A stretch of 58,031 nucleotides of DNA from positions 1 through 58,031 of the IMG/VR virus record IMGVR_UViG_3300022074_000043. One strand, written 5' to 3'. This document shows positions 1 through 58,031 of this stretch, one piece after another. Below the pieces are notes generated by a model. It was not told the origin of the DNA and ran no database searches. It saw only the letters and a program-made list of their open reading frames with translations. The translations under genes were made by a program, and so were the position numbers. The DNA is from a virus. The first letter of the stretch is position 1; each line of letters opens with the position of its first letter.

Positions 1-451
1 CTAGTTCATCAGATATGCGCCACGAATTGCGCCATTCTCTAGTGCTCGGTAATTGTTGCTTTTTGCATATTACCATCTTCGGCTTATTGCCGCTATCCCA
101 ATTCTGCCAGACGTGCTGTGGCACATCTTTCTGAATTAGGTACTCAATCGCTTCTTCTTCAGTCATCGCACCGACAGGCTCTGTCTGGTGCAACAAGTAA
201 CCTCTTGTATGCTTCTTGAAGTCGGGCTGCGCTTCGTCCTTTGCCAGTTCGTGATACACCCACACAGGTGGCAGGATACCGCCCTGTAGCGCACACGCCA
301 GCCAGTTAGGGTCAGGCACAAGTATCTTGGCGCACTCATCTACGCTGTCTTCATAGACCACACGGTAGTCTGACTGCACACCGTCTAGGTTTTCCTTTGC
401 CCAGCATAGGCGGTCAAATAGGTGAGTGCCTTTGAACTCTGGTGTCTGCAT
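1..451 (-). CDS. Tail-fibre assembly chaperone-like protein, cut by the window edge
   Basis: An ATG at 451 opens 150 codons that run off the left edge without a stop. The C-terminal part reads TREWRNSWRISDEL, resembling the basic, Trp-rich ends of small phage tail-fibre assembly proteins; the body is Trp- and Pro-rich (for example DPNWLACALQGG). Such proteins help fold or attach fibres and are usually encoded beside fibre genes, which fits the fibre modules next to it. Its start overlaps the stop of the preceding module (TAATG), so it is probably translationally coupled. The true C-terminus is unknown. The family assignment rests on recognition of the motif only. Confidence 0.6.
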   Translation of the reverse strand, partial: MQTPEFKGTHLFDRLCWAKENLDGVQSDYRVVYEDSVDECAKILVPDPNWLACALQGGILPPVWVYHELAKDEAQPDFKKHTRGYLLHQTEPVGAMTEEEAIEYLIQKDVPQHVWQNWDSGNKPKMVICKKQQLPSTREWRNSWRISDEL

Positions 452-837
452 TAGGCGAGGTCTCCGAATATTACTACAGAACAACCGGCTGCTATTGCAC
501 CTGTGTTTAAATCTGCTTGAGTCCCATCTTGGGCACGGTATGACTTTATATTGAAACTAGATGTAGTTTTACTAAAATAAGCAGCATTGCCATTATTTGT
601 TGTAGTTGAACTATTGCCCATAACAATGCGATAATTTACATCAGACATAGCATTAGTTATTGAAAAACTGTAATCGCCAGTCCCATTATCTACAAAACTT
701 GTTATGCCCTCTGCATCATCAATCCCGTCTGCAAAAAAGGTAACACTGCCCTTCGCACTACCATTCACAACATAGTTCGTGGCGATTGACCCAGCGGTGC
801 TGTGTTCCAGCGTATCTGCTACAATTTTTCCAGCCAT
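451..837 (-). CDS. Fibre-tip module, GDLA family copy 1
   Basis: A 128-aa protein rich in Thr, Ser, Asn and Gly with no charged core, typical of beta-sandwich fibre tips. The N-terminus (MAGKIVADTLEHSTAGSI) matches the short attachment motif seen in the next two genes (xxKVDTLTxxT). It ends VVIFGDLA; the next two genes also end in GDLA. The three appear to be paralogues, probably alternative or hetero-oligomeric receptor-binding heads. It starts at a TAATG overlap with the upstream gene. Function is inferred from composition and position in the fibre cassette. Confidence 0.7.
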   Translation of the reverse strand: MAGKIVADTLEHSTAGSIATNYVVNGSAKGSVTFFADGIDDAEGITSFVDNGTGDYSFSITNAMSDVNYRIVMGNSSTTTNNGNAAYFSKTTSSFNIKSYRAQDGTQADLNTGAIAAGCSVVIFGDLA

Positions 838-1253
838 TATGCTAAGTCTCCTAATGAACCAAAACTAATAAAAGTTGCTTGGTCTGATGCTAGCGCACCA
901 TCAGAAGTAGTTATTTGCATACGAAATGATGACGTTGTGTTTGGAAACTGACCATCAGGAATATTAAAATTTCTTTCGCTAGTGGTTGATTTTCCTGATG
1001 TCCCAAAAACAGCGTATAAAGCATTTCCCATATTGTTAGTTCTTGCTGAAGAATAATCAGATGTTCCGTTATCTGTTAATGAAGCGCAATTAAAACTGTC
1101 CCCATAACTTATAGTTCCAGCGGAACCGTCAAATTCCCCCCACGCCTTCGCCAGCCCCTGTTGCAGAGACTGCGTAGCAGTAGCACCAACAGTCACTGTG
1201 ATGTCGTTGGCGGTGGTCTTGCCAGTGAGGGTATCTACTTTTATCTCACTCAT
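837..1253 (-). CDS. Fibre-tip module, GDLA family copy 2
   Basis: A 138-aa protein starting MSEIKVDTLTGKTTANDI, a short N-terminal peptide common in marine phage fibre modules that probably docks the head to a shared shaft. The rest is Ser/Thr/Gly-rich and ends ISFGSLGDLA, like its two neighbours. Both ends overlap neighbouring genes by a few bases (ATGA at the start, TAATG at the end), so the three copies are made in a coupled fashion. Receptor binding is an inference. Confidence 0.7.
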   Translation of the reverse strand: MSEIKVDTLTGKTTANDITVTVGATATQSLQQGLAKAWGEFDGSAGTISYGDSFNCASLTDNGTSDYSSARTNNMGNALYAVFGTSGKSTTSERNFNIPDGQFPNTTSSFRMQITTSDGALASDQATFISFGSLGDLA

Positions 1254-1603
1254 GCTAGATCTCCGTGTGCTGACGTTGCAAATGAAGCATCTACTAATGC
1301 AAAAGAGTTGTTATAAATATAAACATTTGCTTCACCAGTAGATAACGTGTTCGGCTCTGTGTTGAAATTTCCAAAAAATCCATCTGCGCCAACGTGACTG
1401 TAGCTAGTATTATTGAACGAGTTTGTCCAATTTAAATCATAGTTTCCAGTAGCACTATCAGTAATACTGCTTACATTTAAGCTGTCATTAATTACTTGAG
1501 AACTACTTACGTTTGACCAACACTTCGCCGCACTCTGCTTAGTCAGAGTGACAGGACTGGTGCCATCACTTGCTGTGATTGTGTCTGCTCTTAACTCGCT
1601 CAT
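1250..1603 (-). CDS. Fibre-tip module, GDLA family copy 3
   Basis: The start was placed at the ATG at 1603, giving 117 aa beginning MSELRADTITASDGTS. That start forms an ATGA overlap with the upstream stop at 1600; a longer reading to 1675 would invade the upstream gene. The C-terminus ends SAHGDLA, shared with the two downstream paralogues, while the middle has diverged, as expected of receptor-facing domains. The many aromatic residues between residues 60 and 100 could form a glycan-binding surface, which is speculation. Confidence 0.7.
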   Translation of the reverse strand: MSELRADTITASDGTSPVTLTKQSAAKCWSNVSSSQVINDSLNVSSITDSATGNYDLNWTNSFNNTSYSHVGADGFFGNFNTEPNTLSTGEANVYIYNNSFALVDASFATSAHGDLA

Positions 1604-2082
1604 GCTATCACCAATGTACCACCAGTAGAGACTGTGATAACCACCCCTGTTGCTAACGTCAACGGACCTGCACAAAGAGCATTGTCCGTACCAGCAATCG
1701 TCACACTTGTATCAAGTTGCTTTTCGTGTACACGGAAGATATCGCCCCTGCCGCTCGCTTCATCGCCCGTGATGCCGTTGTCACCCTGAAAGTATCCAGC
1801 CTGCTGAAAACGAATAGCTCGTTCTGAAAATCCACGGTACACAACGTACACGTTATTGGTGCCAGAAGATGGCGCGGCGTCAAAGGTCAGTGAGGTGCCG
1901 CTGGCTGTGTATGACTTGCCAACCCCCGGCTCCTGTTGGACGTTGTTTACAAAAACCTCTAAGTCTTCAGATACGTTCACGGCGCGGTTTAGTGTGAACA
2001 CGGTCGTTGAACCATCGCCATTGAAATACTGGCTGGTTGGAGATGCTAGGGATTTTGCGGGTGCGCCGCCTACATAGCTCAT
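1600..2082 (-). CDS. Tail fibre protein with beta-sandwich repeat
   Basis: A 160-aa protein. Residues 17-80 hold the phage fibre pattern 'TVFTLNRAV...EVFVNNVQQEPG...SYTASGTSLTF', an Ig-like module that also occurs in the fibre gene at the right edge of the window (57385-58031). The C-terminus (DNALCAGPLTLATGVVITV) matches the end of that gene too (KNALAIGPLTIDTSTSITV). The two are therefore related and support one continuous fibre cassette across the window ends. Role in host recognition or fibre assembly is inferred. Confidence 0.75.
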   Translation of the reverse strand: MSYVGGAPAKSLASPTSQYFNGDGSTTVFTLNRAVNVSEDLEVFVNNVQQEPGVGKSYTASGTSLTFDAAPSSGTNNVYVVYRGFSERAIRFQQAGYFQGDNGITGDEASGRGDIFRVHEKQLDTSVTIAGTDNALCAGPLTLATGVVITVSTGGTLVIA

Positions 2083-2086
2083 GTTC

Positions 2087-2623
2087 TTAGCCCGCTATCT
2101 CTGTTGCTGAGATGAATGAGATGCCTCTTTCCGTGTAATTGGCATCTTGGTCGCCAAGTGTTCTATTGATGTAGAGTGTGTCGTCAGTCATAAGTTGTAT
2201 GCCAACCTTGTATGTGATTGTTGAGGTTGTTGCTGGCGTGTCGAAATAATCATATCGAGCAATGTTTGGCGTAGAGTTGTTATCCGAAAGGCGAAAAGTT
2301 CTCGTTGCCATACTAACACCAACCTTCCGACTTCCTGCCGCCGCATGTCCAAGTTTGGTGCTATCTCTGTAGAAAAAGAAAACGTGTTCCCAATCATTTC
2401 CTTCAACACCAAATTCCACGAAGACATGCGCCTGTAGTTGAATGACACTTGATGCGCTTGCTGGTGTAATGTTGACTGTTAAATCTGTCAGTGCAGTGTT
2501 AGTAACTGCTGTTAGCGACACTGAGTTCGTGCCAGTAAACATCGTTCTCTGCACCTGAATGATGCCCCCAGACGGTATGCCCGATGCCGCTACACCACCA
2601 TTTATGACTTTAGAGATAGGCAT
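2087..2623 (-). CDS. Fibre-tip module, SATEIAG family copy A
   Basis: A 178-aa protein. After a short N-terminus it carries GGIIQVQRTMFTGTN, a central block with VFFFYRDSTKLG, and ends FISATEIAG. The same three landmarks occur in the gene at 56253-56810 (GGIIQTQHTMFTGTN, LFFFRDTTKL, LISATEIAG), so the two are clear paralogues about 3.9 kb apart on a circular map. The start overlaps the upstream stop (TGATG). A jelly-roll fibre head is likely from composition; receptor specificity cannot be judged. Confidence 0.7.
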   Translation of the reverse strand: MPISKVINGGVAASGIPSGGIIQVQRTMFTGTNSVSLTAVTNTALTDLTVNITPASASSVIQLQAHVFVEFGVEGNDWEHVFFFYRDSTKLGHAAAGSRKVGVSMATRTFRLSDNNSTPNIARYDYFDTPATTSTITYKVGIQLMTDDTLYINRTLGDQDANYTERGISFISATEIAG

Positions 2624-2952
2624 CAGGTGATCTCCAGAATTGACATTGTTACGTCCGCGCCGCTTGCCTGACTAGCCGTAACCTTCAGCACATCTGATGC
2701 GTTCATAACAATCTTTTGATCACCCCCAACTGCAACGAGCGAAGATCCAACAGGGACGATTGCGTCCTTTACGATATACACATTGTCGCCATCATTGTTT
2801 TCTAATTGCACATCCACCGTGATTGTAGATGTCAGGATGTTAGCCACGTTCAGGCCGATGATGGTTGTTTCTGTAGCGCCGGGGCAGGTGTAGATTGTAG
2901 CCGGACTCGTACCTACCGCTGTGTCTGTGACTGTCTTAAACGAGTTCGCCAT
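2623..2952 (-). CDS. Small conserved phage structural protein
   Basis: 109 aa, beta-rich, no Trp, starting MANSFKTVTDTAVGTSPATI and containing a VAVGGDQKIVMNASDVLKV stretch. Proteins of this length and pattern are common in marine podoviruses between adaptor and fibre genes and are annotated as hypothetical or virion proteins. It may form a trimeric collar or fibre connector, but nothing in the sequence proves this. The spacing to the upstream gene is 4 bp. Confidence 0.65.
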   Translation of the reverse strand: MANSFKTVTDTAVGTSPATIYTCPGATETTIIGLNVANILTSTITVDVQLENNDGDNVYIVKDAIVPVGSSLVAVGGDQKIVMNASDVLKVTASQASGADVTMSILEIT

Positions 2953-2956
2953 GTCT

Positions 2957-3337
2957 TTATCCTAACGCAATTGCAAAAGCCAGCGCTTGCGGGTCTTGCT
3001 CTGTAAACCCTTGTACGCTTCCGCTAGCATCTAAAAAAACCATTTTTTCTGCTGGCAAGGTACAAAATATTGTACGGGTTCCTGAAGTCCAATTCACCGC
3101 AGCATCTGAATTACTGGACTGCAAGATAGTTGTACGAGCTAATGTCGTGCCAGAAGTCGTGTAGGTGCCAATACCTGTCTCAAAGTCCGTTCCATCGGTG
3201 CATGTATAGTAGGTAGTGTTGCCATCACCCACTTCACCAAATGTTTCAAAACCAGTTACCGCGCCAGCTAGTGTGTATGTGCCAGTGCCTGTGGTGGTTG
3301 TGGTTTCTTTTACACGATCTTTAAGGACCAGTGCCAT
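2957..3337 (-). CDS. Small conserved tail-region protein
   Basis: 126 aa, N-terminus MALVLKDRVKETTTTTGTGT, then a Thr/Gly-rich beta region with TTYYTCTDGTDFETGIGTY and a C-terminus ending DPQALAFAIALG. The same architecture recurs in many marine phages next to fibre and adaptor genes, where it is considered a virion component. It begins at a TAATG-type junction with the upstream gene (ATG at 3337). No enzymatic motif is seen. Confidence 0.65.
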   Translation of the reverse strand: MALVLKDRVKETTTTTGTGTYTLAGAVTGFETFGEVGDGNTTYYTCTDGTDFETGIGTYTTSGTTLARTTILQSSNSDAAVNWTSGTRTIFCTLPAEKMVFLDASGSVQGFTEQDPQALAFAIALG

Positions 3338-3765
3338 TACTTCAACTCAATAGTTAAGTTACTTGCATTGATTCTAAAGATGTCTCCACTGGCTATCGTT
3401 TTGTTAGCGTCGAGTGCGCCAACGAACAAAATGTTTCCAGAGCTAGCCGCGTCTACAATAAAGGCATGTGTAATAGTGTTTGATGTACCCGTGGATGCAG
3501 GAAACTCAATGTTTGCCGCGTTTGTTACCGTTTGTTGGTCAGCAGAAGAAGAAGCCAAAGTCCAATTTGCTGCTGTGACTTGCTGTCTAGCGTAACTTCC
3601 AAAAGTAGCTTCTGTTAATGAGCCAGCTTCCGCGTCACTTACTGCCGTTGCTAGCCCAACATAAATACTGTCGCCCGGGGTCGAAAGACTTCCAGCGTTA
3701 TTTTTGAAGAGAAAGCTAAGAAGCTTGTTCTCCAAGTAGGTGGTTGCTGCGTTTGATGTTGCCAT
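3337..3765 (-). CDS. Putative tail fibre/connector protein
   Basis: 142 aa beginning MATSNAATTYLENKLLSFLFKN (quoted in part). It contains IYVGLATAVSDA and a GDIFRINASNLTIEL ending. This 'SIYVGLaT' pattern is familiar from phage tail-fibre-like proteins in marine podoviruses and from head-decorating proteins. It sits between the fibre modules and an adaptor gene. Role is inferred from position. Confidence 0.65.
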   Translation of the reverse strand: MATSNAATTYLENKLLSFLFKNNAGSLSTPGDSIYVGLATAVSDAEAGSLTEATFGSYARQQVTAANWTLASSSADQQTVTNAANIEFPASTGTSNTITHAFIVDAASSGNILFVGALDANKTIASGDIFRINASNLTIELK

Positions 3766-3781
3766 CGTTCTTTACTCCTAG

Positions 3782-4429
3782 TTAAGTGCGTGGCCTATCA
3801 GGTAGACCTCTCCTGTAGGCATCGCTATTCTCTCTAGCTTCTGCCAAATCTTTTAGACGCTGTATTTCCTGTGCAAACCTTTGTTCGTACAGTTGCATCA
3901 TGTCTGCTTCGCCCTTCATGTAAGTATACGCCTCGACAAGTGAGCCGTAAAGAAGGACGTTTGGAGCGTTAGTGCTCAGCCAGCTTGTGCCACTGTCAAC
4001 TCCTGCCGTTAAGCTGGTTGGGCGATAGTAATAATGAAGTTCTGTTGTATAGGCTGCGTCTGGTGTGGGGCTAAGTATAAAATTGTTTACATCAAATACA
4101 CCGTAGTATTTTGGTGTACCGTTAGCATTCGTATCTATCGCATACCGTTGAATAAAGTTCACATCCTTAAAATCTAAAAATGATTTGCTACCTGCTGTGG
4201 TTATCTGTAGAGAAAAAGGGGCAAGGTAATCACTAGGAACCGTCAAATATTCACTTCCAAGTGTTAGTGTGGCATTTGCGTTTTTGCGAAATAGTTCTAA
4301 GTCAACAAGTGTAAACACCCGGTCTTCTGCGCTGCGTATAAACACAGGCAGGTTCGTCACGAAAGTTGTTTCCGTGTTCTCTGCAAAATCCTGAATAGCT
4401 GTTTTTAGCTCTGCGTATGTAAAAGACAT
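3782..4429 (-). CDS. Head-tail adaptor, gp11/gp4-like (second copy)
   Basis: 215 aa. The N-terminal helical region (TYAELKTAIQDFAENTETTF...IRSAEDRVF) followed by a beta section with YLTVPSDYL and LHYYYRPTSL, then a long C-terminal helix (MMQLYEQRFAQEIQRLKDLA), is the typical layout of tail-tubular-protein-A/adaptor proteins. Residues 125-160 include the Tyr-rich strand usual in this family. A second protein with the same layout lies at 5669-6337, so the phage may stack two different adaptor rings below the portal. Confidence 0.7.
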   Translation of the reverse strand: MSFTYAELKTAIQDFAENTETTFVTNLPVFIRSAEDRVFTLVDLELFRKNANATLTLGSEYLTVPSDYLAPFSLQITTAGSKSFLDFKDVNFIQRYAIDTNANGTPKYYGVFDVNNFILSPTPDAAYTTELHYYYRPTSLTAGVDSGTSWLSTNAPNVLLYGSLVEAYTYMKGEADMMQLYEQRFAQEIQRLKDLAEARENSDAYRRGLPDRPRT

Positions 4430-4439
4430 TTTATGTTCA

Positions 4440-5093
4440 CTATACTATTGTTATGTTTCCAACCATGCCGCTATGAGTGGTGCATTGATATACCAAAGAC
4501 GTATCACTAGGCTCATGCGGAACAATAAATTGAGTTAACCCCTGAGTGCTATTGAAATTATCTGTAACACCTGTTGTAAAAGCCGAGCCGCCAGAAGAAG
4601 TTCTTATCTGTAGCGGGTGACCGCTAACATACGAAGAGTTATCTATCAGGTAAGTGTGACCTTTGTAAAAGCTAAAATTGGGGTTGTTTCCAGCAGTAGC
4701 TCCCGGTCCAGAAAATTGATAAGCAGATCCTGTCGCCGCAGTCGTTGTGTATTTAGTCACTGGACCACTAGTTTCGTCGTTCAATTTAAGCCAGTTACCA
4801 CCATGAGCAAAATAAAGACCACCCGTTGCATGAACATGAGCCACAGCCCCGTGATATGTGGATGCACTTGGTAAATCACTAAGAGCAGCGTAATAAAATA
4901 CTATTTTATTGGCCCCGGAACTAACGTCCAAAAGACCGTTTGCATCTATAATATCCGTTAGGACATTGGAACTATTACCTAACGCTGCATAAATCTCATC
5001 AAAGTTATCGTTTATTTTGTCCGCACCAACACGAAGACTGTCTCCAGTGCCGTCATTTGCCGTTGTTCCAATTCCTACTGCCTGCTTTGCCAT
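4440..5093 (-). CDS. Virion protein with cupredoxin-like C-terminal domain
   Basis: 217 aa. The N-terminus (AVGIGTTANDGTGDSLRVG...INDNFDEIYAAL) is a phage structural attachment motif known from cyanophage fibre-region proteins. The C-terminal 70 residues have the order of a type 1 copper site: His159 (SGHPLQI), Cys204, His207 and Met210 (YQCTTHSGMVG). Similar 'C-x2-H-x2-M' ends occur in marine phage structural proteins. What is seen is the ligand order and spacing; copper binding is inference. The neighbours are adaptor and tail genes, so it is likely a tail component. Confidence 0.7.
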   Translation of the reverse strand: MAKQAVGIGTTANDGTGDSLRVGADKINDNFDEIYAALGNSSNVLTDIIDANGLLDVSSGANKIVFYYAALSDLPSASTYHGAVAHVHATGGLYFAHGGNWLKLNDETSGPVTKYTTTAATGSAYQFSGPGATAGNNPNFSFYKGHTYLIDNSSYVSGHPLQIRTSSGGSAFTTGVTDNFNSTQGLTQFIVPHEPSDTSLVYQCTTHSGMVGNITIV

Positions 5094-5669
5094 TTAACCC
5101 TCGTCGAAAGTCTTATTTGTTGAGTCGAGTGTAACATTTGTTGCGTCAAAGGTCGATGCGGCTGTAGATGACGCTGTTCCGGGTGCAACAGTTATATTAA
5201 GTCCGCCCCCTCTTAAATTACCAACAGATGCTGTGCCAACCGCAGTTATGGTGTAAGAATTAGAGTCTACAACAGTAATTGAAAATCCTGCGGCCTTTTG
5301 TAGATTAGCAGAAGTAAATCCGTCAAATGCATTTACCTTACGAAAAATAACAACGTCCGATGTGCTGCGGTTATGAGAAGGCTCAAACACAGTTATAACT
5401 GAAGATCCAGCCGTTCCTGATTCAAAAGGATTTGGGGTTAGAAGAAGTCTTTGACCTTCTGTCTCAGTCCGTTGATCTGGTCTTGGCTGATACAAAGCTT
5501 GCGGGTCAGAACCCGGACGTATCGGCTCTAGCTGCGGGTGCTTTGGCTCGTACTCATCCGGGCCAACTTTAGCGCCATTCCACTCAGTGATCATTTCAGC
5601 CAGACGATACCGAAACCCGGATCTGTCTGAGTAACCCCAAGCTTTTTTACCTGAAGCATATCGCGCCAT
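5094..5669 (-). CDS. Conserved phage structural protein
   Basis: 191 aa in two parts. Residues 1-75 are polar with a conserved pattern (YASGKKAWGYSDRSGFRYRL, GPDEYEPKHPQLEP) seen in marine podoviruses between the two adaptor genes. Residues 85-191 are beta-rich with low charge (VITVFEPSHNRSTSDVVIF), like a collar or fibre-anchor domain. It overlaps its upstream neighbour by a single base (ATG at 5669). Probably part of the neck; function unproven. Confidence 0.7.
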   Translation of the reverse strand: MARYASGKKAWGYSDRSGFRYRLAEMITEWNGAKVGPDEYEPKHPQLEPIRPGSDPQALYQPRPDQRTETEGQRLLLTPNPFESGTAGSSVITVFEPSHNRSTSDVVIFRKVNAFDGFTSANLQKAAGFSITVVDSNSYTITAVGTASVGNLRGGGLNITVAPGTASSTAASTFDATNVTLDSTNKTFDEG

Positions 5670-6337
5670 TAGTTAACCCTCAAGTATTGTATACTTGGCT
5701 GAATCTTGAGTGGCACACGATCTTCGTCTTCTGCCGCCGCACGTTGGAACTCTTCTTCGTACATGGACTTCAGCAACTGCACACGTTCTGGTGCCTTCTT
5801 TACAGATAAGTAGTACGCCAAGCCAGCTACCATACAAGGGTAGAACCGGAAAGGCAGATCATTTGTATTAACTAGCGTGTCGGCATCTTCAATACGAGAC
5901 ACATAGTAGTACACCAACGTGTCAGTGGAGTTTTCGGGTGTGGTCCACAATGTAATCTCTGGGATAATCTTGCGGTTGTAGTAATACTGGCTAGGACGGC
6001 CTTGTGTTGTCTTGTTAGGCAGTGCCAAGTATTCTGCGCGGGACATGCGGGTTAGCTCGTAGTCTACACCGCTGCGACGAATCACAACTTCTAGCAGGTC
6101 AGTGTATGTTGCGTTAAATGCGTAGGTAGCTGTGCCCTGAGTCAAAGCTTGTGTGCCTTGCTTCACTGTCCACAAGTTAAGACCACGGTTGGCCCAATCC
6201 GCAAACATTAAGTTAAGAGAGCGACGTGCTGTTTTAGCATCGTAGCCCGTGCGTAATTCAAGACCGCACCGCTCGTATGCTTCTTCGATAATCTCAGCTA
6301 CGTCTAGCTCAAAGTTGTACGATCCTGAAGTTGCCAT
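5669..6337 (-). CDS. Head-tail adaptor, gp4/tail tubular protein A-like
   Basis: 222 aa with the adaptor signature: N-terminal helices (VAEIIEEAYERCGLELRTGYD, quoted to 20: VAEIIEEAYERCGLELRTGY), an RSLNLMFADWANRGLNLW segment, a beta core with YYYVSRIEDADTLVNTNDLP, and a C-terminal helix (MYEEEFQRAAAED). Family members form a dodecameric ring attached to the portal and close the DNA channel. It lies in the capsid-to-tail part of the late operon, as expected. The YYVSRIEDA / DLPFRFYPCM section is the best conserved part. Confidence 0.8.
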   Translation of the reverse strand: MATSGSYNFELDVAEIIEEAYERCGLELRTGYDAKTARRSLNLMFADWANRGLNLWTVKQGTQALTQGTATYAFNATYTDLLEVVIRRSGVDYELTRMSRAEYLALPNKTTQGRPSQYYYNRKIIPEITLWTTPENSTDTLVYYYVSRIEDADTLVNTNDLPFRFYPCMVAGLAYYLSVKKAPERVQLLKSMYEEEFQRAAAEDEDRVPLKIQPSIQYLRVN

Positions 6338-6544
6338 TTACTTCTTCCTGTGTGTGCCGCCGTAACCTTTTTTGACTACGCCTTTACCAATTAAAATGTC
6401 TTTTTGTGTAACCTTTCCGTCACCACTTAAATCAGGGAAGTTACCGCCGCCCATTTTAAAACGATTCCGCATAGGACCTTTGCTGTTACGAGTGGGCATA
6501 GACATAGCGCCGCCCATAGCTTTACGAGGAGAACAGTGTGACAT
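6338..6544 (-). CDS. Small basic protein with a dockerin/EF-hand-like loop
   Basis: 68 aa, strongly basic (PRKAM, PMRNRFKMGGG, THRKK at the end). Residues 38-49 read DLSGDGKVTQKD, matching a 12-residue calcium loop with ligands at positions 1, 3, 5, 7, 9 and 12. The loop is embedded in a Lys/Arg-rich chain, an unusual mix. It belongs to a run of small basic genes between the adaptors and capsid. Calcium binding is inferred only from the motif. RBS and junction with 5669 are immediate. Confidence 0.7.
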   Translation of the reverse strand: MSHCSPRKAMGGAMSMPTRNSKGPMRNRFKMGGGNFPDLSGDGKVTQKDILIGKGVVKKGYGGTHRKK

Positions 6545-6822
6545 TATTTCTTCCTTCTCTTTAGTGATTTAACACGACGTGGCTTGCCTGCTGGCTGACC
6601 TAAACTTTTCTTCTGTGATATTCTACTACGTTTTTCAGCGGCTGTCATTTCTCCCGAGGTTTTGGGAGTTTTAGAACTGACACGTTTGGAGGGGCGGCAA
6701 TATGGAGTACCCCGTTTTTCACCCTTGCGACGCCCACACGGCTTCCCCGTGCGTACATCTTTCCATTCTTCTTTGAACCACCGCTTGAGTGACGCACCTT
6801 TTTTGGTCTTTCTTACTGCCAT
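6544..6822 (-). CDS. DUF5872-like small basic protein
   Basis: 92 aa, about one third Lys or Arg. It contains WFKEEWKDVRTGKPCGRRKG and TPYCRPSKRVS, with two Cys in the arrangement of the DUF5872-type proteins common in marine phages and giant viruses. The C-terminus is a Lys/Arg tail (RRVKSLKRRKK). Such highly basic late proteins may sit with packaged DNA or in the virion core; that role is inference. The ATG at 6822 is 1 base after the previous stop. Confidence 0.75.
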   Translation of the reverse strand: MAVRKTKKGASLKRWFKEEWKDVRTGKPCGRRKGEKRGTPYCRPSKRVSSKTPKTSGEMTAAEKRSRISQKKSLGQPAGKPRRVKSLKRRKK

Positions 6823-6823
6823 A

Positions 6824-7318
6824 TTAATATCCTGCGGCCCACGCTACAGACACCATTAGAAACGCAAACAATGCTACAGCAACTAGAATAACACCCCCGA
6901 TTATTAAAGTAGTCTTTATGGCTTCCTCTAGTTCTTGCTGCTTTAACCTTTGTTCTTTTCTAGCCTGCGCGGCCTGCTCCTTTGCTTCCTGTATCCGTCT
7001 GGCTCGTTCATCTACAATACTCTGCCAAGTCCCCGGTCCAAAGCGCATATCGACCAGTGTACGCATTTCGTTTATTTTTTCTTGCGCTAACCTAGCATCT
7101 ATAACTTCTTGCGCGACCTTATTAATACCAAACTGATCACCTATTCCTGAACCTGATTTCTTCGCACGTTGTTCTTGTACCTGCTTCTCGCCAGTTAGTA
7201 GACTGTCTATCTGACCAGCTATCTGTCCTATATCCTGCGCTGTGGATATGTTTTCTTTGATAAATTTGACAGACTGCTGTACTAGAGCAATTCCGGTCAG
7301 CACTTCTGCCACTACCAT
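6824..7318 (-). CDS. Coiled-coil protein with C-terminal membrane segment
   Basis: 164 aa. Residues 1-50 form an amphipathic helical region (VKFIKENISTAQDIGQIAGQ), residues 85-135 a charged coiled coil (DERARRIQEAKEQAAQARKE), and residues 137-160 a membrane helix (TTLIIGGVILVAVALFAFLM). The segment MRFGPGTWQSIVDERARRIQ is conserved in marine phage proteins of this type. Topology suggests a membrane-anchored protein possibly acting in lysis or in the ejection channel; neither is shown. Confidence 0.7.
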   Translation of the reverse strand: MVVAEVLTGIALVQQSVKFIKENISTAQDIGQIAGQIDSLLTGEKQVQEQRAKKSGSGIGDQFGINKVAQEVIDARLAQEKINEMRTLVDMRFGPGTWQSIVDERARRIQEAKEQAAQARKEQRLKQQELEEAIKTTLIIGGVILVAVALFAFLMVSVAWAAGY

Positions 7319-7359
7319 TTTTATCTCCCTATCGTGGCGTCAGCTTTATGTCGCCACTA

Positions 7360-7533
7360 TCAATATATGTTGGTTGTGCGGTACTTGTATGTTCCACCTT
7401 TGGCTTTTTTAGTTTTGTTCCCCCAGTTTGCTGCACCGACTTTACGACACTTGGCGATTGCCCCGCTTGCATACGCCGACGGGAAGACCTTATATCTGCG
7501 CTTAACTTTTTGGTAACATGCATCTTTAGCCAT
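7360..7533 (-). CDS. Small basic phage protein (DACYxKVKxRYKVxPSAYAS family)
   Basis: 57 aa from the ATG at 7533, preceded by AGGAAAAGGAAG. The sequence AKDACYQKVKRRYKVFPSA followed by YASGAIAKCRKVGAANWG is a well-conserved small family of marine phages and large DNA viruses. It is Lys/Arg-rich with two Cys. A longer reading to 7572 lacks a ribosome site and invades the upstream gene. An overlapping frame from 7523 to 7329 was judged a shadow. Function unknown; the basic charge suggests nucleic-acid contact in the virion. Confidence 0.8.
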   Translation of the reverse strand: MAKDACYQKVKRRYKVFPSAYASGAIAKCRKVGAANWGNKTKKAKGGTYKYRTTNIY

Positions 7534-7651
7534 TCTTCCTTTTCCTTTTTGCTGCACAGTGTGCCTTTTCACTAAACCCGCGTGGACGTTTGCAGTTTAC
7601 TTTTGTTTTACGTTTTTTACTCCACTTGCTTTTTTGTGGAGGCTTTGACAC
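7526..7651 (-). CDS. Very small basic Cys protein (41 aa)
   Basis: A GTG at 7651 opens 41 codons ending NCKRPRGFSEKAHCAAKRKR plus KNG. The core VNCKRPRGFSEKAHCA looks like a conserved zinc-knuckle-like or DNA-contact peptide seen in other marine phages beside the DACY family. It overlaps the stop of 7617-7847 and the start of the 57-aa gene downstream, the compact packing typical of this operon. Start codon is uncertain because there is no strong ribosome site. Confidence 0.6.
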   Translation of the reverse strand: MSKPPQKSKWSKKRKTKVNCKRPRGFSEKAHCAAKRKRKNG

Positions 7652-7847
7652 CTGCTGTCTCATTGACCCACGCGATATCGCCATCTCTGTTCTCCAAAAA
7701 ATCATCCCACAAGACTGTTAACATCTTGTGATTTTCGCTAACTTTCTGATTTATTACAGCCGTATCTGTCTTTAGATCTACAATCGACATTGCAATCCAA
7801 GCCACAAAACCAAGTATAGCCGTAACGAATATGTTTAACATTTCCAT
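7617..7847 (-). CDS. Small N-terminally anchored membrane protein
   Basis: 76 aa. Residues 3-22 are a membrane helix (MLNIFVTAILGFVAWIAMSI), followed by a polar helix (KTDTAVINQKVSENHKMLTV) and an acidic, Trp-containing tail. This layout, one N-terminal membrane span plus a coiled-coil stalk, resembles haemolysin XhlA-type or other small lysis-associated phage proteins. No direct evidence of lysis function. The start at 7847 follows GGCGGAG and overlaps the previous gene by 13 bases. Confidence 0.65.
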   Translation of the reverse strand: MEMLNIFVTAILGFVAWIAMSIVDLKTDTAVINQKVSENHKMLTVLWDDFLENRDGDIAWVNETAGVKASTKKQVE

Positions 7848-8122
7848 CTCCGCCGGGCAGCGCAGATACGCTTTTTAGGCGTCTTGCTACAATTAATGTT
7901 GTGCATCTTCATCTGTCCTTTTGAACGACTACAGTATGAAGCGCGACGTTTAGCAGATGCTGACCCCTTCTTTACTTTACCAGTAACAGCGGTCTTTAAC
8001 TTTGACCCGGGGTTGGCACGGCGGTACGCCGCCACACCAGCCTTGGTCATCCCCGCTCCAGATTTTGTGGAGCGGAAATTTTTCTTGTTACGACTTGGCA
8101 TTTTGGCTGGCTTTCTAGCCAT
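7835..8122 (-). CDS. DUF6321-like basic protein
   Basis: 95 aa starting MARKPAKMPSRNKKN. It has the DUF6321 pattern: KSGAGMTKAGVAAYRRANPG, SKLKTAVTGKVKKGS, AKRRASYCSRSKGQMK and a terminal ARRRWKC. These short, very basic proteins are widespread in marine phages. The ATG at 8122 overlaps the upstream stop (TAATG); a longer reading to 8173 is unlikely. The charge suggests DNA or RNA contact within the head, which is inference. Confidence 0.8.
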   Translation of the reverse strand: MARKPAKMPSRNKKNFRSTKSGAGMTKAGVAAYRRANPGSKLKTAVTGKVKKGSASAKRRASYCSRSKGQMKMHNINCSKTPKKRICAARRRWKC

Positions 8123-8394
8123 TAGCCAAAGAATCCAGTGAGCGAATCCACGTTGGTAAGCGTCACATGACACTCGTCATCGAAGATCATACCGTGATCG
8201 GGTATGGTGATTTGATTGTCATCCGATGTGTGAAACACCATAGACAGTTGAGTTGCACCGCCGCTGCCGTTTTTAAACACCACCGCAGGTGACCCGCTGG
8301 AAGCTGTCTTTACATAGAAAGCTTTTAAACGATTTCTACCACCCAGCACTGTTCCGGTAGCTGTAACTGTTTTTGCTGTAATAGAAGCAGCCAT
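8122..8394 (-). CDS. Small conserved structural protein near capsid gene
   Basis: 90 aa, beta-rich: AASITAKTVTATGTVLGG, FYVKTASSGSPAVVFKNG, and HGMIFDDECHVTLTNVDSL at the end. Similar short proteins that lie just downstream of major capsid genes in marine podoviruses are thought to be virion decorations. The position 300 bases after the capsid terminator and the low charge fit that idea. No enzyme motif. Confidence 0.65.
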   Translation of the reverse strand: MAASITAKTVTATGTVLGGRNRLKAFYVKTASSGSPAVVFKNGSGGATQLSMVFHTSDDNQITIPDHGMIFDDECHVTLTNVDSLTGFFG

Positions 8395-8406
8395 TACGCC
8401 CTCCTA

Positions 8407-8616
8407 CTAGCTAAGTGCCGCGCCTATAGCGGTAACCCAAGCAGCGCCTGTGTTGATTACCAAACAATACTCGTTGTTACCAGAACCATTGTCGCTGATT
8501 ACATAAACAGTCCCTTCGGGAACATCCGCGTTTGCTGGAAGGTTCGCAGTTGTAACAACCGGATAAATGAAGGCCGCGTCAGACTTGACGGGACCGGAGA
8601 AAGTAGAACGAGCCAT
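8407..8616 (-). CDS. Small structural protein
   Basis: 69 aa: MARSTFSGPVKSDAAFIYPV, then VPEGTVYVISDNGSGNNEYC. It is the first gene after the capsid terminator and has a good ribosome site (AGGAG, 5 bases before the ATG region at 8616). The short, low-charge beta sequence suggests a capsid- or fibre-associated peptide. Function unknown. Confidence 0.65.
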   Translation of the reverse strand: MARSTFSGPVKSDAAFIYPVVTTANLPANADVPEGTVYVISDNGSGNNEYCLVINTGAAWVTAIGAALS

Positions 8617-8682
8617 TTAGATCTCCTGTCGTGGCTAGTGTCAGCCGCACCATGCGACTGTCAGGGATAAGTGATTATACAT

Positions 8683-8711
8683 AAAAAAAGGGCGACTGAA
8701 TAGCCGCCCTT
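8683..8711 (-). terminator. Intrinsic terminator after the major capsid gene
   Basis: On the minus strand a 10-bp stem (one mismatch, 8702-8711 pairing with 8688-8697) with a 4-base loop is followed by seven T residues (A at 8683-8689 on the plus strand). It lies 20 bases after the capsid stop. It should reduce transcription into the distal late genes. A TATAAT word occurs just beyond it on the same strand. Confidence 0.85.
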
Positions 8712-8731
8712 CTACTTTATTATGCCTACAA

Positions 8732-9643
8732 TTATGCGCCCGGTGAACCGAATACACAACGTGGGTCTGAGAAGCCGAAGCTGTAACGCTCACGGGCCTT
8801 GAACCGCATGTTACCAGTGTCGAAGTCTGGGTCCATGTTAGTTGCAAGAGCAGAACGCTCAAAGTGCTTTAGGCCATTCGGTGCGTCAGTCTTGATGAAA
8901 AACGCATCAGTGTCGGTCAAGTAGTCGTTGACTACATAACCTTCAGGCAGCATGCCTGATGACTTGATAGCGTTGATATCATTGTCGGCTGTACCTACCC
9001 GAAGGTTTGATACGAGCAGACGTTCTGCAACGAACTGCAACTGACGTGGGATGATCAGCTTCATACCACGAAGAGCAACAATCAGGCCACGCTCATCAAC
9101 AAAACCAGCAATGTTGATCAGAGCGTCTTCCAAAGAAGTTTCGTTCAAATCAGCAGCTACTGATGGTTCGTTGGCGAAAGTGCCACCTGATGTCAGCGGG
9201 TGCGATGCATCACAAAGAGCAACACCGTCACCGCCAGCAAATGCGCCAGCAGAGAATGCGTTGTTCAGGATTGATGCAGCTTTAACCTGCTTTGTGTGTG
9301 CCATTGACCGTGCGAGTGCACGAGTATAGCGAGAGGCCAGACGATCATACAGATTGTCTTCAACAGCTTCTTCAGTGATTGAGAAAGCCATTGCTACTGT
9401 CTCGTGGTTGTACCGAGCAGTGTAAGCTTCCTGTGCATCGTCGTAAGATACACCTGTGCCTTCACCTTTAGTCGGCGCAGCCCCGAAACCTGACAGCATT
9501 ACCTCTTCTTCAAAGGCACGATCTGATGCCTCAGTGTCGAAGATTTCAGAATGCTGACCTTCGTAGCGACCATATTCCATACCAAAGAGAGCGTTTAGAC
9601 CCGGCTCTAGTTCTTTGGCGAGTTGTGCGCGAGAAATAGCCAT
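8732..9643 (-). CDS. Major capsid protein
   Basis: 303 aa. The central part (AMAFSITEEAVEDNLYDRLA, RALARSMAHTKQVKAASILN) and CDASHPLTSGGTFAN resemble Mu gpT-type / HK97-fold major head proteins: a long spine helix, then the 'D..HPL' loop, then PRQLQFVAERLL near the P-domain. The C-terminus ends DPRCVFGSPGA. It follows scaffold-like and decoration-like genes and is itself followed by a strong terminator, as expected of the most abundant virion protein. No cleaved prohead peptide is obvious at the N-terminus. Confidence 0.88.
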   Translation of the reverse strand: MAISRAQLAKELEPGLNALFGMEYGRYEGQHSEIFDTEASDRAFEEEVMLSGFGAAPTKGEGTGVSYDDAQEAYTARYNHETVAMAFSITEEAVEDNLYDRLASRYTRALARSMAHTKQVKAASILNNAFSAGAFAGGDGVALCDASHPLTSGGTFANEPSVAADLNETSLEDALINIAGFVDERGLIVALRGMKLIIPRQLQFVAERLLVSNLRVGTADNDINAIKSSGMLPEGYVVNDYLTDTDAFFIKTDAPNGLKHFERSALATNMDPDFDTGNMRFKARERYSFGFSDPRCVFGSPGA

Positions 9644-9656
9644 TATCTACACTCCC

Positions 9657-10271
9657 TTATGAAATAGCGGCTTCAGAATCAGACTGAAGCAGCGCGTGAT
9701 TGTTAAGCATCACAATCATAGGAATACCAGCGGCAGTGAAGTCGGCGTTCTCGGCGTCATCCAAAATACCCACAATCTTCAAAGGAAGAGAGGCGTTAGA
9801 TGAATCGAGAGTTGCGACATCAAGCTGTGCGCTAGAAATGCCTGTGGTTGTGCTACCGCTTGCACCACTGTTGAACTGTGAGTTCTCAAAAATGGCAGCA
9901 ACAGCAGTTGCTTTGTTAGTGATGGTAGCGTCTGTCGCGACTATAAAGCGCTGGAGCGGGTTGTCGTACACAAACCCGATGATATCGAAGTTTGTGTCGG
10001 CACCTGAACCGGGCCAGTAGTTTGAGAAGACTTTCTTACCAGTCGTTGATGATACATATTCACAGCCAGCAAAAACGCCAACGGGAGCCTCAGTATCGCC
10101 GGATGCAGAACAAATAACGATTTCACCACCGTTATCGGCCTTTACCATTGATCCCTGAAAGATCGCGCTAGCGGCGCTGTCGATGAAGTATGCATTAGTA
10201 CCTTGAGTAGCTGGTGCGCTACCTGCGGTATTAATCGGCTTGAGGCCGAAGGCAACATTAGTGTTTGCCAT
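9657..10271 (-). CDS. Putative head decoration/capsid-associated protein
   Basis: 204 aa, starting MANTNVAFGLKPINTAGSAP. It contains AYFIDSAASAIFQGSMVKAD, GVFAGCEYVSSTTGKKVFSN and IVMLNNHALLQS, a pattern widespread in marine phages directly upstream of the capsid gene. Beta-rich with no charged tail. It likely coats or stabilises the head; alternatively it could be a minor capsid protein. The gene is 13 bp upstream of the capsid start. Confidence 0.75.
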   Translation of the reverse strand: MANTNVAFGLKPINTAGSAPATQGTNAYFIDSAASAIFQGSMVKADNGGEIVICSASGDTEAPVGVFAGCEYVSSTTGKKVFSNYWPGSGADTNFDIIGFVYDNPLQRFIVATDATITNKATAVAAIFENSQFNSGASGSTTTGISSAQLDVATLDSSNASLPLKIVGILDDAENADFTAAGIPMIVMLNNHALLQSDSEAAIS

Positions 10272-10298
10272 TACTTACTCCTTATCAGATTAAGGGGA

Positions 10299-10751
10299 CT
10301 AATCTTTGCCCCCGAATGATACACGACTTTGCCTATCGTTATGGATAGGCATTGAGGGATGTTGTTCCCTCATCAGGTTATCGTCAACGGCCTTCATTTG
10401 ATTGCGGGTCTGCTCCCGATAATACTCAGTTCTTTCTTCAACCGTTTCTTCTGGAATCCGTGCAAGCATTAAACCGCCTACACCAATGACTCCACTGTAC
10501 TTACCATCATCAATTGTTGGAAACTGATCAGCCAGATCTGGATATTCATCCGCACGGACTGGTTCCCATCCTTCCCGCAGCTTTGCGGCTACATTTGTGC
10601 GATCATCTTCACCACGAATTGATGTGCGGATCCAACGATGCTGATAGCCTGCTGGGGCTTCAGGTGCTGCCAACTTTGATGGCGGTGTCCACGGCTTACG
10701 CCGTGTGGTTTTTGCGCGTGATGTTGATTCGCGTGTAGTTCTATCAGCCAT
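10299..10751 (-). CDS. Conserved protein next to scaffold
   Basis: The start was set at the ATG at 10751, 4 bases after the scaffold stop and preceded by TAAGGAG. The 150-aa product has a basic, Thr/Arg-rich N-terminus (TTRESTSRAKTTRRKPWTPP), a middle with YQHRWIRTSIRGEDDRTNVA and REGWEPVRADEYPD, and a charged helical end. This family occupies the same place in many marine podoviruses. It may be a scaffold partner or minor head protein; not proven. Confidence 0.75.
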   Translation of the reverse strand: MADRTTRESTSRAKTTRRKPWTPPSKLAAPEAPAGYQHRWIRTSIRGEDDRTNVAAKLREGWEPVRADEYPDLADQFPTIDDGKYSGVIGVGGLMLARIPEETVEERTEYYREQTRNQMKAVDDNLMREQHPSMPIHNDRQSRVSFGGKD

Positions 10752-10755
10752 GTCC

Positions 10756-11649
10756 TTACTCCTTAACGTACTTTGCATATTCTTCAAGCGGAACATTCAA
10801 GCGTTTCGCAATGGCAATTTGCGAAGGCGTAAGTTTGACTGTTCTGCGCTTCTTTGGTGATGACGACTTAGAAGCCGTGGACTCAGCAGAAGCGACTCTG
10901 GGTCCCGTATCACGAACCTTTTCCTTAAACTTATGAGGAAACTCGGTCCGTATTCTACGATCAAGCTCATTATAGTACTCATCGGACGATGGGTCAAATC
11001 CTTCATCCTCAATTAATTGCCTATGTAGGCCAAAAGCAGCATATGTCATGGTTTGATCCTGCCCAAACCACTCATTTTTGGTCGCCCAAGCCTCTGCCTT
11101 GGGGTCTGGTGCGGCTTGTTGTTGCGGCTGTGGCTGTTTTTGTTGCTGTTGCGGCTGTGCTTCAACAACTTCTGCCGCCGCTTCGCGCTTAGATTTAGAC
11201 TCTTCTAACCGTGCCTGATCTAAAGCCAGCTTACTTAAATTCTTTTGCGCCTCAAACATGGCTTCAGCATCGCCGTCGTCATATGCTTTTTGATACGCCT
11301 GCTTGGCGGATTCAATCTGCGATTCAACACGACTACCAAACTCACCCTGATAAGACTTATCTAGGTTTTCTAGCTTTGACTTTAACTCTTCATTTTGTTT
11401 CTTAACGGCTTCGGCATATTCAATAGCAGCTTGTCTTTGCCGTTCTTCTTCACGGTACTTGCCTGTAAGTGTGCGAATGCGCCGTTGAACAGACTCCGAA
11501 TATGAAGCAAGCTCTTCCTCATTGTCATTCTTGGGCGCTTCTTGATCATCTTCAGGCTCGACGTTCTCTTGTTGCTCTACAGCAAGTTCCTGTGAATCAT
11601 CTTCTTGCTCAATGATTTCCAGTTCTTCTTTTTCTGCTACATCAGACAT
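10756..11649 (-). CDS. Scaffolding protein
   Basis: 297 aa with the usual scaffold composition: acidic N-terminus (EKEELEIIEQEDDSQELAVE), a long coiled coil (residues 55-160, with VKKQNEELKSKLENLDKSY), a Gln/Pro-rich linker near residues 168-185 (EAQPQQQQKQPQPQQQ), and a short basic C-terminal helix (KKRRTVKLTPSQIAIAKRLN) of the type that binds coat protein. The location two genes upstream of the capsid gene supports the role. No protease domain was seen. Confidence 0.82.
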   Translation of the reverse strand: MSDVAEKEELEIIEQEDDSQELAVEQQENVEPEDDQEAPKNDNEEELASYSESVQRRIRTLTGKYREEERQRQAAIEYAEAVKKQNEELKSKLENLDKSYQGEFGSRVESQIESAKQAYQKAYDDGDAEAMFEAQKNLSKLALDQARLEESKSKREAAAEVVEAQPQQQQKQPQPQQQAAPDPKAEAWATKNEWFGQDQTMTYAAFGLHRQLIEDEGFDPSSDEYYNELDRRIRTEFPHKFKEKVRDTGPRVASAESTASKSSSPKKRRTVKLTPSQIAIAKRLNVPLEEYAKYVKE

Positions 11650-11651
11650 AC

Positions 11652-12086
11652 TCAGACTCCGTATGTTTTTATATCATCTGGGTCGATGATGGTGGCAATG
11701 ACTTCATCGTCATTGATAATACGAACCTCGCCGCCTTCAATGTTAAAGCGAGATCCAGCGTAGCGCCCAATACACACCCAGTCGCCTTCCTTGCACCACG
11801 GCTCACAATTGTCGCCGAACTTATTGGGGTCTTGATATGCGAGGGGGCCAACCTTTACGACATAAGCTACGGTTGTCGCACGGGCTTCTTTTTCACGAGC
11901 GGCATCAGGGATGTAAACGCCGCCGTCAGTTTTTTCTCTGCCCATATAGGGCATAACAAGAATCCGCCAACCTGTGGGCTGCGGTACTCGTTCTGCGATT
12001 GATTTTGATTTTGCAGCTTCTTCGGCTTGTTTTTTAGCACGTTGCTGCTCAAGGATGTAGTCAGGTACTAAGAGAGTCTTCGTCAT
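11652..12086 (-). CDS. GroES-like co-chaperonin
   Basis: 144 aa from the ATG at 12086 (ribosome-like AAAAGG upstream). After a helical N-terminal extension of about 38 residues (rich in Lys/Ala/Gln) comes a GroES-type beta barrel: GWRILVMPYMGREKTDGGVY, then IPDAAREKEARATTVAYVVK with the mobile-loop position, GDWVCIGRYAGSRFNIEGGE, and a closing 'DDEVIATIIDPDDI'. As in T4 gp31, a phage GroES could adapt host GroEL to fold the capsid protein, whose gene is 2 kb downstream. The extension and a Cys pair (CEPWC) are unusual. Confidence 0.82.
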   Translation of the reverse strand: MTKTLLVPDYILEQQRAKKQAEEAAKSKSIAERVPQPTGWRILVMPYMGREKTDGGVYIPDAAREKEARATTVAYVVKVGPLAYQDPNKFGDNCEPWCKEGDWVCIGRYAGSRFNIEGGEVRIINDDEVIATIIDPDDIKTYGV

Positions 12087-12270
12087 AGTTAGCCTTTTGT
12101 AGCAGGGATTTAAGTTCATCAAGAGCAAAGGCGACACCCTGTATTTCGCCAACTCTTGCTTTGTAATCTTCGTAGCTAACAGCACTGCCGCTAGTCACTG
12201 ATAGACTAAGCTCTTCTATTCGGGTATTCAAGAGTCTTTGGTATTTTTTTAAAAAATCTATTGCGTCCAT
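12061..12270 (-). CDS. Small helical conserved protein
   Basis: 69 aa, helical: DAIDFLKKYQRLLNTRIEEL, SYEDYKARVGEIQGVAFALD, then ELKSLLQKANYDED. This short family frequently neighbours a GroES-like gene in marine phages. It overlaps the co-chaperonin start by 26 bases and is linked to its upstream gene by TAATG. Function unknown; possibly a head-assembly helper. Confidence 0.72.
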   Translation of the reverse strand: MDAIDFLKKYQRLLNTRIEELSLSVTSGSAVSYEDYKARVGEIQGVAFALDELKSLLQKANYDEDSLST

Positions 12271-12677
12271 TACATACCACAGTCGCAGTCAGGTTTACCG
12301 CAGTCACATGGGCCTTCTTCATGCTCACCGGGCAAATCTGTCATCGGACCGCCCCCAGCCCACTCTGCACAACTGTTCTTAGCACTGCACATAAACTTTA
12401 GCAACTGACAATAGCCAACCTCACCAGACTCATCTTTCATGCACTGCTGCATGTGTTCCGTGATATTAAACACGGAACAGGTTCCACAGCTTTCTTCTGG
12501 GTTGATAGCTGGCCCATACTGATTTTCTTTAACAGCAAGACGACGGTTTTCTTCGTTAGTATCAACGTCCTGTGTAGCAATCGGACAAGCCTCTTCCATC
12601 GGCTCAACAGGCATGCCGTCCTGAATAGCTTTGCTCAAGTCCATACCGTCTGGAATTAGCGTAATTTGTATTTTCAT
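12270..12677 (-). CDS. Cys-rich protein, possible metal or Fe-S binding
   Basis: 135 aa with at least 11 Cys. The core ESCGTCSVFNITEH...QQCMKDESGEVGYCQLL...CSAKNSCAEWAGGG (positions about 63-110) resembles the Cys-x2-Cys...Cys...Cys...W pattern of high-potential iron-sulfur proteins and is seen in marine phages. A second Cys cluster closes the protein (GPCDCGKPDCDCGM). Seen: Cys count and spacing. Inferred: iron-sulfur or zinc binding. What it does in the late operon is unknown. Confidence 0.72.
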   Translation of the reverse strand: MKIQITLIPDGMDLSKAIQDGMPVEPMEEACPIATQDVDTNEENRRLAVKENQYGPAINPEESCGTCSVFNITEHMQQCMKDESGEVGYCQLLKFMCSAKNSCAEWAGGGPMTDLPGEHEEGPCDCGKPDCDCGM

Positions 12678-12686
12678 TGTCTTCCC

Positions 12687-13736
12687 TTAATATAAGCCAA
12701 TGTTGTTTAAAGATGGTACTGGGTTGTCTAAAGTAGGCTGTCCTAAAAACTGACCAACTCCTGTAGAAAACACACCTAATAGTTGAGGTGTTTTTGGATC
12801 GTACTTTTGCATAGTGGTTTCTGGTCTTGTAACACCAGTGCTGAACTGTGATTTAGCGTCTTCAAATCCCTGTACAGGAGCCTGTTCAGTAACCGACTCT
12901 ACTGGGGAAGAAGCTGTATCGGGGCTAAGTTCTAATCTAAGTCTGTCTGCTAAACTTTCTATACCCGTCTTTGTAGCGGATGTAGCTCTAGAAACCTCTC
13001 CAGTGCCTATACCAAGAACAGCGCGTAAGGCAGTAGAGTATGGGCTTTCATCTACATTCTGGAAATCCGGTGTAAAAGGTGTGCCTGCGAGACCGTATTC
13101 TCTTGGTGCTAGAAGACCCACACCCGGAAGAATCGAGCCGAGCATACCAAAAGCAGCAGCGTCCATCAGTCCTAATTGTTCAAAATTTGATTGCACCGGG
13201 CCATAGTAAGTCTCCGGCGTTGTAAATAATGTTTGTAAGCCCTTCCTTAATTCACCCGGTTCAGCGGTTGCAAACTGATTGTTGTAGCCCGGAAGATTAG
13301 GATCATTGGTTGGATTAATAAATTTTGAGTAATTATTATACGCAGTCGCAGCGTTGTTTATGTTTTTGTATTTAACATTTTTAGGATCTATCCCCAAAAA
13401 CTTGCTAAAGGCACCCTGTTTGCCGTATGCATTATCTGCTGTAATACCTTGGTTTTCGACGAACTGTCCAAAAGACGGAGCACCCGCTATAGTAGCGCCG
13501 TACTTAGTGCCATACATAGCGCTAGCCAAACCGGGGCTAAACTTACCAGCACTCATCGCAGCTTGCGCTGCCGACGCTCTGTTTCTCTCCACCTCGTTCT
13601 TAGCTAATTCTTTTGTAGCGTCAGATCCACTGTTTGGTCCAACTTTACCGGGAGAGGAGAAGGATCCATCCGGCTCCTTACCGAAGTCACCTTTTTGCTT
13701 ATTAGAATCTGGTTCTAAGCCGCCGAGATCAGCCAT
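12687..13736 (-). CDS. Uncharacterised late protein
   Basis: 349 aa, not recognised. It is Gly/Pro/Ala-rich with low-complexity start (DSNKQKGDFGKEPDGSFSSP), a helical stretch around ELAKNEVERNRASAAQAAMS, and a central hydrophobic patch (AAAFGMLGSILPGVGLLAPR). The C-terminus ends NPVPSLNNIGLY. Its place between the GroES-like cluster and the holin-like genes suggests a virion or assembly protein. Coupled to both neighbours. Confidence 0.65.
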   Translation of the reverse strand: MADLGGLEPDSNKQKGDFGKEPDGSFSSPGKVGPNSGSDATKELAKNEVERNRASAAQAAMSAGKFSPGLASAMYGTKYGATIAGAPSFGQFVENQGITADNAYGKQGAFSKFLGIDPKNVKYKNINNAATAYNNYSKFINPTNDPNLPGYNNQFATAEPGELRKGLQTLFTTPETYYGPVQSNFEQLGLMDAAAFGMLGSILPGVGLLAPREYGLAGTPFTPDFQNVDESPYSTALRAVLGIGTGEVSRATSATKTGIESLADRLRLELSPDTASSPVESVTEQAPVQGFEDAKSQFSTGVTRPETTMQKYDPKTPQLLGVFSTGVGQFLGQPTLDNPVPSLNNIGLY

Positions 13737-14125
13737 TATTTAACTCCGCTGAACTTCATGCCTTGAATTGCTTTGCCTCCACCACGACAACTCATGTACT
13801 TGCCGTCTTTTGCAACAACAGGTGGATTCATTTCATCTCTAGGATCTTCTAAAGTGCCGGGGTTGTCAGTCTTATCCTGTTCGTAGCTTTTGGGCTTCTT
13901 ATCTTTTTTCTTCTTATCAGACATTGTACCAATCCTTGTGTCTTCAGTGAATATACGCTCTGCATCTTCAAAGCGTTGCATCTTCTTGCGTAGCTCTGGA
14001 GAATAACTGTCTAGTATTTCAGACCCGCCGTCTTTGCGACCACGAGCCTTCTTCATAAGCTTGTTTGCTTTTGGCCTGCTAATGTTTAAATCGTCAGCGA
14101 ACTGACTTATTCTGGGCTTTGCCAT
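13736..14125 (-). CDS. Small HTH-like basic protein
   Basis: 129 aa. The first 35 residues (RISQFADDLNISRPKANKLM) look like a DeoR/Fur-type or MerR-like helix-turn-helix: two short helices separated by a 'DLNISRPKANKL' turn. The middle is charged, with KKKKDKKPKSYEQDK. The end reads YMSCRGGGKAIQGMKFSGVK. It could bind DNA, but the domain is short and evidence is limited to this pattern. The start at 14125 lies behind a GAAGAG site. Confidence 0.6.
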   Translation of the reverse strand: MAKPRISQFADDLNISRPKANKLMKKARGRKDGGSEILDSYSPELRKKMQRFEDAERIFTEDTRIGTMSDKKKKDKKPKSYEQDKTDNPGTLEDPRDEMNPPVVAKDGKYMSCRGGGKAIQGMKFSGVK

Positions 14126-14261
14126 AACTTATTATCTCTTCGATTGTTCTACCGCACCCGATACATCTTATACCATCTTCGTCAAGCGTACAAACACCTA
14201 TGCACGGACTGTTACTCTTTGTTGTCTTTGTGTTCGTGCCCCATCCAGATCCCGAAGACAC
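14094..14261 (-). CDS. DUF1289 family small protein
   Basis: A GTG at 14261 opens 55 codons. Residues 18-42 give the DUF1289 signature: SPCIGVCTLDEDGIRCIGCG followed by RTIEEI, i.e. Cys-x3-Cys...Cys-x2-Cys, likely binding zinc or an Fe-S cluster. It overlaps the holin-like gene by 50 bases and the downstream gene by 32. GGGAG lies 9 bases upstream of GTG. Bacterial homologues are common; function is unknown. Recognition is strong, the exact start less so. Confidence 0.72.
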   Translation of the reverse strand: MSSGSGWGTNTKTTKSNSPCIGVCTLDEDGIRCIGCGRTIEEIISYGKAQNKSVR

Positions 14262-14424
14262 CTGTCATTACTCCCATAACTACGCTTACAAAAGCAGACT
14301 GCGACGCCGTCGGATCTTCCAAAGCCATAAACCATTCAGCACAGCGCCACGACATAGCCGTACTAACCAACATCATAAATCTTGGTAGAACCTTCCAGCG
14401 TAGAAACTGCTCTACCGTAATCAC
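14212..14424 (-). CDS. Small membrane protein, putative holin subunit
   Basis: 70 aa with two hydrophobic segments: residues 12-32 (KVLPRFMMLVSTAMSWRCAE) and 43-62 (SAFVSVVMGVMTGVFGIWMG), and a polar end (GHEHKDNKE). Two-span small proteins in this position are often class II holins. It overlaps the next membrane gene by 4 bases (ATGA), so the two are co-translated. The pair could be holin and antiholin; which is which cannot be told. Confidence 0.65.
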   Translation of the reverse strand: MITVEQFLRWKVLPRFMMLVSTAMSWRCAEWFMALEDPTASQSAFVSVVMGVMTGVFGIWMGHEHKDNKE

Positions 14425-14816
14425 TTAGACACACCCTTGAACTTTTCAAAGCTACGCATTCCACCCAAACCGAGCATGCCAAGCAGTACAGTCATCAAGC
14501 TTTCCATGTCAAAGGCAGGCATCGGCGGTACTTCAAGTCCCATGTAGGCTGTAACGAAATCTGTCGCCGGGAATAAAACAAAGTGCGCCATTAACGCAAT
14601 ACCGCATGTCCAGCCGATGAACGGACGCCAACCCGCCACAAATATACTACGGTGCTTGGCCTCTTCAGCGTTTATAGCAAGCTGACCTTTTGCAAGTTCC
14701 TGTGCATGTTTATCTGCCATTGTGGCAAGTTCATGCGCCAGCTTGTTTTTCTGATCTTTGTCTTCAATAAATTTATCCAGCAGTCCTGTGACTGGTCCAA
14801 TCAGTGCTTGAATCAT
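14421..14816 (-). CDS. GTA-type/3TM holin-like protein
   Basis: The start was set at the ATG at 14816, which overlaps the upstream stop (ATGA) and follows AAAGGG; this gives 131 aa. An N-terminal amphipathic coiled region (ELATMADKHAQELAKGQLAI) is followed by AGWRPFIGWTCGIALMAHF, the hallmark of the GTA holin 3TM family (W-R-P-x-x-G-W), then a hydrophobic C-terminal helix (MTVLLGMLGLGGMRSFEKFK). It should permeabilise the inner membrane at lysis. The endolysin lies far away (40.1 kb). Confidence 0.8.
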   Translation of the reverse strand: MIQALIGPVTGLLDKFIEDKDQKNKLAHELATMADKHAQELAKGQLAINAEEAKHRSIFVAGWRPFIGWTCGIALMAHFVLFPATDFVTAYMGLEVPPMPAFDMESLMTVLLGMLGLGGMRSFEKFKGVSK

Positions 14817-15016
14817 AGTTTTGACCCTTTCAACGGTATACACCTGTACGATTTTGGCATAACCTTGCCCTTGTTGTACTGAGCAATATCGTTTGCCATA
14901 TCATAAGCTCGGCTAGCACATCTTTCCTGTGTTTTGTAAGGCCCTCTTGTGTCGTGGTACTGATAACAGTTTTCGGGCATCGCCACACTGCAAGCAATGA
15001 CTAGAACCTTAAACAT
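14813..15016 (-). CDS. Small Cys protein with DTRGPYKT motif, late copy
   Basis: 67 aa from the ATG at 15016 (TAATG overlap). A short hydrophobic N-terminus (MFKVLVIACSVA) could act as a signal or membrane peptide; VIAC also fits a lipobox loosely. Four Cys are spaced across the chain, and residues 22-29 read DTRGPYKT. The early gene at 39655-39864 shares this block, Cys positions 9, 17 and 33, and the first two residues, so the two are paralogues. Export to the envelope is inferred. Confidence 0.7.
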   Translation of the reverse strand: MFKVLVIACSVAMPENCYQYHDTRGPYKTQERCASRAYDMANDIAQYNKGKVMPKSYRCIPLKGSKL

Positions 15017-15111
15017 TACATACACAAATCTTCGTACTTAGTTGTATGCCGCCTGTGCTCGGACATATCACCAACTCTGTATAACCAGAACTTTTTAAGC
15101 CATCTAATCAT
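15016..15111 (-). CDS. 31-aa coupled small protein
   Basis: The peptide is MIRWLKKFWLYRVGDMSEHR followed by RHTTKYEDLCM. Its ATG overlaps the portal stop (ATGA at 15108-15111) and its TAA overlaps the next ATG (TAATG at 15014-15018). Such tight coupling on both sides is the main evidence that it is translated. The N-terminal 12 residues are basic and aromatic and could lie at a membrane surface. Function unknown. Confidence 0.55.
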   Translation of the reverse strand: MIRWLKKFWLYRVGDMSEHRRHTTKYEDLCM

Positions 15112-17513
15112 CGTCCACGATTTCTCGCCAAGTCAGCCTGCGTGTTAATGCGGTATACGTTGACATCGTTTCTTTCGTCGGCAATGTCACGCTGCACAGA
15201 CATACGCTGTTGTGCTAGCTGCATAGCCTGAGTAATCTTGGCCTGATCGATCTGATAATCCATTGCATCGTTTTGCATCTTGCGTTGGATTTCCATCTGA
15301 TCGTTTGCTAGCTCTTGCTGACGGATCTCTACCAGCGGATCGCCCTGCTGTGCAGGCATCAACATAGGTGCAAGCTGCTCCAGTGTTTCTGCAATCTGCT
15401 GTGCAACCATAGCTTCCACTACATTTGGATCAATCTGCGGGATAGGTTCACCAGCAGCTTGTGCCTGCTCAATACCTTTTCTAAATACTTCCTGAACAAT
15501 ATCACGCGCAAACATTGAGACGTGATCCTGTACATGTGACTGCAACGCCAAGAAGGCTTGTGGGTTTGCTGCCAGCGCAGGTGACTGCAACAGCGCCGCG
15601 TGTACACGGATGTGTGCGCGGTGATCCTGCTGCGGGAATGCCTGCGGTGGCTTTCCCTTCATTGCTTCTGAGTTTTCTGTCGCCGGGTCTTTTGGTGCAG
15701 GTGGTTGCGGTGGCGGCAATATGCTGTCGATGTTCTTAACATCCAGCGCGTCATACATCCGGCGGTAGGCTTCATACAGATTGTGCATCTGCGGGGCAGC
15801 CTGTGCCAATTGCAGTTGTGTCTGCGCCAGTGATAAGCGCTGCGCCATAGAAAAGATCGACGGGTCAGAGACAGGAAGAATATCTACACGCCCGTCGAAA
15901 TCCTGAGCCATAATCTGTGGGTCAATGTTTGCCCCAACAGGATAGGGATAAGGCATAGGATTATTAGCAAAGATCTGCGACAGCATCCTAAACTCTGACT
16001 TTTGTGCATAGTGCAGGCGCTTGTGTATGCTTGATATAACCTTTGAACCCTGCTCAATCAGGGCCACTGTTGTTCCCACGGGAGCCTGTGCGTTGACATC
16101 TGCGACTTTTGTGTCCGCAACTTGTGCAAATCGTCTGCCCGAATCAACGACCACCCCGAGTAATTGAGCCAACGTACCAGAAGGCTCCTTGTATGGGAGT
16201 GGCATAAGAGCATTGCGAATATCACCGCCGGGAACATCAAGATCGCGGAACTCGCCCGGGTTAACAGGGTCATCGCTGTTTCTAATGCGGACGCCACGCG
16301 CTTTGAAACCGCCCGGTAGGTTCGACAAAGTACCCGCATCGATAAGCTGACGTAAGATTGAAGTCGCTGCACGGCTCAAGCCCCCTATCATGTGCAACAG
16401 GCCGAAACCATAAAAGCCCAGACCCGGCAAAAACTTATAGTGTACAAAGTAATCGCGCTTGCGGCGCATCGGATCATCTTCACGATAGTTGCGTACTACC
16501 GAGAGAATTTTTCCCGAATCTGCGTCCATAGTGACAATATACGGCAGTTTGATACCTGTTGGCTCACCTGACTGATCCATGTCTTCAAACCCGTCAAGGT
16601 CAAGATCAACATGGACTTCATATAGTGTAACCAGTTCATCAGAATAACCCGGACGCAGCCCTTGAATTTCATCAGCTTTTCCACGGACTGTTGAGTCACT
16701 TTCGTCAGTTTCGCTTGGAGATAAATCAACATCTCTATATATCCCTGCAACTTGTAGCTTCCGTATGTCATTCTCTGTCATACGAAAGACGTGTGTGTAA
16801 CGCTCCGCAGTGCGTATGTCAGAAGCTGCATACGGAACAACCAAATCTTCAGCAGGCACAAACTTTGACACCGCACGTTGCTTGGTTTCGTCAAAGTACA
16901 CCTTCTTGAAGGTCGAACCAGTAATCGGCAAATAGAACAGCATCTGATCTGTATCCTGATCAAACTCTTCCATTATCTCGGTAATCTGGTAATTCATATA
17001 GTCCTTGACACGCTGGGCCTGATCTTCCAACTCGCGTGTCTGTGCACCCAGTATTTGTGTCTTTACAGGACCGCCCGGTGGTAACATCTCACGATACGCC
17101 TGCGCCTGAAACTGCGTTACAGCTTCCGCCAACAACGGATGAGTCACACCACTAGCACCCATAAACGGCTCGTTGCGCTCTTCATAATTAATGCCGAGCA
17201 GACCCAGCCCCTTCGCAATAGCTGTTTCCCAATCTTCACGCGACGACTTGTCTTCGTCAATCTTTGAACTAAGGTCCGAGGACAAAGAGCCAAGGTCCGA
17301 ATCGTCCAAGATCTCAGCTAAGTTAGCATTGTGATCATAGACCTCAGCCTCTACTTCCATAGCCATCTCTTCTTCACCAACTAACTCAATGCCGGGCGGA
17401 AGATCTGGTAAATCCGTATTCGGTACTTGAACCTCGGTCATGGCTTGTTCAGCAGTCATGCCGGGACCGCCGGGTCCCATAGCCATGTCAACCATCTGTG
17501 GTGGTAATGCCAT
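15108..17513 (-). CDS. Portal protein
   Basis: 801 aa, the size of large podovirus portals. The portal core is recognisable: AIAKGLGLLGINYEERNEPF and GASGVTHPLLAEAVTQFQAQ, a wing region with LPITGSTFKKVYFDETKQRA, ADEIQGLRPGYSDE before a beta section, then RRKRDYFVHYKFLPGLGFYG and the channel region around VGTTVALIEQGSKVISSIHK. The last 250 residues are Gln/Ala-rich helices (LAQTQLQLAQAAPQM and onward), like a P22-type barrel. It forms the dodecameric DNA gate at one capsid vertex. Start preceded by AAAGGAA. Confidence 0.9.
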   Translation of the reverse strand: MALPPQMVDMAMGPGGPGMTAEQAMTEVQVPNTDLPDLPPGIELVGEEEMAMEVEAEVYDHNANLAEILDDSDLGSLSSDLSSKIDEDKSSREDWETAIAKGLGLLGINYEERNEPFMGASGVTHPLLAEAVTQFQAQAYREMLPPGGPVKTQILGAQTRELEDQAQRVKDYMNYQITEIMEEFDQDTDQMLFYLPITGSTFKKVYFDETKQRAVSKFVPAEDLVVPYAASDIRTAERYTHVFRMTENDIRKLQVAGIYRDVDLSPSETDESDSTVRGKADEIQGLRPGYSDELVTLYEVHVDLDLDGFEDMDQSGEPTGIKLPYIVTMDADSGKILSVVRNYREDDPMRRKRDYFVHYKFLPGLGFYGFGLLHMIGGLSRAATSILRQLIDAGTLSNLPGGFKARGVRIRNSDDPVNPGEFRDLDVPGGDIRNALMPLPYKEPSGTLAQLLGVVVDSGRRFAQVADTKVADVNAQAPVGTTVALIEQGSKVISSIHKRLHYAQKSEFRMLSQIFANNPMPYPYPVGANIDPQIMAQDFDGRVDILPVSDPSIFSMAQRLSLAQTQLQLAQAAPQMHNLYEAYRRMYDALDVKNIDSILPPPQPPAPKDPATENSEAMKGKPPQAFPQQDHRAHIRVHAALLQSPALAANPQAFLALQSHVQDHVSMFARDIVQEVFRKGIEQAQAAGEPIPQIDPNVVEAMVAQQIAETLEQLAPMLMPAQQGDPLVEIRQQELANDQMEIQRKMQNDAMDYQIDQAKITQAMQLAQQRMSVQRDIADERNDVNVYRINTQADLARNRGR

Positions 17514-17839
17514 TAAAATGTTCCTTTGAATGTGCCGCCACGGGCTTTCATCATAACTCCGCCGTACTTCTTACCTTTGATTGTCTTGCCCGGTAATGTA
17601 CCGCTGGTGTCAAACGTAACACCTGAAGACTTCTTTTTTGCCACTGGTCGCTTTGGTTTTGACTTCGGTAACACAGTTGGCGTTGTTTCTTTAGTTAGGT
17701 CTTCAAAAGCCAAAGGGTCACGCAACCTTTTTGGTTCAGCAATACCACGAAACTCTGGGTCACGGCGCTGTGCAATGCCGCGAAACTCTTTCTTCTGACG
17801 CGACTTCTTGTGACTTGTAATACGTTTTCTTGATGCCAT
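17513..17839 (-). CDS. Small basic protein ending in FKGTF
   Basis: 108 aa, very basic (RKRITSHKKSRQKKEFRGIA, SKPKRPVAKKKSSG). The C-terminus (KYGGVMMKARGGTFKGTF) resembles the end of the next gene (RPQRFKGVF), so a short 'FKGxF' tail may be a shared docking peptide for a head or internal protein. Placed directly upstream of the portal with a TAATG overlap. Not recognised beyond this. Confidence 0.65.
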   Translation of the reverse strand: MASRKRITSHKKSRQKKEFRGIAQRRDPEFRGIAEPKRLRDPLAFEDLTKETTPTVLPKSKPKRPVAKKKSSGVTFDTSGTLPGKTIKGKKYGGVMMKARGGTFKGTF

Positions 17840-18021
17840 TAGAACACCCCCTTAAATCTTTGTGGACGGGCAATGGGGCTAAAGCCCTTGACCATGCCAC
17901 CGTTTGTTTTCTTAACAAGTTTAGATAGTGTCTTTGCTTGACTAGCATGCGCCTTCGATGCCTTTTCAAGTTTCTTGACTACCTTCTTAACTTTTGTTTT
18001 AGATTTTCCAGTTATCATCAC
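17839..18021 (-). CDS. Small basic protein ending in FKGVF
   Basis: 60 aa: a Lys-rich helix (KTKVKKVVKKLEKASKAHAS) and a conserved tail SPIARPQRFKGVF. The 'GGMVKGFSPIARPQRFKGVF' end is common in marine phage small proteins. It overlaps both neighbours by a few bases (ATGA at 18018-18021). Could be a virion core peptide bound to DNA; inferred from charge. Confidence 0.68.
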   Translation of the reverse strand: MMITGKSKTKVKKVVKKLEKASKAHASQAKTLSKLVKKTNGGMVKGFSPIARPQRFKGVF

Positions 18022-21000
18022 AGCACTTCCCTAGCCATCGCGCCAATGCCAGATCTTACCATACCACCAGCCGCACGTCTAATGGGGCGTTGTGCTGTTT
18101 CCTTGGTTGCCGGGTCTCTTAAATTTACTATGCGAAGTGGTGTTGCGTAGTCAGTAGCTAGTTCATCCTTTTTCGCCTGTAAAGATCCTTTTTGATTGTC
18201 TGCACGTTCTACCGCAAGTCTGAGTTCCTCTTTTTTGTTGCTAATATCATTAACAACTCTCTGACTTTCCGAGTCGATCATATCTCCGTCTGTGCCCGTG
18301 CGAATGATACGTCTACGAATGCCGCTAGCATCAACTCTATATTCGTTGGGGTCGTTCTTTATCTCTTCCAACCGTGCTTCTAGCGCTTTTGTTTCTTTAT
18401 CTAGCTGCGTTACCCTTGCTTCTGCTTGTTTTACCTGATCTTGAAGCGGTGCCAGTTGTTCAGCTACATCAGCGTCGTTTGGATCAATGCCCCGGACAGT
18501 GAACTCTGATTTGGTGGTGTTTCCGTTGCCAAAGACAATCGGGTTTGGATCTTGGCTGTTGTTGCGTAACTCAACTCTGCCGCCAGCATTTGAAAAACCT
18601 TTAAGCGACTTGTCTACAGCACTTCCGTAGTTTTTTTGAAAAGCCGGGTTCTCGGATCTGCCGGGTGCGGTAGATAGATATCTTGCGTCAGGGAATATAA
18701 CACCGTCTAAACCAAGCTGTTCAGCCTGTTTGATAGCTGATCTAGTAGCAAACTCATAGAACTGTGAGTCAGCTTTTCCAGTGGCATACGGGGTTGGTGC
18801 CTGAAATCCTCTGTTGCCGCCTGTGTCTATCGCGTCTTTGGCTATCTTTTGTAGCTGCTGTAATACAGCGCCATCCGGTTCGGCTTCTATGGCGTTTTTA
18901 TAATCTAGACTTGCTTGCAAAGCTTGACCAGCTATACCGTCTGCTTCAGTCTGAGTATCTGCTAATTTAGCTAAAACGTCGTTACGCTGACTGTTAGTAA
19001 ACACTGCTGCCGCGTGTTCAACAACATTTTCTAAGCTGCTTTCAAACTGAAAGGCTTCATCAAAAATACTTTCGTGTCCTGTTCCCCCAACTACCTCGTC
19101 TTGTACTTGTTCAAACGCAGGAAGAAACTTATTTTTATAGAAGTCTTTGCCCAGCTTTTCCTTTAAGTGCTCCAAGGCTCTTTCTTCTAACTCCTTAAAC
19201 TCATCGCTTTTAGGTTCGTAGAACCTTCTAGAAGCGACTTGTTGCTCTAGTCTTTGCTTCAACCCAGCGCTAACATCTTCGGGCAAACTCAGCACGGCAT
19301 CAACAAACTCATCTGAGTCAAATATTATTTTTTGAGCCGCTGTGTCTAAAAATTCTCCCCCGCTGTCATTAACATATGCGCGTAATCTCGGTACAAACTG
19401 AGTGAAGTCACCATTGGTATCGTCAAAAGCCATTCTGACTGTGTCAAGAAGTGCGTCAATGCTGTCTTCAGACATGCTGCCGCCGCTACCAACTTGTGCG
19501 TCAACGGATGCAATCATTTGATCTCTTACTGCATCAAGATAATCGTCGCTTCTATCCCCACCTTGTTTATAGTCACGCATGTAGTTGTAAATTGCTGCAC
19601 GAATGTCATCGTTTTGATCAAGGTCATTTATAAGATTCATGCCGTGTTTGTACACACTAGTGATTTCGTTATCCGTAGCTAACGTGTAAGTAGGTGTGGC
19701 CTTTAGTGTGGGGTCTTCCTTGAGCCGATCAGCCTCATCCTGATATTCTTTTATCTGCTTGGTCAGTGTTTCATTACGACCCAAAATTTCTGGCTTTATA
19801 GACTCCAGCTTCAGCATCTTCTCGTGCACTTCTTTTGTGTACGGTATCTTCACACGATTTGCTGAACTGTAAGCGATGAGTCTATCTTCTAGACTCTTAA
19901 CGTAACCAGCGCCAACTTTTGAACCACTAGAAATGTTTGACACTGCATTTGACTGGATCTCGTTAACCCACAGATAACGTCTTCCGTTGTCATCATCCAT
20001 GATTTGAAATCTTAAATGACCATAGTAGCCCGGATAGTTATCATAGTAGCCGTGGTTAACACCTCTGTCGTTTGGTTTAATTCTGCCGTATCCCGGCACA
20101 TCTATCGTCGGCACTGAGTTACTGTAGACAATAACACCGCGCTCTTGTCCCAGCGCTCTGTCATCAGATCTATACTGTGCAGTGGTGTAAGGTAAATCAT
20201 TACTAAACGGACCTTCAGTAACGTCGGGCGCTAAAGGACCAGTACCACCTTCCAAGAACAGACGTTCAACGGTCTGCGGCACACGAGATTGTACCAGTGT
20301 ACGCATTTCGTCTATTGTGTACTTTTCGTCCGGGTTGGCAATCAGGATATTCTCTAGCTCCGAACCAGCTATCTCGCTTCTGCCGCCCGGTGTTTTGGTG
20401 TCATTATTGAAGTGAGCCAAATAGTCTTTTGCAGACAACTCACCGCTGGCAGAAAACTTTAGACCTTTCGGATCCAGAACTAGCTTTTCAAAGCTAGTAG
20501 CAATGGGTGAGTAATGCATCACCGTGCCACCAAACTGATCAGGCATAGAACCAATGGAAATTACATCCGTAGCGTGTAACCCCGGTGATTCATCTAGCGC
20601 ACCAATACCCAACTGAACTGGTGGGTTTATGCCGTCGTTAAGTGGCTTAAAACCTGTAGACTGTGCCAAAGAAAGCGGCATCGGCGGGATAGCCTCATCA
20701 CCTAAATCTACTCGTGCCGGTGCCTGTGGTGCGGCTAAGTCATCACCCTGCAACTGCTGTAAAAACGCAGCTTCATCGGCTTCATTGACTGTGTTTTCAA
20801 GTGTGATTGGGTCAAACTGGTTGTTATAAAGTGCGGCCTGTTCTGGTGTTAGTTGTTCTAGCTCTGTACCTCTACGACCAGCCATCTCGTTACTGACAGC
20901 ATTAAACTGTCTCAGCAAGCGTCCTCTGACCGAATCCAACCCTTCATTTGATGTTACTTGTGGCAATAACATGTTGTCGGTAAAGAACTCATCATTTGTC

Positions 21001-21737
21001 AGATCAGGGAACAGGGCAGCTTCACGATATCGCGCTAGGACTTCGTCCTGCATACCCTCGACAATGTTCATGTCACCGTCAAGAAAAGCACCCTGCGTGA
21101 AAAAGTCCATGTTATCTGAAATTCTATCATGCGCGGCGATCAACTCGTCTTCAGACAACGCACCAAAACTACGGCGCTGGAAGTTCATCATAGCACCATC
21201 TACAAATGCTTCAGTTCCGATTATATCAGTTATGGTTCTAGGAACAGAGGACTCAGGTTCGCGGCTCAAGGCTTCACGCACTCTGCCATAGATTCTTTTG
21301 GCTGCTGGCGTTGCAGCTTCGACCACCTTTTCGCCAACCGCGCCGCCGACTGCACCAATACCCGTACCAATAGCAGCGGACTTGATTGTGCCCTCTACAC
21401 CTTCGCCTTCACCAGCACCATATATCCCACCTTCGATTGCACCAAGTTTCGCTGCGCCTCGGATCCCGGTGCCTATACCTGCTCTCAGTAACCCGATACC
21501 AAGACCAACGCCCGTGGGTATCGCACCTGCGATCTCGGTCCCGTATGCTGCCACTGGATTTGTCTCGCGAAACTGTTCTATGTCCTCGCGAATATCTTTG
21601 ACTTCTTGTTGGTAGGTTCTGTCGCTTGCTGCGGCTCTTGCCATAGCTTCTAGTTCGTCACCAAAACCAAAAGTCAGGCCCTGACCTGCTGCTCTAAGCA
21701 GATTGCCTGCATAACTTGTACGGGGTTGTTCAGCCAT
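18018..21737 (-). CDS. Large internal (ejected) polyvalent-type virion protein
   Basis: 1239 aa. Residues 1-150 include AAGQGLTFGFGDELEAMARA and glycine-zipper membrane stretches (ATPAAKRIYGRVREALSR follows), like phage ejection proteins. Residues 395-470 (VMHYSPIATSFEKL, then KDYLAHFNNDTKT and AGSELENILI) and 560-600 (YGHLRFQIMDDDNGRRYLWV, NEIQSN) match the pattern of large polyvalent proteins, where 'EIQSD' is usual. Near residue 1010 LGLDGVIFPDARYLS is also typical. Long coiled coils close the protein. Probably packaged and injected; located between terminase and portal. Confidence 0.75.
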   Translation of the reverse strand: MAEQPRTSYAGNLLRAAGQGLTFGFGDELEAMARAAASDRTYQQEVKDIREDIEQFRETNPVAAYGTEIAGAIPTGVGLGIGLLRAGIGTGIRGAAKLGAIEGGIYGAGEGEGVEGTIKSAAIGTGIGAVGGAVGEKVVEAATPAAKRIYGRVREALSREPESSVPRTITDIIGTEAFVDGAMMNFQRRSFGALSEDELIAAHDRISDNMDFFTQGAFLDGDMNIVEGMQDEVLARYREAALFPDLTNDEFFTDNMLLPQVTSNEGLDSVRGRLLRQFNAVSNEMAGRRGTELEQLTPEQAALYNNQFDPITLENTVNEADEAAFLQQLQGDDLAAPQAPARVDLGDEAIPPMPLSLAQSTGFKPLNDGINPPVQLGIGALDESPGLHATDVISIGSMPDQFGGTVMHYSPIATSFEKLVLDPKGLKFSASGELSAKDYLAHFNNDTKTPGGRSEIAGSELENILIANPDEKYTIDEMRTLVQSRVPQTVERLFLEGGTGPLAPDVTEGPFSNDLPYTTAQYRSDDRALGQERGVIVYSNSVPTIDVPGYGRIKPNDRGVNHGYYDNYPGYYGHLRFQIMDDDNGRRYLWVNEIQSNAVSNISSGSKVGAGYVKSLEDRLIAYSSANRVKIPYTKEVHEKMLKLESIKPEILGRNETLTKQIKEYQDEADRLKEDPTLKATPTYTLATDNEITSVYKHGMNLINDLDQNDDIRAAIYNYMRDYKQGGDRSDDYLDAVRDQMIASVDAQVGSGGSMSEDSIDALLDTVRMAFDDTNGDFTQFVPRLRAYVNDSGGEFLDTAAQKIIFDSDEFVDAVLSLPEDVSAGLKQRLEQQVASRRFYEPKSDEFKELEERALEHLKEKLGKDFYKNKFLPAFEQVQDEVVGGTGHESIFDEAFQFESSLENVVEHAAAVFTNSQRNDVLAKLADTQTEADGIAGQALQASLDYKNAIEAEPDGAVLQQLQKIAKDAIDTGGNRGFQAPTPYATGKADSQFYEFATRSAIKQAEQLGLDGVIFPDARYLSTAPGRSENPAFQKNYGSAVDKSLKGFSNAGGRVELRNNSQDPNPIVFGNGNTTKSEFTVRGIDPNDADVAEQLAPLQDQVKQAEARVTQLDKETKALEARLEEIKNDPNEYRVDASGIRRRIIRTGTDGDMIDSESQRVVNDISNKKEELRLAVERADNQKGSLQAKKDELATDYATPLRIVNLRDPATKETAQRPIRRAAGGMVRSGIGAMAREVL

Positions 21738-23227
21738 TAATAATATTCTCTAGCAGGTGGGGGTGCATCGTCTTCAAACTCTTCGCCGTCCAGACTAATA
21801 AAACCGCCTTGACGAAAACGCATCAAGGCCATAGTCATACTATCACAGAAGTCATCATGGTCGCCATTAGGAAATGATGCGATCTCTTCAATGACTTCGT
21901 CAGCGAATTTTTCACCAGCAGGATACCATACTTTGCCTGATTCAAAAATAGGAGACACAATATGCATGCGGGTTGTTTTGTCCATACCCCCGCCACCGCG
22001 CTTGCGACCCGGACTGAACGTGGCAACAGGCAAATTTATCATACGCATCTCATCAGCCAGCGGCTGACCCGACGCTTTCGCCTCTATCAGCATTAACTCT
22101 GGTTCCCAATACTCATATTCTTCCTGTGCTATTGCCTTGAGTTCAGGAAAATTCCACCGCCCCTTCTTCGCATCCATCAAAATCAAATGCTGCTCACCAT
22201 TTGAATGCGGCTGAAACACGCCCCACGTTGTAATCGCAGAGTAGTCAGCCGTCTCTTTTTTGCTGTACGCAGTGTCATAAGACTGAATTATGTAGTCCAA
22301 CTCAGGTATTGAGTCCTCTCCCCACTCCTTCCACCACTCCCGCTTGACCATAGCGGTCGCTTCGGACGTGGGATTTTGTTGCCACTGAGCATTCCATTTG
22401 CCCACGGAAAGCGAAGCTTTTACCTTCAGTAACTCTTCTTTTTGCCAAAATTCAGGCCATAATGGTTCCCCCGACGGCATTATTGCAGGAAATTCAACGA
22501 CTTCCCACTGATCAGCCATCACATCTTTGCCCATCGCGGTCAGTAACCTGCCCGTAATATCCTTCTTTGACCACCGAGTTTGGACAATAATAATTGATCC
22601 ACCCGGCTGCAAACGCTGCCGGGGGCCAGATGTGTACCACTCCCACGCATTATCATAGGCAGACGCAGACAAAGCGTCCTGTTCCGAGTGCGGGTCGTCG
22701 ATAATCAGCAAATCAGCACCACGACCAGTCATTGCAGCACCCACCCCGGCTGCAAAATATTCCCCACCAGCGCTAGTCTCCCACCGACCTGCCGCTTGGC
22801 TATCCGGTTTTAAGTCTGTATTCGGGAAAATTTCGTGATAATGTGGGTCAGCAATCAGATCACGAACCTTTCTGCCGAATCTTACAGCAAGTTCCGTGTT
22901 CATAGTAGCCTGAATAATTTTTAATTTTGGATTTCTACCTAAGAACCAAGACGGCATAAGATAGGATGCAAATTCAGATTTAGAATGACGGGGGGGCATG
23001 TTTACAATCAAACGCTTCAAGTTACCCGCCGCGATCTCTTCTAGCTTTTCCGCTATGATTCTATGGTGGGTCCCCTCTATAAAGCCGTCATACACATGCT
23101 TTACATACGACATAAAATTATCTTGGGCCTTGGACCTTGTTTCTAGGCGCTGTTGGTGCTCTTCCAGTAACAGGATTTCCTTTAGGACTTCCTCTGGCAG
23201 CAGGTCTAGGTTTTGCATGTCTGTCAT
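21737..23227 (-). CDS. terL: Terminase large subunit
   Basis: From the ATG at 23227, 496 aa. ATPase: Walker A-like PPRHSKSEFASYLMPSWFLG, adenine-motif region QATMNTELAVRFGRKVRDLI, Walker B LLIIDDPHSEQDA, and coupling motif IIIVQTRWSKKDITG. Nuclease: DTAYSKKETADYSAITTWG, MLIEAKASGQPLADEM and DDFCDSMTMAL supply the acidic residues of the RNase H-like fold. It cuts and pumps DNA into the procapsid through the portal. It is the first late gene after the divergent intergenic region; the small subunit lies 2.2 kb away. No clear ribosome site; TTG at 23233 is an alternative start. Confidence 0.93.
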   Translation of the reverse strand: MTDMQNLDLLPEEVLKEILLLEEHQQRLETRSKAQDNFMSYVKHVYDGFIEGTHHRIIAEKLEEIAAGNLKRLIVNMPPRHSKSEFASYLMPSWFLGRNPKLKIIQATMNTELAVRFGRKVRDLIADPHYHEIFPNTDLKPDSQAAGRWETSAGGEYFAAGVGAAMTGRGADLLIIDDPHSEQDALSASAYDNAWEWYTSGPRQRLQPGGSIIIVQTRWSKKDITGRLLTAMGKDVMADQWEVVEFPAIMPSGEPLWPEFWQKEELLKVKASLSVGKWNAQWQQNPTSEATAMVKREWWKEWGEDSIPELDYIIQSYDTAYSKKETADYSAITTWGVFQPHSNGEQHLILMDAKKGRWNFPELKAIAQEEYEYWEPELMLIEAKASGQPLADEMRMINLPVATFSPGRKRGGGGMDKTTRMHIVSPIFESGKVWYPAGEKFADEVIEEIASFPNGDHDDFCDSMTMALMRFRQGGFISLDGEEFEDDAPPPAREYY

Positions 23228-23233
23228 GCCCAA

Positions 23234-23473
23234 ACGATAATATCAGTGAATGAATTTATCAACCCTGCAAATTGTGCACAATCGTTCGCAGCTTGTATAC
23301 AATATAGGGGGGTGGGGGTCTGCCACAGTCAAAGTTGATTGTCAATCAAAATCAGTAACCCCATTGTTGCCAATATAGCAAAACACTTTTGCGAATTATT
23401 GGGGTAATGCTGCGTTGCTATCCGTCGTACAATCTTATCAAGAACCAACTGTGTCTGAAGGGAGAAATGGACA
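23234..23473. promoter_or_regulatory. Divergent intergenic regulatory region
   Basis: 240 bases separate the large terminase from the rightward single-gene units. It contains a perfect 12-bp palindrome ATTGTGCACAAT at 23271-23282, a second palindrome TTGTATACAA near 23296-23305, a third centred on the odd palindrome TTGATTGTCAATCAA at about 23333, and a hairpin GCAAAA-CAC-TTTTGC near 23378. A TACAAT at 23428-23433 is a possible -10 for the rightward gene. These look like operator and promoter parts; no binding protein is known. Confidence 0.6.
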
Positions 23474-23725
23474 ATGGCTAAATACTCAGCGACTCAAGAC
23501 TACACGCACATCGCCGCGTCATACGGCGGCGGTGGCGTCATCACTTACCCAGACAGCGACACGCTGGCTGTGCTAGCGAAGCGCATAACAATGGCGCACA
23601 CTCTACCCAGCATGGACAAGCGGCGGCTGCACGAGCCTATCTATGTCCGCAGAGGCAAGCGCACAATTGGCATGTATCATCTGATCGATGGTAAGCTGAA
23701 GCTCCAACGCAAGATGAATCAATAG
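23474..23725 (+). CDS. Unknown small protein, first moron-like unit
   Basis: 83 aa, basic: AKYSATQDYTHIAASYGGGG, DTLAVLAKRITMAHTLPSMD, then RRLHEPIYVRRGKRTIGMYH. GGGAG precedes the ATG. It stands alone between a divergent promoter region and an intrinsic terminator. A short glycine-rich loop near residue 18 and no membrane segment. It is on the opposite strand to the flanking terminase genes. Function unknown; its placement suggests a moron-like accessory gene. Confidence 0.7.
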   Translation: MAKYSATQDYTHIAASYGGGGVITYPDSDTLAVLAKRITMAHTLPSMDKRRLHEPIYVRRGKRTIGMYHLIDGKLKLQRKMNQ

Positions 23726-23728
23726 GAT

Positions 23729-23754
23729 GAAGGCGGCGCAAGCCGCCTTCTCTT
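23729..23754 (+). terminator. Intrinsic terminator with GNRA loop
   Basis: A perfect 9-bp stem, 23729-23737 with 23742-23750, closed by GCAA (a stable GNRA tetraloop) and followed by TCTTT. It ends the first single-gene unit four bases after the stop codon. Confidence 0.8.
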
Positions 23755-23763
23755 TCCGCCAAG

Positions 23764-23797
23764 CGCGGCGCGGCGGCGGTCGGGCGCAGGTCGCAGA
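23764..23797. repeat. GC-rich repeat copy A
   Basis: 34 bases identical to 24308-24341, starting CGCGGCGCGGCGGCGGTCGG and ending GCAGGTCGCAGA. About 80 percent G+C, unlike the flanks. Lies directly after the first terminator. A shorter related word (GCAGGTCGCAGA) recurs at 25106-25117. No terminal inverted repeats or target duplications were seen. Confidence 0.85.
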
Positions 23798-23931
23798 ACG
23801 CAGATCGATTATTGCATTTTTAACAAAAGACATTTGCCAAACTAGCTATTGTATTAATCCATTGTAAAGACTACCTTGGATACATGGGATTTACCCATAC
23901 ATGTTAACAGTCAAAAGAAAGGGATAGCTCT

Positions 23932-24243
23932 ATGACTGATATCAACATCACAATCACCGTCGCCGCAGACGGTAAACCTACAGTGAAGGTAGGCAACGCG
24001 CCTGTGACTGTAGCCAACACCCGGACGCACAAGCGCGGTCCGATGTTCGACGTAATCAAGCGTGACGTTTTAGCTACGCTGAAACAGCGTCGTCATACAA
24101 AGACGACGTGCAAATACCTGAAACGTGAGTTAGGAATAACCACCAGTCAGGTTTATAACGCGGTATACCAGCTACGCGCTGACGGCTTCGCTATCGACAG
24201 CCGAAATGGCAGCGGGTCGTTTGGGTATCGTTTGGTCGGGTAA
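23932..24243 (+). CDS. Winged-helix/HTH regulator, second moron-like unit
   Basis: 103 aa. After a beta-rich N-terminus (NITITVAADGKPTVKVGNAP) the chain has a winged-helix segment: MFDVIKRDVLATLKQRRHTK, then TCKYLKRELGITTSQVYNAV as recognition helices and YQLRADGFAIDSRNGSGSFG as the wing. AAAGGG precedes the ATG, and a strong terminator follows it at once. It may repress the neighbouring units or late genes. Family not identified further. Confidence 0.75.
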   Translation: MTDINITITVAADGKPTVKVGNAPVTVANTRTHKRGPMFDVIKRDVLATLKQRRHTKTTCKYLKRELGITTSQVYNAVYQLRADGFAIDSRNGSGSFGYRLVG

Positions 24244-24258
24244 TATCCCGCCCGACTC

Positions 24259-24299
24259 GGCGGCTGTGGTGTTCTCCCTACCACAGCCGCCTTTTTTTT
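24259..24299 (+). terminator. Intrinsic terminator of the HTH unit
   Basis: A perfect 12-bp stem (24259-24270 with 24280-24291), 9-base loop and eight T residues (24292-24299). It lies 16 bases after the stop codon and closes the second single-gene unit. Confidence 0.92.
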
Positions 24300-24307
24300 A
24301 CACAGAA

Positions 24308-24341
24308 CGCGGCGCGGCGGCGGTCGGGCGCAGGTCGCAGA
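24308..24341. repeat. GC-rich repeat copy B
   Basis: Identical over 34 bases to 23764-23797 and again placed just after a terminator. Together with copy A it encloses the HTH unit as a direct repeat 544 bases apart, so recombination between copies could delete or swap that unit. Confidence 0.85.
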
Positions 24342-24347
24342 TTGTTA

Positions 24348-24376
24348 TTGTTTTATATATTTATTTATGGGATAAT
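24348..24376 (+). promoter_or_regulatory. Sigma70-like promoter of the third unit
   Basis: TTGTTT at 24348-24353, a 17-base spacer and GATAAT at 24371-24376, in an AT-rich stretch directly after the GC-rich repeat. It lies 28 bases before the ATG of the gene at 24405, leaving room for a short leader with GGAAGGG. Confidence 0.55.
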
Positions 24377-24404
24377 CTTATATAACCATTGGAAGGGATA
24401 TCAA

Positions 24405-25034
24405 ATGGAACAAGTAAAACTAGATTTTCCGATGCTGTCGAAGCCGTCAAAAATGCCCGGCTATTCGATCAACCGCGACGCTAGGCTGTGTCATACTGGG
24501 TCGAAGCTTCGCAAGGTCAAGGGCAGCACATGCGAGAATTGCTACGCATGCAAAGGCCGCTATAACATGCCAAACGTGATCGACGCGATGGCGCGGCGCG
24601 AAGTGTTTTTCAATGCGTTGGATTTTGTCCCGCGCATGGTCGCGCTATTGCACAGCAAGCGGGTGGCAAAGCATCCAGAATTTAGATGGTTTGACAGCGG
24701 CGACGTTGACAGCGTCCCGATGGGTCTAAACATTCTAGACGTTTGTGATGCGACGCCGCATCTACAACACTGGATACCAAGCCGCGAATATGGCATCTGG
24801 GCAAAAGTGTTAAAGCTTCGCAAGCTTCCCGACAATGTCACGTTGCGTATGTCCGCAACAATGATAGACGGCATACCCGCCGGATCATGGGAAAACACTA
24901 GCACGGTAAATAGCAAGGCGATGGCAGGTCATATCGGGCACCGATGCCCCGCGCCGCAGCAGGGCAACAAATGCGCCGATTGCCGCGCATGCTGGGATCG
25001 CACAATTGAAAACGTCGCATATATCGAACACTAG
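24405..25034 (+). CDS. DUF7227 (Gp88-like) protein, third moron-like unit
   Basis: From the ATG at 24405 (GGAAGGG upstream), 209 aa. The pattern is that of phage Gp88/DUF7227 proteins: an N-terminal Cys region (ARLCHTGSKLRKVKG, then CENCYACKGRY), WFDSGDVDSVPMGLNILDVC in the middle, and a C-terminal CPAPQQGNKCADCRACWDRT. The Cys clusters could hold a metal or iron-sulfur centre. Function is unknown across the family. It has its own promoter and terminator, unlike other genes here. Confidence 0.8.
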   Translation: MEQVKLDFPMLSKPSKMPGYSINRDARLCHTGSKLRKVKGSTCENCYACKGRYNMPNVIDAMARREVFFNALDFVPRMVALLHSKRVAKHPEFRWFDSGDVDSVPMGLNILDVCDATPHLQHWIPSREYGIWAKVLKLRKLPDNVTLRMSATMIDGIPAGSWENTSTVNSKAMAGHIGHRCPAPQQGNKCADCRACWDRTIENVAYIEH

Positions 25035-25040
25035 GACAGC

Positions 25041-25070
25041 AAGCCTAGCTGGTTTACCAGCTAGGCTTTT
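25041..25070 (+). terminator. Intrinsic terminator of the DUF7227 unit
   Basis: A perfect 12-bp stem (25041-25052 with 25057-25068), loop TTTA, followed by a short T run ending at 25070. It follows the stop codon by six bases. It is also near the end of the convergent nuclease gene (stop at 25077). Confidence 0.85.
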
Positions 25071-25076
25071 GCTATG

Positions 25077-25517
25077 TCACGCCGCCGACTCGCCGTCCGC
25101 AGGTTGCAGGTCGCAGATCCACCGTGCAAGGGCGCAGGTGCGAAGCGCAGAAGGCGCAGATCGCAGGTCACCGCACCATGAGGCCGCAGATCGCAGGTCG
25201 TCGATCCTTGAACCTTGCAACTTGGCTGCTAAACTACCGTCAAATAAAAATATATCACTCGTCGAGGGGCAGTGTAGCAGGAAAAAACTTACGCCATTAC
25301 AGCGCGTATGCCCTAAATGCCAAGCAATCTGGGACTTTGATACAGATACCTTCCCATTTTTAATTATTTTTAATTCACACCATATCGGCACACCATCCAT
25401 GCACAGATATACGTCTGGCATACCTTCACCAGCCCTATTCTCTATTCGCTGGAAGTGGGTCTTTTTCGGTAAATTCTGCTTCAATGAGTTCCACAGACTG
25501 CGTTCTGTCTTTGGCAT
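25077..25517 (-). CDS. VRR-NUC-like PD-(D/E)xK nuclease
   Basis: 146 aa from the ATG at 25517, preceded by AAAAGGG; a TTG at 25523 is an alternative. The nuclease core is RIENRAGEGMPDVYLCMDGV and IWCELKIIKNGKVSVSKSQI, giving Glu26, Asp35, Glu48 and Lys50, then AWHLGH. VRR-NUC proteins are structure-specific or Holliday-junction-type nucleases in many phages. From about residue 105 the chain (DDLRSAASWCGDLRSAPSAL) is encoded by the GC-rich repeat cluster and looks like an added tail. Downstream of the small terminase gene. Confidence 0.75.
   Translation of the reverse strand: MPKTERSLWNSLKQNLPKKTHFQRIENRAGEGMPDVYLCMDGVPIWCELKIIKNGKVSVSKSQIAWHLGHTRCNGVSFFLLHCPSTSDIFLFDGSLAAKLQGSRIDDLRSAASWCGDLRSAPSALRTCALARWICDLQPADGESAA
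25081..25199. repeat. GC-rich repeat cluster C
   Basis: A third cluster of the same repeat family directly after the DUF7227 terminator: GCAGGTCGCAGATC at 25106-25119 and the permuted word GCAGATCGCAGGTC twice, at 25156-25169 and 25186-25199. It shares GCAGGTCGCAGA with copies A and B. On the minus strand it is the last 40 or so codons of the nuclease gene. The cluster is followed by CCTTGAACCTTG, a word that recurs elsewhere. Confidence 0.75.
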
Positions 25518-26028
25518 CTTCAACCCTTTTCATCTCAGGTTCGGGGAATGCGGCTGGATATTGTTTTCTAATAGCGGCGAGTCTGGCAACAATATCATCA
25601 CGCGACATGTTGTCGAGTTGATGCACATGCGTCGACTCTCGCCTGTCGATGGTCAAACCACCCAGACTGGATCTAATCTTTTCAGCATTGATGGCAGCAC
25701 TGAATTGTCCAGCCTCTTCAGCAGATATAGACAATTCTTCAAATCGTTTGAGTTGATTGATCAAGGTCACGCCATATCTGCGTTCTCTGGCTTGCCGCAT
25801 GTCTTTGATCAGTTCGGGTACTTCAGGGAACGACTTACCATCAAGCAACTTGGCGGCATGTTGTGCGGCACTACCTTCAGCATAGCCAGCTTTTCTAGCA
25901 CACTCAGCATTGGAATATTTGCCCTCGACATAATACTTGGCAAATTCACGCTGTCTGTTGGTAAGCCCAGCAGGTCTACCAGCTTTTCCTATAGTGTTTT
26001 CTGTGGGTTTATCCTTTTTATTTTCCAA
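25435..26028 (-). CDS. terS: Terminase small subunit-like protein
   Basis: From TTG at 26028 (GAGG upstream), 197 aa; TTG at 26052 is another option. The N-terminal DNA-binding region is typical: GRPAGLTNRQREFAKYYVEG then YSNAECARKAGYAEGSAAQH with LL as the recognition part. A long central helix (LIKDMRQARERRYGVTLINQ) suits ring assembly. Expected role: recognise the packaging site and activate the large subunit. It overlaps the nuclease gene by 83 bases and is separated from the large subunit by three opposite-strand genes. Confidence 0.8.
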   Translation of the reverse strand: MENKKDKPTENTIGKAGRPAGLTNRQREFAKYYVEGKYSNAECARKAGYAEGSAAQHAAKLLDGKSFPEVPELIKDMRQARERRYGVTLINQLKRFEELSISAEEAGQFSAAINAEKIRSSLGGLTIDRRESTHVHQLDNMSRDDIVARLAAIRKQYPAAFPEPEMKRVEDAKDRTQSVELIEAEFTEKDPLPANRE

Positions 26029-26053
26029 AATCCATCCTCGTACAGACTCCAAA

Positions 26054-26131
26054 GTGTTACAGTGATACAGAAGTGGTACAGCTACAACCGTTGCTCAGTA
26101 AGGGTTGTATCACTTGTACCGTTTGTATCAC
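26054..26131. promoter_or_regulatory. Inverted iteron array with adjacent AT-rich tract
   Basis: Half-sites GTGTTACA (26054-26061), GTGATACA (26062-26069) and GTGGTACA (26073-26080) face TGTATCAC (26106-26113), TGTACCGT (26115-26122) and TGTATCAC (26124-26131). The right-hand three are exact 9-bp tandem units TTGTATCAC, TTGTACCGT, TTGTATCAC. A 29-base AT-rich stretch follows (26132-26160). The array lies between the divergent small-terminase gene and the rightward early operon. It may be an operator set or a replication origin. Confidence 0.7.
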
Positions 26132-26295
26132 TATTTTCAGAAAAAAATAAATTAAATCGTTTACCCGTAGAAAACATTATATGTCCTGTTATTTTTATGT
26201 TTGACCACATGGGATATTATGCTAGGATCTTACTAAATCAGGTGTTAATTGTAAAGCACCAAGGTTCAAGGTTCAAGGTAGAAGGGGTTCTTACC

Positions 26296-26430
26296 ATGAA
26301 ACATAAACTAGTTACAGTGGGTTTAGCCAGACCCAAACTACGTCATCGTGTGTTGCACATTACGATCAACAATCGTGCGTGGTTGAAACAGGCTATGTCA
26401 AAACCAATGACAGTGAAGGGATCAAAGTGA
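26296..26430 (+). CDS. Small basic early protein (44 aa)
   Basis: The peptide begins MKHKLVTVGLARPKLRHRVL and ends MSKPMTVKGSK. AGAAGGGG lies 8 bases before the ATG, and the TGA overlaps the next start (TGATG at 26428-26432). It is the first gene of the rightward early operon. The same frame is open upstream to 25006, but that part lies over the small terminase and is spurious. Function unknown; the charge suggests nucleic-acid or RNA-polymerase contact. Confidence 0.68.
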   Translation: MKHKLVTVGLARPKLRHRVLHITINNRAWLKQAMSKPMTVKGSK

Positions 26431-26642
26431 TGTCAGGGGTAAAATATATAACTGTTCGGGAGCGTGACACTGGCCTTGAGTATATATGGTCTATGGCAGA
26501 GGTTCTTGAAGAAATCAATCGTGACAGATCGGAAGACTGGACGCCATACGATGAGACAGATTGGCGTGAGGGTTTAAGTGAATTTACCGAATTCGATCTA
26601 ATTTATGTAAAAGGAGAAAACCAATGCAAGCATATTTCATAA
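26430..26642 (+). CDS. Unknown acidic early protein
   Basis: 70 aa from the ATG at 26430: SGVKYITVRERDTGLEYIWS, then MAEVLEEINRDRSEDWTPYD and an acidic end. GAAGGG lies about 10 bases upstream. Small acidic early phage proteins often mimic DNA or bind host enzymes, but nothing here shows that. Overlaps the next gene by 19 bases. Confidence 0.65.
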   Translation: MSGVKYITVRERDTGLEYIWSMAEVLEEINRDRSEDWTPYDETDWREGLSEFTEFDLIYVKGENQCKHIS

Positions 26643-27031
26643 ATCCATTTAGTCAGAACGTCACGACAGTTGACTATGACGGCAATTACGAAAGCATTGG
26701 TCGCATGATCGATGCCAGCCGTGGTTATTTCGATGTCGTGCGTCTGGATCAAAATCAAGATGCGGCCTTTGTTGATGATGAAGGTTTGTATGTTGAGAAC
26801 CAGCGTTTTTGGATTCACCGCAATTATCCCCAGCCGCTAGCTGGCAAGGCACTTATATTGGGCTGCAACGATGAGGGTGATTCTACTGAACCAAAGACCA
26901 GCTTTGAAGAGTTGGTCGGTGATATCCGGTTCATTGGTGATCGGTTTGAGTTGGCCTTGTTGCACAAGTTTGTCGGGCAGATCGATGACTACCGCCCACA
27001 CTTTTTCACTGGCATGAAGGAGATTGCGTGA
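26624..27031 (+). CDS. DUF3846-like early protein
   Basis: 135 aa. Residues 25-80 resemble DUF3846: MIDASRGYFDVVRLDQNQDA, AFVDDEGLYVENQRFWIHRN, QPLAGKALILGCNDEG. These proteins are widespread in phages and plasmids and of unknown role. AAAAGGAG precedes the ATG. The acidic second half may bind a partner. Confidence 0.75.
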   Translation: MQAYFINPFSQNVTTVDYDGNYESIGRMIDASRGYFDVVRLDQNQDAAFVDDEGLYVENQRFWIHRNYPQPLAGKALILGCNDEGDSTEPKTSFEELVGDIRFIGDRFELALLHKFVGQIDDYRPHFFTGMKEIA

Positions 27032-27267
27032 TGAACTATTTAAAAGACATGACCAATGAAAACCTAAAAGAATGTCTTTTGTGTGACATGGAAGGTTTAC
27101 GCGAGGGTGGATGGATTCCTGATGATGATAGCATTGACGCTACGGTTTCAGTGATCGAAGAAGTGTTCAGACGCATTGACGTTTATTCTAACAAGAGGAA
27201 GCCGCATGACCTTCATGCGTTGTCCAACAAGTTAATCACAAATGCTTTGAAGCGAGGGGACGAATAA
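27031..27267 (+). CDS. Unknown small early protein
   Basis: 78 aa from ATG at 27031 (GAAGGAG upstream; TGATG overlap). Acidic N-terminal half (NENLKECLLCDMEGLREGGW, DDDSIDATVSVIEEVF) and basic C-terminal helix (NKRKPHDLHALSNKLITNAL). Helical throughout; no domain recognised. Linked to the next gene by TAATG. Confidence 0.65.
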   Translation: MNYLKDMTNENLKECLLCDMEGLREGGWIPDDDSIDATVSVIEEVFRRIDVYSNKRKPHDLHALSNKLITNALKRGDE

Positions 27268-27737
27268 TGGGACTGGATATGTATTTGCGCGGCGACAAGT
27301 TTAAGCGCACCGAATTGAAGCGTGATGAGTCGGGCGAACTGGAGCGCACTGAAGATGGGGATATCACCCCCATCAATGTGCCGATGGTTGATGGCTTTGA
27401 GCGCACGTCAGAAACTTTGCGGATGGGTTATTGGCGCAAACATGCGCCATTGCATAAACTCATTGTCGATACGTTTGCGGACGGTGTTGATGAGTGTCAG
27501 GTCATAGACCTGAGTGCCGATGACTGCCGTAAGATAGCACAGATGCTACGGGACAGGGAGTTTCCCAACTTCCATGAGTGCGATGGGTTTTTCTTTGGCA
27601 AAGGTGACTGGTGGCTTGAATGCGTTGACTCTGCTGATGAAGATGCTGAAGTGTTTGAACGTGCGGCTGAATGGTCGGAGTCCGACAGTCAAAACGATGC
27701 CTACTGGCATTCGGTTGAGTATCAGGCAAGTTGGTGA
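27267..27737 (+). CDS. MGLDMYL-family phage protein
   Basis: 156 aa with the start MGLDMYLRGDKF and a later GYWRKHAPLHKLIVDTF, the signature of a common phage protein family of unknown function (the short start motif is nearly invariant). A conserved pattern 'W-R-K-x-x-x-L-H-x-[WL]-[FI]-V' and a Cys (DDCRKIAQML) are present. The AGCGAGGGG site and TAATG overlap support the start. Acidic C-terminus with two Trp. Confidence 0.8.
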   Translation: MGLDMYLRGDKFKRTELKRDESGELERTEDGDITPINVPMVDGFERTSETLRMGYWRKHAPLHKLIVDTFADGVDECQVIDLSADDCRKIAQMLRDREFPNFHECDGFFFGKGDWWLECVDSADEDAEVFERAAEWSESDSQNDAYWHSVEYQASW

Positions 27738-27775
27738 GGAGTGATGATGATAACGGAAGATAGAAAGGATTGGGG

Positions 27776-28084
27776 ATGAGTAAGGCAACGAAATATGATG
27801 AGGTTCAATGGCAGATTGGGTATGAGTATTCAAACCCACCAATGCCCCACTTCATAGGCAACAGCGATACAGTAGATTTAGATCGCTGGGATGATGAGAT
27901 GGAAGAACATGAGCCAGACACAGAATGCATGGCTATCGTGTTTGATGAGGCACTTGTCGAACCCATTAAAAAAATCTTGTACAACAAAGTCGAAAAAATG
28001 CGCGACGTGTACATGTGTGATGAGGTTGATGTGTTTGCATACGAGGTTCGGAGAGAACTGCCGAAAGAACACAGGAAGGACTAA
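27776..28084 (+). CDS. Unknown acidic early protein
   Basis: 102 aa from ATG at 27776. Acidic and aromatic: YDEVQWQIGYEYSNPPMPHF, LDRWDDEMEEHEPDTECMAI, VEKMRDVYMCDEVDVFAYEV. A tiny 11-codon reading frame (27744-27779) overlaps its start by ATGA and may act as a leader for coupling. Not recognised; the charge pattern resembles DNA-mimic or inhibitor proteins, without proof. Confidence 0.62.
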   Translation: MSKATKYDEVQWQIGYEYSNPPMPHFIGNSDTVDLDRWDDEMEEHEPDTECMAIVFDEALVEPIKKILYNKVEKMRDVYMCDEVDVFAYEVRRELPKEHRKD

Positions 28085-28086
28085 AA

Positions 28087-28341
28087 ATGATAACGCTTGA
28101 ATTAACATCAGTTGACCACCTGACAGGTCGTGACGCTGATCCAATATTTTTGGTTGGTGACAGGTTTACTGTCACCACCCGCAACATGCAATGGGGTGAG
28201 GTCGAGCGTGAGGTAACCGTCATCAATGACGGCCTGTGTCGGCATGATGGATACTTTGTTGCAGAGTCGTATGGCTATTTGAAAGACGTGATCCAGAACA
28301 AGTTGATCACACGCGGTGCATTTATAGCAAGGTCGAGGTGA
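28087..28341 (+). CDS. Unknown small early protein
   Basis: 84 aa, beta-rich: MITLELTSVDHLTGRDADPI, TVTTRNMQWGEVEREVTVIN, FVAESYGYLKDVIQNKLITR. AGGAAGGA precedes the ATG. The mixed strand pattern and lack of membrane or coil suggest a small globular domain. Function unknown. Confidence 0.62.
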   Translation: MITLELTSVDHLTGRDADPIFLVGDRFTVTTRNMQWGEVEREVTVINDGLCRHDGYFVAESYGYLKDVIQNKLITRGAFIARSR

Positions 28342-28346
28342 AGATA

Positions 28347-28586
28347 ATGCCAGCACAACGCGCCAAAGGTACAAGGTACGAGAAGTATCACACGAAACTA
28401 GACCAAAGAACGTGGGCTAGTATAAATCGGCATGACGATAAGGAACGTCAGCGCGACAAAGAGGCATGGGCGGCGCACACTGCTGCCCTGCCGGATGATT
28501 GTTTCGCCGATGATGTGCGGGACAATGACTGTAGTGTCTATTATAGTAAAAGCTGCATGGAAGGAAGGAGACTTGATAATGACTAA
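28347..28586 (+). CDS. Unknown small early protein, Cys-containing tail
   Basis: 79 aa from ATG at 28347 (GAGGTG upstream); GTG at 28338 is an alternative. Basic N-terminus (MPAQRAKGTRYEKYHTKLDQ), acidic middle (LPDDCFADDVRDNDCSVYYS), then SCMEGRRLDND. Three Cys near the end could bind a metal. Not recognised. Overlaps the next gene by 8 bases. Confidence 0.6.
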   Translation: MPAQRAKGTRYEKYHTKLDQRTWASINRHDDKERQRDKEAWAAHTAALPDDCFADDVRDNDCSVYYSKSCMEGRRLDND

Positions 28587-28872
28587 ACCAAAGAATTTTG
28601 AAAACATGACGATGGAAGAGCGTCAAGAATATTGGGCAAAGCAACGCGAGCAGGAAGCAATGGTGCGTGAAGCACTGCTGTTTCAGATCCGCGAAAAGTA
28701 TCCATCGATGGTCGAGAACGTGGAAGCACTGGTCAATGTTGCCAACAGTATCGGCGATGATCTTCAGTGGCATGGCGTTGAGGGTGTTACCTGCGCTGAC
28801 ATGCACAAGCTGATTGACACGGCTAATGCTGTTCGCCGCTTGTTTCATCTCGACATTGAGGAGCATGGGTGA
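28579..28872 (+). CDS. Unknown helical early protein
   Basis: 97 aa from ATG at 28579, preceded by GGAAGGAG: MTKPKNFENMTMEERQEYWA, REKYPSMVENVEALVNVANS, ADMHKLIDTANAVRRLFHLD. Helical and acidic, with a short basic region near the start. An upstream frame to 28432 is not supported. Function unknown. Confidence 0.65.
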   Translation: MTKPKNFENMTMEERQEYWAKQREQEAMVREALLFQIREKYPSMVENVEALVNVANSIGDDLQWHGVEGVTCADMHKLIDTANAVRRLFHLDIEEHG

Positions 28873-29060
28873 TGAGTAAGTATCTGCTGATCATGGTCAC
28901 TATGACCAGTTTCAATGGTGGTACGGTCAATGTGATCAGTACACACGACACAATAAGTGAGTGCCATGTGGCACTCACCCAACACGGGTTCACAGACTCA
29001 CAGATGCAAAACACTTTCTGCCTTATCACGGAAGAAGGTGTGGATTGGAAACTTAAATGA
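28872..29060 (+). CDS. Small secreted or membrane-associated Cys protein
   Basis: 62 aa from ATG at 28872 (TGATG overlap): SKYLLIMVTMTSFNGGTVNV, ECHVALTQHGFTDSQMQNTF, then CLITEE. A short hydrophobic N-terminus and two Cys recall the DTRGPYKT proteins at 14813-15016 and 39655-39864, though the sequence differs. Could be exported to the envelope. Function unknown. Confidence 0.6.
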   Translation: MSKYLLIMVTMTSFNGGTVNVISTHDTISECHVALTQHGFTDSQMQNTFCLITEEGVDWKLK

Positions 29061-29233
29061 GTGTGCCTAGTTGGGAACAATTGATTGCGGATCTGCGGAT
29101 ACTGCCTGTGGATCGCGAATATGATACGCTAGGACGTATCAAAACCAAAAAGCGTTTGCGTAGTAATGTTAATTTTAAGAAGGAGTTAGCTTATGGGCAA
29201 AGTCAAGAGCATGATGATGGACATGGAAAATAA
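29057..29233 (+). CDS. Unknown 58-aa early protein
   Basis: MSVPSWEQLIADLRILPVDR followed by EYDTLGRIKTKKRLRSNVNF. The ATG overlaps the previous stop (ATGA at 29057-29060) and the gene overlaps the next by 41 bases. Trp-containing acidic N-terminus and a basic middle. Too short for standard cut-offs; the overlap is the main support. Function unknown. Confidence 0.58.
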   Translation: MSVPSWEQLIADLRILPVDREYDTLGRIKTKKRLRSNVNFKKELAYGQSQEHDDGHGK

Positions 29234-29396
29234 GTTCATCGAAAAGATTGACTCTATTATTGGCGAGTGCGAGACATGGCATGAGTTTACCAGCCGTATG
29301 GAAAGCCACATGCACTTGGTGGATCACAACCCGTTGGATGAGACAATGGACGTGCTGGCTGAGTCGTGGTCACTGTATTGGGAGAAGCACCAATGA
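29193..29396 (+). CDS. Unknown 67-aa early protein
   Basis: MGKVKSMMMDMENKFIEKID, IIGECETWHEFTSRMESHMH, LDETMDVLAESWSLYWEKHQ. AAGGAG precedes the ATG. Met- and Trp-rich helical protein. Overlaps the next start by 4 bases (ATGA). No homologue recognised. Confidence 0.6.
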   Translation: MGKVKSMMMDMENKFIEKIDSIIGECETWHEFTSRMESHMHLVDHNPLDETMDVLAESWSLYWEKHQ

Positions 29397-29611
29397 TTAT
29401 TAAACTGGAAGACATGGTCGATACAGCATACGGCGTTGCAAAAGTGATTGGCATAGAGGAAGTGCGGCGCGGTGAAAAGTATGGTCACGATTGTTTGGAA
29501 GCCAACATAGGTTCAAGGGGCGATGACCGCAGGTTCAAGTATGTATTTGATCTGAACAATGGTCACTGGTGCCGTGGAACACAGATAAAGGGTAAGGTCG
29601 ATGAAGGATAA
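29393..29611 (+). CDS. Unknown 72-aa early protein
   Basis: From ATG at 29393: MIIKLEDMVDTAYGVAKVIG, then IEEVRRGEKYGHDCLEANIG and FKYVFDLNNGHWCRGTQIKG. The short beta strands with two Cys and a Trp suggest a compact fold, perhaps SH3-like. The reading encloses AGGTTCAAG words at 29509 and 29531. Function unknown. Confidence 0.6.
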   Translation: MIIKLEDMVDTAYGVAKVIGIEEVRRGEKYGHDCLEANIGSRGDDRRFKYVFDLNNGHWCRGTQIKGKVDEG

Positions 29612-29774
29612 TAATCTAGTGTATGTGGCAGAAGAACGGCGCAGGCTGATGCGTGAGTTCGGCGACATGATATTTGATGGCGCAGATCAGGCGGACATTG
29701 ATGTTAAGTACAAAGAGTATGCGGCGATGAGACAACTAGATAATGATGGAGTAAAGTATGTCCCGTTGTTCTGA
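29601..29774 (+). CDS. Unknown 57-aa early protein
   Basis: MKDNNLVYVAEERRRLMREF, then GDMIFDGADQADIDVKYKEY and an acidic end. GGTAAGG precedes the ATG, which overlaps the upstream stop region by 11 bases; the C-terminus overlaps the next gene by 17. Helical. Function unknown. Confidence 0.58.
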   Translation: MKDNNLVYVAEERRRLMREFGDMIFDGADQADIDVKYKEYAAMRQLDNDGVKYVPLF

Positions 29775-29997
29775 AACGAGTAAAGCAGCGCACATAATTA
29801 ATGATGCGATGGAAGCGTTTGCAGAAAAGAAGCTGGATCCTGACATGGTTTCTTTCCTGCTGATGTGCACGGCCTTGTCAATGGTGTTGCGTAATAACCC
29901 GCGCTCGCCTTGTGCAGTAACGCAGATGATCGCGTCTGCGATGGAGTCGGCTGTTGTGTCTGTGTTAGATAATGATGAAGAGGAAACCAAACATTGA
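29758..29997 (+). CDS. Unknown 79-aa early protein
   Basis: MSRCSETSKAAHIINDAMEA, LDPDMVSFLLMCTALSMVLR, TQMIASAMESAVVSVLDNDE. GGAG precedes the ATG. A hydrophobic helix in the middle (residues 30-45) and acidic C-terminus. Coupled to the next gene by TTGA. Function unknown. Confidence 0.6.
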   Translation: MSRCSETSKAAHIINDAMEAFAEKKLDPDMVSFLLMCTALSMVLRNNPRSPCAVTQMIASAMESAVVSVLDNDEEETKH

Positions 29998-30374
29998 TTA
30001 TACAAGGTGATGGAAGCTGGGAAAAGCTGATGGATTACGGCAGATGTCCAAGGTGCAAGGGCACAGTAAACCAGATCGCAAAGCCACATGCGAAGCGCGA
30101 GTGCGTGTCGTGTGGCCTGACGATAATTGACAACAGCGCACAGTCCTATAAAATAATGGATGATAAACCACAACAGGGGTCTGATATGTACGAGACTAGG
30201 CTGGAAGCCACTGAAGACATGATAGCAGCGGATACTAGAAGTCCGATGTCTTGGTCTGATGCTGTGTCTACAATCGAAAGAGTTCTGGAAGAGTATCTAA
30301 ACGATCCAGAACCAGTCCACCACACGTTAGAGTCAGAGGTACGGGAAGCATGGAACAGGATACTGCGGGGCTAG
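29994..30374 (+). CDS. Zinc-ribbon early protein
   Basis: Start TTG at 29994 (TTGA overlap) or ATG at 30030. Residues 18-42 form a zinc ribbon: CPRCKGTVNQIAKPHAKREC followed by VSCG. The rest is acidic and helical, with YETRLEATEDMIAADTRSPM and STIERVLEEYLNDPEPVHH. Similar small ribbons are common in phage early regions as modulators of host RNA polymerase, but that is only a possibility. Confidence 0.62.
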   Translation: MIIQGDGSWEKLMDYGRCPRCKGTVNQIAKPHAKRECVSCGLTIIDNSAQSYKIMDDKPQQGSDMYETRLEATEDMIAADTRSPMSWSDAVSTIERVLEEYLNDPEPVHHTLESEVREAWNRILRG

Positions 30375-30538
30375 GTCGTATAATAAGGGTACTTGACGAA
30401 GAGTACACACAGTTGCAAGCTGCGGGGCTATATCGGGAAGCCGACAGGGTTTTCAAACGTAAACAAACATATGTTGATATGAGGAACGAAGCTAATGACA
30501 GACAACGTAGTGTATTTGGAACAGCCAAACAAAATTGA
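30350..30538 (+). CDS. Unknown 62-aa early protein
   Basis: MEQDTAGLGRIIRVLDEEYT, AAGLYREADRVFKRKQTYVD. Acidic N-terminus, basic C-terminus ending in GTAKQN. The ATG lies within the end of the previous gene (25-base overlap). Possibly a helical adaptor. Function unknown. Confidence 0.58.
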   Translation: MEQDTAGLGRIIRVLDEEYTQLQAAGLYREADRVFKRKQTYVDMRNEANDRQRSVFGTAKQN

Positions 30539-30734
30539 AGTTGTACTGGATCCAGTACCTGTTGTATGCGAGTACGCATCGAAGATATACAAAGATGTCG
30601 TCATCTTGGGAGAAGCCGAAGACGGATCTATCAAGATGATGACCACACAAGAAGATGTGGCAGATATATTATTTTATTTAGAGTCAGCTAAGTTTTCACT
30701 TCTGGGTGTTGGGCTGCAAGAACCAGAAGACTAG
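30495..30734 (+). CDS. Unknown 79-aa early protein
   Basis: MTDNVVYLEQPNKIEVVLDP, VPVVCEYASKIYKDVVILGE, DVADILFYLESAKFSLLGVG. Beta-alpha pattern with a hydrophobic C-terminal helix; 21 bases upstream of the helicase gene. GAGGAAC precedes the ATG. Function unknown; may act in the replication module. Confidence 0.62.
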   Translation: MTDNVVYLEQPNKIEVVLDPVPVVCEYASKIYKDVVILGEAEDGSIKMMTTQEDVADILFYLESAKFSLLGVGLQEPED

Positions 30735-30754
30735 CACACTATGAAGGGGCGCAG

Positions 30755-32212
30755 ATGGAATTTAACTACAAAACAAAACCGTATCAACACCAGCATGAAG
30801 CTTTGTTGAGAAGCTACGATAAGGTTAACTACGGTTACTTTATGGAGATGGGCTGTGGTAAATCGAAGGTACTCATCGACAACATGGTCTGGCTGTACGA
30901 ACAGGGCAAGATCGACACCGCCATCGTTGTCGCGCCCAAGGGTGTGTACAGAAACTGGCAGGTATCAGAAATACCGACTCACCTACCAACGGACGTTGAA
31001 CACGAGGTTTATGTTTGGACTCCGTCTCCAAACAAGACCCAAGCTGAACGCCTCAAGGCTGGGGTTGAAGAGCGTGATAAGCTCCGCATCCTGCTGGTTA
31101 ATGTTGAAGGATTTGCAACGCCGAAGGTCAGCAAATTTGTGGGTATGTTCATTCGCGGCGCGTCGTTCCTACTTGCGGTCGATGAATCAACAACTATTAA
31201 GAACCCCAAAGCCAAGCGGACTAAGGCTCTGGTTAGCCTTGGTCAAGAGGCATCGTATCGGCGTATACTTACAGGGTCGCCCGTTACGAAATCGCCGATG
31301 GATTTATACTCGCAATGTGCCTTCATGTCCAAACGACTACTGGGCTTTGAGTCCTACTACGCATTCCAAGGACGTTTTGCAATCACAAGAACACAGCGGA
31401 TGGGCGGTCACAGTTTTCAGCAAATCGTGGGATACAGAAATCTGGAAGAGCTTGCTACCAAGCTGGATACATTCTCGTATCGTGTAACAAAAGATCAGGC
31501 ACTGGATCTGCCAGACAAGATATACACAACCCGCGATGTGTCGCTGACCAAAGAGCAACACGACTATTACATATCCTTGAAAAATGCGGCTATCGCTTTG
31601 CTGGATGATGGTGAACTGGTAACAGCACCGTCTGTAATGACACAGATGCTGCGTCTACAGCAGGTGCTGTGCGGACACGTTATGTCGGACGACGGAGAAC
31701 TGATAGAGTTCCCAACTAAACGAATCGATGCGCTGATGGACACGATAGATGAGATGTCTGGCAAAATAATTATCTGGTCAAGGTTCCGGTACGACATCAA
31801 GAACATAGCCGCCAAGATAGCCAAGGTTCACGGTTCAAGTTCCGTGGTCACATACTTCGGAGATACTTCGGACGATGACAGACAAACGGCAGTTCGCAGG
31901 TTCCAGTTTGAAGATGCGAGGTTCTTTGTGGCAAACCCTCAGACCGCAGGCTATGGCCTGACGCTGACTGCTGCAACCAACGTGATCTATTACGCTAATG
32001 ATTTTAACCTAGAAACACGGGTGCAGTCGGAAGATAGAGCGCACCGTATTGGTCAGGACAAGGCAGTGACATATGTAGATTTGGTAAGTCGGTCTACTAT
32101 TGATGAGTATATAGTCAAGTCTCTTCGCAAGAAGATTGATCTGTCGGCGAAAACTCTTGGGGAAGAAGCTCGTCGGTGGTTAGAGCTAGCACCCCGCCGA
32201 AGTGACGGTTAG
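30755..32212 (+). CDS. SNF2/SF2-type DNA helicase
   Basis: 485 aa. Motif I FMEMGCGKSKVLIDNMVWLY (a GxGKS variant), Ia VVAPKGVYRNW, II LLAVDESTTIKNPKAKRTKA (DEST instead of DEAH), III LTGSPVTKSP, V GYGLTLTAATNVIYY and VI QSEDRAHRIGQDKAVTY. This is the layout of a phage SNF2-type translocase, as in HMO-2011-like phages, used in replication or recombination. GAAGGGG precedes the ATG. The stop overlaps a convergent nuclease gene by 98 bases. Confidence 0.88.
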   Translation: MEFNYKTKPYQHQHEALLRSYDKVNYGYFMEMGCGKSKVLIDNMVWLYEQGKIDTAIVVAPKGVYRNWQVSEIPTHLPTDVEHEVYVWTPSPNKTQAERLKAGVEERDKLRILLVNVEGFATPKVSKFVGMFIRGASFLLAVDESTTIKNPKAKRTKALVSLGQEASYRRILTGSPVTKSPMDLYSQCAFMSKRLLGFESYYAFQGRFAITRTQRMGGHSFQQIVGYRNLEELATKLDTFSYRVTKDQALDLPDKIYTTRDVSLTKEQHDYYISLKNAAIALLDDGELVTAPSVMTQMLRLQQVLCGHVMSDDGELIEFPTKRIDALMDTIDEMSGKIIIWSRFRYDIKNIAAKIAKVHGSSSVVTYFGDTSDDDRQTAVRRFQFEDARFFVANPQTAGYGLTLTAATNVIYYANDFNLETRVQSEDRAHRIGQDKAVTYVDLVSRSTIDEYIVKSLRKKIDLSAKTLGEEARRWLELAPRRSDG

Positions 32213-32534
32213 CGACACGTTGTAGGTCTGGATTTTTGGAGAATTGATGAGGGTAAAGATGACATTCGTTTGTAATTCGATCAACGTACAAGAGACGAAC
32301 TCCAAGTTTCTGCTGACCTTGTTTGAGAGTGCGGCTTATAACGGACCCGTCTTTCCGCCGACTTACAGTCTTCACATCGAAGAGATGGATTTCGCCTTTC
32401 GGAGTCAAGGCTATAAGATCCACTGGTCCCTGTTCGATAAAGGGAGAGTAGACGTAACAGCCGCGACCGATTAGCCAAGCGGCTGCGATGAGTTCAGATT
32501 GTTTACCATATGCGATGCGATGATCTGGTTTCAT
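32115..32534 (-). CDS. PD-(D/E)xK-type endonuclease, antisense to helicase end
   Basis: 139 aa from ATG at 32534. Core: HRIAYGKQSELIAAAWLIGR, GPVDLIALTPKGEIHLFDVK, TVSRRKDGSVISRTLKQGQQ; candidate residues Glu14, Asp39, Asp53 and Lys55 fit the PD-(D/E)xK plan of Hjc-like and related nucleases. On the opposite strand from the early operon, it ends inside the helicase gene (98-base convergent overlap). It may process replication or recombination intermediates; alternatively it is an anti-host nuclease. Confidence 0.65.
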   Translation of the reverse strand: MKPDHRIAYGKQSELIAAAWLIGRGCYVYSPFIEQGPVDLIALTPKGEIHLFDVKTVSRRKDGSVISRTLKQGQQKLGVRLLYVDRITNECHLYPHQFSKNPDLQRVANRHFGGVLALTTDELLPQEFSPTDQSSCEET

Positions 32535-32604
32535 TTGGTACTTGACTATCTTTTTAGTTATCAGATAAGGTAAGACTAGCAGATAAGAAATTAGGAGACA
32601 ATAG

Positions 32605-32757
32605 GTGGATACAGATAAGTGGAAATCAGTTGCAGTTTCAATTGACATATACAAATTATTGAAGGCAATGGCAGAGAAGAGCGACAGAAGTGTAAGCAAG
32701 CAGGTCGCGCACATTGTCAAGAAAGAATACGAAGCGGGTAAAAAAATATCCGCTTGA
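32605..32757 (+). CDS. Ribbon-helix-helix regulator (50 aa)
   Basis: GTG start at 32605 behind TTAGGAG. VDTDKWKSVAVSIDIYKLLK, AMAEKSDRSVSKQVAHIVKK: a beta strand (SVAVSIDIYK) then two helices separated by SDRSVSK, the Arc/MetJ ribbon-helix-helix fold. A promoter overlapped by an inverted repeat begins right at its stop codon, so it probably represses downstream genes or itself. Confidence 0.78.
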   Translation: MDTDKWKSVAVSIDIYKLLKAMAEKSDRSVSKQVAHIVKKEYEAGKKISA

Positions 32758-32785
32758 CACGGTGATCGCACTCTATAAGATCACC
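32754..32785 (+). promoter_or_regulatory. Promoter with overlapping palindromic operator
   Basis: TTGACA (32754-32759) overlaps the RHH stop codon; TAAGAT (32776-32781) after 16 bases is the best -10. The inverted repeat GGTGATC (32761-32767) and GATCACC (32779-32785), separated by 11 bases, covers the spacer and -10. A bound repressor would block RNA polymerase. It drives the replication genes from 32830. Confidence 0.65.
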
Positions 32786-32829
32786 ACCCACAGCCGAAGG
32801 GCTTAAACTTTAACAGAAGGAGAAGGAAG

Positions 32830-33393
32830 ATGGCTGATTGGTTCCAGCTACTAGACGAGGAAGTCGATGCCGATAAGTTCGACAATGTAGATACGAAAGG
32901 CGCGTCGCGTCTTTCAACTCTAATTCGTGAGTCTATCAAGGCTGACGAAGATATCGCTGCCGCAGAGCAGTATCTAAAAGATCTCAAGTACAAGAAGCGT
33001 AAGATCAACGAAGAAGATATCCCTGCCCTGATGCAAGAGATGGGTGTGGATAGTCTTGAAGTTGATGGCAACAAGATAAAGCTCCGTCAGTTTGTACACG
33101 CCCGTATTACGGACGACAAACGCGATGAAGCTTTTGCTTGGTTACGTTCTATTGGCGAAGGGGACATCATTAAGAATGATGTAACTGTGTCATTTAATAC
33201 CGGACAAGACAATGTGGTGGGGGCAGTCGTAGACGATTTGCGAACACAGGGTCTTGATCCAGTACAGAAGACTCACGTCCATCCACAGACGTTAAAGGCG
33301 TGGGTAAAAAACCGGATAGAGTCGGGAAACGATATCGACTTTGAAACATTCGGTGTGTTTGTAGGAACTGAAGCGAAGATAACTAGGAGCTAG
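32830..33393 (+). CDS. Replication-module protein, coiled coil
   Basis: 187 aa. Coiled-coil N-terminal half (IKADEDIAAAEQYLKDLKYK, KRKINEEDIPALMQEMGVDS), then a region with VDDLRTQGLDPVQKTHVHPQ and TLKAWVKNRIESGNDIDFET before GVFVGTEAKI. Proteins of this plan sit just upstream of the SSB-like gene in many phages; their role is unknown. Possible recombination partner. AGAAGGAG precedes the ATG. Not recognised to a named family. Confidence 0.7.
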   Translation: MADWFQLLDEEVDADKFDNVDTKGASRLSTLIRESIKADEDIAAAEQYLKDLKYKKRKINEEDIPALMQEMGVDSLEVDGNKIKLRQFVHARITDDKRDEAFAWLRSIGEGDIIKNDVTVSFNTGQDNVVGAVVDDLRTQGLDPVQKTHVHPQTLKAWVKNRIESGNDIDFETFGVFVGTEAKITRS

Positions 33394-33400
33394 AAAGAAG

Positions 33401-34201
33401 ATGGCTGAAACAGCAGTAGCAGAAAAAAAGTCCACGGCTGTGGCAAATATAATTGACGATCTGTACGCGAGTGCAGGTGAAGGTCTGGAGAATGTAACCG
33501 CAGAAGATATGCAGATTCCTTTTCTGCGTATCCTGCAACCTCTGTCACCGCAGTTGAACAAGCAGGACTCAAAGCACATCAAAGGTGCTTCGGGTGGTGA
33601 CCTGTTTAATACTGTGACTGGTGACTTTTGGGATTCGGAGGAAGGCGTGAACGTAATCCCGTGCGCCTACACCATGAAGTATCTGGAGTTCCAGCTACGC
33701 GAAAATGGTGGTGGGTTTATGGGTGAACTGGATCCAAATAGCCCTGACATCCGTAGCACGGAACGTGTCGGTGCTAACGAAATGTTACCATCTGGTAACG
33801 AACTCGTGAGGTCGGCGCAGTTCTTGGTGCTGGCATTCGGTGAAGGCGGTGTACCGCACCAGATGATATGCGATATGAAGAAGACTCAGATGAAGATCGC
33901 CAAGCAGTGGAATACCCGCCGCGCTGGCATGAAGATCATGCATCCAGAAAAGGGTTTGTTCACACCACCTATGTGGGCCACTGTGTGGAAGCTGACCTCT
34001 GTGCAGGAGAGTAACGACAAAGGTTCGTGGTTCAACTACCAGATAGCGCAGGGCGATATCCAGAAGGTAGATCCTGCTATCGTAACCCAAGCCCGTGACT
34101 TGTATAACCAGTTTAAGAAGGGCGAGATCAAGACAGCCGCAGGCACGGCTGATGAAATGAACCAGTCTACTTCGGACATTGGAGACGATGTACCGTTTTA
34201 A
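33401..34201 (+). CDS. SSB-like DNA-binding protein
   Basis: 266 aa. A basic-aromatic core (TMKYLEFQLRENGGGFMGEL, MKKTQMKIAKQWNTRRAGMK, PMWATVWKLTSVQESNDKGS) precedes an acidic linker and a C-terminal tip GDDVPF, which resembles the DDDIPF tip of bacterial SSB that binds many repair and replication proteins. The OB-like body is not conventional, so function is inferred from the tip, size and position before primase and polymerase. Confidence 0.72.
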   Translation: MAETAVAEKKSTAVANIIDDLYASAGEGLENVTAEDMQIPFLRILQPLSPQLNKQDSKHIKGASGGDLFNTVTGDFWDSEEGVNVIPCAYTMKYLEFQLRENGGGFMGELDPNSPDIRSTERVGANEMLPSGNELVRSAQFLVLAFGEGGVPHQMICDMKKTQMKIAKQWNTRRAGMKIMHPEKGLFTPPMWATVWKLTSVQESNDKGSWFNYQIAQGDIQKVDPAIVTQARDLYNQFKKGEIKTAAGTADEMNQSTSDIGDDVPF

Positions 34202-34202
34202 T

Positions 34203-34298
34203 TCGCGGACGTTATGAGCGCAGTCAGGGGATGCGTTAAGGTTGATTAGTTCCGCGATGGTGGCTAACAACACCGATTAAGCTAATCAACCACCCCTG
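34203..34298 (+). promoter_or_regulatory. Possible structured leader with pseudoknot
   Basis: Between the SSB-like and primase genes: GGTTGATTAG (34240-34249) pairs perfectly with CTAATCAACC (34282-34291), and CAGGGG (34225-34230) with CCCCTG (34293-34298) outside it. TCGCGGA (34203-34209), just after the SSB-like stop codon, is exactly complementary to TCCGCGA (34251-34257), which lies in the loop of the first stem, so a pseudoknot is possible. It ends 23 bases before the primase start. Not matched to a known riboswitch. Confidence 0.5.
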
Positions 34299-34321
34299 CA
34301 TAACCAACATGGGGCAGACCA

Positions 34322-35857
34322 ATGAACATAGATGAACAGTTCATGGCTGCGTTTGAAGGCTTCGGCGCGGCACATGGACAGACACAAATATCTGATGAAC
34401 GACGGGCTGGCAAACAGAAAGCCAAGTCGTACATCGTAAGGAAGCCACTAACATTAGATTTGATTCGGGCACACCTACAGGGGTTGAATGGTGTTGGATC
34501 TATTCCTATCAACGAACACAACAAGTGCAAGTTTGGCGCTCTTGATATTGACCAGTATCCTCTTGATCTGGTGGCAATAGACAAGAAGCTGCGGGGTATG
34601 GAAGTACCCTGCGTTGTATGTAGGAGTAAGTCCGGCGGTGCCCATATATTCTTTTTCTTTAGTGATTGGATTAGCGCAGGAGAGTTGCGTGACAAAGCGT
34701 CAGAGATTGCTGCCTATCTTGGATACGGTGGCTGTGAGATATTCCCAAAGCAAGAACAGATTCTTGTCGAGCGTGGCGATGTTGGTAACTTTATTAACCT
34801 TCCGTACTTTGATGCGGAACAGACTCTCCGCTACGCGATTGACGAAGATGGCGAACCCGCATCGTTAGAAAGATTCCTTGAACTTGTCAGTGCCAGATCT
34901 GTAAACCCAAATGTTTTTGTTGGTTTGACGTTTGGTGAACAGGTTGATGAGTTTGCGGAGTGGTCCCCCTGCCTGAACTGCATGTTCGGGCAGGGGATAC
35001 CTGAAGGTACGCGCAACACAGTTATGTTTGCGGCGGCAGTAGCATGTAAAAAAGAAAAGCCAGAAAGCTGGAAGCAGCGTCTGGAAGAAATCAACATGAA
35101 GTACTGCACCCCACCCTTGCCAGCTACAGAGATCGTGACGATTCAGCAGCAGCATGAAAAGAAAGAGTACGGCTTTCCGTGTGATCAAGAGCCACTGAAG
35201 TCGTTCTGCAACAAGAGTCTATGCAAGACAAAGAAGTATGGTATCGGGTCCAGCGTCACTAGCGTTGAGGTCACGGGTCTATGCGTCGTTAAGTCTGAGC
35301 CACCTGTGTGGTTCTGTGACGTAGGCGGGAAGCGTGTCGAGCTAACAACAGACGATCTACAAACACCACAGCGTTTTCAAAAGGCATGCATGGAACAAAT
35401 ACATATCATGCCACCAATGATGAAAATCGCTGACTGGCAAGTCATTGTGTCGGCAATGATGGAAGATATGAGTGAGATAGAAGTGCCGGAAGAACTGACA
35501 TACAAGGGTCAGTTCATGGATCTGCTTGAAGCGTTCTGTGACGGCAGAGTACAAGCACAGTCCGCTGAAGAGCTAGCACTGGGCAAGCCGTTCACTGATG
35601 ACGAAGAGGGCAAAACATTCTTCAAACTTGAAGCATTGATTAAGTATCTACGAAACAACAAGTTTGATAGCTACAGTCGTGGTCAGATACAGGAACGCCT
35701 GAAAGAATTAAATATTGATGGTACAGCCAATGGACAGAAAAGATTCAACACAAGCAGGGGAGACACTAAGCCTATGCGCGTGTGGTGGGTGCCATCATTC
35801 AGTACCGAGGTTCAAGTACCAAGGATCGATGTCGGGGAAAACGAGGTGCCATTCTAA
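34322..35857 (+). CDS. Archaeo-eukaryotic-type primase
   Basis: 511 aa. N-terminal AEP/TOTE-type primase: KFGALDIDQYPLDLVAIDKK holds the catalytic Asp pair, CVVCRSKSGGAHIFFFFSDW is the following strand, then EIFPKQEQILVERGDVGNFI and LPYFD. The C-terminal half has Cys groups (PCLNCMFGQGIPEGTRN, SFCNKSLCKTKKYGIG), likely zinc-binding. The end reads VGENEVPF, similar to the SSB-type tip of the upstream gene. It should make primers for the polymerase at 37639. The ATG follows GGGG, and the stop overlaps the next start (TAATG). Confidence 0.82.
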   Translation: MNIDEQFMAAFEGFGAAHGQTQISDERRAGKQKAKSYIVRKPLTLDLIRAHLQGLNGVGSIPINEHNKCKFGALDIDQYPLDLVAIDKKLRGMEVPCVVCRSKSGGAHIFFFFSDWISAGELRDKASEIAAYLGYGGCEIFPKQEQILVERGDVGNFINLPYFDAEQTLRYAIDEDGEPASLERFLELVSARSVNPNVFVGLTFGEQVDEFAEWSPCLNCMFGQGIPEGTRNTVMFAAAVACKKEKPESWKQRLEEINMKYCTPPLPATEIVTIQQQHEKKEYGFPCDQEPLKSFCNKSLCKTKKYGIGSSVTSVEVTGLCVVKSEPPVWFCDVGGKRVELTTDDLQTPQRFQKACMEQIHIMPPMMKIADWQVIVSAMMEDMSEIEVPEELTYKGQFMDLLEAFCDGRVQAQSAEELALGKPFTDDEEGKTFFKLEALIKYLRNNKFDSYSRGQIQERLKELNIDGTANGQKRFNTSRGDTKPMRVWWVPSFSTEVQVPRIDVGENEVPF

Positions 35858-37371
35858 TGGAAACTACAATCTTCGGACCACCCGGCACGGGTAAGACAAC
35901 CAGACTTATATCAATCGTGGAAGACGAACTGTCTCGCGGCACACCACCAGACAGGATTGCATTCGTTTCGTTTAGCCGGAAGGCCGCAGAAGAAGCGCGT
36001 AACCGTGCGGCAGAAAAGCTGAACATGGATGCAGAACAGATGGTGTGGTTTCGCACACTACACTCACTGGCCTTTAATTCGCTGGGACTGAATAGTCAGA
36101 AGGTGTTGAAGGATGCAGACTACACAAAGATAGGAAAGTATCTAGGGCTGGAGTTTTCTTCCAATTCGTCTGTAAAAATGTCTGACGGCATATTGTTTAC
36201 ACCGGGGCGTAGCGGTGATGCCTACTTGTCATTAGTTCAAATGGCGCGTGTCACAGGCAGAACATTAGAACAGCAGTTTTCTGTTACAGCAGACCGCAGG
36301 TTGCATTACCAGCAATTGAAGTTGGTGGATCAGGTATTGCGTGACTACAAAAAAGAAACAGGCAAGCTAGATTTTGTTGACATGATCGATGAGTTTGTAG
36401 CCGAGGGCCAAGGTCCGACGTTAGATGTCTTGATTGTAGACGAAGCACAGGACCTTGTACCTATGCAGTGGCGCATGGTTCACGATGTCCTAAAGAAAAA
36501 GGCCAAGCGTATTTATTACGCAGGCGATGATGATCAGTGCATTTATTCTTGGATGGGTGTGGACGTGGGAGACTTCTTGCAGTCGTCAGAAAATAAAATA
36601 GTATTGGATAAGTCATACAGGCTTCCCACGGCAGTGTATGACTTAGCAGATTCTCTTGTAAAACAAATAGATATACGACAGAAAAAAGTGTGGTCACCGA
36701 CCGATAAAACCGGGACAGTTGTCTGGCATCGTGATATCCTAGATGTGGACATTACAACTGGTGAGTGGCTAATCCTTGCTCGTACAAACTTTATCGCCAA
36801 CAGAATCGCAAATGACCTTAGAGAACAAGGGTTCCTGTATTGGCGCGAAGGATCCGGTTGGTCCATTTCCCCCAATGTGTTAACTGGTATTGAGGTATGG
36901 CTTAGACTATGCAAGAACAATCATTTGTCCGCAGCGGAACTGAAGAGTTTATCAACCCAATTAAATTCAACTGTTATCACAAAAGCTGGCAGAAAAAAAC
37001 TTGCAACCCTAGACCCCGAAGTAACCTACACGCTAACAGATATAAAGAACCTGTGCGAACTGAGTGCGACATCACAGATGCCGTGGCACGAAGTGTTGAA
37101 AGTGTCGGACAAGGAGCGGATCTACATTACTTCTGTACGGCGGATGGGCGAGTCTATCTTATCGGGCAAGCCGAGGATTCGGATATCGACGATTCACAAA
37201 GCCAAAGGTGGCGAGGCGGATAACGTCGCCCTACTTCTAGATTCATCACGAGCATGCGCTGAAAGCACCGATCAGGCGTCTGAGATACGGACGTTCTACG
37301 TCGGGCTTACTCGTGCCAAAAAAGCGCTACATATAGTCGAGTCACAATCACAGTATGGGTTTCAGTTATGA
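35857..37371 (+). CDS. UvrD/PcrA-like SF1 helicase
   Basis: From ATG at 35857, 504 aa. Motif I IFGPPGTGKTTRLISIVEDE, Ia IAFVSFSRKAAEEARNR, Ib FRTLHSLAFNSL, II DVLIVDEAQDLVPMQWR, III YYAGDDDQCIYSWMGVDVGD, IV LDKSYRLPTAVYDLAD, V STIHKAKGGEADNVALLLDS and VI TFYVGLTRAKKALHIV, all present. A superfamily 1 helicase for replication or repair. Coupled to the primase (TAATG) and to the next gene (ATGA). Length is shorter than UvrD, lacking the big 2B insertions. Confidence 0.9.
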   Translation: METTIFGPPGTGKTTRLISIVEDELSRGTPPDRIAFVSFSRKAAEEARNRAAEKLNMDAEQMVWFRTLHSLAFNSLGLNSQKVLKDADYTKIGKYLGLEFSSNSSVKMSDGILFTPGRSGDAYLSLVQMARVTGRTLEQQFSVTADRRLHYQQLKLVDQVLRDYKKETGKLDFVDMIDEFVAEGQGPTLDVLIVDEAQDLVPMQWRMVHDVLKKKAKRIYYAGDDDQCIYSWMGVDVGDFLQSSENKIVLDKSYRLPTAVYDLADSLVKQIDIRQKKVWSPTDKTGTVVWHRDILDVDITTGEWLILARTNFIANRIANDLREQGFLYWREGSGWSISPNVLTGIEVWLRLCKNNHLSAAELKSLSTQLNSTVITKAGRKKLATLDPEVTYTLTDIKNLCELSATSQMPWHEVLKVSDKERIYITSVRRMGESILSGKPRIRISTIHKAKGGEADNVALLLDSSRACAESTDQASEIRTFYVGLTRAKKALHIVESQSQYGFQL

Positions 37372-37649
37372 AAAGATCAGAAGTATTAGATACAGCTAAA
37401 GGTTACGTCACGCAGGATCGTGCGGCACAGCACGGTGACATGGAAGACAACTTTAAAAACATTGAAACCGTGTGGTATTGGTGGGATAGCATCAAGCCTG
37501 ACGATCTTCCGGTTGGTGCGGACTGTGCCGTAAAAATGACATTGTTGAAGATAGCTCGTATAGCATCGAACCCATATCATGCGGACAACTGGGTAGATGC
37601 TTGTGGATATTTAGCGTGTGGGGGTGAGGTGTCAACTGATGAAAGCTGA
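37368..37649 (+). CDS. DUF6378-like protein
   Basis: 93 aa: RSEVLDTAKGYVTQDRAAQH, GDMEDNFKNIETVWYWWDSI, CAVKMTLLKIARIASNPYHA, then DNWVDACGYLACGGEV. This is a common phage protein of unknown function (DUF6378) with the typical 'RxxxHGdmxxNF' and 'K-x-x-R-x-x-x-x-P-x-H-x-D-N-W-x-D' motifs. It may be a nucleotide-metabolism-like helical enzyme; MazG-type folds share this motif style. Starts within the helicase stop (ATGA). Confidence 0.8.
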   Translation: MKRSEVLDTAKGYVTQDRAAQHGDMEDNFKNIETVWYWWDSIKPDDLPVGADCAVKMTLLKIARIASNPYHADNWVDACGYLACGGEVSTDES

Positions 37650-39510
37650 TCTGTTTGACTTTGAGGATACATGGGTTCCGCCATCGTCGTTCCCTGATCT
37701 AACTAACTGTGACCGCATAGCAATTGATTTGGAAACATGTGATCCAAACCTGACACGGCTCGGTCCCGGCTGGTGCCGTGATGACGGGTACGTTATAGGC
37801 TACGCTGTGGCGGCTGGTGACTTTGTGGGCTACTTCCCTGTACGCCACAAGTCGGGCAACCTGCCTGAGAAGCTGGTAGTAAACTGGCTGAAGAAGCAGT
37901 TAGCTACACCCAAAATTGAGAAGGTCATGCACAACTCTATGTATGACTTGGGCTGGCTACGTTGGGCAGGGATAGAGGTCCAAGGTCCGGTAATCGACAC
38001 CATGATAGCCGCGCCGCTGCTGAACGAGAACCGCCTGTTCTACAACCTGAACTCTTTGTCTAAAGAATATCTGGGTGAAACAAAAAACGAAAAGATGCTA
38101 CGCGCTGCGGCGGAAATGTATGGTGTAGATGCTAAGAGCGGCATGTGGCAGCTAGACTCCAGCTTTGTAGGCAGGTACGCGGAGCAGGACGCTGCTGTAA
38201 CCCTGCGCCTGTGGGACAGGTTGCGTATCGACATTGTGGCAGAAGAGTGTTCATCCATCTTCAAGCTTGAGTCGTCGCTGTTACCTGTGCTGCTAGACAT
38301 AAAGCAGCGCGGTGTTCGGGTAGACACAGATAAAGCGGAGCAAGTCAAAAAGGAATTGCTGTCAAGAGAGAAGACACTACTTAAAGAAATAAAGGAAGAG
38401 ACCGGAGTCACCGTCGAGCCGTGGGTGGCTACATCTGTGGCAAAGGCGTTTGATGCCCTTGGGCTTAAATATCATAGGACAGAAAAGACTGACGCCCCCG
38501 CCTTTACAAAACAGTTTTTGGCGAATCACGAGCATCCAATAGCTAAAAAGATTGTACGTCTTCGTGAGTTTAACAAAGCTAACACCACGTTTGTGGAGAC
38601 TATTCTTGAGCATTCGCATAATGGTCGCATACATTGTGATTTTAACCCTCTTCGTTCAGATGAAGGGGGCACAGTTACAGGACGATTTTCTTCGTCCAAC
38701 CCCAACCTTCAACAGATCCCGGCGCGTGACCCGGAAATAAAAGCAATGATTCGTGGTCTATTTATACCAGAAGAAGGTCACAAGTGGGGAAGTTTTGACT
38801 ACGCATCACAAGAACCGCGCTGGCTGGCACACTACTGTGCACAGATCAAAGGTGCAAACAGATCACCAGAGATAGACGAAGTCGTTGAAATGTACAAGTC
38901 CGGTAATGCTGACTTCCACCAGATGGTGGCAGACATGGCAGGCATTAGCCGCAAGGAAGCAAAGACAGTTAACCTTGGTATCATGTACGGCATGGGGCGT
39001 AAGAAACTGGCTGGTGTGTTAGACGTAACTGAAGATGAGGCCAAGAGTCTGCTGAATAAGTATCACGAGCATGTGCCGTTTGTGAAAGGCATTGCCGACA
39101 TGACAATGAATCACGCTGGGGACAAGGGCAGCATCCGTACAATACTGGGGCGTAAGTGTCGATTTGACAGGTGGGAGCCAAGGTCGTTTGGTTTCCACAA
39201 AGCACTACCACTAGAAGAAGCCGTCGAAGTATACGGCGGTAGGGGCATGATCAAACGTGCGTTTACATACAAGGCGCTGAACAAACTAATCCAAGGTTCA
39301 AGTGCCGACCAAACAAAGAAGGCGATGGTAGATTGTTACAACGAAGGACTGTGTCCTATACTTACAGTGCATGATGAGTTATGCTTTAACATTGAATCCA
39401 AAGAACAGGCGGACAAAGTTGTAGAAATTATGACAACGTGCATACCTGACCTAAATGTGCCCTTTGAAGTTGACACAGCTATTGTAGACAACTGGGGGCA
39501 GGTAGAATGA
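37639..39510 (+). CDS. polA: DNA polymerase I family (family A)
   Basis: From ATG at 37639, 623 aa. Proofreading exonuclease: CDRIAIDLETCDPNL (ExoI), KVMHNSMYDLGWLRW (ExoII) and GRYAEQDAAVTLRLW (ExoIII). Polymerase: LRSDEGGTVTGRFSSSNPNL, motif A GSFDYASQEPRWLAHYCAQI, motif B RKEAKTVNLGIMYGMGRKKL and motif C LTVHDELCF. The site equal to E. coli Phe762 is Leu446. No DnaJ-like Cys domain is visible, unlike HMO-2011. Replicates the phage genome. The start overlaps the previous gene by 11 bases; the stop overlaps the next start (ATGA). Confidence 0.93.
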   Translation: MKADLFDFEDTWVPPSSFPDLTNCDRIAIDLETCDPNLTRLGPGWCRDDGYVIGYAVAAGDFVGYFPVRHKSGNLPEKLVVNWLKKQLATPKIEKVMHNSMYDLGWLRWAGIEVQGPVIDTMIAAPLLNENRLFYNLNSLSKEYLGETKNEKMLRAAAEMYGVDAKSGMWQLDSSFVGRYAEQDAAVTLRLWDRLRIDIVAEECSSIFKLESSLLPVLLDIKQRGVRVDTDKAEQVKKELLSREKTLLKEIKEETGVTVEPWVATSVAKAFDALGLKYHRTEKTDAPAFTKQFLANHEHPIAKKIVRLREFNKANTTFVETILEHSHNGRIHCDFNPLRSDEGGTVTGRFSSSNPNLQQIPARDPEIKAMIRGLFIPEEGHKWGSFDYASQEPRWLAHYCAQIKGANRSPEIDEVVEMYKSGNADFHQMVADMAGISRKEAKTVNLGIMYGMGRKKLAGVLDVTEDEAKSLLNKYHEHVPFVKGIADMTMNHAGDKGSIRTILGRKCRFDRWEPRSFGFHKALPLEEAVEVYGGRGMIKRAFTYKALNKLIQGSSADQTKKAMVDCYNEGLCPILTVHDELCFNIESKEQADKVVEIMTTCIPDLNVPFEVDTAIVDNWGQVE

Positions 39511-39662
39511 ATTGTTGGCATTGTAAAACTGAGCTTATCTGGGGCGGTGACCACGATCTTGAAGAAGAGGATGAGTATTACTCAATGGTCACAAATCTTC
39601 ACTGCCCAACCTGTGAGTCACATGTAGAGGTGTACTACCCAAAGGAAAAAGAAAATGTTTGA
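39507..39662 (+). CDS. Zinc-ribbon small protein (51 aa)
   Basis: ATG overlaps the polymerase stop (ATGA at 39507-39510). MNCWHCKTELIWGGDHDLEE and then LHCPTCESHVEVYYPK: two Cys-x2-Cys pairs around an acidic insert, a zinc ribbon. The stop overlaps the next start by 8 bases. Could modulate the polymerase or host transcription. Below usual size cut-offs but well supported by motif and overlap. Confidence 0.75.
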   Translation: MNCWHCKTELIWGGDHDLEEEDEYYSMVTNLHCPTCESHVEVYYPKEKENV

Positions 39663-39864
39663 AGCGATGGTGTTAGTCTGCATGATGGGCAATCTGCAAG
39701 ATTGTTTTGTGGCTGATGATACACGCGGCCCATACAAGACTATAAATCAGTGTATTGATAGAACCACTGAGATGGCAGCGCAGCTAGTTACGATAAATGA
39801 AGATCATGTGGTTATGGGTGTGCGCTGCGATCCGGCTAAACCACCCGAAGGTTTAGAAACCTGA
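39655..39864 (+). CDS. Small Cys protein with DTRGPYKT motif, early copy
   Basis: 69 aa: MFEAMVLVCMMGNLQDCFVA, DDTRGPYKTINQCIDRTTEM. Paralogue of the late protein at 14813-15016: shared MF start, Cys at residues 9, 17 and 33, identical DTRGPYKT at 22-29, and a final Cys near residue 57. AAAGGA precedes the ATG. It is the last gene of the early operon. Probably acts in the envelope, but unknown. Confidence 0.72.
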   Translation: MFEAMVLVCMMGNLQDCFVADDTRGPYKTINQCIDRTTEMAAQLVTINEDHVVMGVRCDPAKPPEGLET

Positions 39865-40007
39865 CAGGTTTCACCCTGACAACAGTCATCAATCACAGCC
39901 TTACAGTAGTGACACTGTCCGTGTCCGTGCACTTGAACCACTTTTAGGGGTGATTGACAGCGCGGACAGCGATTCTCAGGGACTTGAGGGTGTAATGATA
40001 CGGTCAT
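39804..40007 (-). CDS. Zinc-ribbon protein, last late gene
   Basis: 67 aa. CPRCQSPLKVVQVHGHGQCH and YCKAVIDDCCQGETC give a Cys-x2-Cys...Cys-x2-Cys ribbon. It is convergent with the early operon, overlapping its last gene by 61 bases. Located directly after the endolysin, it is the final gene of late block 2. No strong ribosome site. Probably real from motif and length, function unknown. Confidence 0.6.
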   Translation of the reverse strand: MTVSLHPQVPENRCPRCQSPLKVVQVHGHGQCHYCKAVIDDCCQGETCQVSKPSGGLAGSQRTPITT

Positions 40008-40090
40008 TGTAAATTAGCTCGACGAGAATCGATGTTTTTATTTAACAATTTCAGTGATTTATTACTAAGGAAAACAAGCGTTTTATTTCC

Positions 40091-40543
40091 CTAGTTGTCT
40101 TGTGACAGGTCGCGAATCCGTTTGACCAGCCTTTTAGCCCGGTTCGGAACCTGATCATGCCACCTAGAATCGACCATTTCGTCAGCCATTCTGTGCCAAT
40201 CCCGTGCGTCACACCCAGCTTTCATGCCTTTGAACTTGGACAGACGTGGGTAGCCGAGGTTGAAGCACATGTTGGCGATGACCAACTGAGCTTCTTCTGG
40301 TAGATCGTCGAAGTCGTCGTACAGTCTGTGGCAATCTTCGATGGTGACAAGGATGTCCAGATCGAATACCTGCCGCACCCGCTCTTCTGATACAGGTGTG
40401 CCGACTGGCTGACCGTGTTCTGGGTCAGCATCTTTGATTAAATGCCCGATTCCGAAAGTTGGCAGAGCAAGATGATCTAAATATATCTCGTACTTACAAC
40501 CTTCATCGTCCGCTAATTCTTCGCGTAGCTGATCTTTGTTCAT
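40091..40543 (-). CDS. T4-type lysozyme (endolysin, GH24)
   Basis: 150 aa. The catalytic triad spacing of T4 lysozyme is present: Glu14 (ADDEGCKYEIYLDHLALP), Asp23 and Thr29 (PTFGIGHLIKDADPE). VIANMCFNLGYPRLSKFKGM follows as in phage lysozymes. Cuts the beta-1,4 link of peptidoglycan at the end of infection. No signal peptide, so it needs a holin; the holin-like genes are 25 kb away. Overlaps the upstream gene by 4 bases (ATGA). Confidence 0.88.
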   Translation of the reverse strand: MNKDQLREELADDEGCKYEIYLDHLALPTFGIGHLIKDADPEHGQPVGTPVSEERVRQVFDLDILVTIEDCHRLYDDFDDLPEEAQLVIANMCFNLGYPRLSKFKGMKAGCDARDWHRMADEMVDSRWHDQVPNRAKRLVKRIRDLSQDN

Positions 40544-43500
40544 GCTTGCCTCAATCTCTGTGCTAGTTCCTGATCTCTCGGGTCAGGTAATGTCGTAGGA
40601 CCGATGTTCAAGGGCCGAGGTGGTTGAGCCGGGAAAGTAGCGGGGGCTGCCGAAGGGGCTGGAACAGCCCCCGCTAGTTGCGCTTCAGCAGGAGGAGTTG
40701 CCGAAGCAGCAGAACCTTGAGTGCGTGGTGTCTTTAAAAAATCGTCGCTTATAGTATCAGGTATCCGTGATCTAGCTGCATCTTGTTTAACAATTGGATT
40801 GTTATCTGTTTCCAGATCAACAGAACCACCATCAGCTTTACTTAAAAGATCTTCACCCGTCAAGGGGAGACGCATAAAATCGCGCCGTCTAGCAAAGATT
40901 TCACGCATTGGAAACTCACCACCAAACTCACGGACGTTTTTTCTTGCTTGTTTTTTGACCTCTTCAGATGGTGTAAAGGGTGTAAATATTCCACGCATCA
41001 ATTTATTTACGTTACCAACCTTGGCTTTCTTTAAAGTCTTTCGTATTTCCTGATCGCTCATGCCCAAAGTCCGCATGTCTTTTATCATCCCAAACATTCG
41101 GTTTTGTTCACGGAATAAAACCTGATTTGCTTTTTCATACACAGATAGGATGTTGTCAGGGTTTAAAGCCTGTTCCACACGAGCGGCACGGTTAAATATC
41201 TGGGCTGCACTTGATACAGACCTTTGATATTGATAGCCGCCATACTGAACAATTTTGTCTGACTTTACATCAACTTCGCGTAGACCAGTTAAGATAGATG
41301 CCACTTCTTCTTCTATCTGTCTTACGTTTCCACGCGCATCTCTGCCATCAGGTGAGAATAAAGCCGTAGCTATTCTACCCGGAACAAAGCCCACTTCGCC
41401 ACCAAGTTCTGCTTTTGCTCCAATTGTACCAGCCGTCTGCTCTATGATACCGGGCGTAAAGGCACCAAGTACATGAGCTATACTTTTCGTCCATTGTTCA
41501 TAAGTGGTATCAACTTTAAAATCACCAGAACCCTTGTTGTAGATGACAGCACCTGTTTTTGTCCTGCCGCCCCTGCCTCTTTCGGATACGTCCGCTAGTT
41601 TTTCAAACAGTATGGAGTCTTCCAGAAACGGGCTAGCTAGCTCATGTGTTACGTCAACAAGTGCGCTAGTAAGGAACTTGTCGGTGTCGTACTGGTTCAA
41701 AACACCTTCTCTGTGTGCCTTCATTATAGCTCTGGCTGGACGCATCCAATAATCGTATGGATTGGTGTAACTAAAATCTACATACCCAGTGACATAGTTC
41801 TTGTTGTCTTTGCCTTTTTTAACACTGGTAGGCACTAACGTAGAAGCGCGGCTCCAGTTTGCAACGCGGCGCTGCAATGCGTCCATCTGTTCCTGACCAA
41901 CACCAAGAGCGTACATACCGATACCTTGAACCGCTGGGCCTGCTACACCAACTGTACCCATGAAGCCCAGCAAACGACGCATGCCTATCTCTCTGATTTT
42001 AGATGCCGCTGCCTCTGCTGCTTCTGGACTAAGATTTTTAAAAGCACTGGCGCTAGTTCCTAGTTCTTTCGCCGCGTAGCTCAATGTGTTTGCACTGGTA
42101 CGAATGATTTCAGCGGGGAAGGCAATAAAGTTACCAAGCGGAGCTTTACGCAGCAGCTTAATAGCTTCTGGTACACGCTCATAGTTGGGGACAACATTCT
42201 TAACGATGTCCGCAGCATAAGAATCTAGATCATCAAAGCCCATCTGTCTGGCGTACTGTTCTGCGTTGTTAGCATCACCCATTGCGTTGATTACTTTTTG
42301 ACGTTCAAACTGAAAGTTATAAATCTTCCAAATATCGTCACCACCTTGATACCAACTTTTTGCAAGATCACTTGCGCCCTTGAGTGGCTTTACCGCAGCA
42401 TTATCAATAAGTTGACCCAGCTTATTTCTGCCTAGAGTCCGTCTGATTAGGCCCTTGTCTCTAGTAATATTGACACCCATTTCATCAATATGACCTTTTA
42501 ATGAACCACCAATACCCTCTTCAATAAGCTTGTCCATTTCTTTGATTTGAGTTTGAGTGCCTACGACACCTAGACGTTGTAGCTTGCCGTAAAAAAGTTC
42601 ACGCTGAACATCATCTAACCTGTGTATGCTAGAAAAAACTGTTTGTATTGACTCGCCAAGATTACCGCCCCTACCTAAATTACCTTGAGCCATAGCAAAG
42701 AGTGCTGATGAAGTTACGTTTCTAACCTGTGTAATAGGTGACAGAACTGTCTTAGCAAACTGCACCTGACCTTTAGCTCTAAGAAAGTTTCCATAAGACA
42801 TGCGATATAAAAAGTCGCCGGGAGTACCCCTAGCCAGTGTTAACTGAGTAAGTTCACTGTACATAGATCCACCAATTTTTTCCCCAATTCTACTGGTAAA
42901 TCCGTGTTTTGCGTATGACCCTGTTAAGGCACCGTACTGTATGTCCCCGATTTTATCTAAGTTTGTTATTTCCCCGTCCACTACGTTAGGTTTAGTGCCA
43001 AGTACCTTGTATTGTTTTTTTAGTGGACTTTTATCGGGGATAGATTTAAAGGTTTCGTCAGATATTATTTCGTCACCAACTTTAGATGGGTTGTCGGGGT
43101 CTAAAAACTGTCTAGCTAGATAGTTGTAGTATGAATCGGTAGCGCGGAAACTCGCTAGATCCGTTACTGTTGACATAAATGCATCAATGGGATCTCTTAT
43201 TTCACCCAGCACAGCACGAAGTACGGGCTGATCTAATGGCTTTTTTGTTAACATAGACGTGCGTAATCTGTCGCGTACAACTCTGTCAACGGTTCCGTCT
43301 TGAGCGTTTGGACGTGCAGGCTTTTTGTAGTTTTCAACAAACTGATCAACTATTTGCTTTGCATATTCAGGTCTGACACGAGCATTAATACCGACACCCG
43401 TTGTAAAATCATCTACATCTAGTTTACTGACGAAACGACGATACATATCCAACGCTACGTCTGGATTTTCTTCGTAAAACTTAATAGCGTTGTCGTATGA

Positions 43501-44850
43501 TTCCTTAAACAGGTCTGTCTTAAACCAGTTTGGATCTTCAAACGCAGCATAAGTGCGCCGAATGAACTGAGACAGTTGTTCGTCAATGATTTGTTTTATG
43601 TCTGGAAGAATACCGGACTGCACAAACGGCGAAGAAGCAATAGACGAAGTTAGTCTATCTATTTGTCTTCTTGCTACCAGTGCCTGCTTCTGCATAAAGT
43701 CCGGCAGAAACTGCACAAGATCTTCGTTTCTTGTGACATCTATTTCTTTACCTAGTCTAGAAGCTTCACGTTTGGCACCATCTATAAACCCCGGATCGCG
43801 AGTCAAGAACCCATAGAACAAGTTACCAACTTCTACTTTGTCAAGTCCAGAACCTTCTGTCAGTATGTTTCTAAACTCAGCGTAATCATTCTTACTGCCT
43901 TTGAATGCTTGATTAATTGATCTGTCAATTCTTTTTGCGATTCTGCTTGCTTTTGTAACCTGCTGTTCGATATCACCAACGATCTTGGATCTTTTCTCAA
44001 ATGCGTTAGCTGGCAAAAACCCACGAGAACGCAAACGCCCAAGTATTTGATCCAAAGCTTCACTCATTGGAGTGCCGCCGCTGGTTGCCTTTTGCACAAT
44101 TCTGTTTGTTGCTTCTCCGCCTTTAGCGATGATAGCGTTTAGACCTACAGTGTCGCCAAACTCAGTGGTTGCTTCGACTGCTTCTTTACCCAGAACACCA
44201 ACTGTTTTAAAAATCACAGGCAGCGATGCCGTAACACCCGCCGCTTCTGCGGCAAACTTCAACCTGTTTCCAAACCTACGGGCGGCTTCTTCTCTTCCCG
44301 ACAAGCCAATGTCTTTGCTAGTCATTGTATAACCACGGCCCACGAAGTCACCAATAGTTGTGGTGCCATCGGATGCAACCATACCATCAATAACACCTGC
44401 CGCGCCTATACCTGTAAGCGCAGTTGTTGTCCTGCTAAGATTTCTTAGTTTAGCTAGTTTAGATGCGGCACCAACGGCACCAAGACCGGGTACAGCAAAC
44501 TGTACAAGAGCCTGTGTAATCTCACCAGTCAGTCCAGTAGGGTCAATGCCAAGGTCATCTTTGAGTTGATTTTTAGCTTCTGTGACACGTCTGCTGTAGT
44601 TTGTATCGTTTATAGCATCAGGAACAAGTGCAGCAAGTTCAGCTAAACCAGAGCCAGCTTCAATCAAACCACCGACAACGCCTTCACCAAACTCTTGAAG
44701 CACACCTTCATCAGCCGGGTCTACCGGAACATCCGACCCAGATTGTCTTGGATTTTTTTCAAGATACGTCCTGATTTTAGACATAGCTTCTGCTGGAGAA
44801 GTGCCGTCTGGCAGTTCGTATTTTTGGCCTTCGTATGTAAAGACGGTCAT
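40540..44850 (-). CDS. Very large internal virion (ejection) protein
   Basis: 1436 aa. N-terminus VFTYEGQKYELPDGTSPAEA then glycine-zipper and hydrophobic stretches (GGLIEAGSGLAELAALVPDA, QALVQFAVPGLGAVGAASKL). The central part includes KTVLSPITQVRNVTSSALFA, MAQGNLGRGG, a pattern seen in marine phage internal proteins. Long helices follow (LFREQNRMFGMIKDMRTLGM). The C-terminus is Pro/Ala-rich. By analogy with T7 gp16-like proteins it is likely injected to bridge the envelope; a lytic transglycosylase motif was not found. AGGGG precedes the ATG. Confidence 0.75.
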   Translation of the reverse strand: MTVFTYEGQKYELPDGTSPAEAMSKIRTYLEKNPRQSGSDVPVDPADEGVLQEFGEGVVGGLIEAGSGLAELAALVPDAINDTNYSRRVTEAKNQLKDDLGIDPTGLTGEITQALVQFAVPGLGAVGAASKLAKLRNLSRTTTALTGIGAAGVIDGMVASDGTTTIGDFVGRGYTMTSKDIGLSGREEAARRFGNRLKFAAEAAGVTASLPVIFKTVGVLGKEAVEATTEFGDTVGLNAIIAKGGEATNRIVQKATSGGTPMSEALDQILGRLRSRGFLPANAFEKRSKIVGDIEQQVTKASRIAKRIDRSINQAFKGSKNDYAEFRNILTEGSGLDKVEVGNLFYGFLTRDPGFIDGAKREASRLGKEIDVTRNEDLVQFLPDFMQKQALVARRQIDRLTSSIASSPFVQSGILPDIKQIIDEQLSQFIRRTYAAFEDPNWFKTDLFKESYDNAIKFYEENPDVALDMYRRFVSKLDVDDFTTGVGINARVRPEYAKQIVDQFVENYKKPARPNAQDGTVDRVVRDRLRTSMLTKKPLDQPVLRAVLGEIRDPIDAFMSTVTDLASFRATDSYYNYLARQFLDPDNPSKVGDEIISDETFKSIPDKSPLKKQYKVLGTKPNVVDGEITNLDKIGDIQYGALTGSYAKHGFTSRIGEKIGGSMYSELTQLTLARGTPGDFLYRMSYGNFLRAKGQVQFAKTVLSPITQVRNVTSSALFAMAQGNLGRGGNLGESIQTVFSSIHRLDDVQRELFYGKLQRLGVVGTQTQIKEMDKLIEEGIGGSLKGHIDEMGVNITRDKGLIRRTLGRNKLGQLIDNAAVKPLKGASDLAKSWYQGGDDIWKIYNFQFERQKVINAMGDANNAEQYARQMGFDDLDSYAADIVKNVVPNYERVPEAIKLLRKAPLGNFIAFPAEIIRTSANTLSYAAKELGTSASAFKNLSPEAAEAAASKIREIGMRRLLGFMGTVGVAGPAVQGIGMYALGVGQEQMDALQRRVANWSRASTLVPTSVKKGKDNKNYVTGYVDFSYTNPYDYWMRPARAIMKAHREGVLNQYDTDKFLTSALVDVTHELASPFLEDSILFEKLADVSERGRGGRTKTGAVIYNKGSGDFKVDTTYEQWTKSIAHVLGAFTPGIIEQTAGTIGAKAELGGEVGFVPGRIATALFSPDGRDARGNVRQIEEEVASILTGLREVDVKSDKIVQYGGYQYQRSVSSAAQIFNRAARVEQALNPDNILSVYEKANQVLFREQNRMFGMIKDMRTLGMSDQEIRKTLKKAKVGNVNKLMRGIFTPFTPSEEVKKQARKNVREFGGEFPMREIFARRRDFMRLPLTGEDLLSKADGGSVDLETDNNPIVKQDAARSRIPDTISDDFLKTPRTQGSAASATPPAEAQLAGAVPAPSAAPATFPAQPPRPLNIGPTTLPDPRDQELAQRLRQA

Positions 44851-44859
44851 CTAAAGCCC

Positions 44860-46116
44860 CTAGGATGTTGCGTCTTCGTTACCTGTTAGCGGAATAGTGT
44901 CTGAACTTCCGGCATTACCTGATGATTGTCCTGTTGCAAGATCATTAAGAAGTGCGTTTATCTGATCAGCCGTTATTTCACCTGATAGTATTTTTGAAAC
45001 TAAATCTGTGTCTCTGGCTAACAGACGTGCCACAGCTTCAGGGATGTTTCTTGCCATTAGGGCCTGTGCAGCCTGCACTTCAGCACCCGGTGTTTTAGCA
45101 GAAGACATATTATACAAAGCCAAAGAATCTTCAAAGCTTTTTCCTGTCCTTGCCATGATTGCTTCAACTTCGCGGATCATCTTTGGATCTTGATCCAGTT
45201 CAGCTTGCTGTAGGGCGGCGGTGATAGAAAGTTTATCCAACGCCAGTTCACGAGCGGCAGCGTTAGCAGCGGCAGCGTCTTCTTGTGACAACACACGTTC
45301 AGCAGCAGCCATGTTGATCTTCTGCTCCTGCTCACGCTCATCCTGTTTTCCGCTAGCAAAAGTACCAAGGACCGAGGACAAAGCTGAAACGGCGTCCTGA
45401 CTCATGCTACCCGTTCCGCTACCTGCGGCGAACTTCAGGCCACCAAGCATCATCAAGAAGTCACGGTCTGTTCTTACGTCCTTGGCCTGTGTTACACCTG
45501 CTTCAACTAAAAAGTCTTTAGCTTCTTGGAATTTTTGTTTGCGTGTCTTTTTATCAGCATCTTCGGTTCCACTCATACCAGCAATTCTATCTAGGAGTTC
45601 ATCCATGGCGCTCTTTGCAGGTTTTTTGCCTTTTTTATCGTCTGGAGACTTGTCTGTTACACCACCAGTTTTTGGCTTGGGCTGGATAAATGAATCAGGA
45701 ACATCGTCTAATATACCGGGGGCACTACCGCCAATTCTTCTTGACTCTTCCGCTTCGTCATCGCTTCTTTGGTTTGTTGGTGGTGTCATACCCGGATCTG
45801 TTTGCGGTCCTACACCTTCAAACTCACCTTGATTTGTTGTGGTTCCACGGTTACGGGCAGCTAACTCAGTGGGGCTAAGAACAGGAACAGGCCCACTAAG
45901 ATCGATCACTGGATTTTGCGTGGCTACCTGTCTACGATTAACCAAACCCTGATCAATAAAAGGATTTCCTGTTGTGGATGTGGCTTTTATTAGCTCTGGG
46001 CCAGATGCATTAATACCAACAGGACCACGAGCCATTGCAGCCCGTTGCTGTGGCGTAGTAAACATTCTGCGGTTTAGTACAGGATTTCTGAGTCTACCTA
46101 GTTCGTCACGAATCAC
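44860..46116 (-). CDS. Late structural/internal protein
   Basis: 418 aa with GTG start behind TAGGAGATAGTCA. Disordered, Pro/Gly/Asp-rich first 150 residues (RGPVGINASGPELIKATS region), then a helical section (GTEDADKKTRKQKFQEAKDF, VTQAKDVRTDRDFLMMLGGL, DKLSITAALQQAELDQDPKM). Not recognised by family, but the order suggests one of the internal core proteins between ejection proteins. No enzyme motif. Confidence 0.68.
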   Translation of the reverse strand: MIRDELGRLRNPVLNRRMFTTPQQRAAMARGPVGINASGPELIKATSTTGNPFIDQGLVNRRQVATQNPVIDLSGPVPVLSPTELAARNRGTTTNQGEFEGVGPQTDPGMTPPTNQRSDDEAEESRRIGGSAPGILDDVPDSFIQPKPKTGGVTDKSPDDKKGKKPAKSAMDELLDRIAGMSGTEDADKKTRKQKFQEAKDFLVEAGVTQAKDVRTDRDFLMMLGGLKFAAGSGTGSMSQDAVSALSSVLGTFASGKQDEREQEQKINMAAAERVLSQEDAAAANAAARELALDKLSITAALQQAELDQDPKMIREVEAIMARTGKSFEDSLALYNMSSAKTPGAEVQAAQALMARNIPEAVARLLARDTDLVSKILSGEITADQINALLNDLATGQSSGNAGSSDTIPLTGNEDATS

Positions 46117-46126
46117 TGACTATCTC

Positions 46127-46915
46127 CTAACCAAAGTAGTTGTAGGCACCAAGGCCAGCTATACCAAGACCTGCAAGCTGCTGCATTGTGCTTGGATCTG
46201 GTGTGGACTGTGTGCTGGTTGTCTGCTGCAATGCAGGTACACCACGGAAGATGTCTGACAAGAAGCCAATCTCTTGGTACGGAAGCGCTTGCTGTGCCAA
46301 TAGGTTTTGACGTGCGGCATCCAGTTCAGTTTGAGTCTGACCCTGCATCAAGCTACCGATTCCAAGAAGCGTATTAATGTCCTGCACACCCATCTGCTGT
46401 GCGGCTGTACCCAACTGACCAAATCTTGCAGAGGCTTGCTGTGCAGCTTGCTGCGCTTGTTGAAACCCTGAAGCCCGAAGCTGACCAGCGGTTCTAGCCT
46501 GCTGCTCTAACGTACCACGAGCCAACTCACCAGATGCTACGGCTGAACGAGAACCACCAAAGGCTCCTGCACCAAGAGCCTGACCAGCTAGCTGACCTTG
46601 CTGCATAGCACCACCACGAGCTATGTCTTGCAAAGACTGATCTACAACAGTGCTTTCATATGGATTCATAAATGCGGCTGCGCCACCCGGCCCAGCAAAT
46701 TGAGTTGCTGCATCTAGATATGGCTGATAGGCACCAACACCAGCGCCAGCTAATTGTGCCGCTTGCTGCTGCTGTTCAGACAGGCCAGCAACTTGCATTG
46801 GCGCATAAGGCATTCCTGTGCCTTTTAGCGCCTTTGCCTGTGCAAATATGTCAGCTAGATACTGTTCCTGAAACGGGGCAAGTCTTTGGGTTACTTCTTG
46901 TGTTTGTGTTGCCAT
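46127..46915 (-). CDS. Gln/Ala-rich internal virion protein
   Basis: 262 aa, helical with Gln/Ala runs (GLSEQQQQAAQLAGAGVGAY, TAGQLRASGFQQAQQAAQQA, SARFGQLGTAAQQMGV). A motif GQALGAGAFGGSRSAVASGE recurs in podovirus core proteins. Ends in LAGLGIAGLGAYNYFG, a membrane-like glycine zipper. Likely an ejection protein of the P22 gp7/gp20 or T7 gp14 kind, by composition and place. Confidence 0.72.
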   Translation of the reverse strand: MATQTQEVTQRLAPFQEQYLADIFAQAKALKGTGMPYAPMQVAGLSEQQQQAAQLAGAGVGAYQPYLDAATQFAGPGGAAAFMNPYESTVVDQSLQDIARGGAMQQGQLAGQALGAGAFGGSRSAVASGELARGTLEQQARTAGQLRASGFQQAQQAAQQASARFGQLGTAAQQMGVQDINTLLGIGSLMQGQTQTELDAARQNLLAQQALPYQEIGFLSDIFRGVPALQQTTSTQSTPDPSTMQQLAGLGIAGLGAYNYFG

Positions 46916-47805
46916 TACGTTGTGGCCTCCAATTCTGCCATCATATCATAGAGACGCGCCGCCCCAATGTCTCTATCCCCGCCGCCTGCACCACGCACGG
47001 CTTTGGCGGTTAGTACAAATTCTCCATCCGATAATCTAGCAGGCACTGAGTCAGAGGTGCCTGTTCCGGGTCCAGCGACCTCACCTCTTACGGGTACATC
47101 ATAACCCATAGCGCCGCCTTCTGCAAACCGTACAGCGTCTACGTCATACTGGAAGTCTGGTCGTTGCGCTGCGCTTTTAGCTTGCGTGTATGCTGCTTTT
47201 TGCGCGGGATTATCTAAGTCGTATTTCTCACCTTGGAACATTATGTCCCAAGCTTCACCCTGTGGGTCTGGACGAGGAGTCCCACCTTGCTCTTCTGGCC
47301 CACCAAGTAAGCCGAGTGCACCAGCAGCGCCAAGACCCAAGCTACCAGCCATCAAATAATCGCCTGTGTCCATACCACTAAAGAACTCGCCTATGCCGCC
47401 TGAACTAGCGGCGTCACTAGCTCCTGCAAGTTTGTCGGCAGCTTCGGGGAAATATTGTTCACCCTCCGACCCGTAAAAACCAGCATCAGCGGGGGTAGCA
47501 CCCGGCACACCGTACAGGGACTGTTGCATACCCGTTGCACCAAAAGGACCGCTGGTTATGTTTTGTGCTGACGAACTCATTAGATTTGGTGACACAAAGT
47601 TAGTTACGCCGTAAGCTAGCGCAGCATTTGTCAAAGCATCGTTGACTGATTTGCCGCCAGCTAGACTACCGATCCCAGAACCAAGGGCCGCGCCTGCCGG
47701 ACCACCGAAGTAAAACCCAGCAGCGGTGCCTGCTAAAGATAGCAAGTCACCTGTGTCAGTGTCACCCAACCCCAATGCTTTTCCAAGATCACCAAATAAT
47801 GCCAT
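46915..47805 (-). CDS. Internal or tail-associated protein with SDGEFVLTAKAV domain
   Basis: 296 aa. N-terminal glycine-rich, membrane-like region (LLSLAGTAAGFYFGGPAGAA, LGSGIGSLAGGKSV). C-terminal domain GPGTGTSDSVPARLSDGEFV then LTAKAVRGAGGGDRDIGAAR, a well-known conserved end domain in phage proteins. The combination suggests an inner core or tail assembly protein. TAATG overlaps on both sides. Confidence 0.75.
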   Translation of the reverse strand: MALFGDLGKALGLGDTDTGDLLSLAGTAAGFYFGGPAGAALGSGIGSLAGGKSVNDALTNAALAYGVTNFVSPNLMSSSAQNITSGPFGATGMQQSLYGVPGATPADAGFYGSEGEQYFPEAADKLAGASDAASSGGIGEFFSGMDTGDYLMAGSLGLGAAGALGLLGGPEEQGGTPRPDPQGEAWDIMFQGEKYDLDNPAQKAAYTQAKSAAQRPDFQYDVDAVRFAEGGAMGYDVPVRGEVAGPGTGTSDSVPARLSDGEFVLTAKAVRGAGGGDRDIGAARLYDMMAELEATT

Positions 47806-48032
47806 TACGCTACCTTTACCGTACCACTGTCATTATACAGTGCTCCTGTCTCAAGTCCAGTGGCGCTTGTAGGCAGGTCAGTTAGTGTTATTTTAGTACC
47901 ACGCAACTGACCGGGGTTGCGTTCCTGTTCAATAAATATTTCCAGTGCCCTAACAAGATCCTGCATATACGAAGCAGTGTAATCTTGCGGCGGTTCTGGT
48001 AGTCTTGGTGGTGCAATTTCGTTGCTAGCCAT
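47805..48032 (-). CDS. Small conserved protein (LPEPP family)
   Basis: 75 aa: NEIAPPRLPEPPQDYTASYM, then QDLVRALEIFIEQERNPGQL and a beta-end (LETGALYNDSGTVKVA). The 'LPxPP...YxxxYxxxLxRALExF' pattern is common in marine phages just after the nozzle gene. It may attach to the tail tube. Coupled to both neighbours. Confidence 0.72.
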   Translation of the reverse strand: MASNEIAPPRLPEPPQDYTASYMQDLVRALEIFIEQERNPGQLRGTKITLTDLPTSATGLETGALYNDSGTVKVA

Positions 48033-51000
48033 TAGCGTCTGCCATCCGGTCTTATGTCTACTCGTGGGCTACCCAGCTTCCACTTAGATCCAAGGGCCGT
48101 GCTTTCAACTCTAAAGGCAAAGGACCTGCCACGGATTCTAGCGTGTACTTGGTTTGTGTATTCTTCTACAGGTGTAACCTGCGTCCTAGTTGCGGTGCCA
48201 GACCCTGTGTTGTTAAAGTCTTCTCCCGGGAAGTTACGCGCCTTTATAGTAAATGTGGCCTGCGGTGTACTCAGAGCCGTAGATCCGGCAAATGTCAGAT
48301 CCGGCACGATCCTACGGATATACAAGAAATGATCCCCGTCCTGTATGTCCATAGCTGCTGACTCAATATATGAAGTCATTGCAGAGCCGTCGTCATCGTG
48401 ACCAAACTCGTGATTGTATAGATACCCACCTTCTGTAGCTAAAGGGAAGTTCCGAGTTCCACGGTCCAACCACGCATTTCTTGAGAGCGTACCGTAATAC
48501 CATATCTTATCTAGATAATTGTATACCACATAACGATCATTGTCTGTAGCACCTGAAGATGAATAAAACCAAACCGCCTCACCAAACTCAGAGTTTACAC
48601 CAGCATATACTTTGTCTAGCTGCTCAATATTTATGTCCTGAAACACATGATCCTTGACAGTGCAGGGTAGCTGAGTTGTCTGACCAGCGTAGACATAGAA
48701 GTTATCGATGCCCATCCAGAACACAAAATCTTCGGTTGCTGCAACCGCATTGGGACCAGCGATAGTGATGTTGTTGGCTAGCTGTTGTAGACCAAAGGTG
48801 AACGGCGGACCGATAAATCTGAGTGAGTTAAGAGCCGTGTCTGTCCACACCAAGATCTCACGTTTTGTTTCGATGGCTTTTACAAAGGTAGACCCAGAGC
48901 CAAGACGTAAATCTCCAGCGGTGTTAGTCGCGGCTGGATACCAAGTGGTGGGATTTTCCTGACTTGAAAAGCGAATCAATAAAGGATCTTGTACTCCGTC
49001 ACCTTGAACTGCGGTTGGATCGCTATTGATAGCATCACAACCAAAAGCAAGGACGTGACGGTCACGGTCAGATACCATGACCTGCTTGCATTTTGTAGGA
49101 ACAGATGTCTTTGTGCCAGTTATCGTAGATAACTCTTTTGCTCGTGCACCTGTGCCAAGACTTCTCTCCCAGTAAAAGATATTAGAGTCTCTTGGATTGA
49201 TGAGCAGATCTTCGCCAAAATTATCATGTGACCACAGTCTAATCTGCGTAGTTGTAGTCAAACCACCAGATGCTGCCTGTCCCCACCCGAAGTAGTCATT
49301 ATTTGCGTCGGCGTTACCTTTTATGAGGGTGACCAGTGTCCCATCAGCATGAGTTCTTGCTACAACAAAAGAACCAGTCCCCGCTAAATTTGTAGATGCA
49401 CCTGATCCGGCGTGACCTCGCACAACGGTAAGATCGTTAGTAGCCACGTTTGTCACAAAAACAAATTCAAGTTGTGGAGCAGCAGCGGTTGGATCACCAA
49501 GAAGCAGTATATCGTTTGCTACTATCCCCGTGGCACTGGCGACTGTTAGTGTTGTGTCTGTTGAACTAAAGGTGCCACCTTCGTTGATTGTGGTTTGAAG
49601 TGGACTTGATGTTAATCCACCATACAATCCCGCACCCCAACCAGTACCACCAACCGTCGTGTCTAATCCTACATTTATTTGATAATTTGCTATCGTAGGA
49701 AAACTACGACCAGTGACGGTAAGTGTTAAATTGTTTGCACTGGTCGAGCCACCAATATTTGCTCCAGCTAAAGTTATAGTGTCATTGACAGCGTATCCTG
49801 TGCCAATTGCGGTTATTGCATCTACCGCATAAACACCCGAACCGTTAACTGATACTGTAAATGCTGCACCAGAGCCGCTGCCACTGGTGCTTGCTTGTGT
49901 GACACCGCTAAATGAAACAGTGGTTAGATCAGTTATAGTAAGAACCAAATCGTTAGCTGGAGTTCCACCACCAATTGAGGCGGTGTTACCGCTAGAATTT
50001 GTGCCAGTGCTGTTGTTGCCAGCTATGGTTATTGTATCATTGATTGCATATCCCGATCCGATAGCAGTGATTGCGTCTACCGTATAACCGCCCTGACCAT
50101 CAGTTGTTATAGTAAATTTAGCCCCTGACCCACTACCGCTTGTGCTTGTTTGAACGACATCTGTGAAAGTGCCTGTACCTATAGATGTTCCTGAAAGCTG
50201 TGTGACAGTCAAAACTATATCATTGGCTGGAGTCGTACCACCCACGCTGGTTCCAGCAATAGTGATTGTATCGTCTACAGCATAGCTTGAACCTACGGCT
50301 GATACGCTTATACTGTAACCACCCTCTCCGTTCGTTGTTACACTAAACTGTGCGCTTGAACCACTGCCACTGGTACTTGTTTGAGCTACGCTATTGTGCG
50401 TTGTGCTGCCGACAGAAGAGCCAGCAAGGTGCGTTATAGTGAGCGTTAGGTCATGCGTTCCTTTTGTACCGCCAAGGTTTTGACCTTCTATCACTATTTC
50501 TTCACCGACAACGTAACCAGATCCAATGGCAGTCACAGTCACGGTATAGTTCCCAGAGCCAGCGACTACGGTAAATGTTGCGCCTGCCCCAGATCCGCTC
50601 GTGGTTGTTTGAACAACACCTGTGGTTGTTGCACTACCTGTAGAGGCACCAGAAATAGTGACATTACCAACACCATTACTACTTGGAGATGAAAACGTAA
50701 GAGCGCCAACACCTGTGCCAGCCGCACCAACGGTAACTGTTTTTATACTTGTTCCACTAACACCTGTACCGGAAAGACTGACCGCTCCAACACCACCGCC
50801 ACCCACTCCGCTATCACCAGAGGTGGCAGTTTTAGATGTGCCAGCAGAGGTAACAGTTGTAACCCCACCGTTTGTTGCAGTGGCAACTGTTATTGTTAGG
50901 TTGTTAGCTGAAGTGGCTCCGCCAAGACTCGCTCCATTTATAGTTATCGTGTCATTAGGTGCATATCCAGTTCCAGCCGATGTAATTGAAGAAACTGTAT

Positions 51001-51592
51001 AACCACCGTTTCCGTCCGTGGTTACGGTAAACTCAGCACCGCTGCCTGTTCCACTAGTGGCATTTTGAGTAACTTGAGTAAATGTTTTAACGAAATCATT
51101 AATAAATATTTCATAACTTGCAGCGTTTACAACTCTAGTCACTTGATGTTCTGCGTTCAATAATGCAGCCGTTATATTCCCGCCTAAACCTTCGGCATTG
51201 GTAAAAGTAACAAAGTCGTTTTCGTTGGCACCATGATTATTCTGATTTACAGTTACTGTTCCGCTGCCGTTGGTGGCAGAGAACGTCACGTCACCTTGCG
51301 TTGTTGTGCTGCGTATTGGAGTGACATCGTTGAACGACTCACCTTCTTCAACATAATATTTAAGATGTGTACCCACACCCAGAAAATCTGAACCATCAAG
51401 AGCAATCCAGTTATGCAGTGCCCTCGCTGACCCCAAATAGGTGCTAGATGCGTACTTAACCCAGCCACCAATTTTTTCAGGATACCCCAAACGAAAACGC
51501 ACCTTATCACCGTCACGCCATCCACCCTCATTTGAGTATGAGGTAAGGTCGTTATTGATGCCCGGTCTGAATTGTAGTTTGGATAATGGCAC
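48032..51592 (-). CDS. Tail nozzle/tubular protein B-like with repeat insertion
   Basis: 1186 aa. The N-terminus (LQFRPGINNDLTSYSNEGGW, DKVRFRLGYPEKIGGWVKYA, ARALHNWIALDGSDFLGVGT) and a later section (ARAKELSTITG, then DRHVLAFGCDAINSD, FSSQENPTTWYPAATNTAGD and WFYSSSGATDNDRYVVYNYL) are characteristic of podovirus nozzle proteins. Between about residues 175 and 630 sits a Ser/Thr/Gly-rich insert with five tandem repeats. The family without inserts is about 700 aa, so the insert adds length to the tail or a receptor-facing surface. Function of the insert is inferred. Confidence 0.83.
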   Translation of the reverse strand: MPLSKLQFRPGINNDLTSYSNEGGWRDGDKVRFRLGYPEKIGGWVKYASSTYLGSARALHNWIALDGSDFLGVGTHLKYYVEEGESFNDVTPIRSTTTQGDVTFSATNGSGTVTVNQNNHGANENDFVTFTNAEGLGGNITAALLNAEHQVTRVVNAASYEIFINDFVKTFTQVTQNATSGTGSGAEFTVTTDGNGGYTVSSITSAGTGYAPNDTITINGASLGGATSANNLTITVATATNGGVTTVTSAGTSKTATSGDSGVGGGGVGAVSLSGTGVSGTSIKTVTVGAAGTGVGALTFSSPSSNGVGNVTISGASTGSATTTGVVQTTTSGSGAGATFTVVAGSGNYTVTVTAIGSGYVVGEEIVIEGQNLGGTKGTHDLTLTITHLAGSSVGSTTHNSVAQTSTSGSGSSAQFSVTTNGEGGYSISVSAVGSSYAVDDTITIAGTSVGGTTPANDIVLTVTQLSGTSIGTGTFTDVVQTSTSGSGSGAKFTITTDGQGGYTVDAITAIGSGYAINDTITIAGNNSTGTNSSGNTASIGGGTPANDLVLTITDLTTVSFSGVTQASTSGSGSGAAFTVSVNGSGVYAVDAITAIGTGYAVNDTITLAGANIGGSTSANNLTLTVTGRSFPTIANYQINVGLDTTVGGTGWGAGLYGGLTSSPLQTTINEGGTFSSTDTTLTVASATGIVANDILLLGDPTAAAPQLEFVFVTNVATNDLTVVRGHAGSGASTNLAGTGSFVVARTHADGTLVTLIKGNADANNDYFGWGQAASGGLTTTTQIRLWSHDNFGEDLLINPRDSNIFYWERSLGTGARAKELSTITGTKTSVPTKCKQVMVSDRDRHVLAFGCDAINSDPTAVQGDGVQDPLLIRFSSQENPTTWYPAATNTAGDLRLGSGSTFVKAIETKREILVWTDTALNSLRFIGPPFTFGLQQLANNITIAGPNAVAATEDFVFWMGIDNFYVYAGQTTQLPCTVKDHVFQDINIEQLDKVYAGVNSEFGEAVWFYSSSGATDNDRYVVYNYLDKIWYYGTLSRNAWLDRGTRNFPLATEGGYLYNHEFGHDDDGSAMTSYIESAAMDIQDGDHFLYIRRIVPDLTFAGSTALSTPQATFTIKARNFPGEDFNNTGSGTATRTQVTPVEEYTNQVHARIRGRSFAFRVESTALGSKWKLGSPRVDIRPDGRR
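49708..51070 (-). repeat. Five protein repeats inserted in the nozzle gene
   Basis: Each unit is 70-85 codons and carries 'VxQxxTSGSGSGAxF', a beta strand, 'GxGYxxNDTITIxG' and 'GGxTPANDLxLTVT'. Copies begin near residues 177, 325, 405, 480 and 560 of the protein (from 51,060 down to about 49,910 in the window). A Gly/Ser linker separates the first and second units. Unequal exchange between copies could change their number. Confidence 0.8.
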
Positions 51593-51603
51593 GACGATTT
51601 CCT

Positions 51604-52620
51604 TTAGGCTTGAGGTCCTGTGATTGTACCACTGTTTGTTAGTGTAACAAAGCTACTGCCTCTAATTGATTTGCCAGCAGCGCCGCCAGCAGAACCATTT
51701 GAAACACTGCCGTTAGAGCCAGAAGAACCAGCATTTCCAAAAGCCCCGCCCGAACCACCAGTACCAGCATTAGTGCCGCCAGCACTCCCGCCGCCAGCAC
51801 TTTGATTATACCCAGACCCCGAACCACCAGCACCACCACTTGTGGAGCCGGTGCTTTGACCTTTGCGGTAGCACTGAATTCTACAAGTCTCCCCTCCTTG
51901 TGTTTGATAAGTTGCATACTGAAAAACGCCCGAAGAATACCCATCATATCCAGTGTATGGATTAGGACAATAATTGCCTACGTTAGTGTATGAAGTACCG
52001 CTATTGCCTGAAAAACCAAGACTGGGACACTCGCTACCGCTTGTGACAAAAACATAATATGTGGTGGTGCCAGATGTAGTGGTTTGAGATCCGCTTCCAC
52101 CTGTCCCGCCACCGCCACCGCCCGAGCGGATGGTCCCGTTATTTACTAAGGTGCATGCAACATCAGCTTCAAAAGCGTCACCCCCAGCCGCGCCAGCCGC
52201 GCCCCCAGCACCTGTTATAGTACCGTTATTGGTTATGCTGATAGAGCCAGATAGACCCGTGTTTATCTGTAGAGCCTCGTTTGATGTGCTTGTCGCCCCC
52301 AGTTCAACACCGGAGTTGATAATAATTTGTTTTGGATAATCTACGGCGTAATCAGAACCAAACACAGTTGACGCATTTTGATTGGTTGCACCTGATGAAT
52401 ATGTTTTACGAAAAGCCCTAGCTGTGTTCTTGAAATCATCTAAAGATATAACGCCACTAGTAGGTACGCTAGCAGCGGCATTTGTTAAACCCCCCACAGT
52501 GGGGTCTAAAATGTTGCTGCCGCTTCTGTATAACTGCGAAAAACTAACAGAGTTGTTATTGCCCCCTATATACTCTGTTCGCAAATCACTAAACGATATG
52601 TTAGTGGATCCTATAGGCAT
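51604..52620 (-). CDS. Glycine-rich adhesin-like fibre protein
   Basis: 338 aa. The N-terminus ISFSDLRTEYIGGNNNSVSF then SQLYRSGSNILD and VPTSGVISLDDFKNT is a phage fibre anchor motif. The middle is beta-rich (QIIINSGVELGATSTSNEAL). The last half has polyglycine blocks (SGGGGGGTGGSGS, GGAGGSGSGYNQSAGGGSAG) around a Cys-containing section (GSECPSLGF, NYCPNPYTGYDGY, CRIQCYRKG). This recalls T-even gp38-like adhesins, where glycine-rich motifs bind receptors. The similarity is in composition, not proven homology. Confidence 0.72.
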   Translation of the reverse strand: MPIGSTNISFSDLRTEYIGGNNNSVSFSQLYRSGSNILDPTVGGLTNAAASVPTSGVISLDDFKNTARAFRKTYSSGATNQNASTVFGSDYAVDYPKQIIINSGVELGATSTSNEALQINTGLSGSISITNNGTITGAGGAAGAAGGDAFEADVACTLVNNGTIRSGGGGGGTGGSGSQTTTSGTTTYYVFVTSGSECPSLGFSGNSGTSYTNVGNYCPNPYTGYDGYSSGVFQYATYQTQGGETCRIQCYRKGQSTGSTSGGAGGSGSGYNQSAGGGSAGGTNAGTGGSGGAFGNAGSSGSNGSVSNGSAGGAAGKSIRGSSFVTLTNSGTITGPQA

Positions 52621-53288
52621 TATGGAGACCCAAATCCTGTTATGTCTTGAGCAGATGTTAGAGAGCCGTTACTCGCTATCTTCAAAACAGTGGTGCCGTT
52701 GTATTTAAAGAGTAAGTCATTGTCCCCAGAATCTAAAACTACCTCCCACTTGCTAGTTCCGAACTTCAAGCTCTGACCACCCATAAGGATGTCGTTTGAG
52801 TTTGCGTCAAGATCTCCACCAAGCTGCGGAGTAGTGTCATCGACTAAATCATTTTTGTTATTGAATAATTCAGTGACAACTCCGCTAGATCCGCCACCAT
52901 CTGCCGTCACTTCTTTTACAACACCAGCGGCTATGCTTACAGAGTTACTTGAAGATGGAGTTACACCTTTGTAAACGACGGTGCATGTTTGATTCGTACC
53001 GTTTTTTATAATGAAGTTTTTCTTCTGATCGGTTGGAGTTATCTCTAGTTCAAAAGAGGCACCCGGAGTGCCTGTCAAAAGAATTACTTTATTCATTCCG
53101 TTGGTGACAGTTCCATCTATTGTCTCAAGATCAAACGCTGTGCCAGAGTTACAAGTTATGGTTGTTTGACCATGTAGACCTGCATCTATAATATCAAAGT
53201 TGTTATTTGTTGTTGCACCCCAAGAACCCGCCTGCTCACCAGAGCCGGGTTTTTCTATACCGGAGTTAGCTGTGTATGAAGATGCCAT
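52620..53288 (-). CDS. Tail fibre-like protein
   Basis: 222 aa, N-terminus SYTANSGIEKPGSGEQAGSW then GATTNNNFDIIDAGL, a widespread marine phage fibre start. The rest is low charge beta (VILLTGTPGASFELEITPTD, TVVYKGVTPSSSNSVSIAAG). 'DDTTPQLGGDLDANSNDI' precedes a C-terminal strand-rich part. Probably part of the tail fibre shaft or an anchor. TAATG overlap with the upstream gene. Confidence 0.75.
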   Translation of the reverse strand: MASSYTANSGIEKPGSGEQAGSWGATTNNNFDIIDAGLHGQTTITCNSGTAFDLETIDGTVTNGMNKVILLTGTPGASFELEITPTDQKKNFIIKNGTNQTCTVVYKGVTPSSSNSVSIAAGVVKEVTADGGGSSGVVTELFNNKNDLVDDTTPQLGGDLDANSNDILMGGQSLKFGTSKWEVVLDSGDNDLLFKYNGTTVLKIASNGSLTSAQDITGFGSP

Positions 53289-54002
53289 CTAAACCACCAT
53301 ATCTGTCCAAGTTTCTATTGTATCACTAGCGTTTACTTCTGTCCATGTACCGCCAGTGTGCGTAATAGCTGACCACGGATCCGGCGCAACTCTCTCAATG
53401 CCCGTCCACAATATAGCACCATTTGTCGTCTTAACAAACACCGCTTCAATAGTAGCAGTTCCCTCTTCTATAAAAGTGCCAGCAGCAGTCTTAACAAACA
53501 CCGCTTCAAGGTCACTAGATATTGACATCAACCTAGCGCCTACTAAAGTCTGTGTGAAATCAGCAGACTGTTCAGATGTAGCTAATCGTAATCTAGTACC
53601 TACTAAAGTCTGTGTGAAATCAGCAGACTGTTCAGAAACTCCATGCTTTATAAGCCTCGCTATCGTAGTTTGAATAGCAGATGCTGTTAGCTCTGATACA
53701 GCAATTCCTACAAATGTTCCTGTTGTAGTTTGATCAAACTGGGTTGTGATAACCGCAGCACCAGTGCCGATAACTTCCCCAGAAACCGACTGTGTGAAGT
53801 TGGCGCTTGCTTCTAGTATACCAAGCAAAACCTCAACAGCTATGGAAGTTTTACTTGATGTGCCAATCATGTAAGAAGTGCCGACAAACACGGGGCTTGC
53901 AGTGCTAGTCTGATCAAACTGAGATGTAGCTGTAGCCGTTGCTGCTCTTAGTATGGCAGCTTCCGATAAAGATCGTGCAGCTATGGCGTCAAAAGCAAAC
54001 AT
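53289..54002 (-). CDS. Repetitive solenoid-like fibre protein
   Basis: 237 aa made largely of about eight units of 20-24 residues, such as QSADFTQTLVGTRLRLATSE and QSADFTQTLVGARLMSISSD, with related ANFTQSVSGE, TTQFDQTTTG and EAVFVKTAAG segments. A 38-base identical stretch repeats at 53539-53576 and 53599-53636, 60 bases apart. The pattern suggests a beta-solenoid tail shaft. Copy number could change by slippage or recombination. Confidence 0.72.
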   Translation of the reverse strand: MFAFDAIAARSLSEAAILRAATATATSQFDQTSTASPVFVGTSYMIGTSSKTSIAVEVLLGILEASANFTQSVSGEVIGTGAAVITTQFDQTTTGTFVGIAVSELTASAIQTTIARLIKHGVSEQSADFTQTLVGTRLRLATSEQSADFTQTLVGARLMSISSDLEAVFVKTAAGTFIEEGTATIEAVFVKTTNGAILWTGIERVAPDPWSAITHTGGTWTEVNASDTIETWTDMVV

Positions 54003-54003
54003 T

Positions 54004-54366
54004 TTATTCTTCCGGGTACTTTTTCTTTATCTCAGCAACATGCGCTTGCCATGCTTCAAGGCCATTTTCTGTTATATACTCTAGCTGACTCATGGGATCT
54101 CCGTAAGCAACCACCCTTTTCCGTAGCCAAGTTGGTACAACTTCAGGCTCATCTTCTACTGGGGCAGGCTTGACGCTAGCTGTGCTAGTCAACCCTTTAG
54201 ACACAAAGCTAGGGGCAACCCCAATCTTAGGAGCAAACTGATGTGCGGCATCATCAAGATCTTCCTGTGTCATATCAGAAGATAAAATAATCTCTGCCCA
54301 GCTACCATCAGAGTATCTAAGTGTAGCTATTCCATTTTCTAGTTTTTCTACTGTGTACTGTGTCAT
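54004..54366 (-). CDS. Fibre-cassette accessory protein
   Basis: 120 aa from ATG at 54366, which overlaps the upstream stop (ATGA at 54363-54366): TQYTVEKLENGIATLRYSDG then SWAEIILSSDMTQEDLDDAA. The C-terminus (YGDPMSQLEYITENGLEAWQ) resembles small fibre-assembly or chaperone-like phage proteins. A longer start to 54387 exists but would overlap the upstream gene by 25 bases. Role inferred. Confidence 0.68.
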   Translation of the reverse strand: MTQYTVEKLENGIATLRYSDGSWAEIILSSDMTQEDLDDAAHQFAPKIGVAPSFVSKGLTSTASVKPAPVEDEPEVVPTWLRKRVVAYGDPMSQLEYITENGLEAWQAHVAEIKKKYPEE

Positions 54367-54542
54367 TTCCATTTTTCCAATGGGCACCTTGCATTTTGCA
54401 AATGCACTTTAACCTTCATTATACACATGCACTTCTTGCATTGCGAAATAGACTTTCTATACCACTCACATTCTTTGCATATAGCTAATCGTTCATCAGG
54501 AATCACGATAAACTTCAATCTGCGCCTAGCATCAGTCAGCAT
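54363..54542 (-). CDS. Small Cys-rich protein (DUF6171-like)
   Basis: 59 aa: MLTDARRRLKFIVIPDERLA then ICKECEWYRKSISQCKKCMC and ARCPLEKWK. The spaced Cys (C-x2-C, C-x2-C-x-C, C) and the 'CP-x-x-KW' end match a short zinc-binding family common in marine phages. Each end overlaps a neighbour (11 bases upstream, 4 downstream). Function unknown; likely a structural zinc in the fibre cassette. Confidence 0.72.
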   Translation of the reverse strand: MLTDARRRLKFIVIPDERLAICKECEWYRKSISQCKKCMCIMKVKVHLQNARCPLEKWK

Positions 54543-54705
54543 CCGCTATGGTCAGTTCGCCAGCTTCTACTTGGCGCATGATTTCTGCGTAGTGGCGGTT
54601 TGCTGGGTCAAGGGGGACTGACATCTCAGTGCCATCAATAGTGGCTTTGATACCAGCTTGATTGTCATCCATGTCATTATAATATTGTGCGCTAGTAATA
54701 TTCAT
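54532..54705 (-). CDS. Small acidic fibre-cassette protein (57 aa)
   Basis: MNITSAQYYNDMDDNQAGIK then ATIDGTEMSVPLDPANRHYA and EIMRQVEAGELTIADAD. ATG at 54705, three bases after the upstream fibre gene stop. Short proteins of this plan often follow phage fibre genes and may assist fibre assembly. The reading overlaps the next gene by 11 bases. Function unknown. Confidence 0.68.
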   Translation of the reverse strand: MNITSAQYYNDMDDNQAGIKATIDGTEMSVPLDPANRHYAEIMRQVEAGELTIADAD

Positions 54706-54707
54706 GT

Positions 54708-55751
54708 CTATAACTCCGCATCCGCTGTGACGTGTCCTAGCCAGTACCTACCTGCCCCTGTCTGATTACAGCTTTTGTACACATTCACGCCGTTCTTACC
54801 ACTTTGTTGAAAAGCCGCAGATGTCGAAGGAAATCCGCTACTTGCCCACTCAGTCCAAGTGTAAGTTGGTGTGGCTCTCATTTCTGTGGCGTGTTTGAAG
54901 GGAACATGGTAGTTGACACCTGAAGTAGCATCACAGGTCGTTCCTGCTGTATTGCCGTCAGTTGCTTTTTCATAATACCGATGACACCTAGCCAACTCAT
55001 CGCCATAGCTACGATGCTCAAACGGCGTGGCTGTCTCGCCTACTTCTAGCTGGATGCCTGTAATAAAGAAGGTGCGACTTGTGCTGTCAAAAAAAGATGT
55101 TGCACTTGAGTATACCCTGTTTCCGCTAGTTCTCGTTGCCCAAGTGTTACTAGCAAATGTTCCGTCAGTGAAGTCTGAACCTGCATGAAGCCAAATACCA
55201 AATTGAAAACTTCCAGCATTATCATCGTCTAACGCGCCAGTTGTATCTGGCACAAAAGTTAACGATACCTTGTTCCAAGAAGTTGTAACGTCAAATGTCT
55301 GTGTGTTAATTCTATCGTTATCATTATCTTTCATTTCAACTGTATAGGTTGCGCTTGCATTACCTTTTACATAAAAAGAAAGAGTAAGTGATTCTGCACT
55401 ACTTGTTCCCTTTTTTAAATGCTGTAAGTTTTGCCCTTCAAGAATTTGAATAATCCCAAAATTCTCACCTGCGGCAATAGTTGTGTCTGCTGTGGTACAC
55501 TCAAATTTTAAGGAATTTGCAAAACCGTCAGGGCCATCAGCTACTTGTGACATAGTTGCGCGACCTGCGGTGCTACCTGTAAAAACTTGGAATCTATCTA
55601 CAGTAAAATATCCGTTTGCCGAACCCACTCCTGTACTACTCGTACCCCTCTGCGCCACCTGCATCGCACCATTGATGATGAGGTTGCGACCTGTCAGGCC
55701 ACCAGCATCTGCGCTACCACCTAAATCGGCTATGTCTCTGGCTCTGCTCAT
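54708..55751 (-). CDS. Tail fibre with carbohydrate-binding-like domain
   Basis: 347 aa. N-terminus SRARDIADLGGSADAGGLTG then GRNLIINGAMQVAQRGTSST. The domain with VDRFQVFTGSTAGRATMSQV, SLTLSFYVKGNASATYTVEM and FFITGIQLEVGETATPFEHR is the pattern of phage fibre CBM-like jelly rolls. It ends with a Cys-containing section (HRYYEKATDGNTAGTTCDAT). Probably a receptor-binding fibre of the virion. Long N-terminal linkage to shaft. Confidence 0.78.
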   Translation of the reverse strand: MSRARDIADLGGSADAGGLTGRNLIINGAMQVAQRGTSSTGVGSANGYFTVDRFQVFTGSTAGRATMSQVADGPDGFANSLKFECTTADTTIAAGENFGIIQILEGQNLQHLKKGTSSAESLTLSFYVKGNASATYTVEMKDNDNDRINTQTFDVTTSWNKVSLTFVPDTTGALDDDNAGSFQFGIWLHAGSDFTDGTFASNTWATRTSGNRVYSSATSFFDSTSRTFFITGIQLEVGETATPFEHRSYGDELARCHRYYEKATDGNTAGTTCDATSGVNYHVPFKHATEMRATPTYTWTEWASSGFPSTSAAFQQSGKNGVNVYKSCNQTGAGRYWLGHVTADAEL

Positions 55752-55755
55752 ATCG

Positions 55756-56247
55756 TTATCCTAAATGTGTGAATGTGACGTGTGAGTAAACAGAGGCAGT
55801 GTAAACATCATGGGCATTGTCCCTCTGAATGAATTTAAGAGTGTCATTTGCGTTAAGCAGAGCAGTTAGCGAACCGTGCCAACCACGTTCGTTGTGATTG
55901 AAGAACCTTTGGTAGAGAACGCCGTTTTTCAATAATTGGAAATCTGAACTTGTTGCGGTTGCAATTAATACTGAGAACGAGGCAAAGTAGACACCTCCTA
56001 CTGGAGCGGTGAATAACCCTGTACTAGTGTTGTAGTAGGAACTCGCGTTTCCATCGCCATCTTCCGCAATGACAGACATAGGCAATCCATCATTAGCGTT
56101 ATTGTCATGATAAGCTGCCGTTTCATCACCTATCGCACGAACATGTATGCGCTTTGGCATAATCACACGCCCACTGCTATCAATCGTCAGCGCGTTGTTG
56201 CTGTTCGTTGGATCTTGGATCTCACTGACTTTTAAGATGCTGGTCAT
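55756..56247 (-). CDS. Fibre-tip module with C1q/TNF-like domain
   Basis: 163 aa: MTSILKVSEIQDPTNSNNAL, then a jelly-roll: YYNTSTGLFTAPVGGVYFAS, FSVLIATATSSDFQLLKNGV, RGWHGSLTALLNANDTLKFI, VYSHVTFTHLG. The 'GxFxxPxxGxYxFxxxV' and ending 'V-x-F-x' pattern is that of C1q-like globular heads, used in phage receptor binding. It shares its attachment-like N-terminus with the next two upstream modules. Confidence 0.78.
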   Translation of the reverse strand: MTSILKVSEIQDPTNSNNALTIDSSGRVIMPKRIHVRAIGDETAAYHDNNANDGLPMSVIAEDGDGNASSYYNTSTGLFTAPVGGVYFASFSVLIATATSSDFQLLKNGVLYQRFFNHNERGWHGSLTALLNANDTLKFIQRDNAHDVYTASVYSHVTFTHLG

Positions 56248-56252
56248 ATTTT

Positions 56253-56810
56253 TTACCCCGCTATCTCTGTTGCACTAATAAGAGAGATAAAACGCTCAAA
56301 CGCAGTGCTGTTTGTGTCACTGACTGTTCTGTTTAGGTAAAGTATAGGATTACCCCCCTGAGTGGTGTGCATACCTATTTTATATGTTATTTGAGATGTG
56401 GTGTTTGGTGTATCGTAATACTGAAAAGCAGCACTACCTTCCGCTGTACTAGAGGTGTCTGTCGAATTGTAGCTAGAAAAAAATAATGAAACGCCTACGT
56501 TTCTGTTTCCAGCAGTTGGGGCTGATAATTTAGTTGTGTCTCTAAAGAAAAACAAAACTGTTTGATAGATTCCGGCGTTGTTATTCCACTCACCGTTAAC
56601 CATGCCTTCCAACTTGATAACACTGCTCGATGATTGTGGTGTGATGTTCACAGTCAAGTCAGTAAGAACAACGTCTGTATTTGTTGTGCAAGTGATCGGA
56701 TTGGTGCCAGTAAACATCGTGTGTTGCGTTTGAATAATACCGCCTTGCGGCATAATAACCTTGTTGCCAACGGTTTTCGGAGCGATGTTGTCTACATAAA
56801 GGGTACTCAT
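56253..56810 (-). CDS. Fibre-tip module, SATEIAG family copy B
   Basis: 185 aa: STLYVDNIAPKTVGNKVIMP then QGGIIQTQHTMFTGTN, VLFFFRDTTKLSAPTAGNRN, YLNRTVSDTNSTAFERFISL and ISATEIAG at the end. Paralogue of 2087-2623, which shares these landmarks. The N-terminal 'STLYVDNIAPKT' peptide matches the docking motif of the other modules. Possibly an alternative receptor-binding head. Confidence 0.75.
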   Translation of the reverse strand: MSTLYVDNIAPKTVGNKVIMPQGGIIQTQHTMFTGTNPITCTTNTDVVLTDLTVNITPQSSSSVIKLEGMVNGEWNNNAGIYQTVLFFFRDTTKLSAPTAGNRNVGVSLFFSSYNSTDTSSTAEGSAAFQYYDTPNTTSQITYKIGMHTTQGGNPILYLNRTVSDTNSTAFERFISLISATEIAG

Positions 56811-56819
56811 ATCGTTATC

Positions 56820-57377
56820 CTACTGACTATCCGTGATGCGTTCAAACATAATTGATGTTCTATCATAATCAGTGTTACCTGCGATGTTACTCCCAGACCC
56901 CAAACTGGCAGTTTCAAGTCTGAATCTAAATGTTGATGCGTTTGTAACATTGACTAGAATACAACGGGTCATTGCACCACCGCCATTGGGGTCACTAGCA
57001 GTGCCTCTCATATTCAAATAACCCCTTCGGTCGTAGGTAGAACCGCTGTCTGCCGACACATCTACATCAACAGTTACAACCGTGTCGCTATTAGAGGTGA
57101 TGATTTCTACTTGAGGCGTTACTTTATACAAGCCGGTTTTGGGAAATGTAAAAACTCCACTACTTTCGGTCATACCTATCCCAGCATATGCAAAAGTAGC
57201 ATCGTCAGTTCTTTCCCAACCACTAATAGTTGCAAGGTCTGTAGTAAAGTTAGATGTCAGCCGCCAAGCGTCTATCTCGACCGTATTTGGCATACTGACC
57301 TGACCACTGCTATTAATAGTGATGCCTGTAGTCCCCGCCGCATTGTTAATTTGGTCTACATTTAATATCGAAGCCAT
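56820..57377 (-). CDS. Fibre-tip module with C1q-like domain
   Basis: 185 aa: ASILNVDQINNAAGTTGITI then NSSGQVSMPNTVEIDAWRLT, GVFTFPKTGLYKVTPQVEII, VDVDVSADSGSTYDRRGYLN and STFRFRLETASLGSGSNIAG. The 'GVFxFPxxGxYxV' start of the jelly roll matches C1q-like domains and the module at 55756. Linked to neighbouring modules by short gaps. Receptor binding inferred. Confidence 0.75.
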   Translation of the reverse strand: MASILNVDQINNAAGTTGITINSSGQVSMPNTVEIDAWRLTSNFTTDLATISGWERTDDATFAYAGIGMTESSGVFTFPKTGLYKVTPQVEIITSNSDTVVTVDVDVSADSGSTYDRRGYLNMRGTASDPNGGGAMTRCILVNVTNASTFRFRLETASLGSGSNIAGNTDYDRTSIMFERITDSQ

Positions 57378-57384
57378 CTGCGCC

Positions 57385-58031
57385 TCACAGTATCGTCAAG
57401 TTGCCACTGACCGTGATTGACGTAGATGTGTCAATCGTCAACGGTCCAATAGCCAAAGCATTTTTAGTTGAGCCAATAGTGGTATTCTCATTCACCGTCT
57501 GATTATTAGTACGGAAAACAGCCGTGTCTACCGTGGTGTTAGTCGTCTGAAACTGCGGCGCAGTTATCTCACCAACAAACGTACCGCCGCTAGCTTTGCT
57601 CACTGTATCAGTCACGCTAAATGCGCGGAAAGCACGAATGACAACCTCATCATTGAGCGCCGCGCCGCTGGCTAACGTAATCGTGGTGCCGCTGCTTGGT
57701 GTATAGTCTGTCGTATCCAGATGAATACCATTTAGATACACATCTACATCGTTGCCACTAAACGCCAAGATAGCGCCTGCGTTGTCCGCCCCGGTAAATA
57801 CTGTCTGACTAGCTGTTGCAATGTACTTATATACCTGCATTGCATAAGACAGGGGCTGGTCAACGGCGCGACCAAAGAAGCGCACAACAATCTCATCCGT
57901 GTTAGCTGGAGCTTCGGAAAAAGTCAGTGTGTTCGCGTAGGCCGTATATGAAGCGCTGCCCCCCGGTTCCTGAACCACGTTGCCCACAGTCACAAGTATA
58001 GCTTCGCCGCTGACTACATTCTGCGCCAGTG
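57385..58031 (-). CDS. Tail fibre protein, cut by the window edge
   Basis: The reading is open from the right edge; an internal GTG at 57993 is one possible start. The visible protein has two Ig-like units: ALAQNVVSGEAILVTVGNVV then QEPGGSASYTAYANTLTFSE, and FSGNDVDVYLNGIHLDTTDY then TPSSGTTITLASGAAL. The end (KNALAIGPLTIDTSTSITV) matches the fibre gene at 1600-2082. In the minus-strand reading it joins in frame with the left-edge gene if the ends are abutted. The N-terminus is missing. Confidence 0.7.
   Translation of the reverse strand, partial: LAQNVVSGEAILVTVGNVVQEPGGSASYTAYANTLTFSEAPANTDEIVVRFFGRAVDQPLSYAMQVYKYIATASQTVFTGADNAGAILAFSGNDVDVYLNGIHLDTTDYTPSSGTTITLASGAALNDEVVIRAFRAFSVTDTVSKASGGTFVGEITAPQFQTTNTTVDTAVFRTNNQTVNENTTIGSTKNALAIGPLTIDTSTSITVSGNLTIL

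Follow-up and report, generated by a model that had tools for sequence, protein, structure and literature searches.

The nearest isolates of the phage analyzed here are HTVC027P and 023Pt_psg01, whose large terminase (TerL) is about 61% identical to that of our window. HTVC027P is described as lytic, and according to its published RNA-seq (PMC12753301), gp33, which the authors describe as a protein of unknown function, and gp34 belong to an extra cluster with high expression at 6–9 h, outside the early, middle and late classes, and gp30 to another such extra cluster. When analyzing this genome, we found that gp30, gp33 and gp34 are the minus-strand genes of the terS–terL gap, nearly all other genes being on the plus strand, and that gp33 is a homolog of GP88. 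Homologs of GP88 also occupy early positions in HTVC033P and CRP-4, and HTVC023P has a homolog of the divergent GP88 type (gp26) in the interval from the nuclease gene to terL, although in this case it shares the strand of terL.

The window, by which we mean the whole stretch of 58,031 nucleotides of the IMG/VR record IMGVR_UViG_3300022074_000043, has a comparable gap. Three plus-strand ORFs are flanked by terL on one side and by a nuclease/terS pair on the other, with all flanks on the minus strand (Table 1), which confirms the original prediction of three rightward, opposite-strand units at this place. The G+C content of this island is 51.6%, compared with mostly 43–50% in the rest of the genome. 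The cumulative GC skew of the record reaches its minimum at 26049, which is both the terS start and the point at which the genes change direction. In the interval separating terL from the island, a G-rich stretch and the word CAGTAACCCC (≤1 mismatch) are retained in 58 of 61 islands despite variable surroundings, and this element is a candidate terL promoter or packaging element.

Table 1 Features of the terS–terL locus in the window
Feature	Position	Strand	Evidence or remark
terL, left flank	21737–23233	-	phrog_38 2.1e-105, Terminase_6C
Conserved element of the terL–island interval (TAGGGGGGTGGGGGT ... CAGTAACCCC)	23305–23362		In 58/61 islands
Unit 1, 83-aa protein (p83)	23474–23725	+	No family match; relatives in few islands
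Terminator hairpin 1	23729–23757	+	z -4.0
GC-rich joint and heptamer array 1 (GCAGGTC GCAGAAC GCAGATC)	23762–23806	+	Direct repeats
Unit 2, 103-aa winged-helix protein, HTH_11	23932–24243	+	PF08279 2.6e-8, above cut-off
Terminator 2, T8 tail	24259–24299	+	Terminator scan, RNA fold
Heptamer array 2	24310–24342	+	Near-copy of array 1, 97% over 33 nt
Candidate GP88 promoter TTGTTT-17-GATAAT	24348–24376	+	8/12 to consensus; conserved in close relatives
Unit 3, GP88 protein, 209 aa	24405–25034	+	PF17338 3.7e-21; dN/dS about 0.02
Terminator hairpin 3	25042–25072	+	z -6.5
Heptamer array 3, overlapping nuclease gene 3' end	25098–25213	+	Direct repeats
Nuclease-like gene, Holliday-junction-resolvase-like	25077–25523	-	phrog_2165 1.9e-22; weak Hjc match 0.083
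terS, right flank	25435–26052	-	PF03592 1.9e-8, phrog_51 1.8e-12

Each unit was expected to carry its own expression signals, and a ribosome-site-like sequence was indeed present upstream of every start (AAGGGAG, AAAGGG and GGAAGGG in units 1–3). RNA folds 3' of the three stops reached -20.9, -26.5 and -27.2 kcal/mol (z -4.0, -6.6 and -6.5), all better than every one of 200 shuffles per hairpin. The hairpin part of the predicted strong intrinsic terminators therefore stands for all three units, but only the second is fully strong, since it alone has a long T run (TTTTTTTT, against TCTTT and TTTTGCT at the other two) and was the only one reported by a strict terminator scan. The proposed good promoter before unit 3 is conserved in close relatives but only a moderate sigma-70 match (3/6 plus 5/6, spacer 17), under the threshold of the promoter scan. 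A search of the window for a convincing promoter of units 1 and 2 found none. The word TATGGGATAATC, considered as a promoter word common to the whole genome, did not occur above chance.

Among the encoded proteins, the 103-aa product is a winged-helix protein, as expected, and the 83-aa product had no match in any family collection searched. The 209-aa protein, previously read as DUF7227, had no match to that profile (PF23872) at E ≤ 1 and belongs instead to GP88 (PF17338; 3.7e-21, 76.5 bits against a curated cut-off of 24.4). Its predicted structure is confident (pLDDT 88.6) and matches GP88 members of BFVD, including those of archaeal viruses, with TM up to 0.86, followed by Gp37/Gp68-like proteins (E 3e-4) and DUF7227 (E 1.2e-3), so that the likeness to the GP88 family and Gp37/Gp68-like viral proteins extends over sequence family and predicted fold. 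The model nevertheless gave no significant fold match in the PDB, a sequence search of the PDB returned nothing of note, and the literature on GP88, DUF5131 and DUF7227 that we searched held nothing useful on function. Because no known fold matches in the PDB, the role of GP88 can only be guessed at; it has invariant Cys and His residues, and it may be a metal- or Fe-S-binding protein.

The dN/dS values in close pairs were 0.015–0.023 for GP88, 0.037 for terL, 0.17 for p83 and 0.19–0.37 for the winged-helix gene, and judged by these ratios GP88 is strongly constrained, more so than terL. Within the winged-helix gene, both ends are conserved and the middle changes fast (close relatives are 39–82% identical), a pattern resembling a swap of the DNA-binding part; the protein would be a regulator. 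A PADLOC search for defence and counter-defence systems gave nothing above noise. Anti-CRISPR (acr/aca) loci pair an inhibitor gene with an Aca-type HTH regulator; the island has an HTH protein and a small gene with no family match, but the two lie in separate units.

To describe the island across relatives, we compared the window with 60 IMG/VR loci encoding both the nuclease and TerL, giving 61 islands in all; these relatives are metagenomic contigs, one of them present twice and some near-identical, with 44 distinct nuclease ends. An opposite-strand island of 1.8–3.8 kb was found in 60 of the 60 related loci with both flanks, and the island is thus a fixed feature. Its content is variable: automated gene calling in the 61 islands gave 77 clusters, 30 of them single, the p83 family occurring in five islands, the HTH family of the window in 15 and a winged-helix protein in 38. 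The slot beside the nuclease is filled in all 61, by GP88 (41), divergent GP88 (2) or a second Cys-rich family (18). The original prediction had proposed a comparison of the block for presence or absence, and the outcome is divided, the trio being variable cargo, whereas the island as a whole is fixed, as is its GP88 slot. The second Cys-rich family has a terminal His and a C-terminal Cys motif similar to that of GP88, and the alignable region is confined to this motif (E 0.018, hhalign probability 2.5). Given this restricted alignment and a poor structural model (pLDDT 56), it cannot be taken as a proven homolog, and we regard the two families as possibly related on the strength of the motif.

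Comparison with close relatives showed that homology switches at the p83 stop, shortly after the HTH start and just before the HTH end, and at the GP88 start and stop. Over 1204 ordered pairs, breakpoints, defined as BLAST edges rather than by a formal recombination test, were enriched 2.8-fold at stops and terminators and 1.6-fold at starts, and were depleted in gene bodies (0.43-fold). In four loci (L002, L005, L071 and L082), slot 1 holds a gene start and about six codons, directly followed by a terminator; L085 has in this slot a 113-aa gene with the same start, and the stub is apparently, from its sequence, the remnant of a gene lost in the four and still present in L085.

The gaps of HTVC027P (gp30–gp34) and 023Pt_psg01 resemble that of the window in having a GP88 homolog opposite to the terL strand, but differ in that terS is inverted too and the gap holds additional genes on the terL strand. 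Since gp33 and gp34, opposite-strand genes in the gap, form their own temporal class (PMC12753301), the claim that the block is transcribed apart is supported for GP88, through transcripts of this relative rather than of the window itself. In HTVC027P (L096 2653–3015; MN698241.1 about 16225–16587), we also noted an unannotated nuclease-like ORF, with the annotated gp32 lying antisense over the ORF end.

A feature absent from the original prediction is that each of the three terminators of the window is followed by an array of heptamer direct repeats. Arrays with the core CGCAGR (heptamer CGCAGGN) and a mode spacing of 7 nt are present in all 61 islands, 168 on the island strand and 0 on the other. 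In every island one follows the last gene, compared with only one island that has an array before the first gene, and a terminator-like hairpin precedes 136 of 146 arrays, compared with 22 of 122 random windows. When viral contigs were scanned for the pattern, 27 matched, 26 of which belong to this phage group by their neighbouring genes. A sequence-blind scan for lag 7 returned 23 segments across 155 kb of island sequence and three across 612 kb of flanks, lag 9 being common only in the flanks; the short arrays of the window itself fall under the strict lag-7 cut, and at a looser threshold three of its four segments lie in this region. In the HTVC027P clade, 38 lag-7 segments lie upstream of terL and none downstream, and 22 of the 28 loci with GP88 have arrays flanking it on a single side or on both. 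This period around the GP88 homolog is shared with the window, but the letters are CAAGCNN rather than the CGCAGGN of the window's clade. By the same scan, GP88 is without arrays in five loci of this clade and in 023Pt_psg01.

Several explanations of the arrays were discarded. They do not fold beyond shuffles (z 0.9, -0.1 and 0.3), which speaks against RNA structures, and they are not the recombination breakpoints, which show no enrichment at the arrays themselves (1.07-fold). They are not operators of the island's winged-helix protein, as only 38 of 61 islands encode one, and a genome scan for host repeats matched unrelated, mostly GC-rich bacteria and gave no host clue. Tandem GCAGRTC heptamers are in fact found in many such bacteria (loci L102–L181). 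A second heptamer was seen in the window, with CAAGGTT repeats beyond terS (26258–26280) and an inverted match at the nuclease end (25205–25225); these repeats resemble the CAAGCTT arrays of pelagiphages.

The conserved tail of the nuclease is encoded within the last array, which extends over the 3' end of that gene, and in HTVC027P the nuclease end is likewise a heptamer array. Internal arrays also match the nuclease end of their own genome beyond expectation (mean rank 12.1 of 44, expected 22.5), a test that is confounded by shared ancestry. The arrays could therefore be slippage by-products or copies of this gene end with no function of their own. We consider this possible, though rather doubtful, given that 61 of 61 islands retain them, always with the same strand, period and place, and that they occur in two clades with different letters. 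It is also conceivable, if still less probable, that they are regulatory sites, acting as activator, antitermination or roadblock elements that set the expression time of the island. Their position right after a terminator and right before the next promoter would suit such sites, as would the separate temporal class in HTVC027P and the array 5' of GP88, which continues into TTGACA in the majority of the loci examined for that clade. Against this stand the array behind the last gene of every island, which has no promoter behind it, the winged-helix protein restricted to 38 of 61 islands, the letters that differ between clades, and the array-free loci with GP88 mentioned above.

Packaging sites bound by TerS, or a replication origin, would be consistent with the location between terS and terL and with the skew minimum adjoining the island. 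But this minimum coincides with the gene-direction switch, and the arrays are spread over up to 2 kb, after terminators, unit by unit, making such sites quite improbable. A dedicated phage element that closes and separates exchangeable transcription units is a speculative and, by our estimate, unlikely option that falls between the last two; its period and place, not its letters, would be what is conserved, and it was perhaps seeded from the nuclease end and read by a phage protein (nuclease or TerS) in recombination or transcription. If this were true, the arrays would be a phage analog of cassette-boundary sites. Integron gene cassettes share with this locus the 3' repeat after the gene, one-way orientation and exchangeable units, but the record, which is possibly incomplete, has no integrase or resolvase match, including PF00589, and here we see direct heptamers with no stable fold instead of palindromic attC, in units that may each carry their own promoter. 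Heptameric intergenic repeats of bacteria, such as TAACTGA in Beggiatoaceae (PMC4679880), are also 7-nt direct repeats, for which a regulatory role is at most proposed, the difference being that the repeats here occur at a single phage locus and in association with terminators.

The units had also been called moron-like. Morons and accessory-gene hot spots of phages do resemble this island in having small genes, each unit with its own terminator, in the opposite strand and in a cargo that varies among relatives. Classical morons, that is, recently acquired optional genes with their own promoter and terminator, expressed from the prophage and changing the host, would fit the terminators of the units (three hairpins, z -4.0 to -6.6), the elevated G+C and the variable cargo. 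As to promoters, a moderate and conserved one is seen at GP88 only. Against this reading, presence is not patchy, as all relatives carry the island and a gene in the GP88 slot, strongly constrained where it is GP88; the possibly incomplete record has no integrase or resolvase match; and the nearest isolate is lytic. An island that is permanent, with one slot always filled, no sign of lysogeny genes and heptamer arrays between its units, makes classical morons the least probable of the readings considered. With GP88 near-core and an integrase not found, the term moron in its strict sense is not supported; "moron-like" describes how the cargo units are built but does not suit the island as a whole.

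Taken together, we favour, with a probability of about 0.68, a permanent, separately transcribed opposite-strand island within the packaging module, in a lineage of marine phages related to the HTVC027P and HTVC023P types, consisting of one obligatory gene and exchangeable units. The layout, the universality, the mosaic joints, the one-strand arrays and the 7-nt period in two clades are all read from the sequences themselves. The obligatory gene, GP88 or the alternative Cys-rich family, adjoins the nuclease gene, and the rest would be short exchangeable units of small genes, each ending in an intrinsic terminator and a 7-nt-period array before the promoter of the next. The arrays most likely mark the unit joints, with the 3' end of the nuclease gene as the possible source of their spread. 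Units would be swapped by homologous recombination within the conserved terminator–array–promoter joints, and the terminators would keep antisense read-through low and so permit opposite-strand units among late genes. The island products may have a part in host takeover or in the switch from early to middle expression.

This permanent island would connect the temporal classes that RNA-seq of a SAR11 phage left unexplained with a sequence architecture common to a second phage clade, namely an obligatory GP88-slot gene, a mosaic island and separators with a 7-nt period. A cultured phage would thereby offer a means of testing both the separators and GP88, a viral family that is widespread but has no assigned function.
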